37,349 bases of DNA from Myxococcales bacterium (GTDB taxonomy: Bacteria > Myxococcota_A > UBA9042). This document shows positions 1 to 37,349 of this stretch, piece after piece; the stretch's first letter is position 1, and every line of letters starts with the position of its first letter. The notes under the pieces are model-generated. The model worked only from the letters and a program-made list of their open reading frames with translations. It did not search any database and was not told where the DNA came from. The position numbers were made by a program, and so were the translations under genes. Location: the NCBI GenBank assembly GCA_023954815.1, contig JAGSHB010000043.1, forward strand, positions 1 through 37,349. Direction: 5' to 3'.

Positions 1-2
1 CC

Positions 3-893
3 TGCGGCGACGGCACCTGCGCGCCTGGCGAGACCGCCAATACGTGCCCTCAGGATTGCAAAACGACGACGAACAACTGCGGCAACCTCAAGTGCGATGA
101 TGGCGAGACAAAGACCTCCTGCCCGTACGATTGCAGCCCATTTGCCGCTCAGATTTCAGCGTGCGCTCAGTCCAAATGCAGCGCTGATGCCGCGGCGTGT
201 TCCGCTCAACCCACCTGTGTCGCCGCGGTGGGGGCAGCGATTGTCTGTGTAGAGGCGTGCAAGGGCGAGTCGAACTGCATCGTCGGGTGCGCATCAAAGG
301 CAGGAAACGACGCCACTGCGATGAAGTTCCTCCTGTGCATCAACACCAACGGCTGCGTGCCGACCGGCCCGACCTGTGGCAACGGCAAATGCGAAGACGG
401 CGAGACCTCCTCGACCTGCGCCGCGGACTGTAAGCCTGCTGGTCCAACGTGCGGCGACGGCAAGTGCATCAAAGGGGAGACGTACAGCTCCTGCAAACAG
501 GACTGCGGCGGCAGCGGCGGTACGTTCAGCCAAAACACCTGTTGGGATAGCAAGTGCACAAAGGAGAGCGCTGCCTGCAAGGCGGACTACATCTGTTCAG
601 GATACATCGGCTGCATCAAAGCGGACAAAGATGGGGATGCGTGCGCGAAGCAACATGGGTGGACTGACAAAACCGACATAGATAACGGCGGCGACCTGCT
701 GGACGCTCTTCAGAAATGTGGCTGGAAGGCATGTGCGGACCCCAACGGCGCCAAGTGCAGCTCGCCGGGCAAAGACGGGGCCAAGAATCGGTGTGGTCAG
801 TACGACAGTACATGGCCCTGCAACTGCGACAGCGGGTGCACTAAATTCGGCGATTGTTGCTCGGACTATAAGGCTACCTGCCCTAGCGAATAG
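3..893 (+). CDS. Cysteine-rich secreted protein with C-terminal somatomedin B-like domain (5' end missing)
   Basis: The reading frame is open from the first bases, so the start lies outside the window; 296 codons and a TAG stop are visible. Four copies of a C-G-[DN]-x-x-C-x-x-GET-x-x-x-C-x-x-DC motif occur, two before residue 50 and two near residues 122-165, for example CGNGKCEDGETSSTC. Between them is a Cys/Ala-rich segment with regularly spaced cysteines. The end reads PCNCDSGCTKFGDCCSDY and follows the cysteine order of the somatomedin B fold (C-x-C-D-x-x-C ... D-C-C-x-D-Y ... C). The protein is almost certainly exported and disulfide-rich, probably on the cell surface; no enzymatic motif is visible. 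A binding or adhesive role is an inference. The next gene starts about 200 bases downstream on the same strand. Confidence 0.85.
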   Translation, partial: CGDGTCAPGETANTCPQDCKTTTNNCGNLKCDDGETKTSCPYDCSPFAAQISACAQSKCSADAAACSAQPTCVAAVGAAIVCVEACKGESNCIVGCASKAGNDATAMKFLLCINTNGCVPTGPTCGNGKCEDGETSSTCAADCKPAGPTCGDGKCIKGETYSSCKQDCGGSGGTFSQNTCWDSKCTKESAACKADYICSGYIGCIKADKDGDACAKQHGWTDKTDIDNGGDLLDALQKCGWKACADPNGAKCSSPGKDGAKNRCGQYDSTWPCNCDSGCTKFGDCCSDYKATCPSE

Positions 894-1094
894 CGCCACG
901 CTTCGGTCAGTTTCATTTGCGATGACACTGGTTCAGCCGGCGGCGCATTGATGTTTGCACGCCGCACCCGCAGTCTATGGAGGACGATTCGAGACGATAA
1001 TTGAGGTGATCCGACCAGGAGAGTCACCGAAGGCGCTGACCGTTTGCGTGCCGCGGTGATTCGGCTGGGCTGGTTCGTACCCGGGGACGTGCCG

Positions 1095-4000
1095 ATGCCG
1101 CTACAATCTCGTCGCAGCCGCACGGCTCCATGGCTCGCGCTCTCGCTGATTACCGTCTTGTTCGCCGGATCGTCGGCATGTTCGAGCGAAACTAACTCGC
1201 CAGGAGCGACTGCCGACAGTCTCCATACGGATGTCCATGACCCAGACGCGACCCTGGTTGGCGATACGGATGATGCGGCTGTAGGTGATGTCGACGTAAG
1301 TGATGCCGCTGACAGCGAAGATGGCGAAGACGGCGCCGATGGTGAGGGGGGCGCACAGGATACGGGCGCAGAGGAGCACACCTACCCTCCCGCAGACACT
1401 GGCGGGAGCTGGGTTCCTGACGACACGGCCACAAGCGATGGAGAGACGCTCCTGGACTCCGCTGATGGCACCGCAGCGCCGGATGCGGAAGGCGATGCCG
1501 CACCGCTACCGGATGGCGCGTCGTCCGATAGTGCCTCGTTCGATGGCGGAGCGACCGACGCGGTGACGACTGACGCAGTTGGGGCCGACATGAGTCAGGG
1601 AGCCGACGCGACCGAGACCGATGCGAGCGCGCAAGATGCCGACGACGACGTCACGTCCGACGACGGGGCGGGTGATCTGAGTGACGCGTCGATATCGGAT
1701 GACGCCTCGGTGGTCGGTGACACCTCGGTGGCCAACGACGCCGCTGGGGCCGGCGCTGACGGTGCTTCGGTAGATACCGTGCCGCTGCCGCCCGCGTGCA
1801 CGTCGAATGCAGCCTGTGACGATGGCAATCCGTGCACCGACGACAGCTGTGCGCCGGACTCAGGTTGTGTGGCCTTGGCCAATTCGGCGACGTGCTCCGA
1901 CGGCGACACGTGCACGTCGAGCGATACCTGCGCCAGCAGCAAGTGTGTCGGCAAGAAGGTCGATTGCGACGACGACAACGTGTGTACCGACGACAGCTGC
2001 GTCGCCCAATTGGGCTGTGTCGCCCTACCAAACCAAGCTACTTGCAGCGATGGCGATGCGTGCACGACGGGGGACCAATGTGACAACAAGGCCTGCAAAG
2101 CGGCTCAGAAAACCGTCTGTGATGACGGCAACGCTTGCACATCGGATGCGTGTGACAAGGACAAGGGCTGTGTGAGTCTGCCCAGTCAGGCTTCTTGCAG
2201 CGACGGTGATGCCTGTACCCAGAGCGACGTTTGCAAGGACAAAGCGTGCGTCAGTGGCCCGAAAAATGCCTGCGATGACGGCAATGTCTGCACGACTGAC
2301 GCTTGCGACAGCAAGAGTGGTTGCACGGCTGTGGCGAACCAAGCGGCTTGCCAGGATGGCGACGCATGTACCAGCGGAGACCAGTGCGCCCAAAAAGCGT
2401 GCGTTGGCGGCAAGAAGCTGTCTTGCGATGACGGAAATCTGTGTACCGACGACAGCTGCGACAGCAAGACGGGCTGTAAATCCGCGGCGAATCAGGCCTC
2501 TTGCAGTGACGGCAACGCGTGCACAACGGGGGACAGCTGCGTAGACAAGAGCTGCAAGGGAACGGAAAAGACCTGTACCGACAACAACCCTTGCACAACG
2601 GATAGCTGCGATACGAAAAAAGGCTGCTTGTCGCTTCCCAACAGCCTGACCTGCACCGACGATGACGCCTGTACCACCGGCGATGCGTGCAGTGGGGGCA
2701 AGTGCGCTGGTCAGACCCGCAACTGCGACGACACTAACCCTTGCACCAACGATAGCTGCGACAAGAAGACCGGTTGCCTGCACAAGACCAATTCGGCGCC
2801 ATGTGATGACGGCAAACCCTGCACCGTCGATCAATGCGCTGGCGGCAAGTGCGTCGGAATCGCCAAGACGTGCGCGGGTCATGCTTGTGCGGCGTCGACG
2901 TGTGACACCAAAACCGGTGCCTGCGTAGCCACGAAGGTCGCCGACGGGACGGCATGCGGCGGCGACCGAATCTGCGTGTCCGGCGGCTGCGCGACGCCGT
3001 TCGCCACGCAGGTCAGCGCGTCCAGGCAGCTCACCTGCGCGCTGCGCAGCGGCGGGGCCGTGTGGTGCTGGGGCTCCAACGCCTACGGTCAGTTGGGGCG
3101 CGGCGATACGAAATCCCATGCCAAGGGTGCGGCGACTGGCGTGTCGAAGACGCGGCGACTCGCTGTGGGCATGCGACATGTCTGCGCAGTGAGTGACTCC
3201 GGGGCGGTTCGCTGCTGGGGCAACAGCACCTACGGCCAAGTGGGGACCGGCAGCAAGTCCAGCGCCGTGACAACACCGAAACCGGTCTCCGGGGTGCCGC
3301 CAACATCAAAGATTCACGCTGGTCGCTACCACACGTTGGCGGTGACCCCTGCTGGCGTTCCCTATACCTGGGGAGCCAATTTTTACCGCACAGTCTGGCC
3401 GACCGACGGCGCCACACGCACCAAGCCTGTGAAGTTCCCTGACGTCTCAGGGGCCGAGAAATGGGGGGCTGGCGGCTACCAGAGCTGCACGTTGACCGCT
3501 GGCAGCCTGCGCTGCTGGGGCCGAAACCTCTCTGGCGAGCTGGGGTTCGGCTTTGTCAGCAAGTACGTGTTGGCGCGCCAGCTTGTCGTCCAATTGAGCG
3601 ATGTCACACAGTTTGGCGTCGGCGATTATCATGTGTGCGCCGTGCGCAAAACGGGTGAGGTTCGCTGTTGGGGAAGCGGCACCTCGGGCCAACTCGGGCA
3701 CGGCACCGCCGCTAGCTCATCGTCGCCTGTGGTCGTGAAGGGCCTATTGGACGCGACGCACGTCAGCGCAGGCAGCACGCACAGCTGCGCGGTTCGCCAG
3801 ACAGGCCAGGTCGTATGCTGGGGTCGCAACACCTACGGCCAATTGGGCGACGGCACCAAGACCTCGCGCACCACCGCAACACCAGTGAAGAGCGGACTGC
3901 TGTTCAAGTCCGTCTCCGCCGGTACGTTCCACACCTGCGGATTGTTGCGCAGTGGCGGCGTCGCTTGTTGGGGCTACAACACCAGCTGGGGTGAGCTCGG

Positions 4001-7000
4001 ATGGAGCAAGAAAGGCCAGTGGACCGCGCCGGCCGTCGTTCCCGGTACCAGCGCCGTTGGGCCCAAGGGTTGTCTGAAAAAAGGCGATTGTGGGGCCGAG
4101 GAGGCTTGCTTTGCGTGGAGTTGCGAGGCCAACAAGTGCGTGTCGACCCTCAGTAAAGACAAGGCCGCGTGCGACGACGGTGACCCGTGCACCACATCGG
4201 AGTTCTGCGCCGATGGTAGGTGCACAGGGGGCTCGGCCAAGTGTGATGATGGAAACCCCTGCACCATCGATCTGTGCGCGCCATCCTCGGGCAAGTGTAC
4301 GACCGCCAATAGCACCGCGATTTGTGATGATGGGAGCGCATGCACATGGCAAGACCGCTGCAAGGCTGGCGGCTGCGTCGGCAGCGTCAAAAGCTGTGAT
4401 GACGGCAACAGTTGCACGAGCGACAGCTGCGACAAAAAGACCGGAAAATGCGCCTCAAAGCCCACCTCCGACGGCGAGAAATGCAGTGACGGCGACGCCT
4501 GCACGGCCTCGGAGACGTGCAGCGGTGGTGTCTGTAAGAGTACAGCGTCGCCCAAGGTCTGCGCTCAAGACGACAACCCATGCACGCTGGCGGTCTGTGG
4601 TGGAGCGGCTAGTTGCCTCGATGTGCCACGGCCCAACGGTACGGCGTGCGGCGGCGACCAGATCTGCAGCTCAGGCGCTTGCACCACGCCTTTCGCGACA
4701 CAGATTTCAGCTGGTTGGGAGACGACCTGCGTGCGCAGACCGGGTGGCACGGCCATGTGTTGGGGCCGCGGCGGCCAAGGCGAGCGGGGCACGGGCGCCG
4801 TTGTGGACTCCTTCGCGCCACCGTCGACTGTCAAAGGCCTGACCGATGTCGTGCGCATCACCGCTGGTGCCTACGCTACTTGCGCGACGAGCAAGAGTGG
4901 CGGGGGCTATTGCTGGGGTTGGAATGGCGCCGGGCAGACAGGCAGCGGCGGCGCCGGCGGCAAGGCGCTGAGCCCGGTCGCGGTCAAGACCCTCAAGGGC
5001 GTGACAAACATCCAATCCGGCTACGGCTACGCTTGCACGACGATTGTAGGCGGTCGCGTCTACTGCATGGGCGCGAGCACCAAGGGTGAACGCAATGTGG
5101 TCTCGTCGGGGCTGGTCTCCACACCCAAGTCGTTGGCCGCAGTACCACAACTTACCAGCTTGTCGTCCATGAGTCGGTTTTCCTGCGGCATTGCGGAAGA
5201 CAGTCGGGTCCACTGCTGGGGGGACAACACCATCGGGCAGAGCGGCAGGGGGGGCTACTCTGCGACGGTGAAGGCTGCGCCGGTGTTCGGTCCCCTCAAA
5301 GCTGTGTCAGTCGATGTCGGCTACTATCATGCGTGTGCGTTGACACCGAAGGGGCACGTTTGGTGTTGGGGTTCCAACAGCTACGGCCAGCTCGGCGATG
5401 GCACGCAGATCCACAGTCCAAGGCCCGTCAAAGTCGCCATTTTGGATCAGGTGATCGCTGTCGATGTGGGCGGCAATCACTCTTGCGCGCTGCGTGCCGA
5501 CCACAGCGTCTGGTGCTGGGGGCTGTCGAATTCCGGTCAAACCGGCGCCAGCTACGACAAGAATGTTGTGCTGCCGACGCGAGTGGTGAGCGGCGGTGTG
5601 GCGCAAGTCAGCGCGGGGCTCACTCACACCTGCATCTTGACCTTGGCGGGTATCCCGAGGTGCTGGGGCTCCAATAAGTACGGCGCGCTGGGCATCGGCA
5701 AGACCTCCTGGGGCGTGACGCGTTCGCCGAAGACCGTCACCGGAGCCAAGTCGCAGCCGCCGCCGTCTTGCAATCAGGACAGCGATTGTAAAGGGGCCGG
5801 GCCCTGCGTGACGATTGTCTGCAAAAGCGGATCTTGCGCGCCAACGCCGAAGAAATCGGGCCAAAAGTGCAGTACTGGCAACGCCTGTATGACCGAAGGC
5901 AAGTGCCAGTCGGGTACATGTGAAGCTGCCTTTAAGTGCGACGACGGCAAGCCCTGCACCCTCGCCTCTTGCACGGGCGGGAAATGCGTCCAGAGCAACA
6001 TCAGCGCGCCTTGTGATGACGGCAATCCGTGCACCCTCAGCCAAGCCTGCGCCCAGGGCTCGTGCACGGCGGGTACTCCCAGAAATTGCAACGACGGCGA
6101 CCCCTGCACCACGGACGCTTGCGACAGTCTGACTGGCGCCTGTACCCACAAACCCGGCAGCTGCTCAGGAAGCACGCTCATCAGCGGCACCGTGACCTTC
6201 GACCATGTGCCGCTGCTCAACAAGCGTCAGGGCGGCATCAAGTTGGCCTACGACAAGAAGGTGAAGCTGCCCGCGCGACGGGTGTTGGTGCAAGCGATTC
6301 GCAAAGGCCAACAAGTAGCGCAGACGCACACGAACGATGCGGGGCAGTACGCCCTATCGGTGCCCAAGGGGCTGAAGGTGACGATTCGGGCCTTGGCTCG
6401 GGTTCGTATCGACGGCGCTGCCAAGGACGGAATCGGCGATGACAACTGCGATGGCGCGAGCTTCGATGTGCGCGTGGTCGACAACACAAACAGCAAGAGT
6501 CTGTATGTGCTGCAACCCTACGGCGAGATGACGGCGCCGAAGTCTGGGGTCAACCTGCACGCGGCGATGGTCTACAGCGGAGGCAAGTATCAAAAACGGT
6601 CGGCGGCGCCATTTGCGATTCTCGACAGCAGCTTGCAATCGATTGAGACGGCCTGTCAGGGTAAAAAGGACTTGAAGCTGCCCCTGCTCACCATCAACTG
6701 GAGCATCAACAACGCGCCGGTGTCGGGAGATAAGAAGAAGGGGCAAGTCGGCTCGGCGAATCACTTCACGACGGAGGCTGGCAAGCCGCAGATCTACCTG
6801 AAGGGGTTGGAGGACGTATCGACCGCCGAATACAGCCGCCACACCATCGCCCACGAGTTTGGTCACTACCTGGAGCGCTTCCTCTTTCGGTCGGACACCA
6901 TCGGTGGCAATCACGCTTTTGGCCAGATGCTGAGTATGCGCACAGCGTTTGGCGAGGGGTACGGCAATGGTCTCTCCGGCATGGTGTGGGGCGACCCTAT

Positions 7001-7829
7001 CTATGTGGCGTCGAGCGGTAAGGGGCAGGCGAGCGGATTCGAGGTCGACTTTGGCACCGTTCCGAGCGCCGGTGACGCCAGCTTCCACAGCGAAACCACC
7101 GTCGCTCACGTGCTCTACCACCTGTGGGATAGGCGGGATACCAAGGCCAACAGTGGCAGCTTCGACCGCATCTATCAGATCCTCTCGGGCCCACAACGGC
7201 AGAGCCCCGCACGCACCTCTCTGCTGACCTTTGTCGCTTGGTACAACGCGCTATTTGGCAGTGAAGCCGAAGGGCTGCGTGGGTTGATTGAGAACAACGC
7301 CCAGACGCCGCTGGACGCGGTCTGTCTGGGGTCCTGTAAGGGTAAGGGGGATCACGCTGACGTGTTCGATAGCAACAATGACTTGGGCCAAGCGTATGCA
7401 CCCAGGCTCCACTATCCGAACAACAAGAGCGCGCTGAAGTCGCCGGCATTTTGGCAGGCCTACCCGCTGCTCAAGCTTGGAATAAACAAGGCGAATGGGC
7501 ACGATTCCCTTGATTCTGCGGGCTACAAGGCGCCATTCAACAAGGCCGGCGGCGTGCGGCACTACCGGCTGGTCGGTACAGGGCAGAAGCTGACTGTGCG
7601 GCTCAAGAACGTGGTCGGCGGCGCCTGCAGCAGCGACTTGCTCAATCTGCTGGTCTATCAGCAGGCCAATACTGTGGCTTTCGATACGAAAAAGACCGGT
7701 AGCACGGCCGGGTGTCCGGTGGTGAGCTTCCAGTCGATGCCGGACACAGTCTACGTCGTGACGGTTCAGTTCCCCTATACAGACACAGTCACCGCGGTGC
7801 AGTCGTGGGATGTGGAGGTGTCGCAATGA
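1095..7829 (+). CDS. Giant surface lipoprotein: Cys-rich repeats, two RCC1 propellers, HEFGH metallopeptidase
   Basis: A 2244-residue protein. The ATG at 1095 is chosen because it directly precedes a basic n-region (RRSR), a hydrophobic core and a lipobox-like end (AGSSAC); a TTG at 1044 would add 17 unsuitable residues. Order: Asp/Ala/Gly-rich acidic linker to about 235; about 15 alternating CDDGNPCTDDSC and CSDGDACTTGD-type repeats to about 630; seven RCC1 motifs (CWGSNAYGQLG type) at about 636-986; more Cys repeats; seven further RCC1 motifs at about 1200-1551; a third Cys block to about 1690; a carboxypeptidase-regulatory-like beta sandwich (DAGQYALSVP); then a metallopeptidase with HEFGH at 1920-1924. 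Glu1954 in FGEGYGN is a possible third zinc ligand, as in gluzincins. Likely role: outer-surface protease with binding propellers. Substrate is unknown. The downstream gene overlaps its stop codon. Confidence 0.9.
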   Translation: MPLQSRRSRTAPWLALSLITVLFAGSSACSSETNSPGATADSLHTDVHDPDATLVGDTDDAAVGDVDVSDAADSEDGEDGADGEGGAQDTGAEEHTYPPADTGGSWVPDDTATSDGETLLDSADGTAAPDAEGDAAPLPDGASSDSASFDGGATDAVTTDAVGADMSQGADATETDASAQDADDDVTSDDGAGDLSDASISDDASVVGDTSVANDAAGAGADGASVDTVPLPPACTSNAACDDGNPCTDDSCAPDSGCVALANSATCSDGDTCTSSDTCASSKCVGKKVDCDDDNVCTDDSCVAQLGCVALPNQATCSDGDACTTGDQCDNKACKAAQKTVCDDGNACTSDACDKDKGCVSLPSQASCSDGDACTQSDVCKDKACVSGPKNACDDGNVCTTDACDSKSGCTAVANQAACQDGDACTSGDQCAQKACVGGKKLSCDDGNLCTDDSCDSKTGCKSAANQASCSDGNACTTGDSCVDKSCKGTEKTCTDNNPCTTDSCDTKKGCLSLPNSLTCTDDDACTTGDACSGGKCAGQTRNCDDTNPCTNDSCDKKTGCLHKTNSAPCDDGKPCTVDQCAGGKCVGIAKTCAGHACAASTCDTKTGACVATKVADGTACGGDRICVSGGCATPFATQVSASRQLTCALRSGGAVWCWGSNAYGQLGRGDTKSHAKGAATGVSKTRRLAVGMRHVCAVSDSGAVRCWGNSTYGQVGTGSKSSAVTTPKPVSGVPPTSKIHAGRYHTLAVTPAGVPYTWGANFYRTVWPTDGATRTKPVKFPDVSGAEKWGAGGYQSCTLTAGSLRCWGRNLSGELGFGFVSKYVLARQLVVQLSDVTQFGVGDYHVCAVRKTGEVRCWGSGTSGQLGHGTAASSSSPVVVKGLLDATHVSAGSTHSCAVRQTGQVVCWGRNTYGQLGDGTKTSRTTATPVKSGLLFKSVSAGTFHTCGLLRSGGVACWGYNTSWGELGWSKKGQWTAPAVVPGTSAVGPKGCLKKGDCGAEEACFAWSCEANKCVSTLSKDKAACDDGDPCTTSEFCADGRCTGGSAKCDDGNPCTIDLCAPSSGKCTTANSTAICDDGSACTWQDRCKAGGCVGSVKSCDDGNSCTSDSCDKKTGKCASKPTSDGEKCSDGDACTASETCSGGVCKSTASPKVCAQDDNPCTLAVCGGAASCLDVPRPNGTACGGDQICSSGACTTPFATQISAGWETTCVRRPGGTAMCWGRGGQGERGTGAVVDSFAPPSTVKGLTDVVRITAGAYATCATSKSGGGYCWGWNGAGQTGSGGAGGKALSPVAVKTLKGVTNIQSGYGYACTTIVGGRVYCMGASTKGERNVVSSGLVSTPKSLAAVPQLTSLSSMSRFSCGIAEDSRVHCWGDNTIGQSGRGGYSATVKAAPVFGPLKAVSVDVGYYHACALTPKGHVWCWGSNSYGQLGDGTQIHSPRPVKVAILDQVIAVDVGGNHSCALRADHSVWCWGLSNSGQTGASYDKNVVLPTRVVSGGVAQVSAGLTHTCILTLAGIPRCWGSNKYGALGIGKTSWGVTRSPKTVTGAKSQPPPSCNQDSDCKGAGPCVTIVCKSGSCAPTPKKSGQKCSTGNACMTEGKCQSGTCEAAFKCDDGKPCTLASCTGGKCVQSNISAPCDDGNPCTLSQACAQGSCTAGTPRNCNDGDPCTTDACDSLTGACTHKPGSCSGSTLISGTVTFDHVPLLNKRQGGIKLAYDKKVKLPARRVLVQAIRKGQQVAQTHTNDAGQYALSVPKGLKVTIRALARVRIDGAAKDGIGDDNCDGASFDVRVVDNTNSKSLYVLQPYGEMTAPKSGVNLHAAMVYSGGKYQKRSAAPFAILDSSLQSIETACQGKKDLKLPLLTINWSINNAPVSGDKKKGQVGSANHFTTEAGKPQIYLKGLEDVSTAEYSRHTIAHEFGHYLERFLFRSDTIGGNHAFGQMLSMRTAFGEGYGNGLSGMVWGDPIYVASSGKGQASGFEVDFGTVPSAGDASFHSETTVAHVLYHLWDRRDTKANSGSFDRIYQILSGPQRQSPARTSLLTFVAWYNALFGSEAEGLRGLIENNAQTPLDAVCLGSCKGKGDHADVFDSNNDLGQAYAPRLHYPNNKSALKSPAFWQAYPLLKLGINKANGHDSLDSAGYKAPFNKAGGVRHYRLVGTGQKLTVRLKNVVGGACSSDLLNLLVYQQANTVAFDTKKTGSTAGCPVVSFQSMPDTVYVVTVQFPYTDTVTAVQSWDVEVSQ

Positions 7830-8398
7830 GCCCGTCAAGCTCTCGAGCTGTCACAGTGTCCGCCCTCGCCTCTGTCCGCGCCGGCGGGAGAGCGGCGCTG
7901 GTTGTCGCGCTGGTTGTCGCGCTGACTGGCGTCATGGGCCTGCTGATGAGTTGTAGTCGGACCCTGCCGCCGCAAGCCATCCACACGCTACCGCGCGACC
8001 CAGCGGCACCAATCCAGCTCGCCGTCAGCCATCGCGGAGCCTTGCCGGTGGGGCAGCCGACCCAGCTGCTGTTGAAATTAACGCCCGACGCCGGTCATAG
8101 CTGGCTGAGCACCGCCGTGCGCGGTGTTCGAGGGGTTCAGGTGACAGGTGGCCAGCGCCAACAGTGGCAGCGCACCCCGCAGCAGCCTGATGCTGCGCGC
8201 TCCGTCGTCGTCACCGCCGCTGCCGGTGTGCATGGCTACGTCGCCGTCGACGTCGGTTGGCGGGACCCAAGAGCTGGCACCGAGATGAACGCCACCTTCG
8301 CCGTGCCCGTCCATGCGATGGGTGCGATAGCGGCGACCCCTGCGCTCGGGACTGTGGAGCAAGGGCCGGACGGGCAGTCGGTACAGGTGCTGCGGTAG
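7826..8398 (+). CDS. Small lipoprotein, translationally coupled to the giant metallopeptidase lipoprotein
   Basis: A 190-residue protein whose ATG overlaps the TGA of the preceding gene (ATGA), so the two are almost certainly co-translated. The N-terminus has an arginine-containing n-region, a hydrophobic stretch rich in Val/Leu/Ala at about residues 24-40, and the lipobox LMSC followed by SRTLPP, giving a mature lipoprotein of about 150 residues. The mature part has no cysteine repeats. Its alternating polar/hydrophobic pattern (for example AARSVVVTAAAGVHGYVAVDVGW) suggests a beta-sandwich domain. I do not recognise a family. The coupling suggests a partner, chaperone or anchor role for the upstream surface protein; this is inference only. 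Confidence 0.8.
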   Translation: MSPSSSRAVTVSALASVRAGGRAALVVALVVALTGVMGLLMSCSRTLPPQAIHTLPRDPAAPIQLAVSHRGALPVGQPTQLLLKLTPDAGHSWLSTAVRGVRGVQVTGGQRQQWQRTPQQPDAARSVVVTAAAGVHGYVAVDVGWRDPRAGTEMNATFAVPVHAMGAIAATPALGTVEQGPDGQSVQVLR

Positions 8399-8472
8399 CG
8401 GGCAGCCACGGCGCGCACCTTGCCCTGCGACTTGAAGCGCACAAAGACGCTAAAAACCAGCGATAACCTTGA

Positions 8473-9147
8473 TCAATGAAGGGAAAAGCGCCCGGCGCTC
8501 CAGTGGTAGCGCACCGTGGTCCGTGTCTTCTTCAACCCGCCACCGAGCATCGACTCGCTGTTGCAGGCGATAGTCAGCGTCGTGGGTTTGGCGCCCAGCA
8601 CGATGGCGGGCGCCTCACAGGTCTCAGCCTGGTTGATCGCCTTGTTGACCTGGCTCTTGAACGACGTCGACGTGCGCTCGAACACCGCCCGCATCCCCGT
8701 GCCCATGTCGGCGTACAGGCCCCAAAACCGCCGATACTCGACACCCTTGGCGATGGCGTCCATCCGTTTGCTCAGCAGCTGCACCCGATAAGCGTGCCGC
8801 GTGTTCGTCAGCTGCACCCGGCTGAGACGGCTCGCTTTGGCCTCCTTCCGATAGGCAGCGCAGACAGGCAGCCGCACCGCTCGCATGATCTTCGTGGCTT
8901 TGCGCGCCGAGCCGTTGACGATGAGCAGGTGGCATACCGGCACGTCCGTGTGCTGCAACCGCACGACGACGGCGCCCTCTTTGGCGACCGGCTTGGCGCT
9001 GGCCACGACGTTGACCTCTCGCGAATCGACGCTGAAGTGCGCCATCGCGAGTCGTTTCGCTCCGCGCTTGGGTCGCGCTTCGGCGGAATGCGGCGCACAG
9101 ATAGCGAGCGTCATGAGGGCGACGGTCAGTTGGACGGCACGGGTCAT
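8473..9147 (-). CDS. Secreted protein of unknown function
   Basis: 224 residues. The ATG at 9147 is preferred over upstream in-frame starts because it begins a clear signal peptide (MTRAVQLTVALMTLAICA, with cleavage likely after HSAEA) and has a GGAG seven bases upstream. The mature protein is basic (many Lys/Arg), with four cysteines spread along it, which would allow two disulfides. It has mixed alpha/beta character and no motif I can assign. It is convergent with the small lipoprotein at 7826 (74-base gap) and divergent from the Cys-rich lipoprotein at 9452. Periplasmic or secreted location is likely. Function unknown. Confidence 0.75.
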   Translation of the reverse strand: MTRAVQLTVALMTLAICAPHSAEARPKRGAKRLAMAHFSVDSREVNVVASAKPVAKEGAVVVRLQHTDVPVCHLLIVNGSARKATKIMRAVRLPVCAAYRKEAKASRLSRVQLTNTRHAYRVQLLSKRMDAIAKGVEYRRFWGLYADMGTGMRAVFERTSTSFKSQVNKAINQAETCEAPAIVLGAKPTTLTIACNSESMLGGGLKKTRTTVRYHWSAGRFSLH

Positions 9148-9451
9148 GTTGAGGCTCCGGGGAAGGGGGGGGAGGACACCACCTGAGGTGACAGGTGGGT
9201 CGACAGAATCATGCGTCGTTTCGGCGTTGGGTGCCAGACCATGGCGTTGCTGCGGCATTGTACAACGCCAATCTCGCCGCTCAGGGTCCGCCGAACAGGC
9301 TGAATTCACTACACGACCCCCAGTTTCCGCACGATTTGTCAGCCTCTCGCTCATTCACTGGCCCAAACCGCCGATATCCTGCAGCATGGCGCCGCCTCTT
9401 TCGCGCTCGCGTTCCCCATTCGAATTGCCCTTGTGGCCTGGAGCCTGCCCC
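9148..9451. other. Divergent intergenic region, 304 bp
   Basis: This gap separates the divergent starts at 9147 (-) and 9452 (+) and should carry both promoters and 5' leaders. Open frames run through it as upstream extensions of both genes, but signal peptides and Shine-Dalgarno sequences place both starts at the inner ATGs. I see no convincing -35/-10 pair, hairpin or repeat. Confidence 0.5.
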
Positions 9452-10642
9452 ATGAAGACCTCGCTATCCCCCCACAACATTGTGACGTTCGCTGTCGCTG
9501 CCCTCTTATCGCTGTCCGCATGCGGAACCGACAACGGTTCGGCTGGTAGCACGGGTGGCACGTCCATCACGATCGAAGCCCTGCCCACGCTCACTGCGGA
9601 GGCCATGTGCGACATGCAGGAGCGCTGCGGCAAGGACGGCGTCTTTCCGATCACCTTCAGCTCCAAAGCGGCCTGCGTGGAGAACTTGAAGGCCAGCATG
9701 TTGAGCAGCATGGACGAGATCGCCGCGGTCAAAGACGGCAAGATGGTCTTCGATGGCAAGAAGGCCGCGGCGTGCATGGCGCTGATGAAGACCATGGCCT
9801 GCGGCGACCTTGACATGGACACCAACGAGACCTGCGACAGCGTCTTTGCGGGCACCATCGAGAGCGACAAAGCGTGTGACGAATCGAAGCACTGCGCCAC
9901 CGGTTGGTGCGCGGGCGCCAATGCGCCGAGTCAGGGCTGCCCTGGCAAGTGCGCCGCCGCCAAGAAGGAGGGCGAAGCCTGCGAGAGTCAGAGCAATGAC
10001 GAGTGCGCCGGAGCGTTGGCTTGCATCGACAAGAAATGCGCCAAACGTACGGCCGCAAAGGACGGAGAATCCTGTGCCGGCGGCCGCCCATGCGCCGCCG
10101 GATTGTACTGCCCGGAGACACCCGACCCGGTCTGCGCCAAGCAGGCGGCGACCGGCGAGGCCTGCAAGACGAGCAGCGCCTGTACAAAGGGCCTGCGCTG
10201 CGCTGCGGACAAGTGCGCCGCACCCGGCAAGGAAGGCGAGACGTGTAGCGCTTCGGCTGGCTTTGGTCCCAGCCCGGAGTGTGAAAAGGGCCTGTCATGC
10301 GCCATGCTGTTTGAGGGAGGCGTCCCCAAGAGCCAGACCTGCATGAAGAGCGCCGCACTGGGGGCAGCCTGCACCGCGGTGTTCGAGTGCGGCGGCTTCG
10401 ATCTGTACTGCAAGGCTAAGAAGTGCGAATCCCTGCCGAAGGTGGGTGAGGCGTGCGCAGACAAGGCTGATGCGCCGATGTTCCAGTGCCAATTCGGTCT
10501 CAAGTGCGGCACGGATGGCAAGTGCAAGGCCGACGGAGATGCCCAGGAAGGTGAGTCATGTGCCAGCGATAGCTGCGCCGGCGGCTTGAGCTGCAACGCC
10601 AAGCAGCTCTGCGAAAAGGCGGCTGCGCCCGTTTGTAGCTGA
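9452..10642 (+). CDS. Cysteine-rich lipoprotein (Dickkopf-N-like cysteine spacing)
   Basis: 396 residues. Start at 9452 is supported by GGAG eight bases upstream and by the signal peptide that follows: MKTSLSPHN, a hydrophobic core, and the lipobox LSAC followed by GTDNGS. Residues 30-130 form a helical Cys-containing domain (AEAMCDMQERCGKD), as seen in other myxobacterial lipoproteins. From about residue 140 to the end there are repeated modules of the form G-E-x-C-x-x-x-x-x-C-x-x-G-L-x-C-x-x-x-x-C, for example GEACKTSSACTKGLRCAADK. This resembles the Dickkopf N-terminal cysteine-rich pattern annotated in Myxococcota lipoproteins. Role on the cell surface is unknown. A hairpin with a T tract follows the stop codon. 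Confidence 0.85.
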   Translation: MKTSLSPHNIVTFAVAALLSLSACGTDNGSAGSTGGTSITIEALPTLTAEAMCDMQERCGKDGVFPITFSSKAACVENLKASMLSSMDEIAAVKDGKMVFDGKKAAACMALMKTMACGDLDMDTNETCDSVFAGTIESDKACDESKHCATGWCAGANAPSQGCPGKCAAAKKEGEACESQSNDECAGALACIDKKCAKRTAAKDGESCAGGRPCAAGLYCPETPDPVCAKQAATGEACKTSSACTKGLRCAADKCAAPGKEGETCSASAGFGPSPECEKGLSCAMLFEGGVPKSQTCMKSAALGAACTAVFECGGFDLYCKAKKCESLPKVGEACADKADAPMFQCQFGLKCGTDGKCKADGDAQEGESCASDSCAGGLSCNAKQLCEKAAAPVCS

Positions 10643-10655
10643 TTGTAAGGGGTTT

Positions 10656-10697
10656 GAGGCGTCGGTCGGCTTGTCGATCGGCGCCTCGTCTCGTTTT
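10656..10697 (+). terminator. Rho-independent terminator after the Cys-rich lipoprotein gene
   Basis: A 13-bp stem (left arm 10656-10668, right arm 10675-10687, including two G-T wobble pairs) with a six-base loop is followed by GTCTCGTTTT. It begins 14 bases after the TGA of the gene at 9452 and separates it from the convergent serine hydrolase gene. Confidence 0.65.
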
Positions 10698-10723
10698 ACG
10701 GACAGACTCGGCGCAGCCGGGAG

Positions 10724-12013
10724 CTAGGGATGCCGCCAGGGCAAGCGTCCACGCGGAACCAGCATCGTCAGCCGCTGTAAAATCCAGTACCAGCGGACCA
10801 TTCCAGGCGCCATCATCGGCTTGCCCGTGTTGAGGAAGGCCACAGCGAGCTCCCGTGCCGGGTCGGCATAAACCACCACGCCCGTAAAGCCGAGGTGACC
10901 AAAGGCGCCGCGGGTGTTGAGGCCAAAGAGCGAAAAACGCATCCCGCCCATCATCACGCCCAGGCCGTAGCGCATGGGAAAACCGAACGTGCCGTCGAGC
11001 TGCACTGGCGTCACATCGGAGATGGCGTTGTCGATGGTGCGCTGCTGTAAGACCCGCTGACCGTTGGGCCCGACGCCGCCGTCGAGCAGCATTTGCAAGA
11101 AGTCGCACACCTGCCGACCGGTGCCACAGATGTTGGCTGAAGGCAGCACAGCCGTGAGGAACTCGGGCGTGTTGGTCAGGCGCACCGCCGTGTCCAGATC
11201 GAGACCAATGTTGCGTTCGAACACATCGGCCATGAGGCGCGGGGCGGCGAGACCCGTGTACGCATGCTTGGCCACGCGATGGACTTGGTCAGCAGCGACC
11301 CCATACGTCAATCCGCTCAGCCCCGCGGGCCCAATGAGCCGGGAAGCCAGCAGCTCCTGCAGGCTCTTGCCGCCGACCTGCTCGGCGATCCGTTGCAGCA
11401 GCACCCAGCTCGTCACCGCGTGATAGGCGTGGCGGCGGCCCGGCTCCCACTTCGGCTTCAGCTCATAGAGCGACTCCCAGGGCACCTGTCCGGTCTGCAG
11501 CGCCGCCTTCAGGTCGATGCCCGTCGGCATGTCCGGGATGCCCGCCGTGTGATTGAGCAGGTGCCGCACGCGAATGTGGCCCTTGCCGTGGGCTTCGAAC
11601 CCGGGCAGGTAGTGGCACACTCGCTTGTCGAGGTCGATGAGATGATCCTCTGCCAGCGCGTGGATGAGCATCGCCGTGAGGATCTTCGTCGCGCTGAACA
11701 GATTGAAGGGGGTATCGAGACCGACCACCTCCCCCGGCGGCTCTCCTGGCTGGTGACTCACATGACCAATGGTACGGTCGAGCACACAGCGCCCCTTATG
11801 GAAGACCGTCAGCCCCACGGCAGGGTGCAACCCGCCCGCGTAGAACTGGACGGTTTCGCGCCATAACCCCTCAAAATCAAGGTTAGACGGGCTCTCTTGG
11901 CCTATCTTCGTCAACGCATCCGTGTCGCCTGTGGGCAGGGTGGTCTCGATGCGCGCCAGCCACTGTTCGGGGCTACGAAAGAGCTGGCGAACGGCGCGGC
12001 GCACTGGACTCAT
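10724..12013 (-). CDS. Serine hydrolase, class C beta-lactamase / class VIII esterase family
   Basis: 429 residues, the usual length for this family, with no signal peptide, so probably cytoplasmic. The nucleophile motif is S-x-x-K in NLFSATKILTAML at about residue 107. The second motif has Tyr in HAYHAVTSW, the YHA variant common in esterase-like members. The third is H-x-G in FGHLGFTGVVVYADP near residue 370. Members hydrolyse esters, small peptides or beta-lactams; the cytoplasmic prediction and YHA variant favour an esterase or peptidase over a resistance enzyme, but the substrate cannot be told. It is last in a three-gene - strand set, 42 bases after the SRPBCC gene. Confidence 0.9.
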   Translation of the reverse strand: MSPVRRAVRQLFRSPEQWLARIETTLPTGDTDALTKIGQESPSNLDFEGLWRETVQFYAGGLHPAVGLTVFHKGRCVLDRTIGHVSHQPGEPPGEVVGLDTPFNLFSATKILTAMLIHALAEDHLIDLDKRVCHYLPGFEAHGKGHIRVRHLLNHTAGIPDMPTGIDLKAALQTGQVPWESLYELKPKWEPGRRHAYHAVTSWVLLQRIAEQVGGKSLQELLASRLIGPAGLSGLTYGVAADQVHRVAKHAYTGLAAPRLMADVFERNIGLDLDTAVRLTNTPEFLTAVLPSANICGTGRQVCDFLQMLLDGGVGPNGQRVLQQRTIDNAISDVTPVQLDGTFGFPMRYGLGVMMGGMRFSLFGLNTRGAFGHLGFTGVVVYADPARELAVAFLNTGKPMMAPGMVRWYWILQRLTMLVPRGRLPWRHP

Positions 12014-12055
12014 GGAGGGGCTCCTGCTCTTGGCTCGTCTGGTTCGCTTGTCTTG

Positions 12056-12514
12056 TCAGCCTGTCGGGCAAGCGGCGCGCATGCGTGCGAGGTAGGCCTT
12101 GATGCCGGCCGCAATCTCTCGGCTGGCGACCCCTCTGGCGAAAGCGGCGAGGATGCGAGGCACACCCACTTCGGACTCAATCGTCTGGGTGTAGGTGACC
12201 TCTGTGCCGCCGTTTTTGCTGACAAAATCCGCGTGACCGGTGGACCACATGTTGTCGTTGCCTAGCGTGCGCCAGGACATGCGCGTCTCGGACTCCACCG
12301 TATATTTGCACGTGTATCGGCCCTGGAAGCGAACGCCGCGCTCCTTTTTCTCTTTGACCACGAACTTCAGCACGTCGTCGCCGACCTTCTCAGCGCTCTC
12401 TAGCGGTCCGTAGTTGGCCACGATGGCGTCGAGGTTGCTGAAGTGCCGTAGGACCACCGAAGCAGGTGCGTGCACGACGAAGGTCTCAGTGTACGTGCCG
12501 GAAAGTCGCGCCAT
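12056..12514 (-). CDS. SRPBCC (START-like) superfamily protein
   Basis: 152 residues matching the single-domain SRPBCC / polyketide cyclase-like fold. The start reads TETFVVHAPASVVLRHFSN, the typical beta strand plus helix in which a hydrophobic-ligand protein opens. Middle strands follow (RYTCKYTVESETRMSWRT) and a long C-terminal helix ends at LARMRAACPTG. No signal peptide. Such proteins bind hydrophobic ligands or act as coenzyme Q- or lipid-related binding proteins; no ligand can be assigned here. It lies 32 bases downstream of the DUF1456 gene and 42 bases upstream of the serine hydrolase, so all three are probably one transcript. Confidence 0.85.
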   Translation of the reverse strand: MARLSGTYTETFVVHAPASVVLRHFSNLDAIVANYGPLESAEKVGDDVLKFVVKEKKERGVRFQGRYTCKYTVESETRMSWRTLGNDNMWSTGHADFVSKNGGTEVTYTQTIESEVGVPRILAAFARGVASREIAAGIKAYLARMRAACPTG

Positions 12515-12546
12515 CTGGGGGCTCCCTGGGTGAGTCGAACGGCTCT

Positions 12547-13014
12547 CTAGTCCTCAGCCTGCCGATATTGCAACGCCATGCCGTGGAGAAAGTTTCGTAG
12601 CAGCTGGTCCTGGCAGGGGCGAAAGTGCTTGTGACCGGGCTTACGAAACAGCGCGCTCAGCTCGTGGCGGCTCATCTGAAAGTCGGTCAGCGCCAAGATC
12701 TCGAGCATGCCGTCGGCTTGGAGGTTCATCGCAATCTTCAGCTTCCGCAGCACGATGTTGTTCGTCAGCTGCGCTTCCGGCACCGGCAGCGGTCCGTCTT
12801 TACGCCCCCGGTTGGCGTTGATCAGGCCGTTGAGAAACGTCGCGAGCTGCGGATCGGTCAGCGCTACAAAGTCGGGGTCCTCATCCGCTTTGAGCCACTC
12901 GGAGACCTCGGCCCGCGTCACCGTCACCTCGGATTGGTCGAAGATGTCGATCATGTCGATGTCAGCGAGGTCCAAGGCGTAGCGGACTTTTCGCAACACG
13001 TCGTTGTTGTGCAT
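12547..13014 (-). CDS. yehS: DUF1456 / YehS-like protein
   Basis: 155 residues from the ATG at 13014, or 159 from the in-frame ATG at 13026. The inner start is preferred because family members begin with the NNDVLRKVRYAL motif and because AGAG/GGA lies just upstream of it. The protein has two copies of the family unit: NNDVLRKVRYAL...FLNGLI in the first half and NNIVLRKLKIAM...FLHGMA in the second, as in E. coli YehS (about 156 residues). The biochemical role of DUF1456 is not established. It is first of a probable operon with the SRPBCC and serine hydrolase genes. Confidence 0.88.
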   Translation of the reverse strand: MHNNDVLRKVRYALDLADIDMIDIFDQSEVTVTRAEVSEWLKADEDPDFVALTDPQLATFLNGLINANRGRKDGPLPVPEAQLTNNIVLRKLKIAMNLQADGMLEILALTDFQMSRHELSALFRKPGHKHFRPCQDQLLRNFLHGMALQYRQAED

Positions 13015-13189
13015 CTCTCTATCCATGGTGAGGGCGGTTTTCCGGCGGCGTCATTCCATCGCCCCGAGTCTGTGCTGTGTCTACACGACCGCGAGGGCAG
13101 GGCGCAATCACGCGCTGGCAACCGGACCGCCAGCTCAAGCCAACCAATGAGCCGGGGGTGAGCGGGATCTGTGCAAAAAGCCCGACAAC

Positions 13190-15421
13190 TCAGGGGATGA
13201 ACACCTGTTTCCCCTTCGCTGACAGGGACTTAATCTTGGGCGACAGCTTCGTCTTCGACGCGGCCTGCAGGAACAACTCCACCTGCAAATAGCGCGCTTT
13301 GACCTGCCCCTTCTTCGTCAGGTCGATGGGGAACGTCAGCACTGGAAATGGGCCCAGCTCTTTGGACCACAACGCTTTTTCGAGCAGCTTGATCGAGTCG
13401 GCCGCCCGGTAGCGCACCTTCACGTAGGCCCCCTTGGGCGTCTCGACCTCGGCGTGAATCTGCGACCAGACCGTGGTGGTCTTCGCCTCCGAGACCTGCC
13501 CAGACCACGTGCCGAACCCGAAGACGTGCGTGTAGTGACCCTTGGGCGCTGTGAAGTTATTGAGCGTGTAGCCGGTCATATCGGAGTAGGTGTAGGGGCC
13601 TTTTCCCACCGGGTATTCGCCAACGACCTTCATCAGCGTCGGGCTCACCTTGCTCACCGTGCTCTTCGATAGGTTCACCGCCCAGACGTAGCCGTCGTAG
13701 TCGAGCGCCACGCCGTGGGGCCCGCGTCCGCTGCCCAAGCTGATGGTTCCCTGGGGCGCGCCGGTGAGTGAGTGGATCTTCGTCACGGTGCTCGGGCCGT
13801 CATTGACCACGTAGGTGAAGCCGTCCATGCCGGTCGCGACGGCGCTGCTCGATTTGACCCCGGGCGCCTTGAACCAGGTGTTCTTCACCGGGTCATAGCG
13901 CACCGCCCCCCAACCGCCGCCGAACCAGATGTTGCCGAACATGTCCACGTTGATGCCGTAGGCGTGATACTTGAAAGGCGGCGTGAACTTCTTGACCTGC
14001 TTGGTCTTTGGATCGACGCGCACCAAGCCGCAGCCAGCGCCTTGGACCCAAACGATGCCCTTCTGATCGATGACCAGCCCGTACGGCCTGCACGGCAACT
14101 TCACGCTGGCGACGGTCTTGCCTGCGGTCGGCTCCAATCGATAGAGCATCTGCTTGCTCCAAAACCCGATCCAAGCGTGGTTGTCTTTGTCGACGCCCGC
14201 AGCCCGCGCGACGTTGCCGCCTGGCTTGACGATAAACTGCACGCATTCGTCATTGGCAACCATCTCGTTGGCGCTGATGATGTGGTCGCCGTTGGCATCC
14301 TTCGACGTATCAATCTTGCCGTTGCCGTTCTTGTCTGTGCAGTTCTTGGCGCTGTTGATGATCTTGGCCACCCCGCCCCCGCTCCGGCAGCCCACCCAGA
14401 CGTCGCCGTTTAGATCGACCGAGGTGCGTGATGGGTTGCCGCAGATCTTGTAGCGACCAACTTCCCAGCCCGTCTTCGTGTTGACCTTGCTCACCGTCGC
14501 TTGGGAAGAGTTGGCCACCCAGATGTGGTTCAGGTCGACGTTCACCTTGGATTTGTCGAGCACGACGAAGCCGTTCTTGTCGACGCCGACGCCGTTGGAG
14601 CTCGCGGTGGAAGGGTCAAATGGTGTGCCCGACCCCGGCCCGAGTTTTTGCTGGGTGCAGCTCATGTCGCAGGTGCCGCAGGTGGACAAAACGCCCTCGT
14701 CCACCAAGCCGTTGCAGTTGTCATCTTTGGTGTTGCAGGCCTCGGGGGTGGGTAGGACCTCGCCGGAGCACGGGCCCCAGAATCCAGCCTTGCAGAGCTG
14801 AACGCCGGCCTGGCACGCGCCCTTGCCAATCCACTTGGGCTCTCCGGAGTAGCAGTTCGCCGCGCCGGTGTTGCAAGGGCAGCCAGGGTGATTCTGCTTG
14901 CTGCAATCGGGGCAAACAGTTGAGAAATTCGGGTTATTATCGTCGCAGTCGCTTCCCGCTGGGCAGCCCTTGCCGAAGCCGTCCTTGTCCTTGTCGACGC
15001 AGCTGACGCCGCTTGCGCCGCTGTCTTTGGGCGGCGCGCCAGCGTCTGCACCGGTCGCAACTGTATCTGTCCCCGCGGAAGCATCTGAGGTCGCCGCACC
15101 GGAGCCTGAGCCAGCGTCTCCTGGCGAGCCTCCGTCGCCCCCTGGGCTAGGAACGGTCGCGGCATCGCTCTGTGATTGCGCGCTAGCGTCGCCCTGTTGG
15201 CCCGAAGTCCCCGCGTCAGTTGGCTGTCCTCCGACGACGTCACCCTCTGAAGGCAGCCCGAAGCCGCCAGACAAGTTGATGGCTGGCGCCGGGGCGGGCG
15301 AAGAATTGCCGCATGCCACCAATCCCGACAGTGTGAGCGCGAGCATTGCGGTGCGCACGGAGAGACAAAGTTGGCGGCTTCGCCGGGCTGCGGGCCATGG
15401 CTGTTTCAGTGATCGCGCCAC
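13190..15421 (-). CDS. Lipoprotein with MopE-like metal-binding motifs and a Vgb/NHL-type beta-propeller
   Basis: 743 residues starting at a GTG, supported by GAGG six bases upstream and a complete lipoprotein signal peptide (basic n-region with ARRSR, hydrophobic core, lipobox LVAC followed by GNSSPAPAP). A Ser/Ala/Asp/Gly linker runs to about residue 140. Then come Cys- and Asp-rich motifs of the putative calcium/metal-binding kind: CVDKDKDGFGKGC, CDDNNPNFSTVC and NTKDDNCNGLVDEG. From about 285 to 620 repeated strands such as NHIWVANSSQATVSKV and GYVWAVNLSKSTVSKV form a beta-propeller like virginiamycin B lyase or NHL proteins. The last 120 residues are a beta-rich domain. The whole should be a surface binding protein; similarity to Vgb is to the fold only, and lyase activity is not implied. 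Confidence 0.88.
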   Translation of the reverse strand: MARSLKQPWPAARRSRQLCLSVRTAMLALTLSGLVACGNSSPAPAPAINLSGGFGLPSEGDVVGGQPTDAGTSGQQGDASAQSQSDAATVPSPGGDGGSPGDAGSGSGAATSDASAGTDTVATGADAGAPPKDSGASGVSCVDKDKDGFGKGCPAGSDCDDNNPNFSTVCPDCSKQNHPGCPCNTGAANCYSGEPKWIGKGACQAGVQLCKAGFWGPCSGEVLPTPEACNTKDDNCNGLVDEGVLSTCGTCDMSCTQQKLGPGSGTPFDPSTASSNGVGVDKNGFVVLDKSKVNVDLNHIWVANSSQATVSKVNTKTGWEVGRYKICGNPSRTSVDLNGDVWVGCRSGGGVAKIINSAKNCTDKNGNGKIDTSKDANGDHIISANEMVANDECVQFIVKPGGNVARAAGVDKDNHAWIGFWSKQMLYRLEPTAGKTVASVKLPCRPYGLVIDQKGIVWVQGAGCGLVRVDPKTKQVKKFTPPFKYHAYGINVDMFGNIWFGGGWGAVRYDPVKNTWFKAPGVKSSSAVATGMDGFTYVVNDGPSTVTKIHSLTGAPQGTISLGSGRGPHGVALDYDGYVWAVNLSKSTVSKVSPTLMKVVGEYPVGKGPYTYSDMTGYTLNNFTAPKGHYTHVFGFGTWSGQVSEAKTTTVWSQIHAEVETPKGAYVKVRYRAADSIKLLEKALWSKELGPFPVLTFPIDLTKKGQVKARYLQVELFLQAASKTKLSPKIKSLSAKGKQVFIP

Positions 15422-15608
15422 AGTTTACCTCACGACTGGCTGGAGTTGGTCGGGTATTGTCGCATACTTGGCCGCTGAAATGTGTGAAGAAAAAGCTAGC
15501 CCGCACTTCTCTCCGCTAGTCGGCCTCAACGCCGATCTGCGTCGCCACACGGTTGCTGCGCGTCTCGACAGCCCGGTATGCGCCTGGATGGTCCAATTCA
15601 AAAATGCA

Positions 15609-15643
15609 GAAAGGGCGACTCGGCTAGACCGAGTCGCCCTTTC
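15609..15643 (-). terminator. Perfect 15-bp stem terminator downstream of the TSP3 repeat gene
   Basis: Left arm 15609-15623 and right arm 15629-15643 are perfectly complementary, with a five-base loop. The arms are A/T at the outer end (GAAAGGGCG...), so each strand has a short T run in the stem. On the - strand a TTTTT tract lies five bases beyond. It lies 49 bases after the stop of the gene at 15693 and upstream of the GTG of the lipoprotein at 15421, so it should end the TSP3 transcript. Confidence 0.8.
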
Positions 15644-15692
15644 CAGGCTTGTTGCCGGCCACCGTCGAATCCGACAGCGGCCTTGTCACGAA

Positions 15693-16814
15693 CTAGTGGA
15701 TGGCGAGGTAAGCCAACCAGTCCTGCATCGCGCTGATCGAGCAGCCGAACTTGGTGTGACCGTTGCCGAGCTCGAGCACCTCGATGATCTGAGCGCAGTT
15801 GCAGCCCTCAGTCTGAGCGATGGTGAAGCTCAGCTGCGGACCCGTCGCCTTGCCCTTGCCCTTGCCGTTTGTGCTGGGGAGGGTCGTGTCGAAGATGCCG
15901 TCGCCGTCGGTGTCGGCCCAACGGTTGGTGCCGAGCTCGTTGCTGGGCACGCCAGCGGCGGTGTCGCTCGAAGCCGTGTTCGGGCAGAAGTCGACGTCAC
16001 CGCAGACGCTGTCGCCGTCGGCGTCGTTGTAGAAGTCGAAGGGGCAGATGTCGCAGACGTCACCGAAGGCGTCTTTGTCGCTGTTGAGCTGATCCTGGTT
16101 GGTGACCGTGGCGCAGTTGTCGCACACGTCGCCGAGGCTGTCGCTGTCGCTGTTGAGCTGGTCGTTGTTGGCGGTGCCGGGGCAGTTGTCGCAGACGTCA
16201 CCGTGGTTGTCGCCGTCGATGTTGCTCTGGTTGGCATTGGCGGTGTTGGGGCAGTTGTCCGCATCGTCGCACACACCGTCGCCGTCAGCGTCGGAGCAAG
16301 CCGAGTCGAACAGGCCAATGCTCGAGAGCGCGCAGTCACCGTAGTTCTGGACCTGGTAGATGAGCTTGTAGGTGCCAGCTGTCGGAGCGGTGAACGTCCA
16401 CTGCTGCCACGGGCCATCGCCGTAGGTGCCGACCGTGTAGACGTCGTTGTACCATGCGGTGGTGTTGACCGAGGCGGCCGTGATCTTCACGCGAGCGGAG
16501 TCGGCGAAGGGGATGTAGTCGCGGGCGTCAAACGCCGCGTAGCCCGAGATGGACTGGCCGGCCGCCAACGTGAACGACTGCGAGAGGAAGTGAGGGGCCC
16601 AGGGGCAACCTGCTGTCACGCGAGCGAAGTAGCTGCCCTGTGGCGCTGCGTAGCGCGTCCCCGAGTAGCCAACGTGACCGGTGACGACAGACGCGCTGCC
16701 GACGGCGCTCCAGCCGCTGAGGTTGCCGGACTCAAAGCCGGGGTTAATCTGGCCGAACGCGGGTGCGGCGAGAAGTGTCAAGCACAGAGCTGACAATGCG
16801 ATACGAAGTGACAT
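15693..16814 (-). CDS. Secreted protein with N-terminal jelly-roll and thrombospondin type 3 calcium repeats
   Basis: 373 residues from the ATG at 16814: signal peptide MSLRIALSALCLTLL...APAFGQ, then mature INPGFESGNLSGW, an opening typical of carbohydrate-binding-like jelly-roll domains (about 22-190). Residues 195-300 hold thrombospondin type 3 repeats (DADGDGVCDDADNCPNTANA and three related copies with N-D-Q and GDVCDNC), which bind Ca2+ in rows. After a Gly/Lys stretch (NGKGKGKATG) the C-terminus has GCNCAQIIEVLELGNGHTKF-GCSISAMQDWL, a conserved-looking tail with paired cysteines. Unlike its neighbours it is not a lipoprotein. A second in-frame ATG at 16841, with its own ribosome-binding site, would add nine residues before the signal peptide. 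Confidence 0.88.
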   Translation of the reverse strand: MSLRIALSALCLTLLAAPAFGQINPGFESGNLSGWSAVGSASVVTGHVGYSGTRYAAPQGSYFARVTAGCPWAPHFLSQSFTLAAGQSISGYAAFDARDYIPFADSARVKITAASVNTTAWYNDVYTVGTYGDGPWQQWTFTAPTAGTYKLIYQVQNYGDCALSSIGLFDSACSDADGDGVCDDADNCPNTANANQSNIDGDNHGDVCDNCPGTANNDQLNSDSDSLGDVCDNCATVTNQDQLNSDKDAFGDVCDICPFDFYNDADGDSVCGDVDFCPNTASSDTAAGVPSNELGTNRWADTDGDGIFDTTLPSTNGKGKGKATGPQLSFTIAQTEGCNCAQIIEVLELGNGHTKFGCSISAMQDWLAYLAIH

Positions 16815-16860
16815 GAGATGGTTCCTCCAAAGCAGTGACATGAGATGGTTCCTCCAAAGC
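16807..16860. repeat. Exact 27-bp tandem duplication of Shine-Dalgarno and start codon
   Basis: 16807-16833 and 16834-16860 are identical. On the - strand each copy carries GGAGG, a nine-base spacer and ATG, then TCA CT. Because 27 is nine codons, both ATGs (16841 and 16814) are in frame, so the TSP3 gene has two complete initiation sites in series. Confidence 0.95.
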
Positions 16861-16944
16861 AACGCGTTTCGCAAAATCGTGTGTCGCGTAGGCGACAACA
16901 GCTGGCGGGGGGGCGAACGCGCTGGCGTTTTCTTTGACGCCGGG

Positions 16945-16972
16945 AGGATAGAGACAAACTGATCCATGTCAA
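16945..16972 (-). promoter_or_regulatory. Probable sigma-70 promoter of the TSP3 repeat gene
   Basis: On the - strand a perfect TTGACA (16972-16967) is followed by a 16-base spacer and TATCCT (16950-16945, four of six consensus bases). Directly upstream, 16975-17030 is strikingly AT-rich for this genome, with runs of A and T that could act as an UP element. Transcription would start about 100 bases before the first of the two ATGs. Confidence 0.55.
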
Positions 16973-17033
16973 CCGATATTCACAAATGCTCATTAATTGT
17001 TTTTTATTCAAATAAAACATCTAATTGCCGGAG

Positions 17034-17735
17034 TCAGGGTCCAGCCGGAGGTTGCTGTTTTGATGCGGACGGCGGAGCTGCCTTGTTCGGGCGTGGCTGT
17101 CCGACGAGCGGCGGCGTGCTGACGACGCCTGTCGTCCCCTTGGGGAGCTTCAGCTTTGCCGCGCGGAGGGTGTGCTCTAGGCAGGTGGTCAAGGTGGCGG
17201 GGGCGCCCGTGGCGTTTCGCAGTTCCACGTCGACCACCGCCGGCTCTCCATTGGTGCCTTCACCGATCAACAGCTGGGCATGCATTCCCTTGTCGAGCTT
17301 TGCGCGGTCGACCCCTGCTTGTGCCATGCACGCCAGCGCACCCGAGGCTGCCTGCCCGAGCGTGTGTCGCCTGATCTTCTGGTCCGTAATCTCCCGCTCC
17401 TTGGCGAAGGCTTTGGCACGCGCAGGCCCTGTTACAGACTTGGGCAGTGGCTGAAGATCAGCTGGGAGCGCCAGTTTGTCGGCGATTTGCTTAGATTCCG
17501 CTTTGGCGGGCTGCGGCTCGTCGTTGTCGCGCATCACCTTGCGACTCTTGCCGGGGGCTGGCTTCGCCGTCGGCGCTTCTGTGCCCGCAGCGGCTTTGTT
17601 GGCTGGCTGGTTGGCTTCGACCTCTGGCGCCGGAGCAGCCCACATGTAGGCCAACGCGAGCGCGACGATTACCGCACCTAACACTACCGCGATCGGGAGT
17701 TTTCCCATGCCCTTACTAGAGTCTGTGTTCGTCAT
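17034..17735 (-). CDS. Single-pass membrane protein with AgmX/PglI- or TonB-like C-terminal domain
   Basis: 233 residues from the ATG at 17735, preceded by GAGGAGAG. An N-terminal cytoplasmic segment (MTNTDSSKGMGK) is followed by one transmembrane helix (LPIAVVLGAVIVALALAYMW, about 13-32). A Pro/Ala/Lys-rich periplasmic linker runs to about residue 95. The C-terminal domain (about 115-205) has two cysteines and the pattern VVDVELRNATGAPATLTTC...LEHTLRAAKLKLP, which resembles the AgmX/PglI C-terminal domain common in Myxococcota, itself TonB-like. The tail is Pro/Lys-rich. Role may be envelope energisation or scaffold of a motility or transport complex; no partner genes lie next to it. Confidence 0.75.
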   Translation of the reverse strand: MTNTDSSKGMGKLPIAVVLGAVIVALALAYMWAAPAPEVEANQPANKAAAGTEAPTAKPAPGKSRKVMRDNDEPQPAKAESKQIADKLALPADLQPLPKSVTGPARAKAFAKEREITDQKIRRHTLGQAASGALACMAQAGVDRAKLDKGMHAQLLIGEGTNGEPAVVDVELRNATGAPATLTTCLEHTLRAAKLKLPKGTTGVVSTPPLVGQPRPNKAAPPSASKQQPPAGP

Positions 17736-17780
17736 CGCTCTCTCCTCTGGTTGTGCCTCACTCGCCCACGCCGCTGCGCC

Positions 17781-19163
17781 TCATTTGCTCAGTAGCAGCG
17801 CCCGATAGCGCTTCTTCTTCACCCGACCACGGCCCATGTAGCGCAACGCTGCCTCGGCATGCTCTCGTGTGATGGCCACCGCGCAGACGTCTTGCTGCAG
17901 ATCGATCTTCCCCAACGCATCACCCGGCAGACCGCCGTCTTTGACCAACGCGCCGACAATATCGCCGGGCCGCAGCTTGTCCTTGCGCCCACCCAAGATC
18001 AGCAGCGTCTGGTTGGGCGGCGTCATGAAGCCCAGGCCACTGCCTCCCGTCGGCGCAGGGCCTGGATCGATGCGTTGACCCATAAACGACTGCACCGCAG
18101 CCAGCCGCTCGTGCTGTTTCTGCCCCGAGACGATGGTCAGCGCCACGCCCGCCTCACCAGCACGGCCTGTCCGCCCAATACGGTGCACATGGCTCTCGGG
18201 ATCGGGCGAGACCTCGTAGTTGACGACCATGGGCATGCCGGCGATGTCCAACCCACGCGCCGCGACATTGGTCGCCACCAGCACGCTCGCGCTGCCATTG
18301 GAAAACTGCACCAGCACATCGTCCCGCTGCCGTTGATCGAGCTTGCCGTGCAGCGCCAGCGCCGTCGCACCACGCCCCGACAGAAAGTCCGCCACCTTGT
18401 CGCAATCTTTGCGCTGTTCACAAAAAACCAGCGCACGCTCCGGCCGAAAGTGCGCGAGCAGCGACGCCAACAGCTGGTTCTGACCGCCGCGCTCGCAGGT
18501 GTAGACGTACTGCTGCAGCTTGTCCGGGCTGACCTGCGCCGCCACCATGACGATGGCTGGGTTGCGCTGTAGCTGCCGGCTCAGGTCTTTGATTTCCACC
18601 GGAAAGGTCGCCGAAAACAGCAACGTCTGCCGCTGTTTGGGGCAGTAGCGCACCGCCGCTTTGACCTCGTCCACAAAACCCATGTCGAGCATGCGGTCGG
18701 CTTCGTCGAGTACCAGGACGCGCACTTCGTCGACATCGAGGGCACCGTCCGTCAGGTGCTTGCCCACCCGCCCCGGCGTACCGACGACGATGTGGCAACC
18801 GTGCGCCAACAGCTTGCGCTGCTCGTGGTTCGACTTACCGCCACACAACGTCACGATGCGCGTATTGGACAGCCGTTGGGCCAGCCGCCGCAGCTCGCCC
18901 GTCACCTGCTCAGCCAGCTCACGGGTCGGACACAGCACCAGGGCCTGCACGGCCGCCAGCTCCGTCTCAATCGCTTCGAGCACACCCAGGCCAAACGCCG
19001 CCGTCTTGCCGCTACCGGTCTTGGCCTGAGCGATAACGTCGCGGCCATCGAGTACCAACGGCAGGGCCTTTTGCTGCACCTGCGTCATCTCGGTAAAGCC
19101 CATTTGGGCTACCGCCTGCAGCAGTTCGGGGGAGAGAGCGAGTTCGGAAAAGGTCGTATTCAT
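17781..19163 (-). CDS. dbpA: ATP-dependent RNA helicase DbpA (DEAD box)
   Basis: 460 residues, near the 457 of E. coli DbpA. The ATG at 19163 is chosen because MNTTFSELALSPELLQAVAQ is the canonical Q-motif start; in-frame starts upstream add 57 non-conserved residues. All helicase motifs are intact: AKTGSGKT, PTRELAEQV, TPGR, VLDEADRMLDMGF, SATF, VFCEQRKDC, ATNVAARGLDI and HRIGRTGRAG. The last 75 residues form the DbpA RNA-binding domain (LLILGGRKDKLRPGDIVGAL ... KKKRYRALLL), which recognises hairpin 92 of 23S rRNA during 50S assembly. It is transcribed divergently from the E2-like gene across an 82-bp gap that must hold both promoters. Confidence 0.95.
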   Translation of the reverse strand: MNTTFSELALSPELLQAVAQMGFTEMTQVQQKALPLVLDGRDVIAQAKTGSGKTAAFGLGVLEAIETELAAVQALVLCPTRELAEQVTGELRRLAQRLSNTRIVTLCGGKSNHEQRKLLAHGCHIVVGTPGRVGKHLTDGALDVDEVRVLVLDEADRMLDMGFVDEVKAAVRYCPKQRQTLLFSATFPVEIKDLSRQLQRNPAIVMVAAQVSPDKLQQYVYTCERGGQNQLLASLLAHFRPERALVFCEQRKDCDKVADFLSGRGATALALHGKLDQRQRDDVLVQFSNGSASVLVATNVAARGLDIAGMPMVVNYEVSPDPESHVHRIGRTGRAGEAGVALTIVSGQKQHERLAAVQSFMGQRIDPGPAPTGGSGLGFMTPPNQTLLILGGRKDKLRPGDIVGALVKDGGLPGDALGKIDLQQDVCAVAITREHAEAALRYMGRGRVKKKRYRALLLSK

Positions 19164-19245
19164 GCTGTCGGGATAAACCACGGGGCGGGGGTTGTCGATG
19201 TGCGCCATCGCTGGTCTTCTACGGTCCCGCAAGGAAGGAGGCCCT

Positions 19246-20118
19246 ATGCCCCTGTTTAGTCGCCCTGATGGCGTGCCCGTCAAACGGCCGCCCACGCTGC
19301 GCCGGTTCATGCCGTACCTGATGCCAGGTCGCAATGAGGCCGTGGTCTATCTCGATCAGACCATCGAGCTCGACCACACGCTGGCGTGGCTCAAAGCCCA
19401 CAATCTCGGAGAAAAAGCGGAGAAGCTGCGGCTGTACGATCTGATCTTGGCTGCGCTGGTGCGGATCTTGACCGAGCGTCCGCATCTCAATCGCTTCATC
19501 GTTGGTAAGCGCCTGTACAAACGCACGGACATCGCCCTGTCCTTCGCGGTGAAAAAGCAGTTCACCGACGCCGCCAAGCTCACCACCGTCAAGCTGCGCG
19601 TCGCCCCCAAGACGGGGCTCATCGATGTGACGCGGGCCGTTCGTGCGGCCGTCCACACGGGCAAAGACGAAGAAGACACGACCTCCGAAAAGGAGATGAA
19701 CGTCGTCACCGCCCTCCCTGGGCCCTTGCTCGCGTTCGTCATGTGGGCGCAGAGAATCTTGGATGGGTTCAACCTGTTGCCGTCGCCGATGATCGAAAAC
19801 GACCCGCTCTACGCCAGCATGTTCATCGCCAATCTGGGCAGCGTGGGTATCGACGCGCCCTATCACCACCTCTTCGAGTACGGGACCGTTCCCATGTTCG
19901 TGACCATCGGCAAGATCAAAAAGGCGCCGGTGGTGCGCACCCATGACGACGGATCCTGCGAGGTCGTGCCCGCCACGGTCGTGCAGATGCGCTACTCCTA
20001 TGACGAACGCATCGCAGACGGATTTTACTGCTCCGTCGCCCTCGAACGGCTTAAATCACTGCTCGAAGATCCGGAACTGCTCATGGCGCCGTACGCCGAT
20101 GAGCCCGTCGTTCTCTAA
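19246..20118 (+). CDS. 2-oxoacid dehydrogenase E2 / CAT-superfamily acyltransferase-like protein with altered active site
   Basis: 290 residues, starting at an ATG preceded by AGGAAGGAGG, a very strong ribosome-binding site. It covers only the catalytic domain of dihydrolipoyl acyltransferases: no lipoyl or E1/E3-binding domains are present. Matching segments are LRLYDLILAALVRILTERPH, LNRFIVGKRLYKRTDIALSF, MFIANLGSVGIDAPYHHL (like SNLG) and SYDERIADGFYCSVALERL near the C-terminus. In active E2 enzymes this last motif is DHRxxDG with catalytic His; here the His position is Glu, while the Asp and Gly are kept. The protein may be a non-catalytic paralogue or use another chemistry. It lies 15 bases before the FAD oxidoreductase gene, so the two are probably one operon. 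Confidence 0.85.
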   Translation: MPLFSRPDGVPVKRPPTLRRFMPYLMPGRNEAVVYLDQTIELDHTLAWLKAHNLGEKAEKLRLYDLILAALVRILTERPHLNRFIVGKRLYKRTDIALSFAVKKQFTDAAKLTTVKLRVAPKTGLIDVTRAVRAAVHTGKDEEDTTSEKEMNVVTALPGPLLAFVMWAQRILDGFNLLPSPMIENDPLYASMFIANLGSVGIDAPYHHLFEYGTVPMFVTIGKIKKAPVVRTHDDGSCEVVPATVVQMRYSYDERIADGFYCSVALERLKSLLEDPELLMAPYADEPVVL

Positions 20119-20133
20119 CGCTAGGACCTGTCC

Positions 20134-21750
20134 ATGACCACCAAGAAATCACGTCGCAAGCTGCCGTGGAGCAGGCGTGTCCCTGAGGGCGTACGCTACG
20201 ACACCATCGTCATCGGCTCGGGGATGGGCGGCATGACCACCGCCGCGCTGCTCGCCAAACAGGGCAAGAAGGTCCTGGTGCTGGAGCAGCACTACATGCC
20301 CGGCGGCTTCACCCACACCTTCAAGCGCAAGGGCTATCTGTGGGATGTGGGTGTGCACGCCGTCGGCGAGGTGACCGAGCGTAGTCAGCCCGGTCGTATC
20401 TTGGCGGATTTGACCGATGGCAAGCTCAAGTGGGCGTCGCTCGGCACTAACTACGATGAGTTCGAGTTCCCAGACGGCGTGAAGATCGATTTTCCGGACA
20501 ATCGCAAGGCGTTTCGGGCGAACCTGGTCGCCGCGTTCCCGGAGGAGGAGGCCGCGATTGACGCCTACCTCGACCTCATCACCCACACCTGTCGGCAGAT
20601 GCAGGGCTACTACATGCGGCGCGCGCTTCCGCGGAAGTTCGACTTTGTCGCCGGCTTCCTCAAAGGCGGAGACAAGGAGGTCGATTTTAGCCGTACGACC
20701 TTGGATGTCATCACCGAGTTGACGTCCAATCCGCGCTTACAGTCCGTATTTGCGGCACAATGGGGCTATTACGGCTCGATTCCCAAGCGCTCGTCGTGGG
20801 TGATGCAGGCCCAGGTGGTCAAGCACTTCTGGCATGGCGGTTACTACCCGGTCGATGGCTCGGGCGCCATCGCCGAGCACCTGCTACAGACCGTCGCGGA
20901 TGCCGGTGGCTGGACCCAGACCATGGCCGATGTCGAGGAGATTTTGCTCAGCGGCAACAAGGCCGTTGGTGTCCGGTTGACCGATGGCACAGAGGTGCGC
21001 GCCAAGCAGATCATCAGCGCGGCTGGCGTGCAGTCGACCATTCGGCGGCTGCTGCCCGAAGCGGTGCGTTCTCAGCACTGGGCGAAAGAGGTCACCGACC
21101 TGCGGCCCGCATCGGCTCACGTCTGCCTGTACATCGGCTTCAAGGGCGACATCACCACCGCCGGTGCGAGCTCGGCGAATAAGTGGTTCTACGACACGTG
21201 GAGCCTCGATTTTGAGTCGTGGGATGTGTCCGACCGAGACAACCTGAAGACGGCCGACATCTTGTACTGCAGCTTTCCGTCCCTCAAAGACCCGCATCAC
21301 GACCCCGGTGAAGAGGTGCGTCATACCGGCGAGGTAGTGACGTTCGTGCCGTGGGAAACCTTTGCGCCGTGGCTGGGCAGCACGTGGCGCAAGCGCGGTG
21401 AGGACTATGAAGATCTGAAGGAGAAGATGCAGGCGGTGCTGCTCGAGCAGTTCTTGAGCCGGATGCCTGGGCTGCGAGACATGGTCGACTACGTGGAGCT
21501 GTCTACGCCGCTGTCGACGGATGAGTTTTGTCGGCCGATGCGCGGGTCGATCTACGGGATTGAGCCGACCCCGGAGCGGTTTGCGGTGGATGCGCTGCGG
21601 CCGGCTAGTCCGATTAAGAATCTGTATTTTTCGGGTAGTGAAGTGACGAGTGTTGGGGTGATTGGGGCGATGATGGGTGGGGTTTTGGCGGCTGTGGCCG
21701 CCGAGCCACTTTCTACGATGAAGTATTTGCGCGGGTTGCGGCGTTCCTAG
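20134..21750 (+). CDS. FAD-dependent oxidoreductase, retinol saturase / carotenoid isomerase (phytoene desaturase-like) family
   Basis: 538 residues. The N-terminal Rossmann motif is IVIGSGMGGMTTAALLAKQG followed by KKVLVLEQHYMPGGFTHTF, characteristic of the RetSat/CrtISO/phytoene desaturase superfamily; KGYLWDVGVHAVGE continues the family pattern. The C-terminal FAD segment reads NLYFSGSEVTSVGVIGAMMGG. The length fits bacterial RetSat-like proteins. These enzymes reduce, isomerise or desaturate polyene or related lipid double bonds, often membrane-associated. The particular substrate is not determinable; no carotenoid genes are nearby. It is second of a two-gene unit with the E2-like protein 15 bases upstream. 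GC-poor codons become common near its 3' end, and a T-rich run follows the stop (21763-21785). Confidence 0.88.
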   Translation: MTTKKSRRKLPWSRRVPEGVRYDTIVIGSGMGGMTTAALLAKQGKKVLVLEQHYMPGGFTHTFKRKGYLWDVGVHAVGEVTERSQPGRILADLTDGKLKWASLGTNYDEFEFPDGVKIDFPDNRKAFRANLVAAFPEEEAAIDAYLDLITHTCRQMQGYYMRRALPRKFDFVAGFLKGGDKEVDFSRTTLDVITELTSNPRLQSVFAAQWGYYGSIPKRSSWVMQAQVVKHFWHGGYYPVDGSGAIAEHLLQTVADAGGWTQTMADVEEILLSGNKAVGVRLTDGTEVRAKQIISAAGVQSTIRRLLPEAVRSQHWAKEVTDLRPASAHVCLYIGFKGDITTAGASSANKWFYDTWSLDFESWDVSDRDNLKTADILYCSFPSLKDPHHDPGEEVRHTGEVVTFVPWETFAPWLGSTWRKRGEDYEDLKEKMQAVLLEQFLSRMPGLRDMVDYVELSTPLSTDEFCRPMRGSIYGIEPTPERFAVDALRPASPIKNLYFSGSEVTSVGVIGAMMGGVLAAVAAEPLSTMKYLRGLRRS

Positions 21751-22854
21751 CGCGGGTCTCTGTTGTTTTTTGTTTTCTTCTTTCAAGCGCTCTCCCAACT
21801 TGTCGGCTCAGGACTCGTTTTGTTTCGAGCTGCCTCATTGGCGAGGCGTTTGCTCGGCGTCGGCGCTGCGGCGACGACGATGACCCAAGATGCCTTGTCA
21901 GGGGGCAGGTGTTGTCGGGGTCTCACCCATATGCCCACCCCGCCTGAAAACGGCTCTAGCGGGCTTCCAGGGCCATTTGCGGGCATTTTGTCTTGCAGAA
22001 TGGTGTAAATTTGGGCTCGCGCTGTTGACCCTCGGGCCACACGCCAGCTTGCTGTGGTAGATCGGCGATTCGTATCGGCACCTTTGGCGCAATCACGTCG
22101 TGCCTCGCGCAGCCAAGTATGTAGATAGTTGTCACCCGCGGCCCGCCAGCGAGCTTGGCGCCTGGGCAGAGCCCATGCACCGCGGGTGCTCGCTTGACGT
22201 GTTGGCATGGCGCTGTGGCGGGCGCCGCGAGGTCATCGCGCTGATTGAATGTGCCGCAGTCATCGACAAAATCCTGAATCATCTCGAGATATCCACGGAG
22301 CCGCCGATGTTTCATCGGCCAAGGCCGCCACCCGACACATGCTCCCAGTGCCCAGTCGACCCGGCCGAACCGTGGGATGAGCCTGACCCCCGAGTATGAG
22401 GAAGACGAGCGTTGGTCGGTCAGCGCGTAGCCGGCAGCCCTCGCTGACCTGCTATGGGAAAACAAGGCCAAAGCCCAACGACGCTCAGACCTCAGCGGGC
22501 GTGCGGCCATTCGCACGACAGCACCCAAACGCCTCCATCGGCACGACAGGGCTCGGTTCAGAGAAAGTCCGTGGATGGAGGTCAACGCAACATGGTGGTT
22601 GCGCTGGGCAACACTGCGGCCGGCGCAGCGCACGCAGGTGTGAAGTGGGCGGCAGCTTCAACTACGGGAACTCCATCTCTTCAGCCAGACACCCTCACGC
22701 AGTAGTTGGACACCGAGCCCATTGCCGGAGGGACGCCAGCGACCAGGGATGATGTGTGCCTGGACTATTTGTATTTCGCAAAGGTGACAAAAGGTTACGG
22801 CCGTTCTTCGTCGTTCATCATCAGGGTGCGGTGTTCATCAGGGTGCGGTGTTCA
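21751..22854. other. Gene-poor region with transposase remnant
   Basis: No intact gene is supported in this 1.1-kb stretch. It begins with a T-rich run (21763-21785), possibly the transcription end of the oxidoreductase operon, though I find no clear hairpin. The only recognisable coding trace is the decayed IS91-type transposase C-terminus described separately. A long - strand frame (21956-22633) mirrors it and has shadow-like Arg/Cys-rich composition. The 17-bp tandem repeat begins at 22818. Confidence 0.6.
22100..22399 (+). pseudogene. Remnant of the C-terminal end of an IS91-family transposase
   Basis: In this frame, from about 22150 on, the translation WAEPMHRGCSLDVLAW, RCGGRREVIALIECAAVIDK and ILNHLEI follows the conserved C-terminal end of IS91-type (Y2) transposases: W-A-x-L-x-R-x-F-x-x-D-V-L-x-C-P-x-C-G-G-R-M-R-x-I-A-x-I, then VI-x-x-IL-x-HL. 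The first two ribbon cysteines (CPRC) are lost: the fragment has W-R-C in their place. The rest of the transposase, including the catalytic tyrosines, is absent. The fragment ends at a TGA after a Pro-rich tail. It marks a past insertion in the gap between the oxidoreductase and stressosome genes. Confidence 0.6.
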
Positions 22855-22877
22855 TCAGGGTGCGGTGTTCATCAGGG
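22818..22877. repeat. 17-bp tandem repeat, 3.5 copies, across the 3' end of the Cache-HAMP-STAS gene
   Basis: Three exact copies of TCATCAGGGTGCGGTGT start at 22818, 22835 and 22852, and nine bases of a fourth begin at 22869. The stop codon of the - strand gene (22855-22857) lies inside the third copy. Because 17 is not a multiple of three, each added copy shifts frame. Confidence 0.95.
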
Positions 22878-24687
22878 AGATACCCTGCTCAAGGGTGCGC
22901 AAGGTGACGAGGTCGCGAAATGGTGTATCGAGGTCTGCGAGTGTGGCTGCAACTTGCGGACGCATGCCAGTCAAGATGACGCGGGCCCCGATCAGATCAG
23001 CTCCCTTCGCCAGTTGCGCCAGGAGATGGGCATCGGCGGCCTCGAGCGTGGGTACGCCGGTGATGTCGATGATGGCGAAATCTGCCTGGGAGTCGTGCAA
23101 ACTACGTAGCAAATCAGTCCGCAGTTGAGCGAGTCGCCCGGCATCGAGGACCCCGACCAACGGCAGCACCAGGGCCCGATCTCCGAGCGGAATAATCGGG
23201 ATCCGAAGCGCCTCAATTGCGGCCTCTTGTCGTCTCACCAACTCTCGGATCGACACTCTCATGTGCTCAAACTCACGTGAGAGATCGCCAATTTCATCTT
23301 CACGTGAGGTCTCCACGGGTTGGTCGAGCTCCCCGCGGGACAGCGCCGCCGCCTTGCTCGCGAGTTCTTGCACTGGCCGAACGATGGTGCGTGACATCCA
23401 GACAGCGGCCAGCATGATGATCCCAATTGCGAGTAGCACCAGCAGCAACAGAAGATTCCTCAGTCGAGCCGCTGGCGCGAGCGCCTCACTGCGGTCGATC
23501 TCGGTAACCACTCGCCAAGACGTTCCCCCGATCGCGACCGTCCGCCACGTCGCCAGAACCTCACGGCCACGTGCACTCACGGTCGCGCCCCGTCCGCGGC
23601 CACTTGCGGCCGTCATCTGCCTTACGGTGTCGTCGAGTTGAAGGATGCCCACCGCGGTCTTCTGCCGTTCGATTTGCGCGACCGCCTTGCCACTGACGCC
23701 GTGACTCCGCAGCTGAGCAATGAATGCATCGCGATCCGTCAACAGGAATCGACTCTCACTGCGGAAGCGATGATCAGGCCCAATGGCGAACGTCTCACCG
23801 GACGCTCCCAGACCGACATCCGCCCAGCGACGTCCATTTGTCATCAGGTCGCTGATCCGACGAATTGGCGTTTGCACCGCTACGACACCGATCAGCTTGC
23901 CACGCCGACGAATCGGTGCGGCAATGAACGACGCCGCTGCACCATAAGACGCGCCGTAGGGAGCGAAGTCTTCGAAAATCATCTCCCGGTGACCAACCTC
24001 TGCCACCGCCGCACGGAAGACGGCTGCCAACCCCGAGTTACGCCAGGGGCCCGTCGTCAGGGATGTGCCAAAATCGACTTCCTTTGAGACTGAGTATACC
24101 ACCCGGCCGTCTGGCGCGATGAGGAATAGGTCGTAGTAGCCAAACTGACTTTGAACGAGGCGCAACGATGGATGGAATCGTTCATGGGCGATGTCATAGG
24201 TATCTCCCGTTCCGCTGCTGTCCAACATCGCCTTGCGACCCGTCGGGAGAGGGTTTCGCCGAATCCATTGGTCCTGCATGCGCTGAGCAATCGGGTCTGT
24301 GGGCCAATAGGCGTTCATCGCGGGGGCTGCAGTCCCGAGTTCCTCGAAATGCGGTAGAAACTCTGACGCATAGTGCGCCTTTAGAGGGGCGAGGTCAGGC
24401 GTTGAGCCACTGGCGAGGGACGCCACCGCAGGTGTGAAAGCGCCCATGGCAGAGACCACAGAAGGATCAGCGGCCAAGGTGACGAGGTGGTCGTCGATGG
24501 TCTGAAAATACGCGCCCAGCTGCGCCGCTTTCAGCTCGGCGACGGCGCCTAAATGCTCGTAGGACTGCAGGGTAAGCTCGTCGTTAGCACTGTAATAGGC
24601 AGCTCCGACGACCCCCGCCGATGTCAGCGCGGCGAGGGTGGTGAAGAAGATGACAATGGTCTCTCGCAATCCGATTCTACCGAACAT
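22855..24687 (-). CDS. Membrane sensor of the stressosome: Cache - HAMP - STAS (RsbR-type) protein
   Basis: 610 residues, ATG at 24687 with AGGAG six bases upstream, 16 bases after the RsbU-like gene. A transmembrane helix at about 9-30 and another at about 412-432 bracket a periplasmic double-Cache-like domain of some 380 residues (YYDLFLIAPDGRVVYSVSKE and LIGVVAVQTPIRRISDLM are typical). A HAMP linker follows (RPVQELASKAAALSRGELDQ, DEIGDLSREFEHM), then a C-terminal RsbR-like STAS domain (IPIIPLGDRALVLPLVGVLD, AIIDITGVPTLEAADAHLLA, LTGMRPQVAATL). It should bring an extracytoplasmic signal to the stressosome. The residue aligned with the first RsbR phospho-threonine (VVDT in RsbR) is Ala at about 550. 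There is no kinase or methyl-accepting domain. Confidence 0.88.
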   Translation of the reverse strand: MFGRIGLRETIVIFFTTLAALTSAGVVGAAYYSANDELTLQSYEHLGAVAELKAAQLGAYFQTIDDHLVTLAADPSVVSAMGAFTPAVASLASGSTPDLAPLKAHYASEFLPHFEELGTAAPAMNAYWPTDPIAQRMQDQWIRRNPLPTGRKAMLDSSGTGDTYDIAHERFHPSLRLVQSQFGYYDLFLIAPDGRVVYSVSKEVDFGTSLTTGPWRNSGLAAVFRAAVAEVGHREMIFEDFAPYGASYGAAASFIAAPIRRRGKLIGVVAVQTPIRRISDLMTNGRRWADVGLGASGETFAIGPDHRFRSESRFLLTDRDAFIAQLRSHGVSGKAVAQIERQKTAVGILQLDDTVRQMTAASGRGRGATVSARGREVLATWRTVAIGGTSWRVVTEIDRSEALAPAARLRNLLLLLVLLAIGIIMLAAVWMSRTIVRPVQELASKAAALSRGELDQPVETSREDEIGDLSREFEHMRVSIRELVRRQEAAIEALRIPIIPLGDRALVLPLVGVLDAGRLAQLRTDLLRSLHDSQADFAIIDITGVPTLEAADAHLLAQLAKGADLIGARVILTGMRPQVAATLADLDTPFRDLVTLRTLEQGISLMNTAP

Positions 24688-24703
24688 TGCGGTCTCCTAC
24701 GCC

Positions 24704-26377
24704 CTATGGGGTCTGGGTCTCGACTTCCATGACGATGCGAACTTCGTTCCGCTCGACCACTCTTCGATAGCTGACTTCATTCATCATCTGCCGTACGAGG
24801 TGAATGCCCAACCCACCGACCACTCGCTCCTCAAGTGAGGCTGATGTGTCCGGCGCAGCGATCTCCAGTGGGTTGAATGGCTTGCCGTCATCGGAGATTG
24901 TGCAGACGACGAAGTTGGCCCGGTGGTCGATCCGCAGACCGATGGGATGTGCCTCGCTATCGTCGTAGCCGTACATGATCGAGTTACTGAGTAGTTCATC
25001 AAGCACCATGAACAACCGGCCTTGCGACCTCTTCACGACCTGACGTTCGCTCAAGAAAGTGGCGACGAGTGTGCGAATCCGCCCGATTTCAGAGAGATCG
25101 TTTTGGAGTTCGACCGACAACGTCGCCGACTGCGCCAAGCTCGCTCCGGCGTAGCTCAGGCACAATAGGGTGATGTCATCTGCCTGTTCGGCGGCGCCGG
25201 CATAGCGCATGACGTCGTCGATTACGTCGTCGGCCACTGCGCGCACGGCGTGCGACGACAGTCCGCCAAGCAGGGCGACAAGCCGGTCGTCGCCGTAGAG
25301 CGCACGGTCGGTATTCATCGCCTCGGTGACCCCGTCTGTGAACAGAAACAGCACATCGCCCGGCTGCAACGTGAACTCATCCTCGCGATAGGCCAAGCCG
25401 TCCATGGCACCGACGACCGGCCCGTGTCGGCGCTTGAGAACCTCGGTCGACCCATCTGAGCGCAGCACATACGGCGGGTTATGTCCGCCGTTCGTGTAGA
25501 GCATCCGCCCGCTGGGAATATGTAGAATACCCAGCCAGAGTGTCACAAACATGGCGTTTTCATTGCCGTGTTCGAGTTCTTCATTGGCGTGGGTAACGAT
25601 GCTGGCCGGGCTGGGGTCCATCGCCCCGCGTGACTTTAGTAGGGTCTTGGTGACAGCAGCGAACAGCGCGGCCGGCACCCCCTTACCCGACACATCGCCG
25701 ATGACGATGCAGAGGTGATCTTCTGAGACCAGGTAGAAATCGTAGAAGTCGCCCCCGACCTCCCGCGCGGGTTGTAGGGTCGCGAAGATGTCGAACTCCG
25801 AACGCTCCGGAAACGGCGGAAACACCAGCGGCAGGAGGTTGCGCTGAATGTCACGCCCGATGTTGAGCTCGCTCTCCATGCGCTGCTTGTCGGACTTCTC
25901 TCGCCGCAGGCGCTCAAACGAGGCTTCCAACTCTCGGTTGGTCGACGTGAGCTCGGACATGAGCAGCTCGCGCCCTTTCTCCATGATGATCGACTCGCAC
26001 TTGGCCAGCATGGCTGGGCTCGGCGGCGGAATCGACAGCGTGCGAGAGAACGCTCGCACTCCTGGTTGACCGGCGGGAAGATGGCTTGTGCCGTCGGTCA
26101 GGTTGATGATGCGCTGCGCGACGTTCGCAACATTGTCATCATGAAAGTCCAGACAGATTCGCAGCCCGCTCGGGGAGTGCGCCAATCGGACGACAAGCCG
26201 AGGGTCTGGCACGTCGGCTGTAGGCGTCATGTGCCGACCGATCTCCGACGTTGCGGCTGCTAGGCGCGTGGCCGAAATTTCATCGACACCGAGCGCATCC
26301 GCCAGCTTGAGGATCTTCCGTCGCGCCTCGCGGACCGCGCTTCGACCGTGGATTGGCACTGTTCCGAGCGTGTTCAT
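24704..26377 (-). CDS. RsbU-like tri-domain phosphatase: degenerate RsbT-like ATPase - SpoIIE/PP2C - RsbW-like ATPase
   Basis: 557 residues. The ATG at 26377 overlaps the TGA of rsbX (ATGA). Residues 8-110 resemble an RsbT-type HATPase (AVREARRKILKLADALGVDE, TSEIGRHM), but the N-box Asn is His and no clear G1/G2 boxes are seen. Residues 130-185 are a coiled coil (LTSTNRELEASFERLRREKS) leading into the PP2C/SpoIIE domain, which has Asp210 in EVGGDFYDF, Asp228 in IGDVSGKG, Asp348 in FTDGVTEA and ADDITLL, all metal ligands present. Residues 425-550 are an RsbW/SpoIIAB-like kinase domain with Asn465 in LDELLSNSIMYGY, ISDDGKPFNP and GGLGIHLVRQMMN. Expected role: RsbT-activated dephosphorylation of an RsbV-type STAS protein, combined with the opposing kinase in one chain. 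Confidence 0.92.
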   Translation of the reverse strand: MNTLGTVPIHGRSAVREARRKILKLADALGVDEISATRLAAATSEIGRHMTPTADVPDPRLVVRLAHSPSGLRICLDFHDDNVANVAQRIINLTDGTSHLPAGQPGVRAFSRTLSIPPPSPAMLAKCESIIMEKGRELLMSELTSTNRELEASFERLRREKSDKQRMESELNIGRDIQRNLLPLVFPPFPERSEFDIFATLQPAREVGGDFYDFYLVSEDHLCIVIGDVSGKGVPAALFAAVTKTLLKSRGAMDPSPASIVTHANEELEHGNENAMFVTLWLGILHIPSGRMLYTNGGHNPPYVLRSDGSTEVLKRRHGPVVGAMDGLAYREDEFTLQPGDVLFLFTDGVTEAMNTDRALYGDDRLVALLGGLSSHAVRAVADDVIDDVMRYAGAAEQADDITLLCLSYAGASLAQSATLSVELQNDLSEIGRIRTLVATFLSERQVVKRSQGRLFMVLDELLSNSIMYGYDDSEAHPIGLRIDHRANFVVCTISDDGKPFNPLEIAAPDTSASLEERVVGGLGIHLVRQMMNEVSYRRVVERNEVRIVMEVETQTP

Positions 26378-26973
26378 TCGTTCACCCGAATGGCCACACA
26401 AGTCGCGTCATCAAAATCCGATGAAAAGCGCCGAAGCGCCGTGTTCGCAATGGTGCGTGGGGCGTGATAGGCCATCTGCGGATAGTCGGCGATGTTAAAG
26501 TTGCTGCTGACTCCGTCAGTGTGGAACAGCCAAACGTCGCCGGCACTCATTGGTACCACGCGGACCGGAGGCCGGGAGTAGCGCTGTCCCACGATGCCCG
26601 GCGCGCTTGGCAACGACGTGCTCGTAGGAAAGACACGACGCGCCGCAACATTTCCGACGCCACAATACCGAACGCTACGTGTGTCGATGTCGAACTTGGC
26701 CACGCCGAGCACGCCGCCGATTTCGTCTTTGAGCGCTGCGTCAATCTCGTCAAAGAGCTCCAACAGCGGGAGCTCACACTTGCTCGACAGGACGCGCTTC
26801 GCACGATTGGCCGCGGCGTGCGCGCGGGGGCCGTGACCCAAGCCGTCGAATAGCGCGACGACGATGACGCCCGGCAGTTCGTTTACCCACGCCAAGTCGC
26901 CGCTGACAGATTGCCCCAGGCACTTGCGGCCCGATGCGAACCACGAAATGGGCGTCGTCGTCGCAGGACTCAT
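26374..26973 (-). CDS. rsbX: RsbX-like serine/threonine phosphatase (stressosome feedback)
   Basis: 199 residues, the same as B. subtilis RsbX. The ATG at 26973 overlaps the TGA of rsbT, and its own TGA overlaps the next ATG. It is a minimal SpoIIE/PP2C-type phosphatase: GQSVSGDLAWV, VVALFDGLGHGPRAHAAANR, GDVWLFHTDGVSSNF and DDATCVAIRV carry the expected metal-binding Asp residues. There is no regulatory domain. RsbX removes phosphates from RsbS and RsbR to reset the stressosome after activation. Position between rsbT and the RsbU-like gene agrees with RST-X gene orders in other phyla. Confidence 0.9.
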   Translation of the reverse strand: MSPATTTPISWFASGRKCLGQSVSGDLAWVNELPGVIVVALFDGLGHGPRAHAAANRAKRVLSSKCELPLLELFDEIDAALKDEIGGVLGVAKFDIDTRSVRYCGVGNVAARRVFPTSTSLPSAPGIVGQRYSRPPVRVVPMSAGDVWLFHTDGVSSNFNIADYPQMAYHAPRTIANTALRRFSSDFDDATCVAIRVNE

Positions 26974-27368
26974 GGGAGCCAACTCTCGATAGTCACAACC
27001 GTGCCCTTTCCGACCTCGCTTGAGAGTTCGAATGAGTCGACCATGCGCTTGACCCCAGGTAGCCCGAGCCCGAGGGTGCCACTGCTTGAGTAGGAGTCGG
27101 CCATAGCCAGGGCGACATCTGGGATGCCAGGACCTTTGTCCGAGCAGATGACCTTCAGTCCGACCTGTGATCCGCGTGCGAGGGGCATGAACTCGATTCG
27201 GCCTTTTTCTGCGTACTTGAGGACGTTGCGCAACAGCTCAGACACGGCGGTTTGAAACTTGCGTGCGGCCGTCGCGGATGCGCCCATCTCAAGGAGCAGC
27301 CTGCGTGCCTCGAATGTGGCCAGCAGCAGCTCCTGTTCGGAACCGACACGCATGCGGGTCCTGGTCAT
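26970..27368 (-). CDS. rsbT: RsbT switch kinase (HATPase / GHKL family)
   Basis: 132 residues, typical RsbT size. Motifs are complete: VSELLRNVLKYAEKGRIEF (N box), CSDKGPGIPDVALAMADSYS (G1 and lid), TLGLGLPGVKRMVDSFELSS (G2), GKGTVVTIESWL. RsbT phosphorylates RsbS and RsbR on signal, leaves the stressosome, and activates the RsbU-type phosphatase. It overlaps rsbS upstream and rsbX downstream by four bases (ATGA at both ends). Confidence 0.95.
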   Translation of the reverse strand: MTRTRMRVGSEQELLLATFEARRLLLEMGASATAARKFQTAVSELLRNVLKYAEKGRIEFMPLARGSQVGLKVICSDKGPGIPDVALAMADSYSSSGTLGLGLPGVKRMVDSFELSSEVGKGTVVTIESWLP

Positions 27369-27748
27369 TGTTGCTGCCTCTGAGCTCGCAGTTCGGCGAT
27401 CATGTCAAAGCCGTGGTCGAGATCCCGGCCCACTTGAAAAGGAAGATCAAGCCCAAGCTCGACCATGGAGGCCACCAGCCCCGCCGCGAGCCCTGTGATG
27501 ACCAGCTGCACACCGAGCAGCTGGGTCATGCTGAGGGTGGCCTTGAGTGAGGCAAACTCTTGCGAATCGATGACACGAAGTCCCGCCAAACTCACAATGA
27601 CGCTGTCTGCGCCCGTGTCACGAACGAAGGTGAGCAGATCACTCCGGAAGCGGGCCAGCGTCGCGTCCGTCGGTTCGCCATGGAAGGAAACCTGCACGCA
27701 CCCGCGGGACACCTGCATGAGGAGCCGATTGTCGGCGCCATCGCTCAC
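27365..27748 (-). CDS. rsbS: RsbS stressosome scaffold (STAS domain)
   Basis: 127 residues, a single STAS domain. The GTG start at 27748 overlaps the TGA of rsbR (GTGA). The phosphorylatable serine of RsbS is kept: Ser62 in GLRVIDSQEFASL aligns with Ser59 in IDSF of B. subtilis RsbS. Other family features are LARFRSDLLTFVRDTGADSV and VITGLAAGLVASMVELGL. RsbS with RsbR forms the icosahedral stressosome core that holds RsbT. The use of GTG rather than ATG at a coupled overlap may set the RsbS:RsbR ratio (inference). Confidence 0.93.
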   Translation of the reverse strand: MSDGADNRLLMQVSRGCVQVSFHGEPTDATLARFRSDLLTFVRDTGADSVIVSLAGLRVIDSQEFASLKATLSMTQLLGVQLVITGLAAGLVASMVELGLDLPFQVGRDLDHGFDMIAELRAQRQQQ

Positions 27749-28641
27749 CGCTGCTCCTCCGATACTGTGCGTACACCGATGCGGTCAAACGCTAGCGTCA
27801 GCGCCTGCATGAGCGTTCCCGTCGTCACGACGGTTCCCACGTCGATGCCAAGTTCCACAATGGTTTCGGCGATGGCCGGAGACACGCCCGACACGATGCA
27901 CTCGCAGCCCATCAGCCGTGTCGCGCGAGTCACCTTAATCAGGTAGTTCGCGACCGCAGTATCGACGACAGCGACGCCGCTGATATCCATGATGAACACG
28001 CGACTGCGTGTGTCGGAGATCTTCATGAGAGCGCCGGACATGATGTCCTGAGCACGTCCCGAGTCGATAATCCCGACGATAGGCAGCATCAGTACACCGC
28101 GCCAGATCTCCGTAACCGGCGTGGACATCTCCAGCAACGCCTTGCTCTGCGACGCGACACGCTGGTTGTCATATTCACTGTACGCTAGCGCGACGATTGC
28201 GGTGTCCATGTGCACGACCTTGCTGATCGCGCGCAAGGTCGCCGGCGCCTCTGGCGTGTCCGCAACGGTCATATTCAGCAACAGATGCACCCGGTTCATC
28301 GAGCAGAAATAGGTGAACAGAGGCAGGCCGATTCGTGCGTGAGTCGTGCCGACTCGAATTCGATTCTCAAAGTAGGTCTGATCAAAATGAGCGTCGAAGA
28401 TGGTGTCGATGTACCCACTTTGCAGTTTCACCAGTCGACGTTGAGTGTCGGGGTCATCGACAAACTCTTCGTACTCTGGCTGGGTTCGCAGCCAAACGTA
28501 GAAACTCTCTACCACCTCGTCGCGCTTCGAACGCGCGTATTTTCCCCAATCGGCTAGCCGCTGAACCTCTTCTTCATTCAGCAAGAACTGGTTGGTGATG
28601 GCAGCTGGGTCCAGATTGTCGAGGGCCGCTACGTTGTTCAT
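27745..28641 (-). CDS. rsbR: Globin-coupled RsbR (haem sensor - STAS)
   Basis: 298 residues; ATG at 28641 with GAGG five bases upstream. Residues 15-165 form a protoglobin / globin-coupled-sensor domain: VESFYVWLRTQPEYEEF, RRLVKLQSGYIDTIF and RIRVGTTHARIGLPLF, where His101 is the expected proximal haem ligand and Phe47/Tyr48 lie in the distal B-helix region. Residues 175-290 are the STAS domain, with LMLPIVGIIDSGRAQDIM and MDISGVAVVDTAVANYLI. Thr228 in VVDT aligns with Thr171 of B. subtilis RsbRA, and Thr260 in AIAET with the second site. Globin-coupled RsbR proteins that bind haem and sense O2 are known from Vibrio stressosomes. It is the first gene of the operon. Confidence 0.93.
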   Translation of the reverse strand: MNNVAALDNLDPAAITNQFLLNEEEVQRLADWGKYARSKRDEVVESFYVWLRTQPEYEEFVDDPDTQRRLVKLQSGYIDTIFDAHFDQTYFENRIRVGTTHARIGLPLFTYFCSMNRVHLLLNMTVADTPEAPATLRAISKVVHMDTAIVALAYSEYDNQRVASQSKALLEMSTPVTEIWRGVLMLPIVGIIDSGRAQDIMSGALMKISDTRSRVFIMDISGVAVVDTAVANYLIKVTRATRLMGCECIVSGVSPAIAETIVELGIDVGTVVTTGTLMQALTLAFDRIGVRTVSEEQR

Positions 28642-28800
28642 GTTGTCCTCCGTCGACCCATCTTCTGCAGTTGGAACACGTCGATCGGTAATGGGTCGCG
28701 CTCAGGAACCGCACGCCTGCGTAGTCGAACCGCTCCTGCACGGGTCAGACTATGCCACCAAACAAAGTCGGCCGCACCCGCTCACCCCGGCGCGTAGCTA

Positions 28801-29784
28801 TCAGTCGCCGTTGCTACAGGCTGGGTCTGACGATTGTTGTTTGTCGCGCTGTTCGACGTCCAATGTCTCGTTGGCGTCCGGCTGGCTGGGCGCGCTGCCC
28901 CCCTTCGCGCGTCGCCAATACCGGCCAAATGGCGACAGGATTTGAAAGACGAAATCGGTGTGCGGATAGTCCTCTGCGAGCGACCAAGCGCCTGTTGGCT
29001 GATCGCCCGTTGGCCTTGGCGGGATCCAAGTTCCGAACAGTTGGTCGAATAACGTCGTGATATTGCCAAAATTTCCGTTGTCGACCTTGGCTCGTGAGTG
29101 ATGAACGGCGTGATGATCAGCGAAGGGGATCAGGCGATTGAGCCAGCCGCAGTCCGTCTGCGCGTTGAGGTGATGCATGCCGCCCACCACGGCGGCCAGC
29201 AGCATGGTCGCGTCGATAGTCAGCGTCGGCACGCCTAAAAACGCTGCCAGGCCAGCGGTGAGGGTCGCAAAGACGATCACGTCTAGCGGGTGGACGTGGG
29301 CCCCCATCCAGAAGTCGAAGTAGCGCGGTGCATGGTGGACGCCGTGCAATCGCCACAACACCGCAAAGCGCTCGTCGTGCTCAAGCCGATGCCACCAATA
29401 CGAGACGAAGTCGGCCAGCAGGACACAGAGGGTCACGTCGAGCCACCGTGGCAAGTCTTGCGGCCACAGCGGAGCGCCATTCCACGTCAGCGAGTGCGCA
29501 CCCAATAGGGGCACAAGGATTAGCGCCGGGAGCAAGACATTGAGTGCCGCACTCAGTCCGGTGTAGATCACGTCGACGACCATGGTACCGGTGGGGCGTT
29601 CACCTAATCCTCCGCGCGGCAGCGCGAACTCTAGTCCCAGCAGCATGACCGCCATGGCTCCGAGCAGAAACCCCGAAGCGCTGAGCGGCGCGACGCCGCT
29701 GTCGACGAGCGCAAAAAACGCGGGTAACGACCCCAGCACAATCGCTACGGTGGCGCGGCGAGCAACCTCTCGAATAATGCCCAT
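28801..29784 (-). CDS. Sterol desaturase / fatty acid hydroxylase family membrane protein
   Basis: 327 residues, ATG at 29784. Several hydrophobic segments (about 13-30, 38-55, 70-95, 115-130 and 170-205) indicate a polytopic membrane protein. The histidine clusters of the family are all present: HRLEH in WWHRLEHDERF, HGVHH in LHGVHHAPRYFDF, and HHAVHH in FADHHAVHHSR, with GNITTLFDQLFGTW after the last. They ligate a di-iron centre that hydroxylates or desaturates lipids with O2. The C-terminal 40 residues are polar and poorly conserved. The gap to rsbR is 160 bases and both genes read on the - strand, so this gene is upstream of the stressosome operon; separate promoters are likely. The substrate is unknown. 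Confidence 0.92.
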   Translation of the reverse strand: MGIIREVARRATVAIVLGSLPAFFALVDSGVAPLSASGFLLGAMAVMLLGLEFALPRGGLGERPTGTMVVDVIYTGLSAALNVLLPALILVPLLGAHSLTWNGAPLWPQDLPRWLDVTLCVLLADFVSYWWHRLEHDERFAVLWRLHGVHHAPRYFDFWMGAHVHPLDVIVFATLTAGLAAFLGVPTLTIDATMLLAAVVGGMHHLNAQTDCGWLNRLIPFADHHAVHHSRAKVDNGNFGNITTLFDQLFGTWIPPRPTGDQPTGAWSLAEDYPHTDFVFQILSPFGRYWRRAKGGSAPSQPDANETLDVEQRDKQQSSDPACSNGD

Positions 29785-30808
29785 TGGTTATCGCCTGCGC
29801 CCCATGTCGACGAGGTGGGGCCTTTGAACTGACAGACCGCGTCAGCGCGCGCCCGATACTTGTGTCGCGAGTTGGGCGGGTGGGGTACGGGGGATGGGAT
29901 AGCACTGGACTGCCGACCGCCTCCCTACCACGACACGGTTCGCCAATTCAATGTTGAGGGCGTTGACTTCGAGATCCGTCACAAAGTCCCAATTTGGTAT
30001 GAGTCTGCTGCGATTTCGGTTGCGACTACCCGCTTCCCAGGGACACCCGCCAACACGTCCTTCCAACCCGCAAAGACGGGCGCTGTCATGACTGACTTCA
30101 CCGCGAGAGAGCAACGTGATGGCTGGCCAGCTAGTAGCGTCCAACCGCCCAATTCAATCCAAAAAATCAACCTGACCTCGAGCAGGAGGAAGATGATCGT
30201 CGGCCTGCGTAGTCGTCGGCCGTGTGGGCATGGCCACCCGCCCCATTCGGCCCTGGCCGTCGTGCACAGGCTGTGCGCCGCCCTCCGCGTCGATGTCGCT
30301 CCCCTGAGGTGGTCCACCTCCCTGTTCCACAGCTCAGCGCCGCCATCGGCGCACATGGTCATCGCGCGGTCGCAATAGCAGGCCGCCGCAGCGAGGCAGG
30401 GTCATACCTCGTTGGTGGTCATGGCGACGGGGATTTTGAGCTTGGTCCGCGGACGCCTGACGCCGAAGACCGTCGCGGGCTGCTCGAGCGGGTGACCGTA
30501 GGACAAGCGCCCGGCCGCCGCGAACATCATGGGAGCGGCGTGGTTGTCCGGTATGGCGCGGACGAGGTGCCGCATGTAGGTCGGTCGTGCCTCAGGCACT
30601 AGCTGCGCGCCCTTTCGGAGTTCCGTCTTTCGGACTCGCCTGTGGCTCGCTCCCCGTCCGTTCGCTTCGTCAGGAAGCCGCAGCAGTCAAGTGGCTTTTC
30701 ATGTCACCGTTGCGGTCGACGTAGAGCGCCGAGTGAGCCATCGCGTGGCAGAATGCTTCTGCCGAGGTCGATGAAATAGCCGTCGCCGATGGCGTAAATG
30801 CAGGTCGC
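29785..30808. other. Gene-poor kilobase between the desaturase-like gene and the next lipoprotein gene
   Basis: No gene is supported. Open frames on either strand (for example + 29860-30378) lack ribosome-binding sites and have mixed, shadow-like composition. A short - strand stretch ending at a TGA at 30672-30670 reads FCHAMAHSALYVDRNGDMKS before its end and looks protein-like. It has no start or family I recognise and might be the tail of a lost gene. I see no tRNA, CRISPR array or clear hairpin. Confidence 0.5.
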
Positions 30809-33634
30809 CTATTTCACACTCTGAATGACGACATCATCGACGAACCAGCCGGGCGTGTTGTTCTGGACGGCATCCTTGCTGTCGAACCGGAAGCGGAATT
30901 TCACGGTCTTACCGGCGAGGGAGGACAGGTCTAGCGTAAAGCGATGCCAAACATTCTTGAACTGGCTGTTGGGGATGGTCACCGATTTGGCGACGCTGCT
31001 GAAGGAATCCGTGGAGATCTCGACATACCGAAGGTCGTACTGATCGGACGACTCCACACCGTGGTACGACCAAAATCCCATCTGGATCGTGGCTGATGAT
31101 GGCAAATCGACAGCAGGGCTGGTGGCAGTGCCCTCGATCTTGGTCGCGGTGCCCTTGTCGTCTACATGATTGTAGTTCACGCCGTTGTTGAAGTTCAGGG
31201 AGCACTTGTCGGAGTGAGCGGCGGGAACTGACGGTGTGCCGTCGACCGCCCAACCTACAACCTTTTTGGCGTCATCTGCCGTCGGCTGCAGCTTCCAGCC
31301 GCCATCTTTTCCACAGGTGAAAGTGTCCTTGAAGATGTCGGTGCAGCCGTCTGACTTCGTGGCCAGGCATTGCCCCTTCTTGCAGGCACTTGCCGAACTG
31401 CAATTGTCGCCATCATCACACGTGGCTCCCTCGGCGGTTGGCTTGTAGTCACACGCTGCGTCGATCGGTCCGCCGGGCAAGGGGCCTCCGGGCGGTGGCA
31501 CGTCGGTTGTGGGGGTGCAAGAGTCCAATGTACATGGGTTGTTGTCGTCGCATGCCGACTTAACCTTGTCGCCCTTGCATTTGCCTCCATCACACGTGGT
31601 GTTGAGGGTGCACGGGTCGTCATCGCTACAACTCTGGCCGTTCTTGCTCGCGGCGGGAACCCCTTTGCAGGCGCCGCTGTCGCACTTGTCGCCCGTCGTG
31701 CAGGTGTTGCCATCACTGCATGCGGAGCCGTTCGCTTTCTTCGTGCCCTGACACTTGGCCTTGACGCACTTATCCGACTGCGTGCAGGAAGCTCCATCGG
31801 AGCAAGACGCTCCGTCTGGCCGGTCCGCGTGGGCACATTTGCCCGTTGCGGGGTGGCACTTGTCGAGCGTACAGGTCTCACCGTCGTTACACGTGACGCT
31901 CGTTCCGATGCAGCCACCCTGGAAGTCGCACTTGTCGGCCTTGCTGCAGACGTTGCCATCATCGCACGCCGTCCCGACGACGGCGGCGGTGCCAGCACAT
32001 TTGCCGGCCGCGCACTTGTCTCCGGTCGTGCACGGTTTCGCGTCGTCGCACTTGCCGCCATCGGCCTTGGCTTTACCTGCTTCGCATTTGCCCGCTGCGC
32101 ACGCGCTGGGCTCACTGCACGGATTACCGTCATCGCACTTGGTCTTGTCCGCTGCCGCCTGGTGCTTGCACGTCTTGCTGGCCTCGCAAGAGTCCTTTGT
32201 GCACGGGTTGTTGTCATCGCAGCCGTTGTCCTTGCCGGATACGCACTTGCCATCTGTACATAGATCGCCCTTCGTACATGGGCTGCCGTCAGTGCAGGAC
32301 GCGCCGTTTACGTCAGCGACACCTCCGCTGCACGCGCCAGACTTGCAGGTGGCGTCCACCACGCAGGCGGTCGCGTCGCTGCACAGCGCCCCATCGGACT
32401 TTGCCTTGCCTGCGCACGTCTGCTTGCTGTCGCACATGTCGGACACGGTACATTGATTGCCATCGTTGCACGGCGCACCTTTGCCCGCTGGCGACTTCTC
32501 ACATGCGCCGGTCTCCGGCTTGCAAGCCATCACAACGCACTGCTCGGCCAGCGGGTCGCATGCCTTTGTTGTGCCAGCACACTGGCCGGCGCTGTTGCAC
32601 TTCGTGTTCTCGGTGCACTTGTTTCCGTCGTCACAGACCTTGCCGCCGGGAAGCGCGCCGTGTTGACACAGCTTTGTCGACGAATCGCAGGCGTCCAGAG
32701 TGCACGGGTTGTGATCGTCACACTCGGCGTTGGTCTTGCAGCTAGCGTCGGCAATCTTGAGGTCGTCGATAAAGGCACCGGCCGTGGCGTTGTTGACGCA
32801 ATCCAGTGTCGCGAAACGAAATCGCAGCCACACCGACCCGCCCACGTAGTCTGCGAGTGACACGGTGATCAAAGACCAATCAGCCGGAGAGTCCCAGGCC
32901 CCAAGCTGCTTGAATTCCTTGCCGTCGCTACTCGCGTGCAGCTCGAAGGAATCATATTTTTCGTCGCCCTTCGACCCCGACTCCCATTTACCGGCAAGCC
33001 AGAAAGTCAGCGCGATCGCTGCTTCCTTGTCCGCTTTGCTGAGGTCAATTTCGGGCGACAGGACCTGGCCTGCAACGGTCTTGTCGCCGTCGGGACAGTC
33101 AAAATTTGTGCCATTGTTGAAGTTCAGAGAGCACTTGGGTGACTTTGCTGCTGGGCTAGCAGGTGCCGCGTCGACGGCCCAGAAAGGAGCCGTTTCTGAA
33201 CTCTTGGCGTCGGCCTTCCAAGCCGTGTCGTCGCAGGGAAATTTGGTTTCGAAGAAGATCTTGCTAGCGCCGCATCCGTCGATTGGCGCGTGGACACAGT
33301 CGCCTTTACTTGGGTCGCAGCTGTCAGTCGTGCACGCGTCACCGTCGTCGCAGTCTTTGGGTTTGTGCGCGCAGATCTTCTTTGTGGCGTCGCACGAATC
33401 GACCGTGCACCCATCGTTGTCATCGCACGTGGTGTCGGTTTCACAGGGACACGTGGCGCCCGTACAGCCTGCGTCGGCATCGCTGCCAGCGCCATCATTG
33501 CCAAGAACGTCCATGGTCGCTGTGTCTTGCGCGACGTCGCTTGGTTCTGTGGTTTCGGCGCCACAGGCGGAAAGTAAAAGTAGCAACGCAAAAATCGCGA
33601 TCCCGCGGCCGCTCGCCTTGTCGAAGGTGTACAT
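30809..33634 (-). CDS. Large cysteine-rich lipoprotein with two jelly-roll domains
   Basis: 941 residues. The ATG at 33634 is chosen because it has GGAG four bases upstream and starts a lipoprotein signal peptide: MYTFDKASGRGIAIF, hydrophobic core, lipobox LSAC then GAETTEPSD. Residues 40-120 carry Cys repeats (CDDNDGCTVDSC, CDDGDACTTDSC). A beta jelly-roll domain lies at about 125-300 (FFETKFPCDDTAW ... CSLNFNNGTNF ... AGAFIDDLKI). About 25 further CDDGNxCTxxDxC-type repeats run to about 765. A second copy of the jelly-roll fills 768-941 (IFKDTFTCGKDGGW ... CSLNFNNGVNYN ... PGWFVDDVVIQSVK). The fold recalls MAM/laminin-G-like adhesion domains. Surface adhesion or ligand binding is an inference. 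Confidence 0.88.
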   Translation of the reverse strand: MYTFDKASGRGIAIFALLLLLSACGAETTEPSDVAQDTATMDVLGNDGAGSDADAGCTGATCPCETDTTCDDNDGCTVDSCDATKKICAHKPKDCDDGDACTTDSCDPSKGDCVHAPIDGCGASKIFFETKFPCDDTAWKADAKSSETAPFWAVDAAPASPAAKSPKCSLNFNNGTNFDCPDGDKTVAGQVLSPEIDLSKADKEAAIALTFWLAGKWESGSKGDEKYDSFELHASSDGKEFKQLGAWDSPADWSLITVSLADYVGGSVWLRFRFATLDCVNNATAGAFIDDLKIADASCKTNAECDDHNPCTLDACDSSTKLCQHGALPGGKVCDDGNKCTENTKCNSAGQCAGTTKACDPLAEQCVVMACKPETGACEKSPAGKGAPCNDGNQCTVSDMCDSKQTCAGKAKSDGALCSDATACVVDATCKSGACSGGVADVNGASCTDGSPCTKGDLCTDGKCVSGKDNGCDDNNPCTKDSCEASKTCKHQAAADKTKCDDGNPCSEPSACAAGKCEAGKAKADGGKCDDAKPCTTGDKCAAGKCAGTAAVVGTACDDGNVCSKADKCDFQGGCIGTSVTCNDGETCTLDKCHPATGKCAHADRPDGASCSDGASCTQSDKCVKAKCQGTKKANGSACSDGNTCTTGDKCDSGACKGVPAASKNGQSCSDDDPCTLNTTCDGGKCKGDKVKSACDDNNPCTLDSCTPTTDVPPPGGPLPGGPIDAACDYKPTAEGATCDDGDNCSSASACKKGQCLATKSDGCTDIFKDTFTCGKDGGWKLQPTADDAKKVVGWAVDGTPSVPAAHSDKCSLNFNNGVNYNHVDDKGTATKIEGTATSPAVDLPSSATIQMGFWSYHGVESSDQYDLRYVEISTDSFSSVAKSVTIPNSQFKNVWHRFTLDLSSLAGKTVKFRFRFDSKDAVQNNTPGWFVDDVVIQSVK

Positions 33635-34196
33635 GTCGCTCCAATGCCCGCTGCAAAAGTGTGGCGAAGAACTCATTCTGGATAAATAGACAAACAGACC
33701 CTGCCACCACGAGCGAGCGGTCGCAACCAGTCGATGGCAGACGGCTATCGCAGGCAGGAGAGATAAGCCCACAGAAAGCCTGATTTGAGCCCAAATCGAG
33801 TTCTCGCAGGGCCGAACATCGGAGGTCGTGGTGCAGTACCGACCCAGAGATGTGTGGCTTTTTTCCAAATAGTAAGATGTCGTCATGTCGCACAATCTGG
33901 AGGCCCAGGGGCGATCATCCGCCTATCCAGGCACATCACTCGCTGCCCCCACGCCGGGAGACACACCCTACAGATCTCCTACACTTTCCCCTCTGGCGTC
34001 GATTTTGGCTGGATTTTGGAGCGCTGATAGCGATATGACTGACGCGCTACAATGGGAGTTGTGGCTGCTCGGATTTGCCCTTCGGCCCGCCGCTCCTGGT
34101 TCGCCCCCGCAACAGCGCATATCACCCCTCGCGCTGCCTCTCACCCTTCGCGGTGCCTCTCACAGCGCCGCCACATACATCCAGTAGGAGACCTCC
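33635..34196. other. Divergent intergenic region, 562 bp
   Basis: This gap lies between the divergent lipoprotein genes at 33634 (-) and 34197 (+) and should hold both promoters. A frame on the - strand extends the upstream gene to 33895, but its product lacks a signal peptide and has no ribosome-binding site. Apart from a 19-bp imperfect tandem repeat at 34122-34159 I see no clear element. Confidence 0.5.
34122..34163. repeat. 19-bp imperfect tandem repeat upstream of the last lipoprotein gene
   Basis: 34122-34140 and 34141-34159 differ at two of 19 positions, and the next four bases (TCAC) start a third copy. It lies 34 bases before the ATG at 34197, in the likely 5' leader. No known operator matches. 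Confidence 0.7.
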
Positions 34197-37100
34197 ATGC
34201 TTGCACGCGCTAGCTCTTCACCTGATCGCCGACGGTGGCTTGTGACCGCCACCCTGCTCGCAATGCTTGTGGGATGCAGCGCAGACGAGGGCGGAGCAGG
34301 AGCGCCCGACGGTGCCGTGGTCGACGCGTTCGCCGACGGCAGTCCGACGCCAGAATCGTGCCTGGCCAACAAGCGCTTCTGCTTCAAAGGAGCTACGTGG
34401 GAAGTCTGGAATTGCAGCGCGGCGGGCAAGCCGACGCAGATCCACACGACGTGCGAGAGCGATGAGACCTGCGAGGAGGTCTCCGGCGTAGCAACGTGCT
34501 CAGCTGCGAGCGGCGGCCCTACGACTTGCGTAAAGAACAAGAACTTCTGCTACGACGGCAACGTGTGGGGTTGCAACGTGAAGGGTGAGCCCACCGGGGT
34601 CAAGCAGGTTTGCGATGGGGACACAGTCTGCGGCATCTCGGGCGGAGTGCCCGTCTGTTCGAAGCCGCCGGCTGACGCGAGCAGCGGCGAAGACGCGGGT
34701 AGCGGCGAGGACGCGGGTGACGCTGGAGTTGTTGACGGGGCCACCAGCGGGGACGTCGACGGAGCTGTGTCCGACACAGGTAGCACCGATGGGGGGAGCA
34801 CGGGCCCCACGTCTTGCCCGAAGAACAAGAGCTTCTGCTTCGCCGGAGACATTTGGATGTGCAGCGTCAAGGGCGAACCTATCGGCAAGGTCAAGACCTG
34901 TGCCGGTGGCACGTCTTGCATCGTTTTGAGCGGCATCGCCCAGTGCAAGACACCTCCGGCCGACGCGGGGCCGACAGACACCACCGTCTTTGAGGCTGGC
35001 GCCACGGATGGTGGGGCTGTCGATGCGGGGGCGGGTCCAAAGAGTTGTGTGAAGAACAAGGCGTTCTGCTATGGCGGCAACATCTGGTTGTGCAGCGTCA
35101 AGGGCGAGCCCATCGGGGTGTCGAAGACATGCGAAGGGTCGACGACCTGCCAATTGGTTTCTGGCGTGCCGCTCTGCACCGTGCCCCAGCCGGACGCGGG
35201 CGCAACGGACACAGGTCCGAGCGACACGGTCGTCAGCGATGCTGGTGTGAGCGACGCTGGTCCCAACAACTCGTGCGTGGCGAACAAGTACTACTGCTAC
35301 GGTGGTGATGTGTGGGGCTGCAATGTGAAGGGCGCGCCTTCGGGGAAGATCAAGACGTGCAGTGCCGGAACCACATGCAAGGTTCAGTCCGGAGGCGCTC
35401 AGTGCGTCAAAGACGTCGTCGACGCGGGTTCGAGCGACACGGGGCTTGCCGACATCAGCCCCACCGACACCGGCGCGGGCGACACCGGCGTGAGCGACGC
35501 TGGTCCCAACAGCTCGTGCGTCGCGAACAAGTACTACTGCTACGGCGGGGACCTGTGGGGCTGCAATGTGAAAGGCGTGCCTTCGGGGAAGATCAAGATG
35601 TGCAGTGCCGGAACCACATGCAAGGTTCAGTCCGGAGCAGCCCAGTGCATCAAAGACGTCGTCGACGCGGGTTCGAGCGACACAGGGCCTGCCGACACCG
35701 GCGCGGGCGACACGGGCGTGAGCGACGCAGGGCCCAACAGCTCGTGCGTGGCGAACAAGTACTACTGCTACGACGGCGACGTGTGGGGTTGCAACGTGAA
35801 GGGCGTTCCCTCGGGCAAGGTCAAGACTTGCGGCGCGGGAACCACGTGCACGGTCCAGTCAGGAGTTGCCCAGTGTATCAAGGACGCGGTGGACGCAGGT
35901 TCGAGCGACGCTGGGCCCTCCGATACCGGCGCCAGTGACGCTGGAGCTAGCGACACCAACACCCCGAAGACCTGCGTGAAAGGTAAGACCTTTTGCGACG
36001 GCGTCGCAATTCGCTACTGCACGAGCAATGGCACCTGGGGTAGTGTGAAGACCACGTGCAAGAGTGGCCACGTCTGCGGCATCGAAGGCGGAGCGGCGGT
36101 GTGTATCGCTGGCAAACTCGATTGCAGCGTCAGCCCCTGCGCGTGCGTGCCCACGGCGCCGGCAGCCTGCGTCGCCAAGACCGACTCGTCCGTGAGCTTC
36201 GGCAAGGTCTACAGCACCCAAAAGAAGACTGAGTGCTACAAACCACCGGTGACCCAGACCTGCCCAAAGGGGAATTCGTGTGTGGCTGGAGTCTGTACGA
36301 GCTCGGTGGCCAATCCCAAGGCGCCCTACTACAACGACTCCTGTGACCTGCAGAAACACTTGGCCGTCAAGACCAACCTAGCGGCTGACTGCCGGTGCTT
36401 TTACAATCAGGGCATCAAAGACGGCGTGCCGGTGTGCTACCGCCCCTTCGACGCGTTCAAGGCAGGCAAGTCGGTAAGCACCGGTCCCAGTATCGGGGGT
36501 CTGTCTACCGTGAGCATTGCTGGCGGCACCTACGACGCCAAAGCCGACGAGCTCGTCTGGGCGGTGAGTTGGAACAGCAGCTCCGACCGAAAAGGACTCC
36601 TGTGGGGCGTCAGCGTAAAGTCGGGTAAACGCCGTTTAATTTCGGGTGAATACAAAGGCATGTCGGGGGCGACGACCACCGGGACGGGGCCAGCGCTGGC
36701 CTGGCCGACCGAGGTGCGCTTCGGCGCCAACGGCAAGCTCTACGTGCTCAACAATGTCGCCAGCGCGAAGCCTGAGGTCATCGCTGTCGACCCAACCAAC
36801 GGCAACCGCACCTTGCTCTGGCGTGGAGGCGACAAGAGCTTTGGTCAGTGTGCCTCTCCCACCGTTGGCAAATCGGTGCAGTACACATCCGGCGGATTCG
36901 CGGTTGACGCTGACGGTTCGTTTCTCATCGGGTTTGCCAACCCGGTTTCCGACGGTCGCGGCATTGCCCGCATCAGCGCCGACGCCAAGAGCTGCGCCGT
37001 CGTGACAGCGGTGGGGAGCGCGGGCGCCAAGATCGACAAGGGTACCGGCGGCAAGCTTGGAGGGTTCGTGCAAGGCTTCACGATCGTCGGTGGCAAGATT

Positions 37101-37349
37101 CACGCCCTGACCACGCAGCCCAAGACCCTCTGGCAGATCGACCCTAAGAGCGGCAATCGCGTTGCCCTCGTGGGCGGCGGCACGGGAACCAGTCTCGGCG
37201 AACGGCACGTCGCTTGGGACGCCAAACGCAAGCTCTTCTGGATCGCAGGGATCAAGGACTCGGTGACGGTCTACGCCTTCGATCCGGCCACCAAGAAGCT
37301 CACGCATGCCCAGAAAAATTGCGGTGCCACGAGCTTTATCAAAGTGTGC
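34197..37349 (+). CDS. Repeat-bearing surface lipoprotein with C-terminal beta-propeller (3' end missing)
   Basis: 1051 codons are visible and the frame is still open at the window edge. The ATG at 34197 has AGGAG seven bases upstream and begins a lipoprotein signal peptide (MLARASSSPDRRRWLV, lipobox LVGC then SADEGG). Eight modules of about 45 residues follow, of the form C-V-x-N-K-x-x-C-Y-x-G-x-x-W-x-C-x-V-K-G ... TC ... TTC ... SG-x-x-x-C (for example CVANKYYCYGGDVWGCNVKG), six Cys each. They are joined by acidic linkers rich in Asp, Ala, Gly, Ser and Thr (GSSDTGPADTGAGDTG). Copies 5-7 are nearly identical; copy 8 is degenerate. From about residue 765 a propeller-like domain appears (TYDAKADELVWAVSW, GGFAVDADGSFLIGF, ERHVAWDAKRKLFWIAG). 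Likely a stalk carrying a binding domain. Confidence 0.88.
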   Translation, partial: MLARASSSPDRRRWLVTATLLAMLVGCSADEGGAGAPDGAVVDAFADGSPTPESCLANKRFCFKGATWEVWNCSAAGKPTQIHTTCESDETCEEVSGVATCSAASGGPTTCVKNKNFCYDGNVWGCNVKGEPTGVKQVCDGDTVCGISGGVPVCSKPPADASSGEDAGSGEDAGDAGVVDGATSGDVDGAVSDTGSTDGGSTGPTSCPKNKSFCFAGDIWMCSVKGEPIGKVKTCAGGTSCIVLSGIAQCKTPPADAGPTDTTVFEAGATDGGAVDAGAGPKSCVKNKAFCYGGNIWLCSVKGEPIGVSKTCEGSTTCQLVSGVPLCTVPQPDAGATDTGPSDTVVSDAGVSDAGPNNSCVANKYYCYGGDVWGCNVKGAPSGKIKTCSAGTTCKVQSGGAQCVKDVVDAGSSDTGLADISPTDTGAGDTGVSDAGPNSSCVANKYYCYGGDLWGCNVKGVPSGKIKMCSAGTTCKVQSGAAQCIKDVVDAGSSDTGPADTGAGDTGVSDAGPNSSCVANKYYCYDGDVWGCNVKGVPSGKVKTCGAGTTCTVQSGVAQCIKDAVDAGSSDAGPSDTGASDAGASDTNTPKTCVKGKTFCDGVAIRYCTSNGTWGSVKTTCKSGHVCGIEGGAAVCIAGKLDCSVSPCACVPTAPAACVAKTDSSVSFGKVYSTQKKTECYKPPVTQTCPKGNSCVAGVCTSSVANPKAPYYNDSCDLQKHLAVKTNLAADCRCFYNQGIKDGVPVCYRPFDAFKAGKSVSTGPSIGGLSTVSIAGGTYDAKADELVWAVSWNSSSDRKGLLWGVSVKSGKRRLISGEYKGMSGATTTGTGPALAWPTEVRFGANGKLYVLNNVASAKPEVIAVDPTNGNRTLLWRGGDKSFGQCASPTVGKSVQYTSGGFAVDADGSFLIGFANPVSDGRGIARISADAKSCAVVTAVGSAGAKIDKGTGGKLGGFVQGFTIVGGKIHALTTQPKTLWQIDPKSGNRVALVGGGTGTSLGERHVAWDAKRKLFWIAGIKDSVTVYAFDPATKKLTHAQKNCGATSFIKVC
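35271..35969 (+). repeat. Three near-identical 228-243-bp coding repeats
   Basis: Copies start at 35271, 35514 and 35742, giving periods of 243 and 228 bases. The difference is made by the Asp/Ala/Gly/Ser/Thr linker, which is five residues longer after the first copy. DNA identity is visibly high, including in linkers, which points to recent duplication within the gene. Confidence 0.85.

Follow-up and report, generated by a model that had tools for sequence, protein, structure and literature searches.

The minus strand of the window, a 37,349-nucleotide stretch of DNA from a Myxococcales bacterium (contig JAGSHB010000043.1), carries six open reading frames, R (protoglobin-STAS), S, T, X, U and C, which by domain and motif content form a real operon of stressosome-type genes (Table 1). 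The reading favoured here, which we consider somewhat probable, is a globin-type stressosome whose output has been rewired: RsbT would act on the bifunctional protein U, U on an RsbV protein, and RsbV on an effector cassette, with no sigma factor released.

Exact 4-base overlaps join R to S, S to T, T to X and X to U, and a gap of 16 bases separates U from C, confirming the six-gene array described in an earlier note on this DNA. The ORF junctions and Pfam domains support an R-S-T-X core that is complete and coupled in translation. Sequencing artefacts, which the note had raised as a possible source of the overlaps, are excluded: a genome from another family of the window's phylum (G055, locus L183) repeats the identical R-S-T-X-U-C order, and there each of the five junctions is a 4-base overlap. 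Nor is the order lost after rsbX in all relatives, as had been considered: within the genus and family it is, a histidine kinase following X (or T) there, but it holds exactly in G055, and loci L104, L133 and L205 keep it except that C is placed upstream of R. The window's own genome is a draft of 314 contigs (97% complete, estimated contamination 2.7%), which was searched one family at a time.

Table 1. Genes, junctions and domains of the operon, in window positions.
Feature	Position	Strand	Description
rsbR	27745..28641	-	N-terminal protoglobin sensor aa 19-156 and STAS aa 175-267; Pfam Protoglobin 9e-24, STAS 1.6e-12
GTGA overlap R/S	27745-27748	-	junction check
rsbS	27365..27748	-	single STAS; Pfam STAS 3e-7
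ATGA overlap S/T	27365-27368	-	junction check
rsbT	26970..27368	-	switch kinase; HATPase_c 1e-11
ATGA overlap T/X	26970-26973	-	junction check
rsbX	26374..26973	-	single-domain SpoIIE/PP2C phosphatase, ATG at 26973; Pfam SpoIIE 1.5e-8
ATGA overlap X/U	26374-26377	-	junction check
U	24704..26377	-	557 aa, ATG at 26377; RsbT-like pseudokinase, helical linker, PP2C and RsbW-like kinase
U N-terminal domain (U_N)	26024..26377	-	aa 1-118; RsbT-like, N-box Asn replaced by His49
U helical linker	25835..26017	-	aa about 121-181; helices 121-132, 136-160, 163-181 (model, low confidence in part)
U PP2C domain	25154..25723	-	aa 219-408; Pfam SpoIIE 1e-52; motifs GGD, GDVSG, TDG, ADDIT present
U RsbW-like kinase domain	24731..25105	-	aa 425-549; HATPase_c_2 9e-21; N-box Asn465, G1/G2 motifs present
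C	22855..24687	-	membrane protein; dCache-like, HAMP and RsbR/YtvA-class STAS
C HAMP domain	23242..23400	-	aa 430-482; Pfam 2e-15
C STAS domain	22930..23181	-	aa 503-586; RsbR phospho-acceptor equivalents Ala516, Ala550

Within the core, His101 of RsbR lies in the conserved H-A-R-I-G motif of the protoglobin sensor, and site alignment indicates that the protein keeps both phospho-acceptors, Ser194 (nt 28060-28062) and Thr228 (nt 27958-27960). In RsbS, Ser62 (nt 27563-27565) takes the position of the phospho-serine in an aligned Bacillus RsbS, a position without this serine in 16 of 20 globin-type RsbS proteins. The ATP motifs of RsbT, whose gene adjoins R and S, are intact (N-box with Asn48, DxGPG and GLG). 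Scanning with RsbT used a three-row alignment, an eight-row one having no sufficiently conserved stretch. In the tree, the core genes cluster with those of L183 and L184 (support 1.0), apart from the same-genus histidine-kinase type L057, a placement that led us to reject R-S-T-X as a core native to the genus.

The output protein U had been described as an RsbU-like phosphatase that includes an RsbW-like kinase domain. The SpoIIE and HATPase_c_2 matches and the motifs of both domains support this fusion; what had been overlooked is the N-terminus, which profile comparison and motif loss identify as a degenerate RsbT-like pseudokinase domain. The U_N profile retrieves RsbT proteins with E values down to 4.5e-9, hhalign gives 96.4% over 112 columns, and the secondary-structure order predicted by the model is E-H-H-E-E-H-E-E. 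ATP-binding motifs are gone in all 10 U_N domains compared, and the one encoded here has none. By both profile and predicted secondary structure the U N-terminus is thus of RsbT type, not the four-helix RsbT-binding domain of RsbU. The best structural match of U is Rv1364c (PDB 3ke6), a PP2C-RsbW fusion that is already known as such.

For C, the earlier claim of a co-encoded membrane sensor stands as regards a membrane protein, with a dCache-like Pfam match of 42 bits that falls slightly below the cut-off of 45, but not as regards a generic sensor. Its STAS domain marks C as an RsbR/YtvA-class protein lacking the usual phospho-acceptors. The YtvA family model matches residues 479-601 at 3e-20, far under the 250-bit cut-off of that full-length model, and neither RsbR acceptor site holds Ser or Thr in any of the five family loci, where Ala, Pro or Arg is found instead. 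The Cache part resembles the Cache of chemoreceptors and histidine kinases; no solved structure matched it with an E value under 0.4. It is very improbable that C is a chemoreceptor-like gene standing after U by chance, with no stressosome role. In four other loci a full-length homologue (34-48% identity) directly flanks the stressosome; the L183 copy shares a 4-base overlap with U, and the L133 copy one with R. The STAS class also argues against a bystander. What would fit one is the gap in place of an overlap with U, the chemoreceptor-like or histidine-kinase-like Cache part, and the lack of C at locus L096; the L184 and L206 sequences end before the C position.

The statement that neither RsbV nor free RsbW lies in the window is correct for the window, but both functions are encoded elsewhere in the genome. 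The suggested genome search for a STAS protein with the RsbV phospho-serine found a single free RsbV-like protein. It is encoded on contig C116, with an IMPase-RsbW fusion on one side and an 852-aa effector on the other; site and motif alignment supports both the phospho-serine of RsbV and the RsbW kinase of the fusion. The ends of C116 and C117 overlap by 348 bp (98.3% at the DNA level, 100% at the protein level), and joining them completes the effector to 852 aa and adds a cyclic-nucleotide-type channel gene near it, together with a CHASE2-PP2C gene. A point against the rewired reading is that RsbW partners differ by locus: the IMPase fusion occurs only in this genome, a free RsbW is present in L104, and the other loci seem to hold only U's own RsbW.

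The effector combines a novel N-domain, a TCAD9/APH-like kinase and a NUDT9/TRPM2-like C-terminus (NUDT9 E 3e-25; TRPM2 E 8e-21 to 1e-15). The C-terminal ~250 aa align over the length of solved NUDT9-H domains (PDB 1q33, 6co7, 8sr7), with a Nudix box that looks degenerate by inspection. For the N-domain no solved relative was found, and an isochorismatase-like fold, suggested by sequence motifs, was not supported. A structure model of the effector was discarded at a mean pLDDT of 36. Because PADLOC and NCBIfam gave no assignment, the effector was not filed as a defence system.

In the present genome the window and the RsbV/effector half lie on separate contigs, which counts against a rewired output. 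It would also be compatible with two independent systems, in which the window's stressosome serves another target and the C116/C117 switch is driven by the neighbouring CHASE2-SpoIIE phosphatase on C117, which could serve RsbV. Such a division is decidedly unlikely given the linkage elsewhere. Stressosome genes and effector share one locus in L133 (a Gemmatimonadota MAG), in L205 and L206 of the same phylum as L133, in L104 (an Ignavibacteria MAG), and in L183 and L184, which belong to the window's phylum but to two other families, so that U and effector are linked in six other genomes from at least three lineages. Furthermore, of 379 genomes of the window's phylum three encode U at full length, and these are also the three with a full-length effector, a coincidence of 1.1e-7 if the two were independent, and the genome holds only one RsbV. 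Only full-length effector matches were counted, since 286 of the 379 genomes give weak matches to PF19974 and this family by itself marks the effector poorly. The U-RsbV unit can also go with other targets, since at L096 (Halieaceae) the order R-S-TX-U-RsbV is followed by a Na/Pi cotransporter and that MAG has no effector homologue.

The earlier note had left the end target open, allowing that it could differ from the SigB route. It probably does: no SigB/F/G-type sigma factor exceeded the cut-off in the window's genome at 97% completeness (best 139 against 234 bits). An ordinary partner switch, in which U acts on RsbV, RsbV draws RsbW away from an alternative sigma factor with its gene at another site, and the effector cassette is a mere neighbour or part of the regulon, is rather unlikely. 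In its favour, the SigB pathway has the same domain set (R-S-T-X-U-V-W), the genome contains several other sigma-70-family matches, PP2C-RsbW fusions have precedents such as Rv1364c, and an unrecognised sigma factor could be the target. Against it stand the missing SigB/F/G-class match and the listed genes of L104, L133, L183 and L205, spread across several phyla, which include effector, IMPase and mostly a channel gene, with no such sigma factor seen among them. In other phyla the stressosome genes have as neighbours a kinase/TRPM2-like protein, an enzyme of a phosphatase family and a gene for an ion channel, in place of a stress sigma factor, which suggests that this stressosome acts as a direct switch for an effector system and not on transcription.

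In the rewired stressosome proposed here, R and S would form the core that holds the kinase T, and C would be a membrane-bound RsbR-class member that brings in an outside (Cache) signal, predicted not to be phosphorylatable at the usual sites. X would reset phosphorylated R and S. Once released, T may bind U_N by homotypic pairing, and the helical linker of T-bound U would then activate the PP2C domain. As U carries the opposing RsbW kinase too, U alone would set the phosphorylation of the single RsbV. Unphosphorylated RsbV would act on IMPase-RsbW and the 852-aa effector instead of freeing a sigma factor; we infer this direction of the switch, as we do the effector's chemistry. A wider proposal is advanced more tentatively, as a serious possibility: that the end product is not transcription, with U and RsbV switching the cytoplasmic kinase/NUDT9-H effector, the IMPase and probably the channel, and that RsbT docks on outputs of several kinds, PP2C and histidine kinases from several phyla, by way of an inactive RsbT-like domain at their N-terminus.

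Globin-coupled Gram-negative stressosomes are known from Vibrio brasiliensis (PMC4976288) and from V. vulnificus, with rsbRSTX and D1/D2 (PMC9237108). The present locus is similar in grouping a globin-type RsbR, RsbS, RsbT and a single-domain RsbX ahead of a variable output gene; it differs in that the output is a pseudo-RsbT/PP2C/RsbW protein together with a membrane protein of the RsbR class, linked to a cassette of RsbV and effector. No RsbU_N was found in most of the outputs surveyed, and both the targets of Gram-negative stressosomes and the route from RsbT to outputs without this domain were left open (PMC9237108), whereas the outputs described here bear an RsbT-like domain. The SigB stressosome and RsbU of B. 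subtilis and Listeria share the R-S-T core, the X reset, a PP2C output with helical linker, and RsbV and RsbW, but RsbT binds there to a four-helix bundle rather than an RsbT-like domain (PMC12143880), and here PP2C and RsbW are fused and no SigB-class sigma factor exceeds the cut-off. The locus offers a testable answer to both open questions, with the RsbT-like pseudokinase as docking domain and the conserved effector cassette as target. If correct, RsbT-like N-domains would account for the access of RsbT to outputs without RsbU_N, a bacterial stress hub would control a channel gene and a NUDT9-H domain like that of TRPM2, and a complex that is normally cytoplasmic could receive signals from outside through a non-phosphorylatable membrane protein of the RsbR class.

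M. tuberculosis Rv1364c has a PAS sensor in front. The front domain of U is instead RsbT-like and its gene lies inside a stressosome operon, while both proteins join an RsbU-type phosphatase and an RsbW-type kinase in one chain (PDB 3ke6). In Vibrio fischeri, SypE, a single dual serine kinase/phosphatase, controls the STAS protein SypA, whose target is not a known sigma factor; this is a precedent for such dual control, although the pair is described without a stressosome or a NUDT9-like effector (PMC8256260). Compared with NUDT9 and TRPM2, the effector carries its NUDT9-H-like part after a TCAD9/APH-like kinase.

The earlier note's description of the stressosome operon, six minus-strand genes in a fixed order, proved accurate in coordinates, junctions and Pfam assignments (Table). 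Four-base overlaps join R/S, S/T, T/X and X/U (GTGA once, ATGA three times), and U and C are spaced by 16 bases. The 3' end of C, including its stop codon, lies within three tandem copies of a 17-base unit, ATGAACACCGCACCCTG, whose copy number could vary.

Table. Coordinates of the operon genes and of related features in compared loci
Feature	Location	Coordinates	Strand	Pfam or description
R (RsbR)	window	28641-27745	minus	protoglobin+STAS
S (RsbS)	window	27748-27365	minus	STAS
T (RsbT)	window	27368-26970	minus	HATPase_c
X (RsbX)	window	26973-26374	minus	SpoIIE
U (output)	window	26377-24704	minus	SpoIIE+HATPase_c_2
C (membrane protein)	window	24687-22855	minus	dCache-like+HAMP+STAS
RsbS serine codon	window	27563-27565
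17-base unit, three copies	window	about 22822-22872	minus
RsbT-like-RsbX fusion	L056	7252-8265
RsbT-like-RsbX fusion	L059	7171-8181
RsbT-like-RsbX fusion	L066	4267-5298
RsbT-like-RsbX fusion	L096	2820-3890
RsbT-like-RsbX fusion	L205	13058-14197
Na+/Pi cotransporter	L096	5942-7531
Second RsbR-class protein	L104	10283-11143		PAS sensor
CHASE2-SpoIIE phosphatase	L072 (G000 C117)	4915-7047
OmpA-family and FecR-domain genes	L071 (G000 C116)	3230-6505

The PP2C and RsbW motifs of U are intact, and the solved structure that matches it best is the RsbU-RsbW portion of Rv1364c (3ke6); the PP2C-RsbW fusion as such is therefore already known, and what is new in U is its N-terminus. A profile built from seven U N-termini recovered not only RsbT proteins (E down to 4.5e-9) but also PP2C outputs from cyanobacterial stressosomes and, in relatives, outputs that are histidine kinases. 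Aligned with a profile of the RsbT family, a set that includes some RsbW-like rows, it gave 96.4% over 112 columns. In the structural model of U (mean pLDDT 80; N-terminal domain mostly 74-90), this domain has the strand-helix-helix-strand-strand order expected of an RsbT-type fold. The N-box Asn, DxGPG box and GLG box are absent from all ten domains compared. The N-terminus of U is an RsbT-like pseudokinase that heads output proteins. A survey of globin-type stressosomes reported that an RsbU N-terminal domain is undetectable in most of their outputs, and it left open the route from RsbT to them (PMC9237108); the pseudokinase domain is a candidate answer to that question. In several loci RsbX itself is fused to an RsbT-like domain, and some of these loci have a free RsbT as well.

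The Cache part of C has relatives among chemoreceptors and histidine kinases, and its linker and STAS domain match the YtvA/RsbR class (3e-20). In an alignment of C, R, S and RsbV with Bacillus references, both phospho-acceptors (IDS, VDT) are present in R at every locus and RsbV retains its serine; Ala, Pro or Arg occupies both sites in all five C members. C therefore looks like a membrane-anchored RsbR-class protein, predicted not to be phosphorylatable at the usual sites, and we infer its incorporation in the stressosome particle. Among stressosomes that lack a globin RsbR, 87 of 88 retain the RsbS phospho-serine; of the 20 that have one, 16 have lost it (three have Ser, one Thr), which means that many stressosomes of the globin type have to signal without this residue. 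The window RsbS, one of these 20, keeps Ser. Non-conservation of the B. subtilis sites in V. brasiliensis RsbS was already noted (PMC4976288).

The earlier note had proposed looking elsewhere in the genome (draft assembly, 6.44 Mb, 314 contigs, 97% complete) for RsbV-like STAS proteins. One free RsbV-like protein was found, on contig C116; judged from their reading frames, the remaining STAS matches are SulP-type or permease proteins. This RsbV has an IMPase-RsbW fusion on one side and, on the other, a TCAD9/APH protein truncated by the contig end, with OmpA-family and FecR-domain genes upstream on the same strand. The C116 end overlaps that of C117 by 348 bp (98.3% DNA, 100% protein identity), and the joined reading yields an 852-aa protein, the putative effector. 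Beyond it, C117 encodes in turn an ammonium transporter, a P-II protein, a channel that has a cyclic-nucleotide-binding domain and lies on the opposite strand, and a CHASE2-PP2C protein. The last of these, a CHASE2-SpoIIE phosphatase near the effector, is a possible second input to the C116 RsbV. Searches of solved structures related the C-terminal part of the effector family to human NUDT9 (3e-25) and to TRPM2 channels (8e-21 to 1e-15) and found no relative of the N-terminal domain; an APH-type motif, HGDLNFAN, lies in the middle. Tetranucleotide correlations with the window (C116 0.91, C117 0.82; the operon itself 0.87) are compatible with one organism but are no proof. A SigB/F/G model gave only sub-threshold matches in this genome (best 139 bits, cut-off 234), and no sigma factor is among the listed genes of single-locus relatives.

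In other genomes, with genes called from ORFs and profile matches, operon and effector are linked. The orders are C-R-S-T-X-U-V-channel-effector-IMPase in a Gemmatimonadota MAG (L133); C-R-S-TX-U-channel-effector-IMPase (L205) and, at a contig end, U-V-effector-IMPase (L206) in the same phylum; V-C-R-S-T-X-U-PAS/STAS-W-effector-IMPase in Ignavibacteria (L104); and, in the window's phylum, channel-IMPase-effector-R-S-T-X-U-C-V (L183, with 4-base overlaps at all five junctions from R through C) and channel-IMPase-effector-R-S-TX-U before a contig end (L184). In the window's phylum (379 genomes), the same three genomes contain both the full-length effector and a U whose match starts at the N-terminus (chance 1.1e-7 if genomes are independent, which holds only roughly). 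The effector is rare, occurring in 3 of 346 genomes of the L133 phylum and 1 of 395 of the L104 phylum, starting genomes included. A Halieaceae MAG (L096) carries R-S-TX-U-V directly followed by a Na+/Pi cotransporter gene, and no effector homologue was found in it; the U-RsbV unit is therefore not tied to one output, and the cotransporter is a candidate for another non-sigma target. The PAS sensor of L104, beside globin R and Cache C, suggests a mixed-sensor stressosome.

In same-genus and same-family genomes, a (hybrid) histidine kinase comes after R-S-T-(X). In trees, the window R, T and X cluster with their counterparts in L183/L184, which belong to other families of the phylum (support 1.0), rather than with L057 from the same genus. 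The module therefore appears to have had a separate history, and transfer is one reading.

For the mechanism proposed here, sequence shows the parts, motifs, linkage and co-occurrence. T would leave the core and bind the pseudokinase domain of U, which would activate the PP2C domain; the RsbW domain of U would oppose it, and RsbV would pass the state of the switch on to both the effector and the IMPase-RsbW fusion. In B. subtilis, RsbT activates RsbU through formation of a linker coiled coil (PMC12143880), and a helical linker, partly of low confidence in the model, occupies the equivalent place in U. A precedent for the proposed step from a dual kinase/phosphatase to a STAS protein is SypE/SypA, which acts without a known sigma target (PMC8256260).
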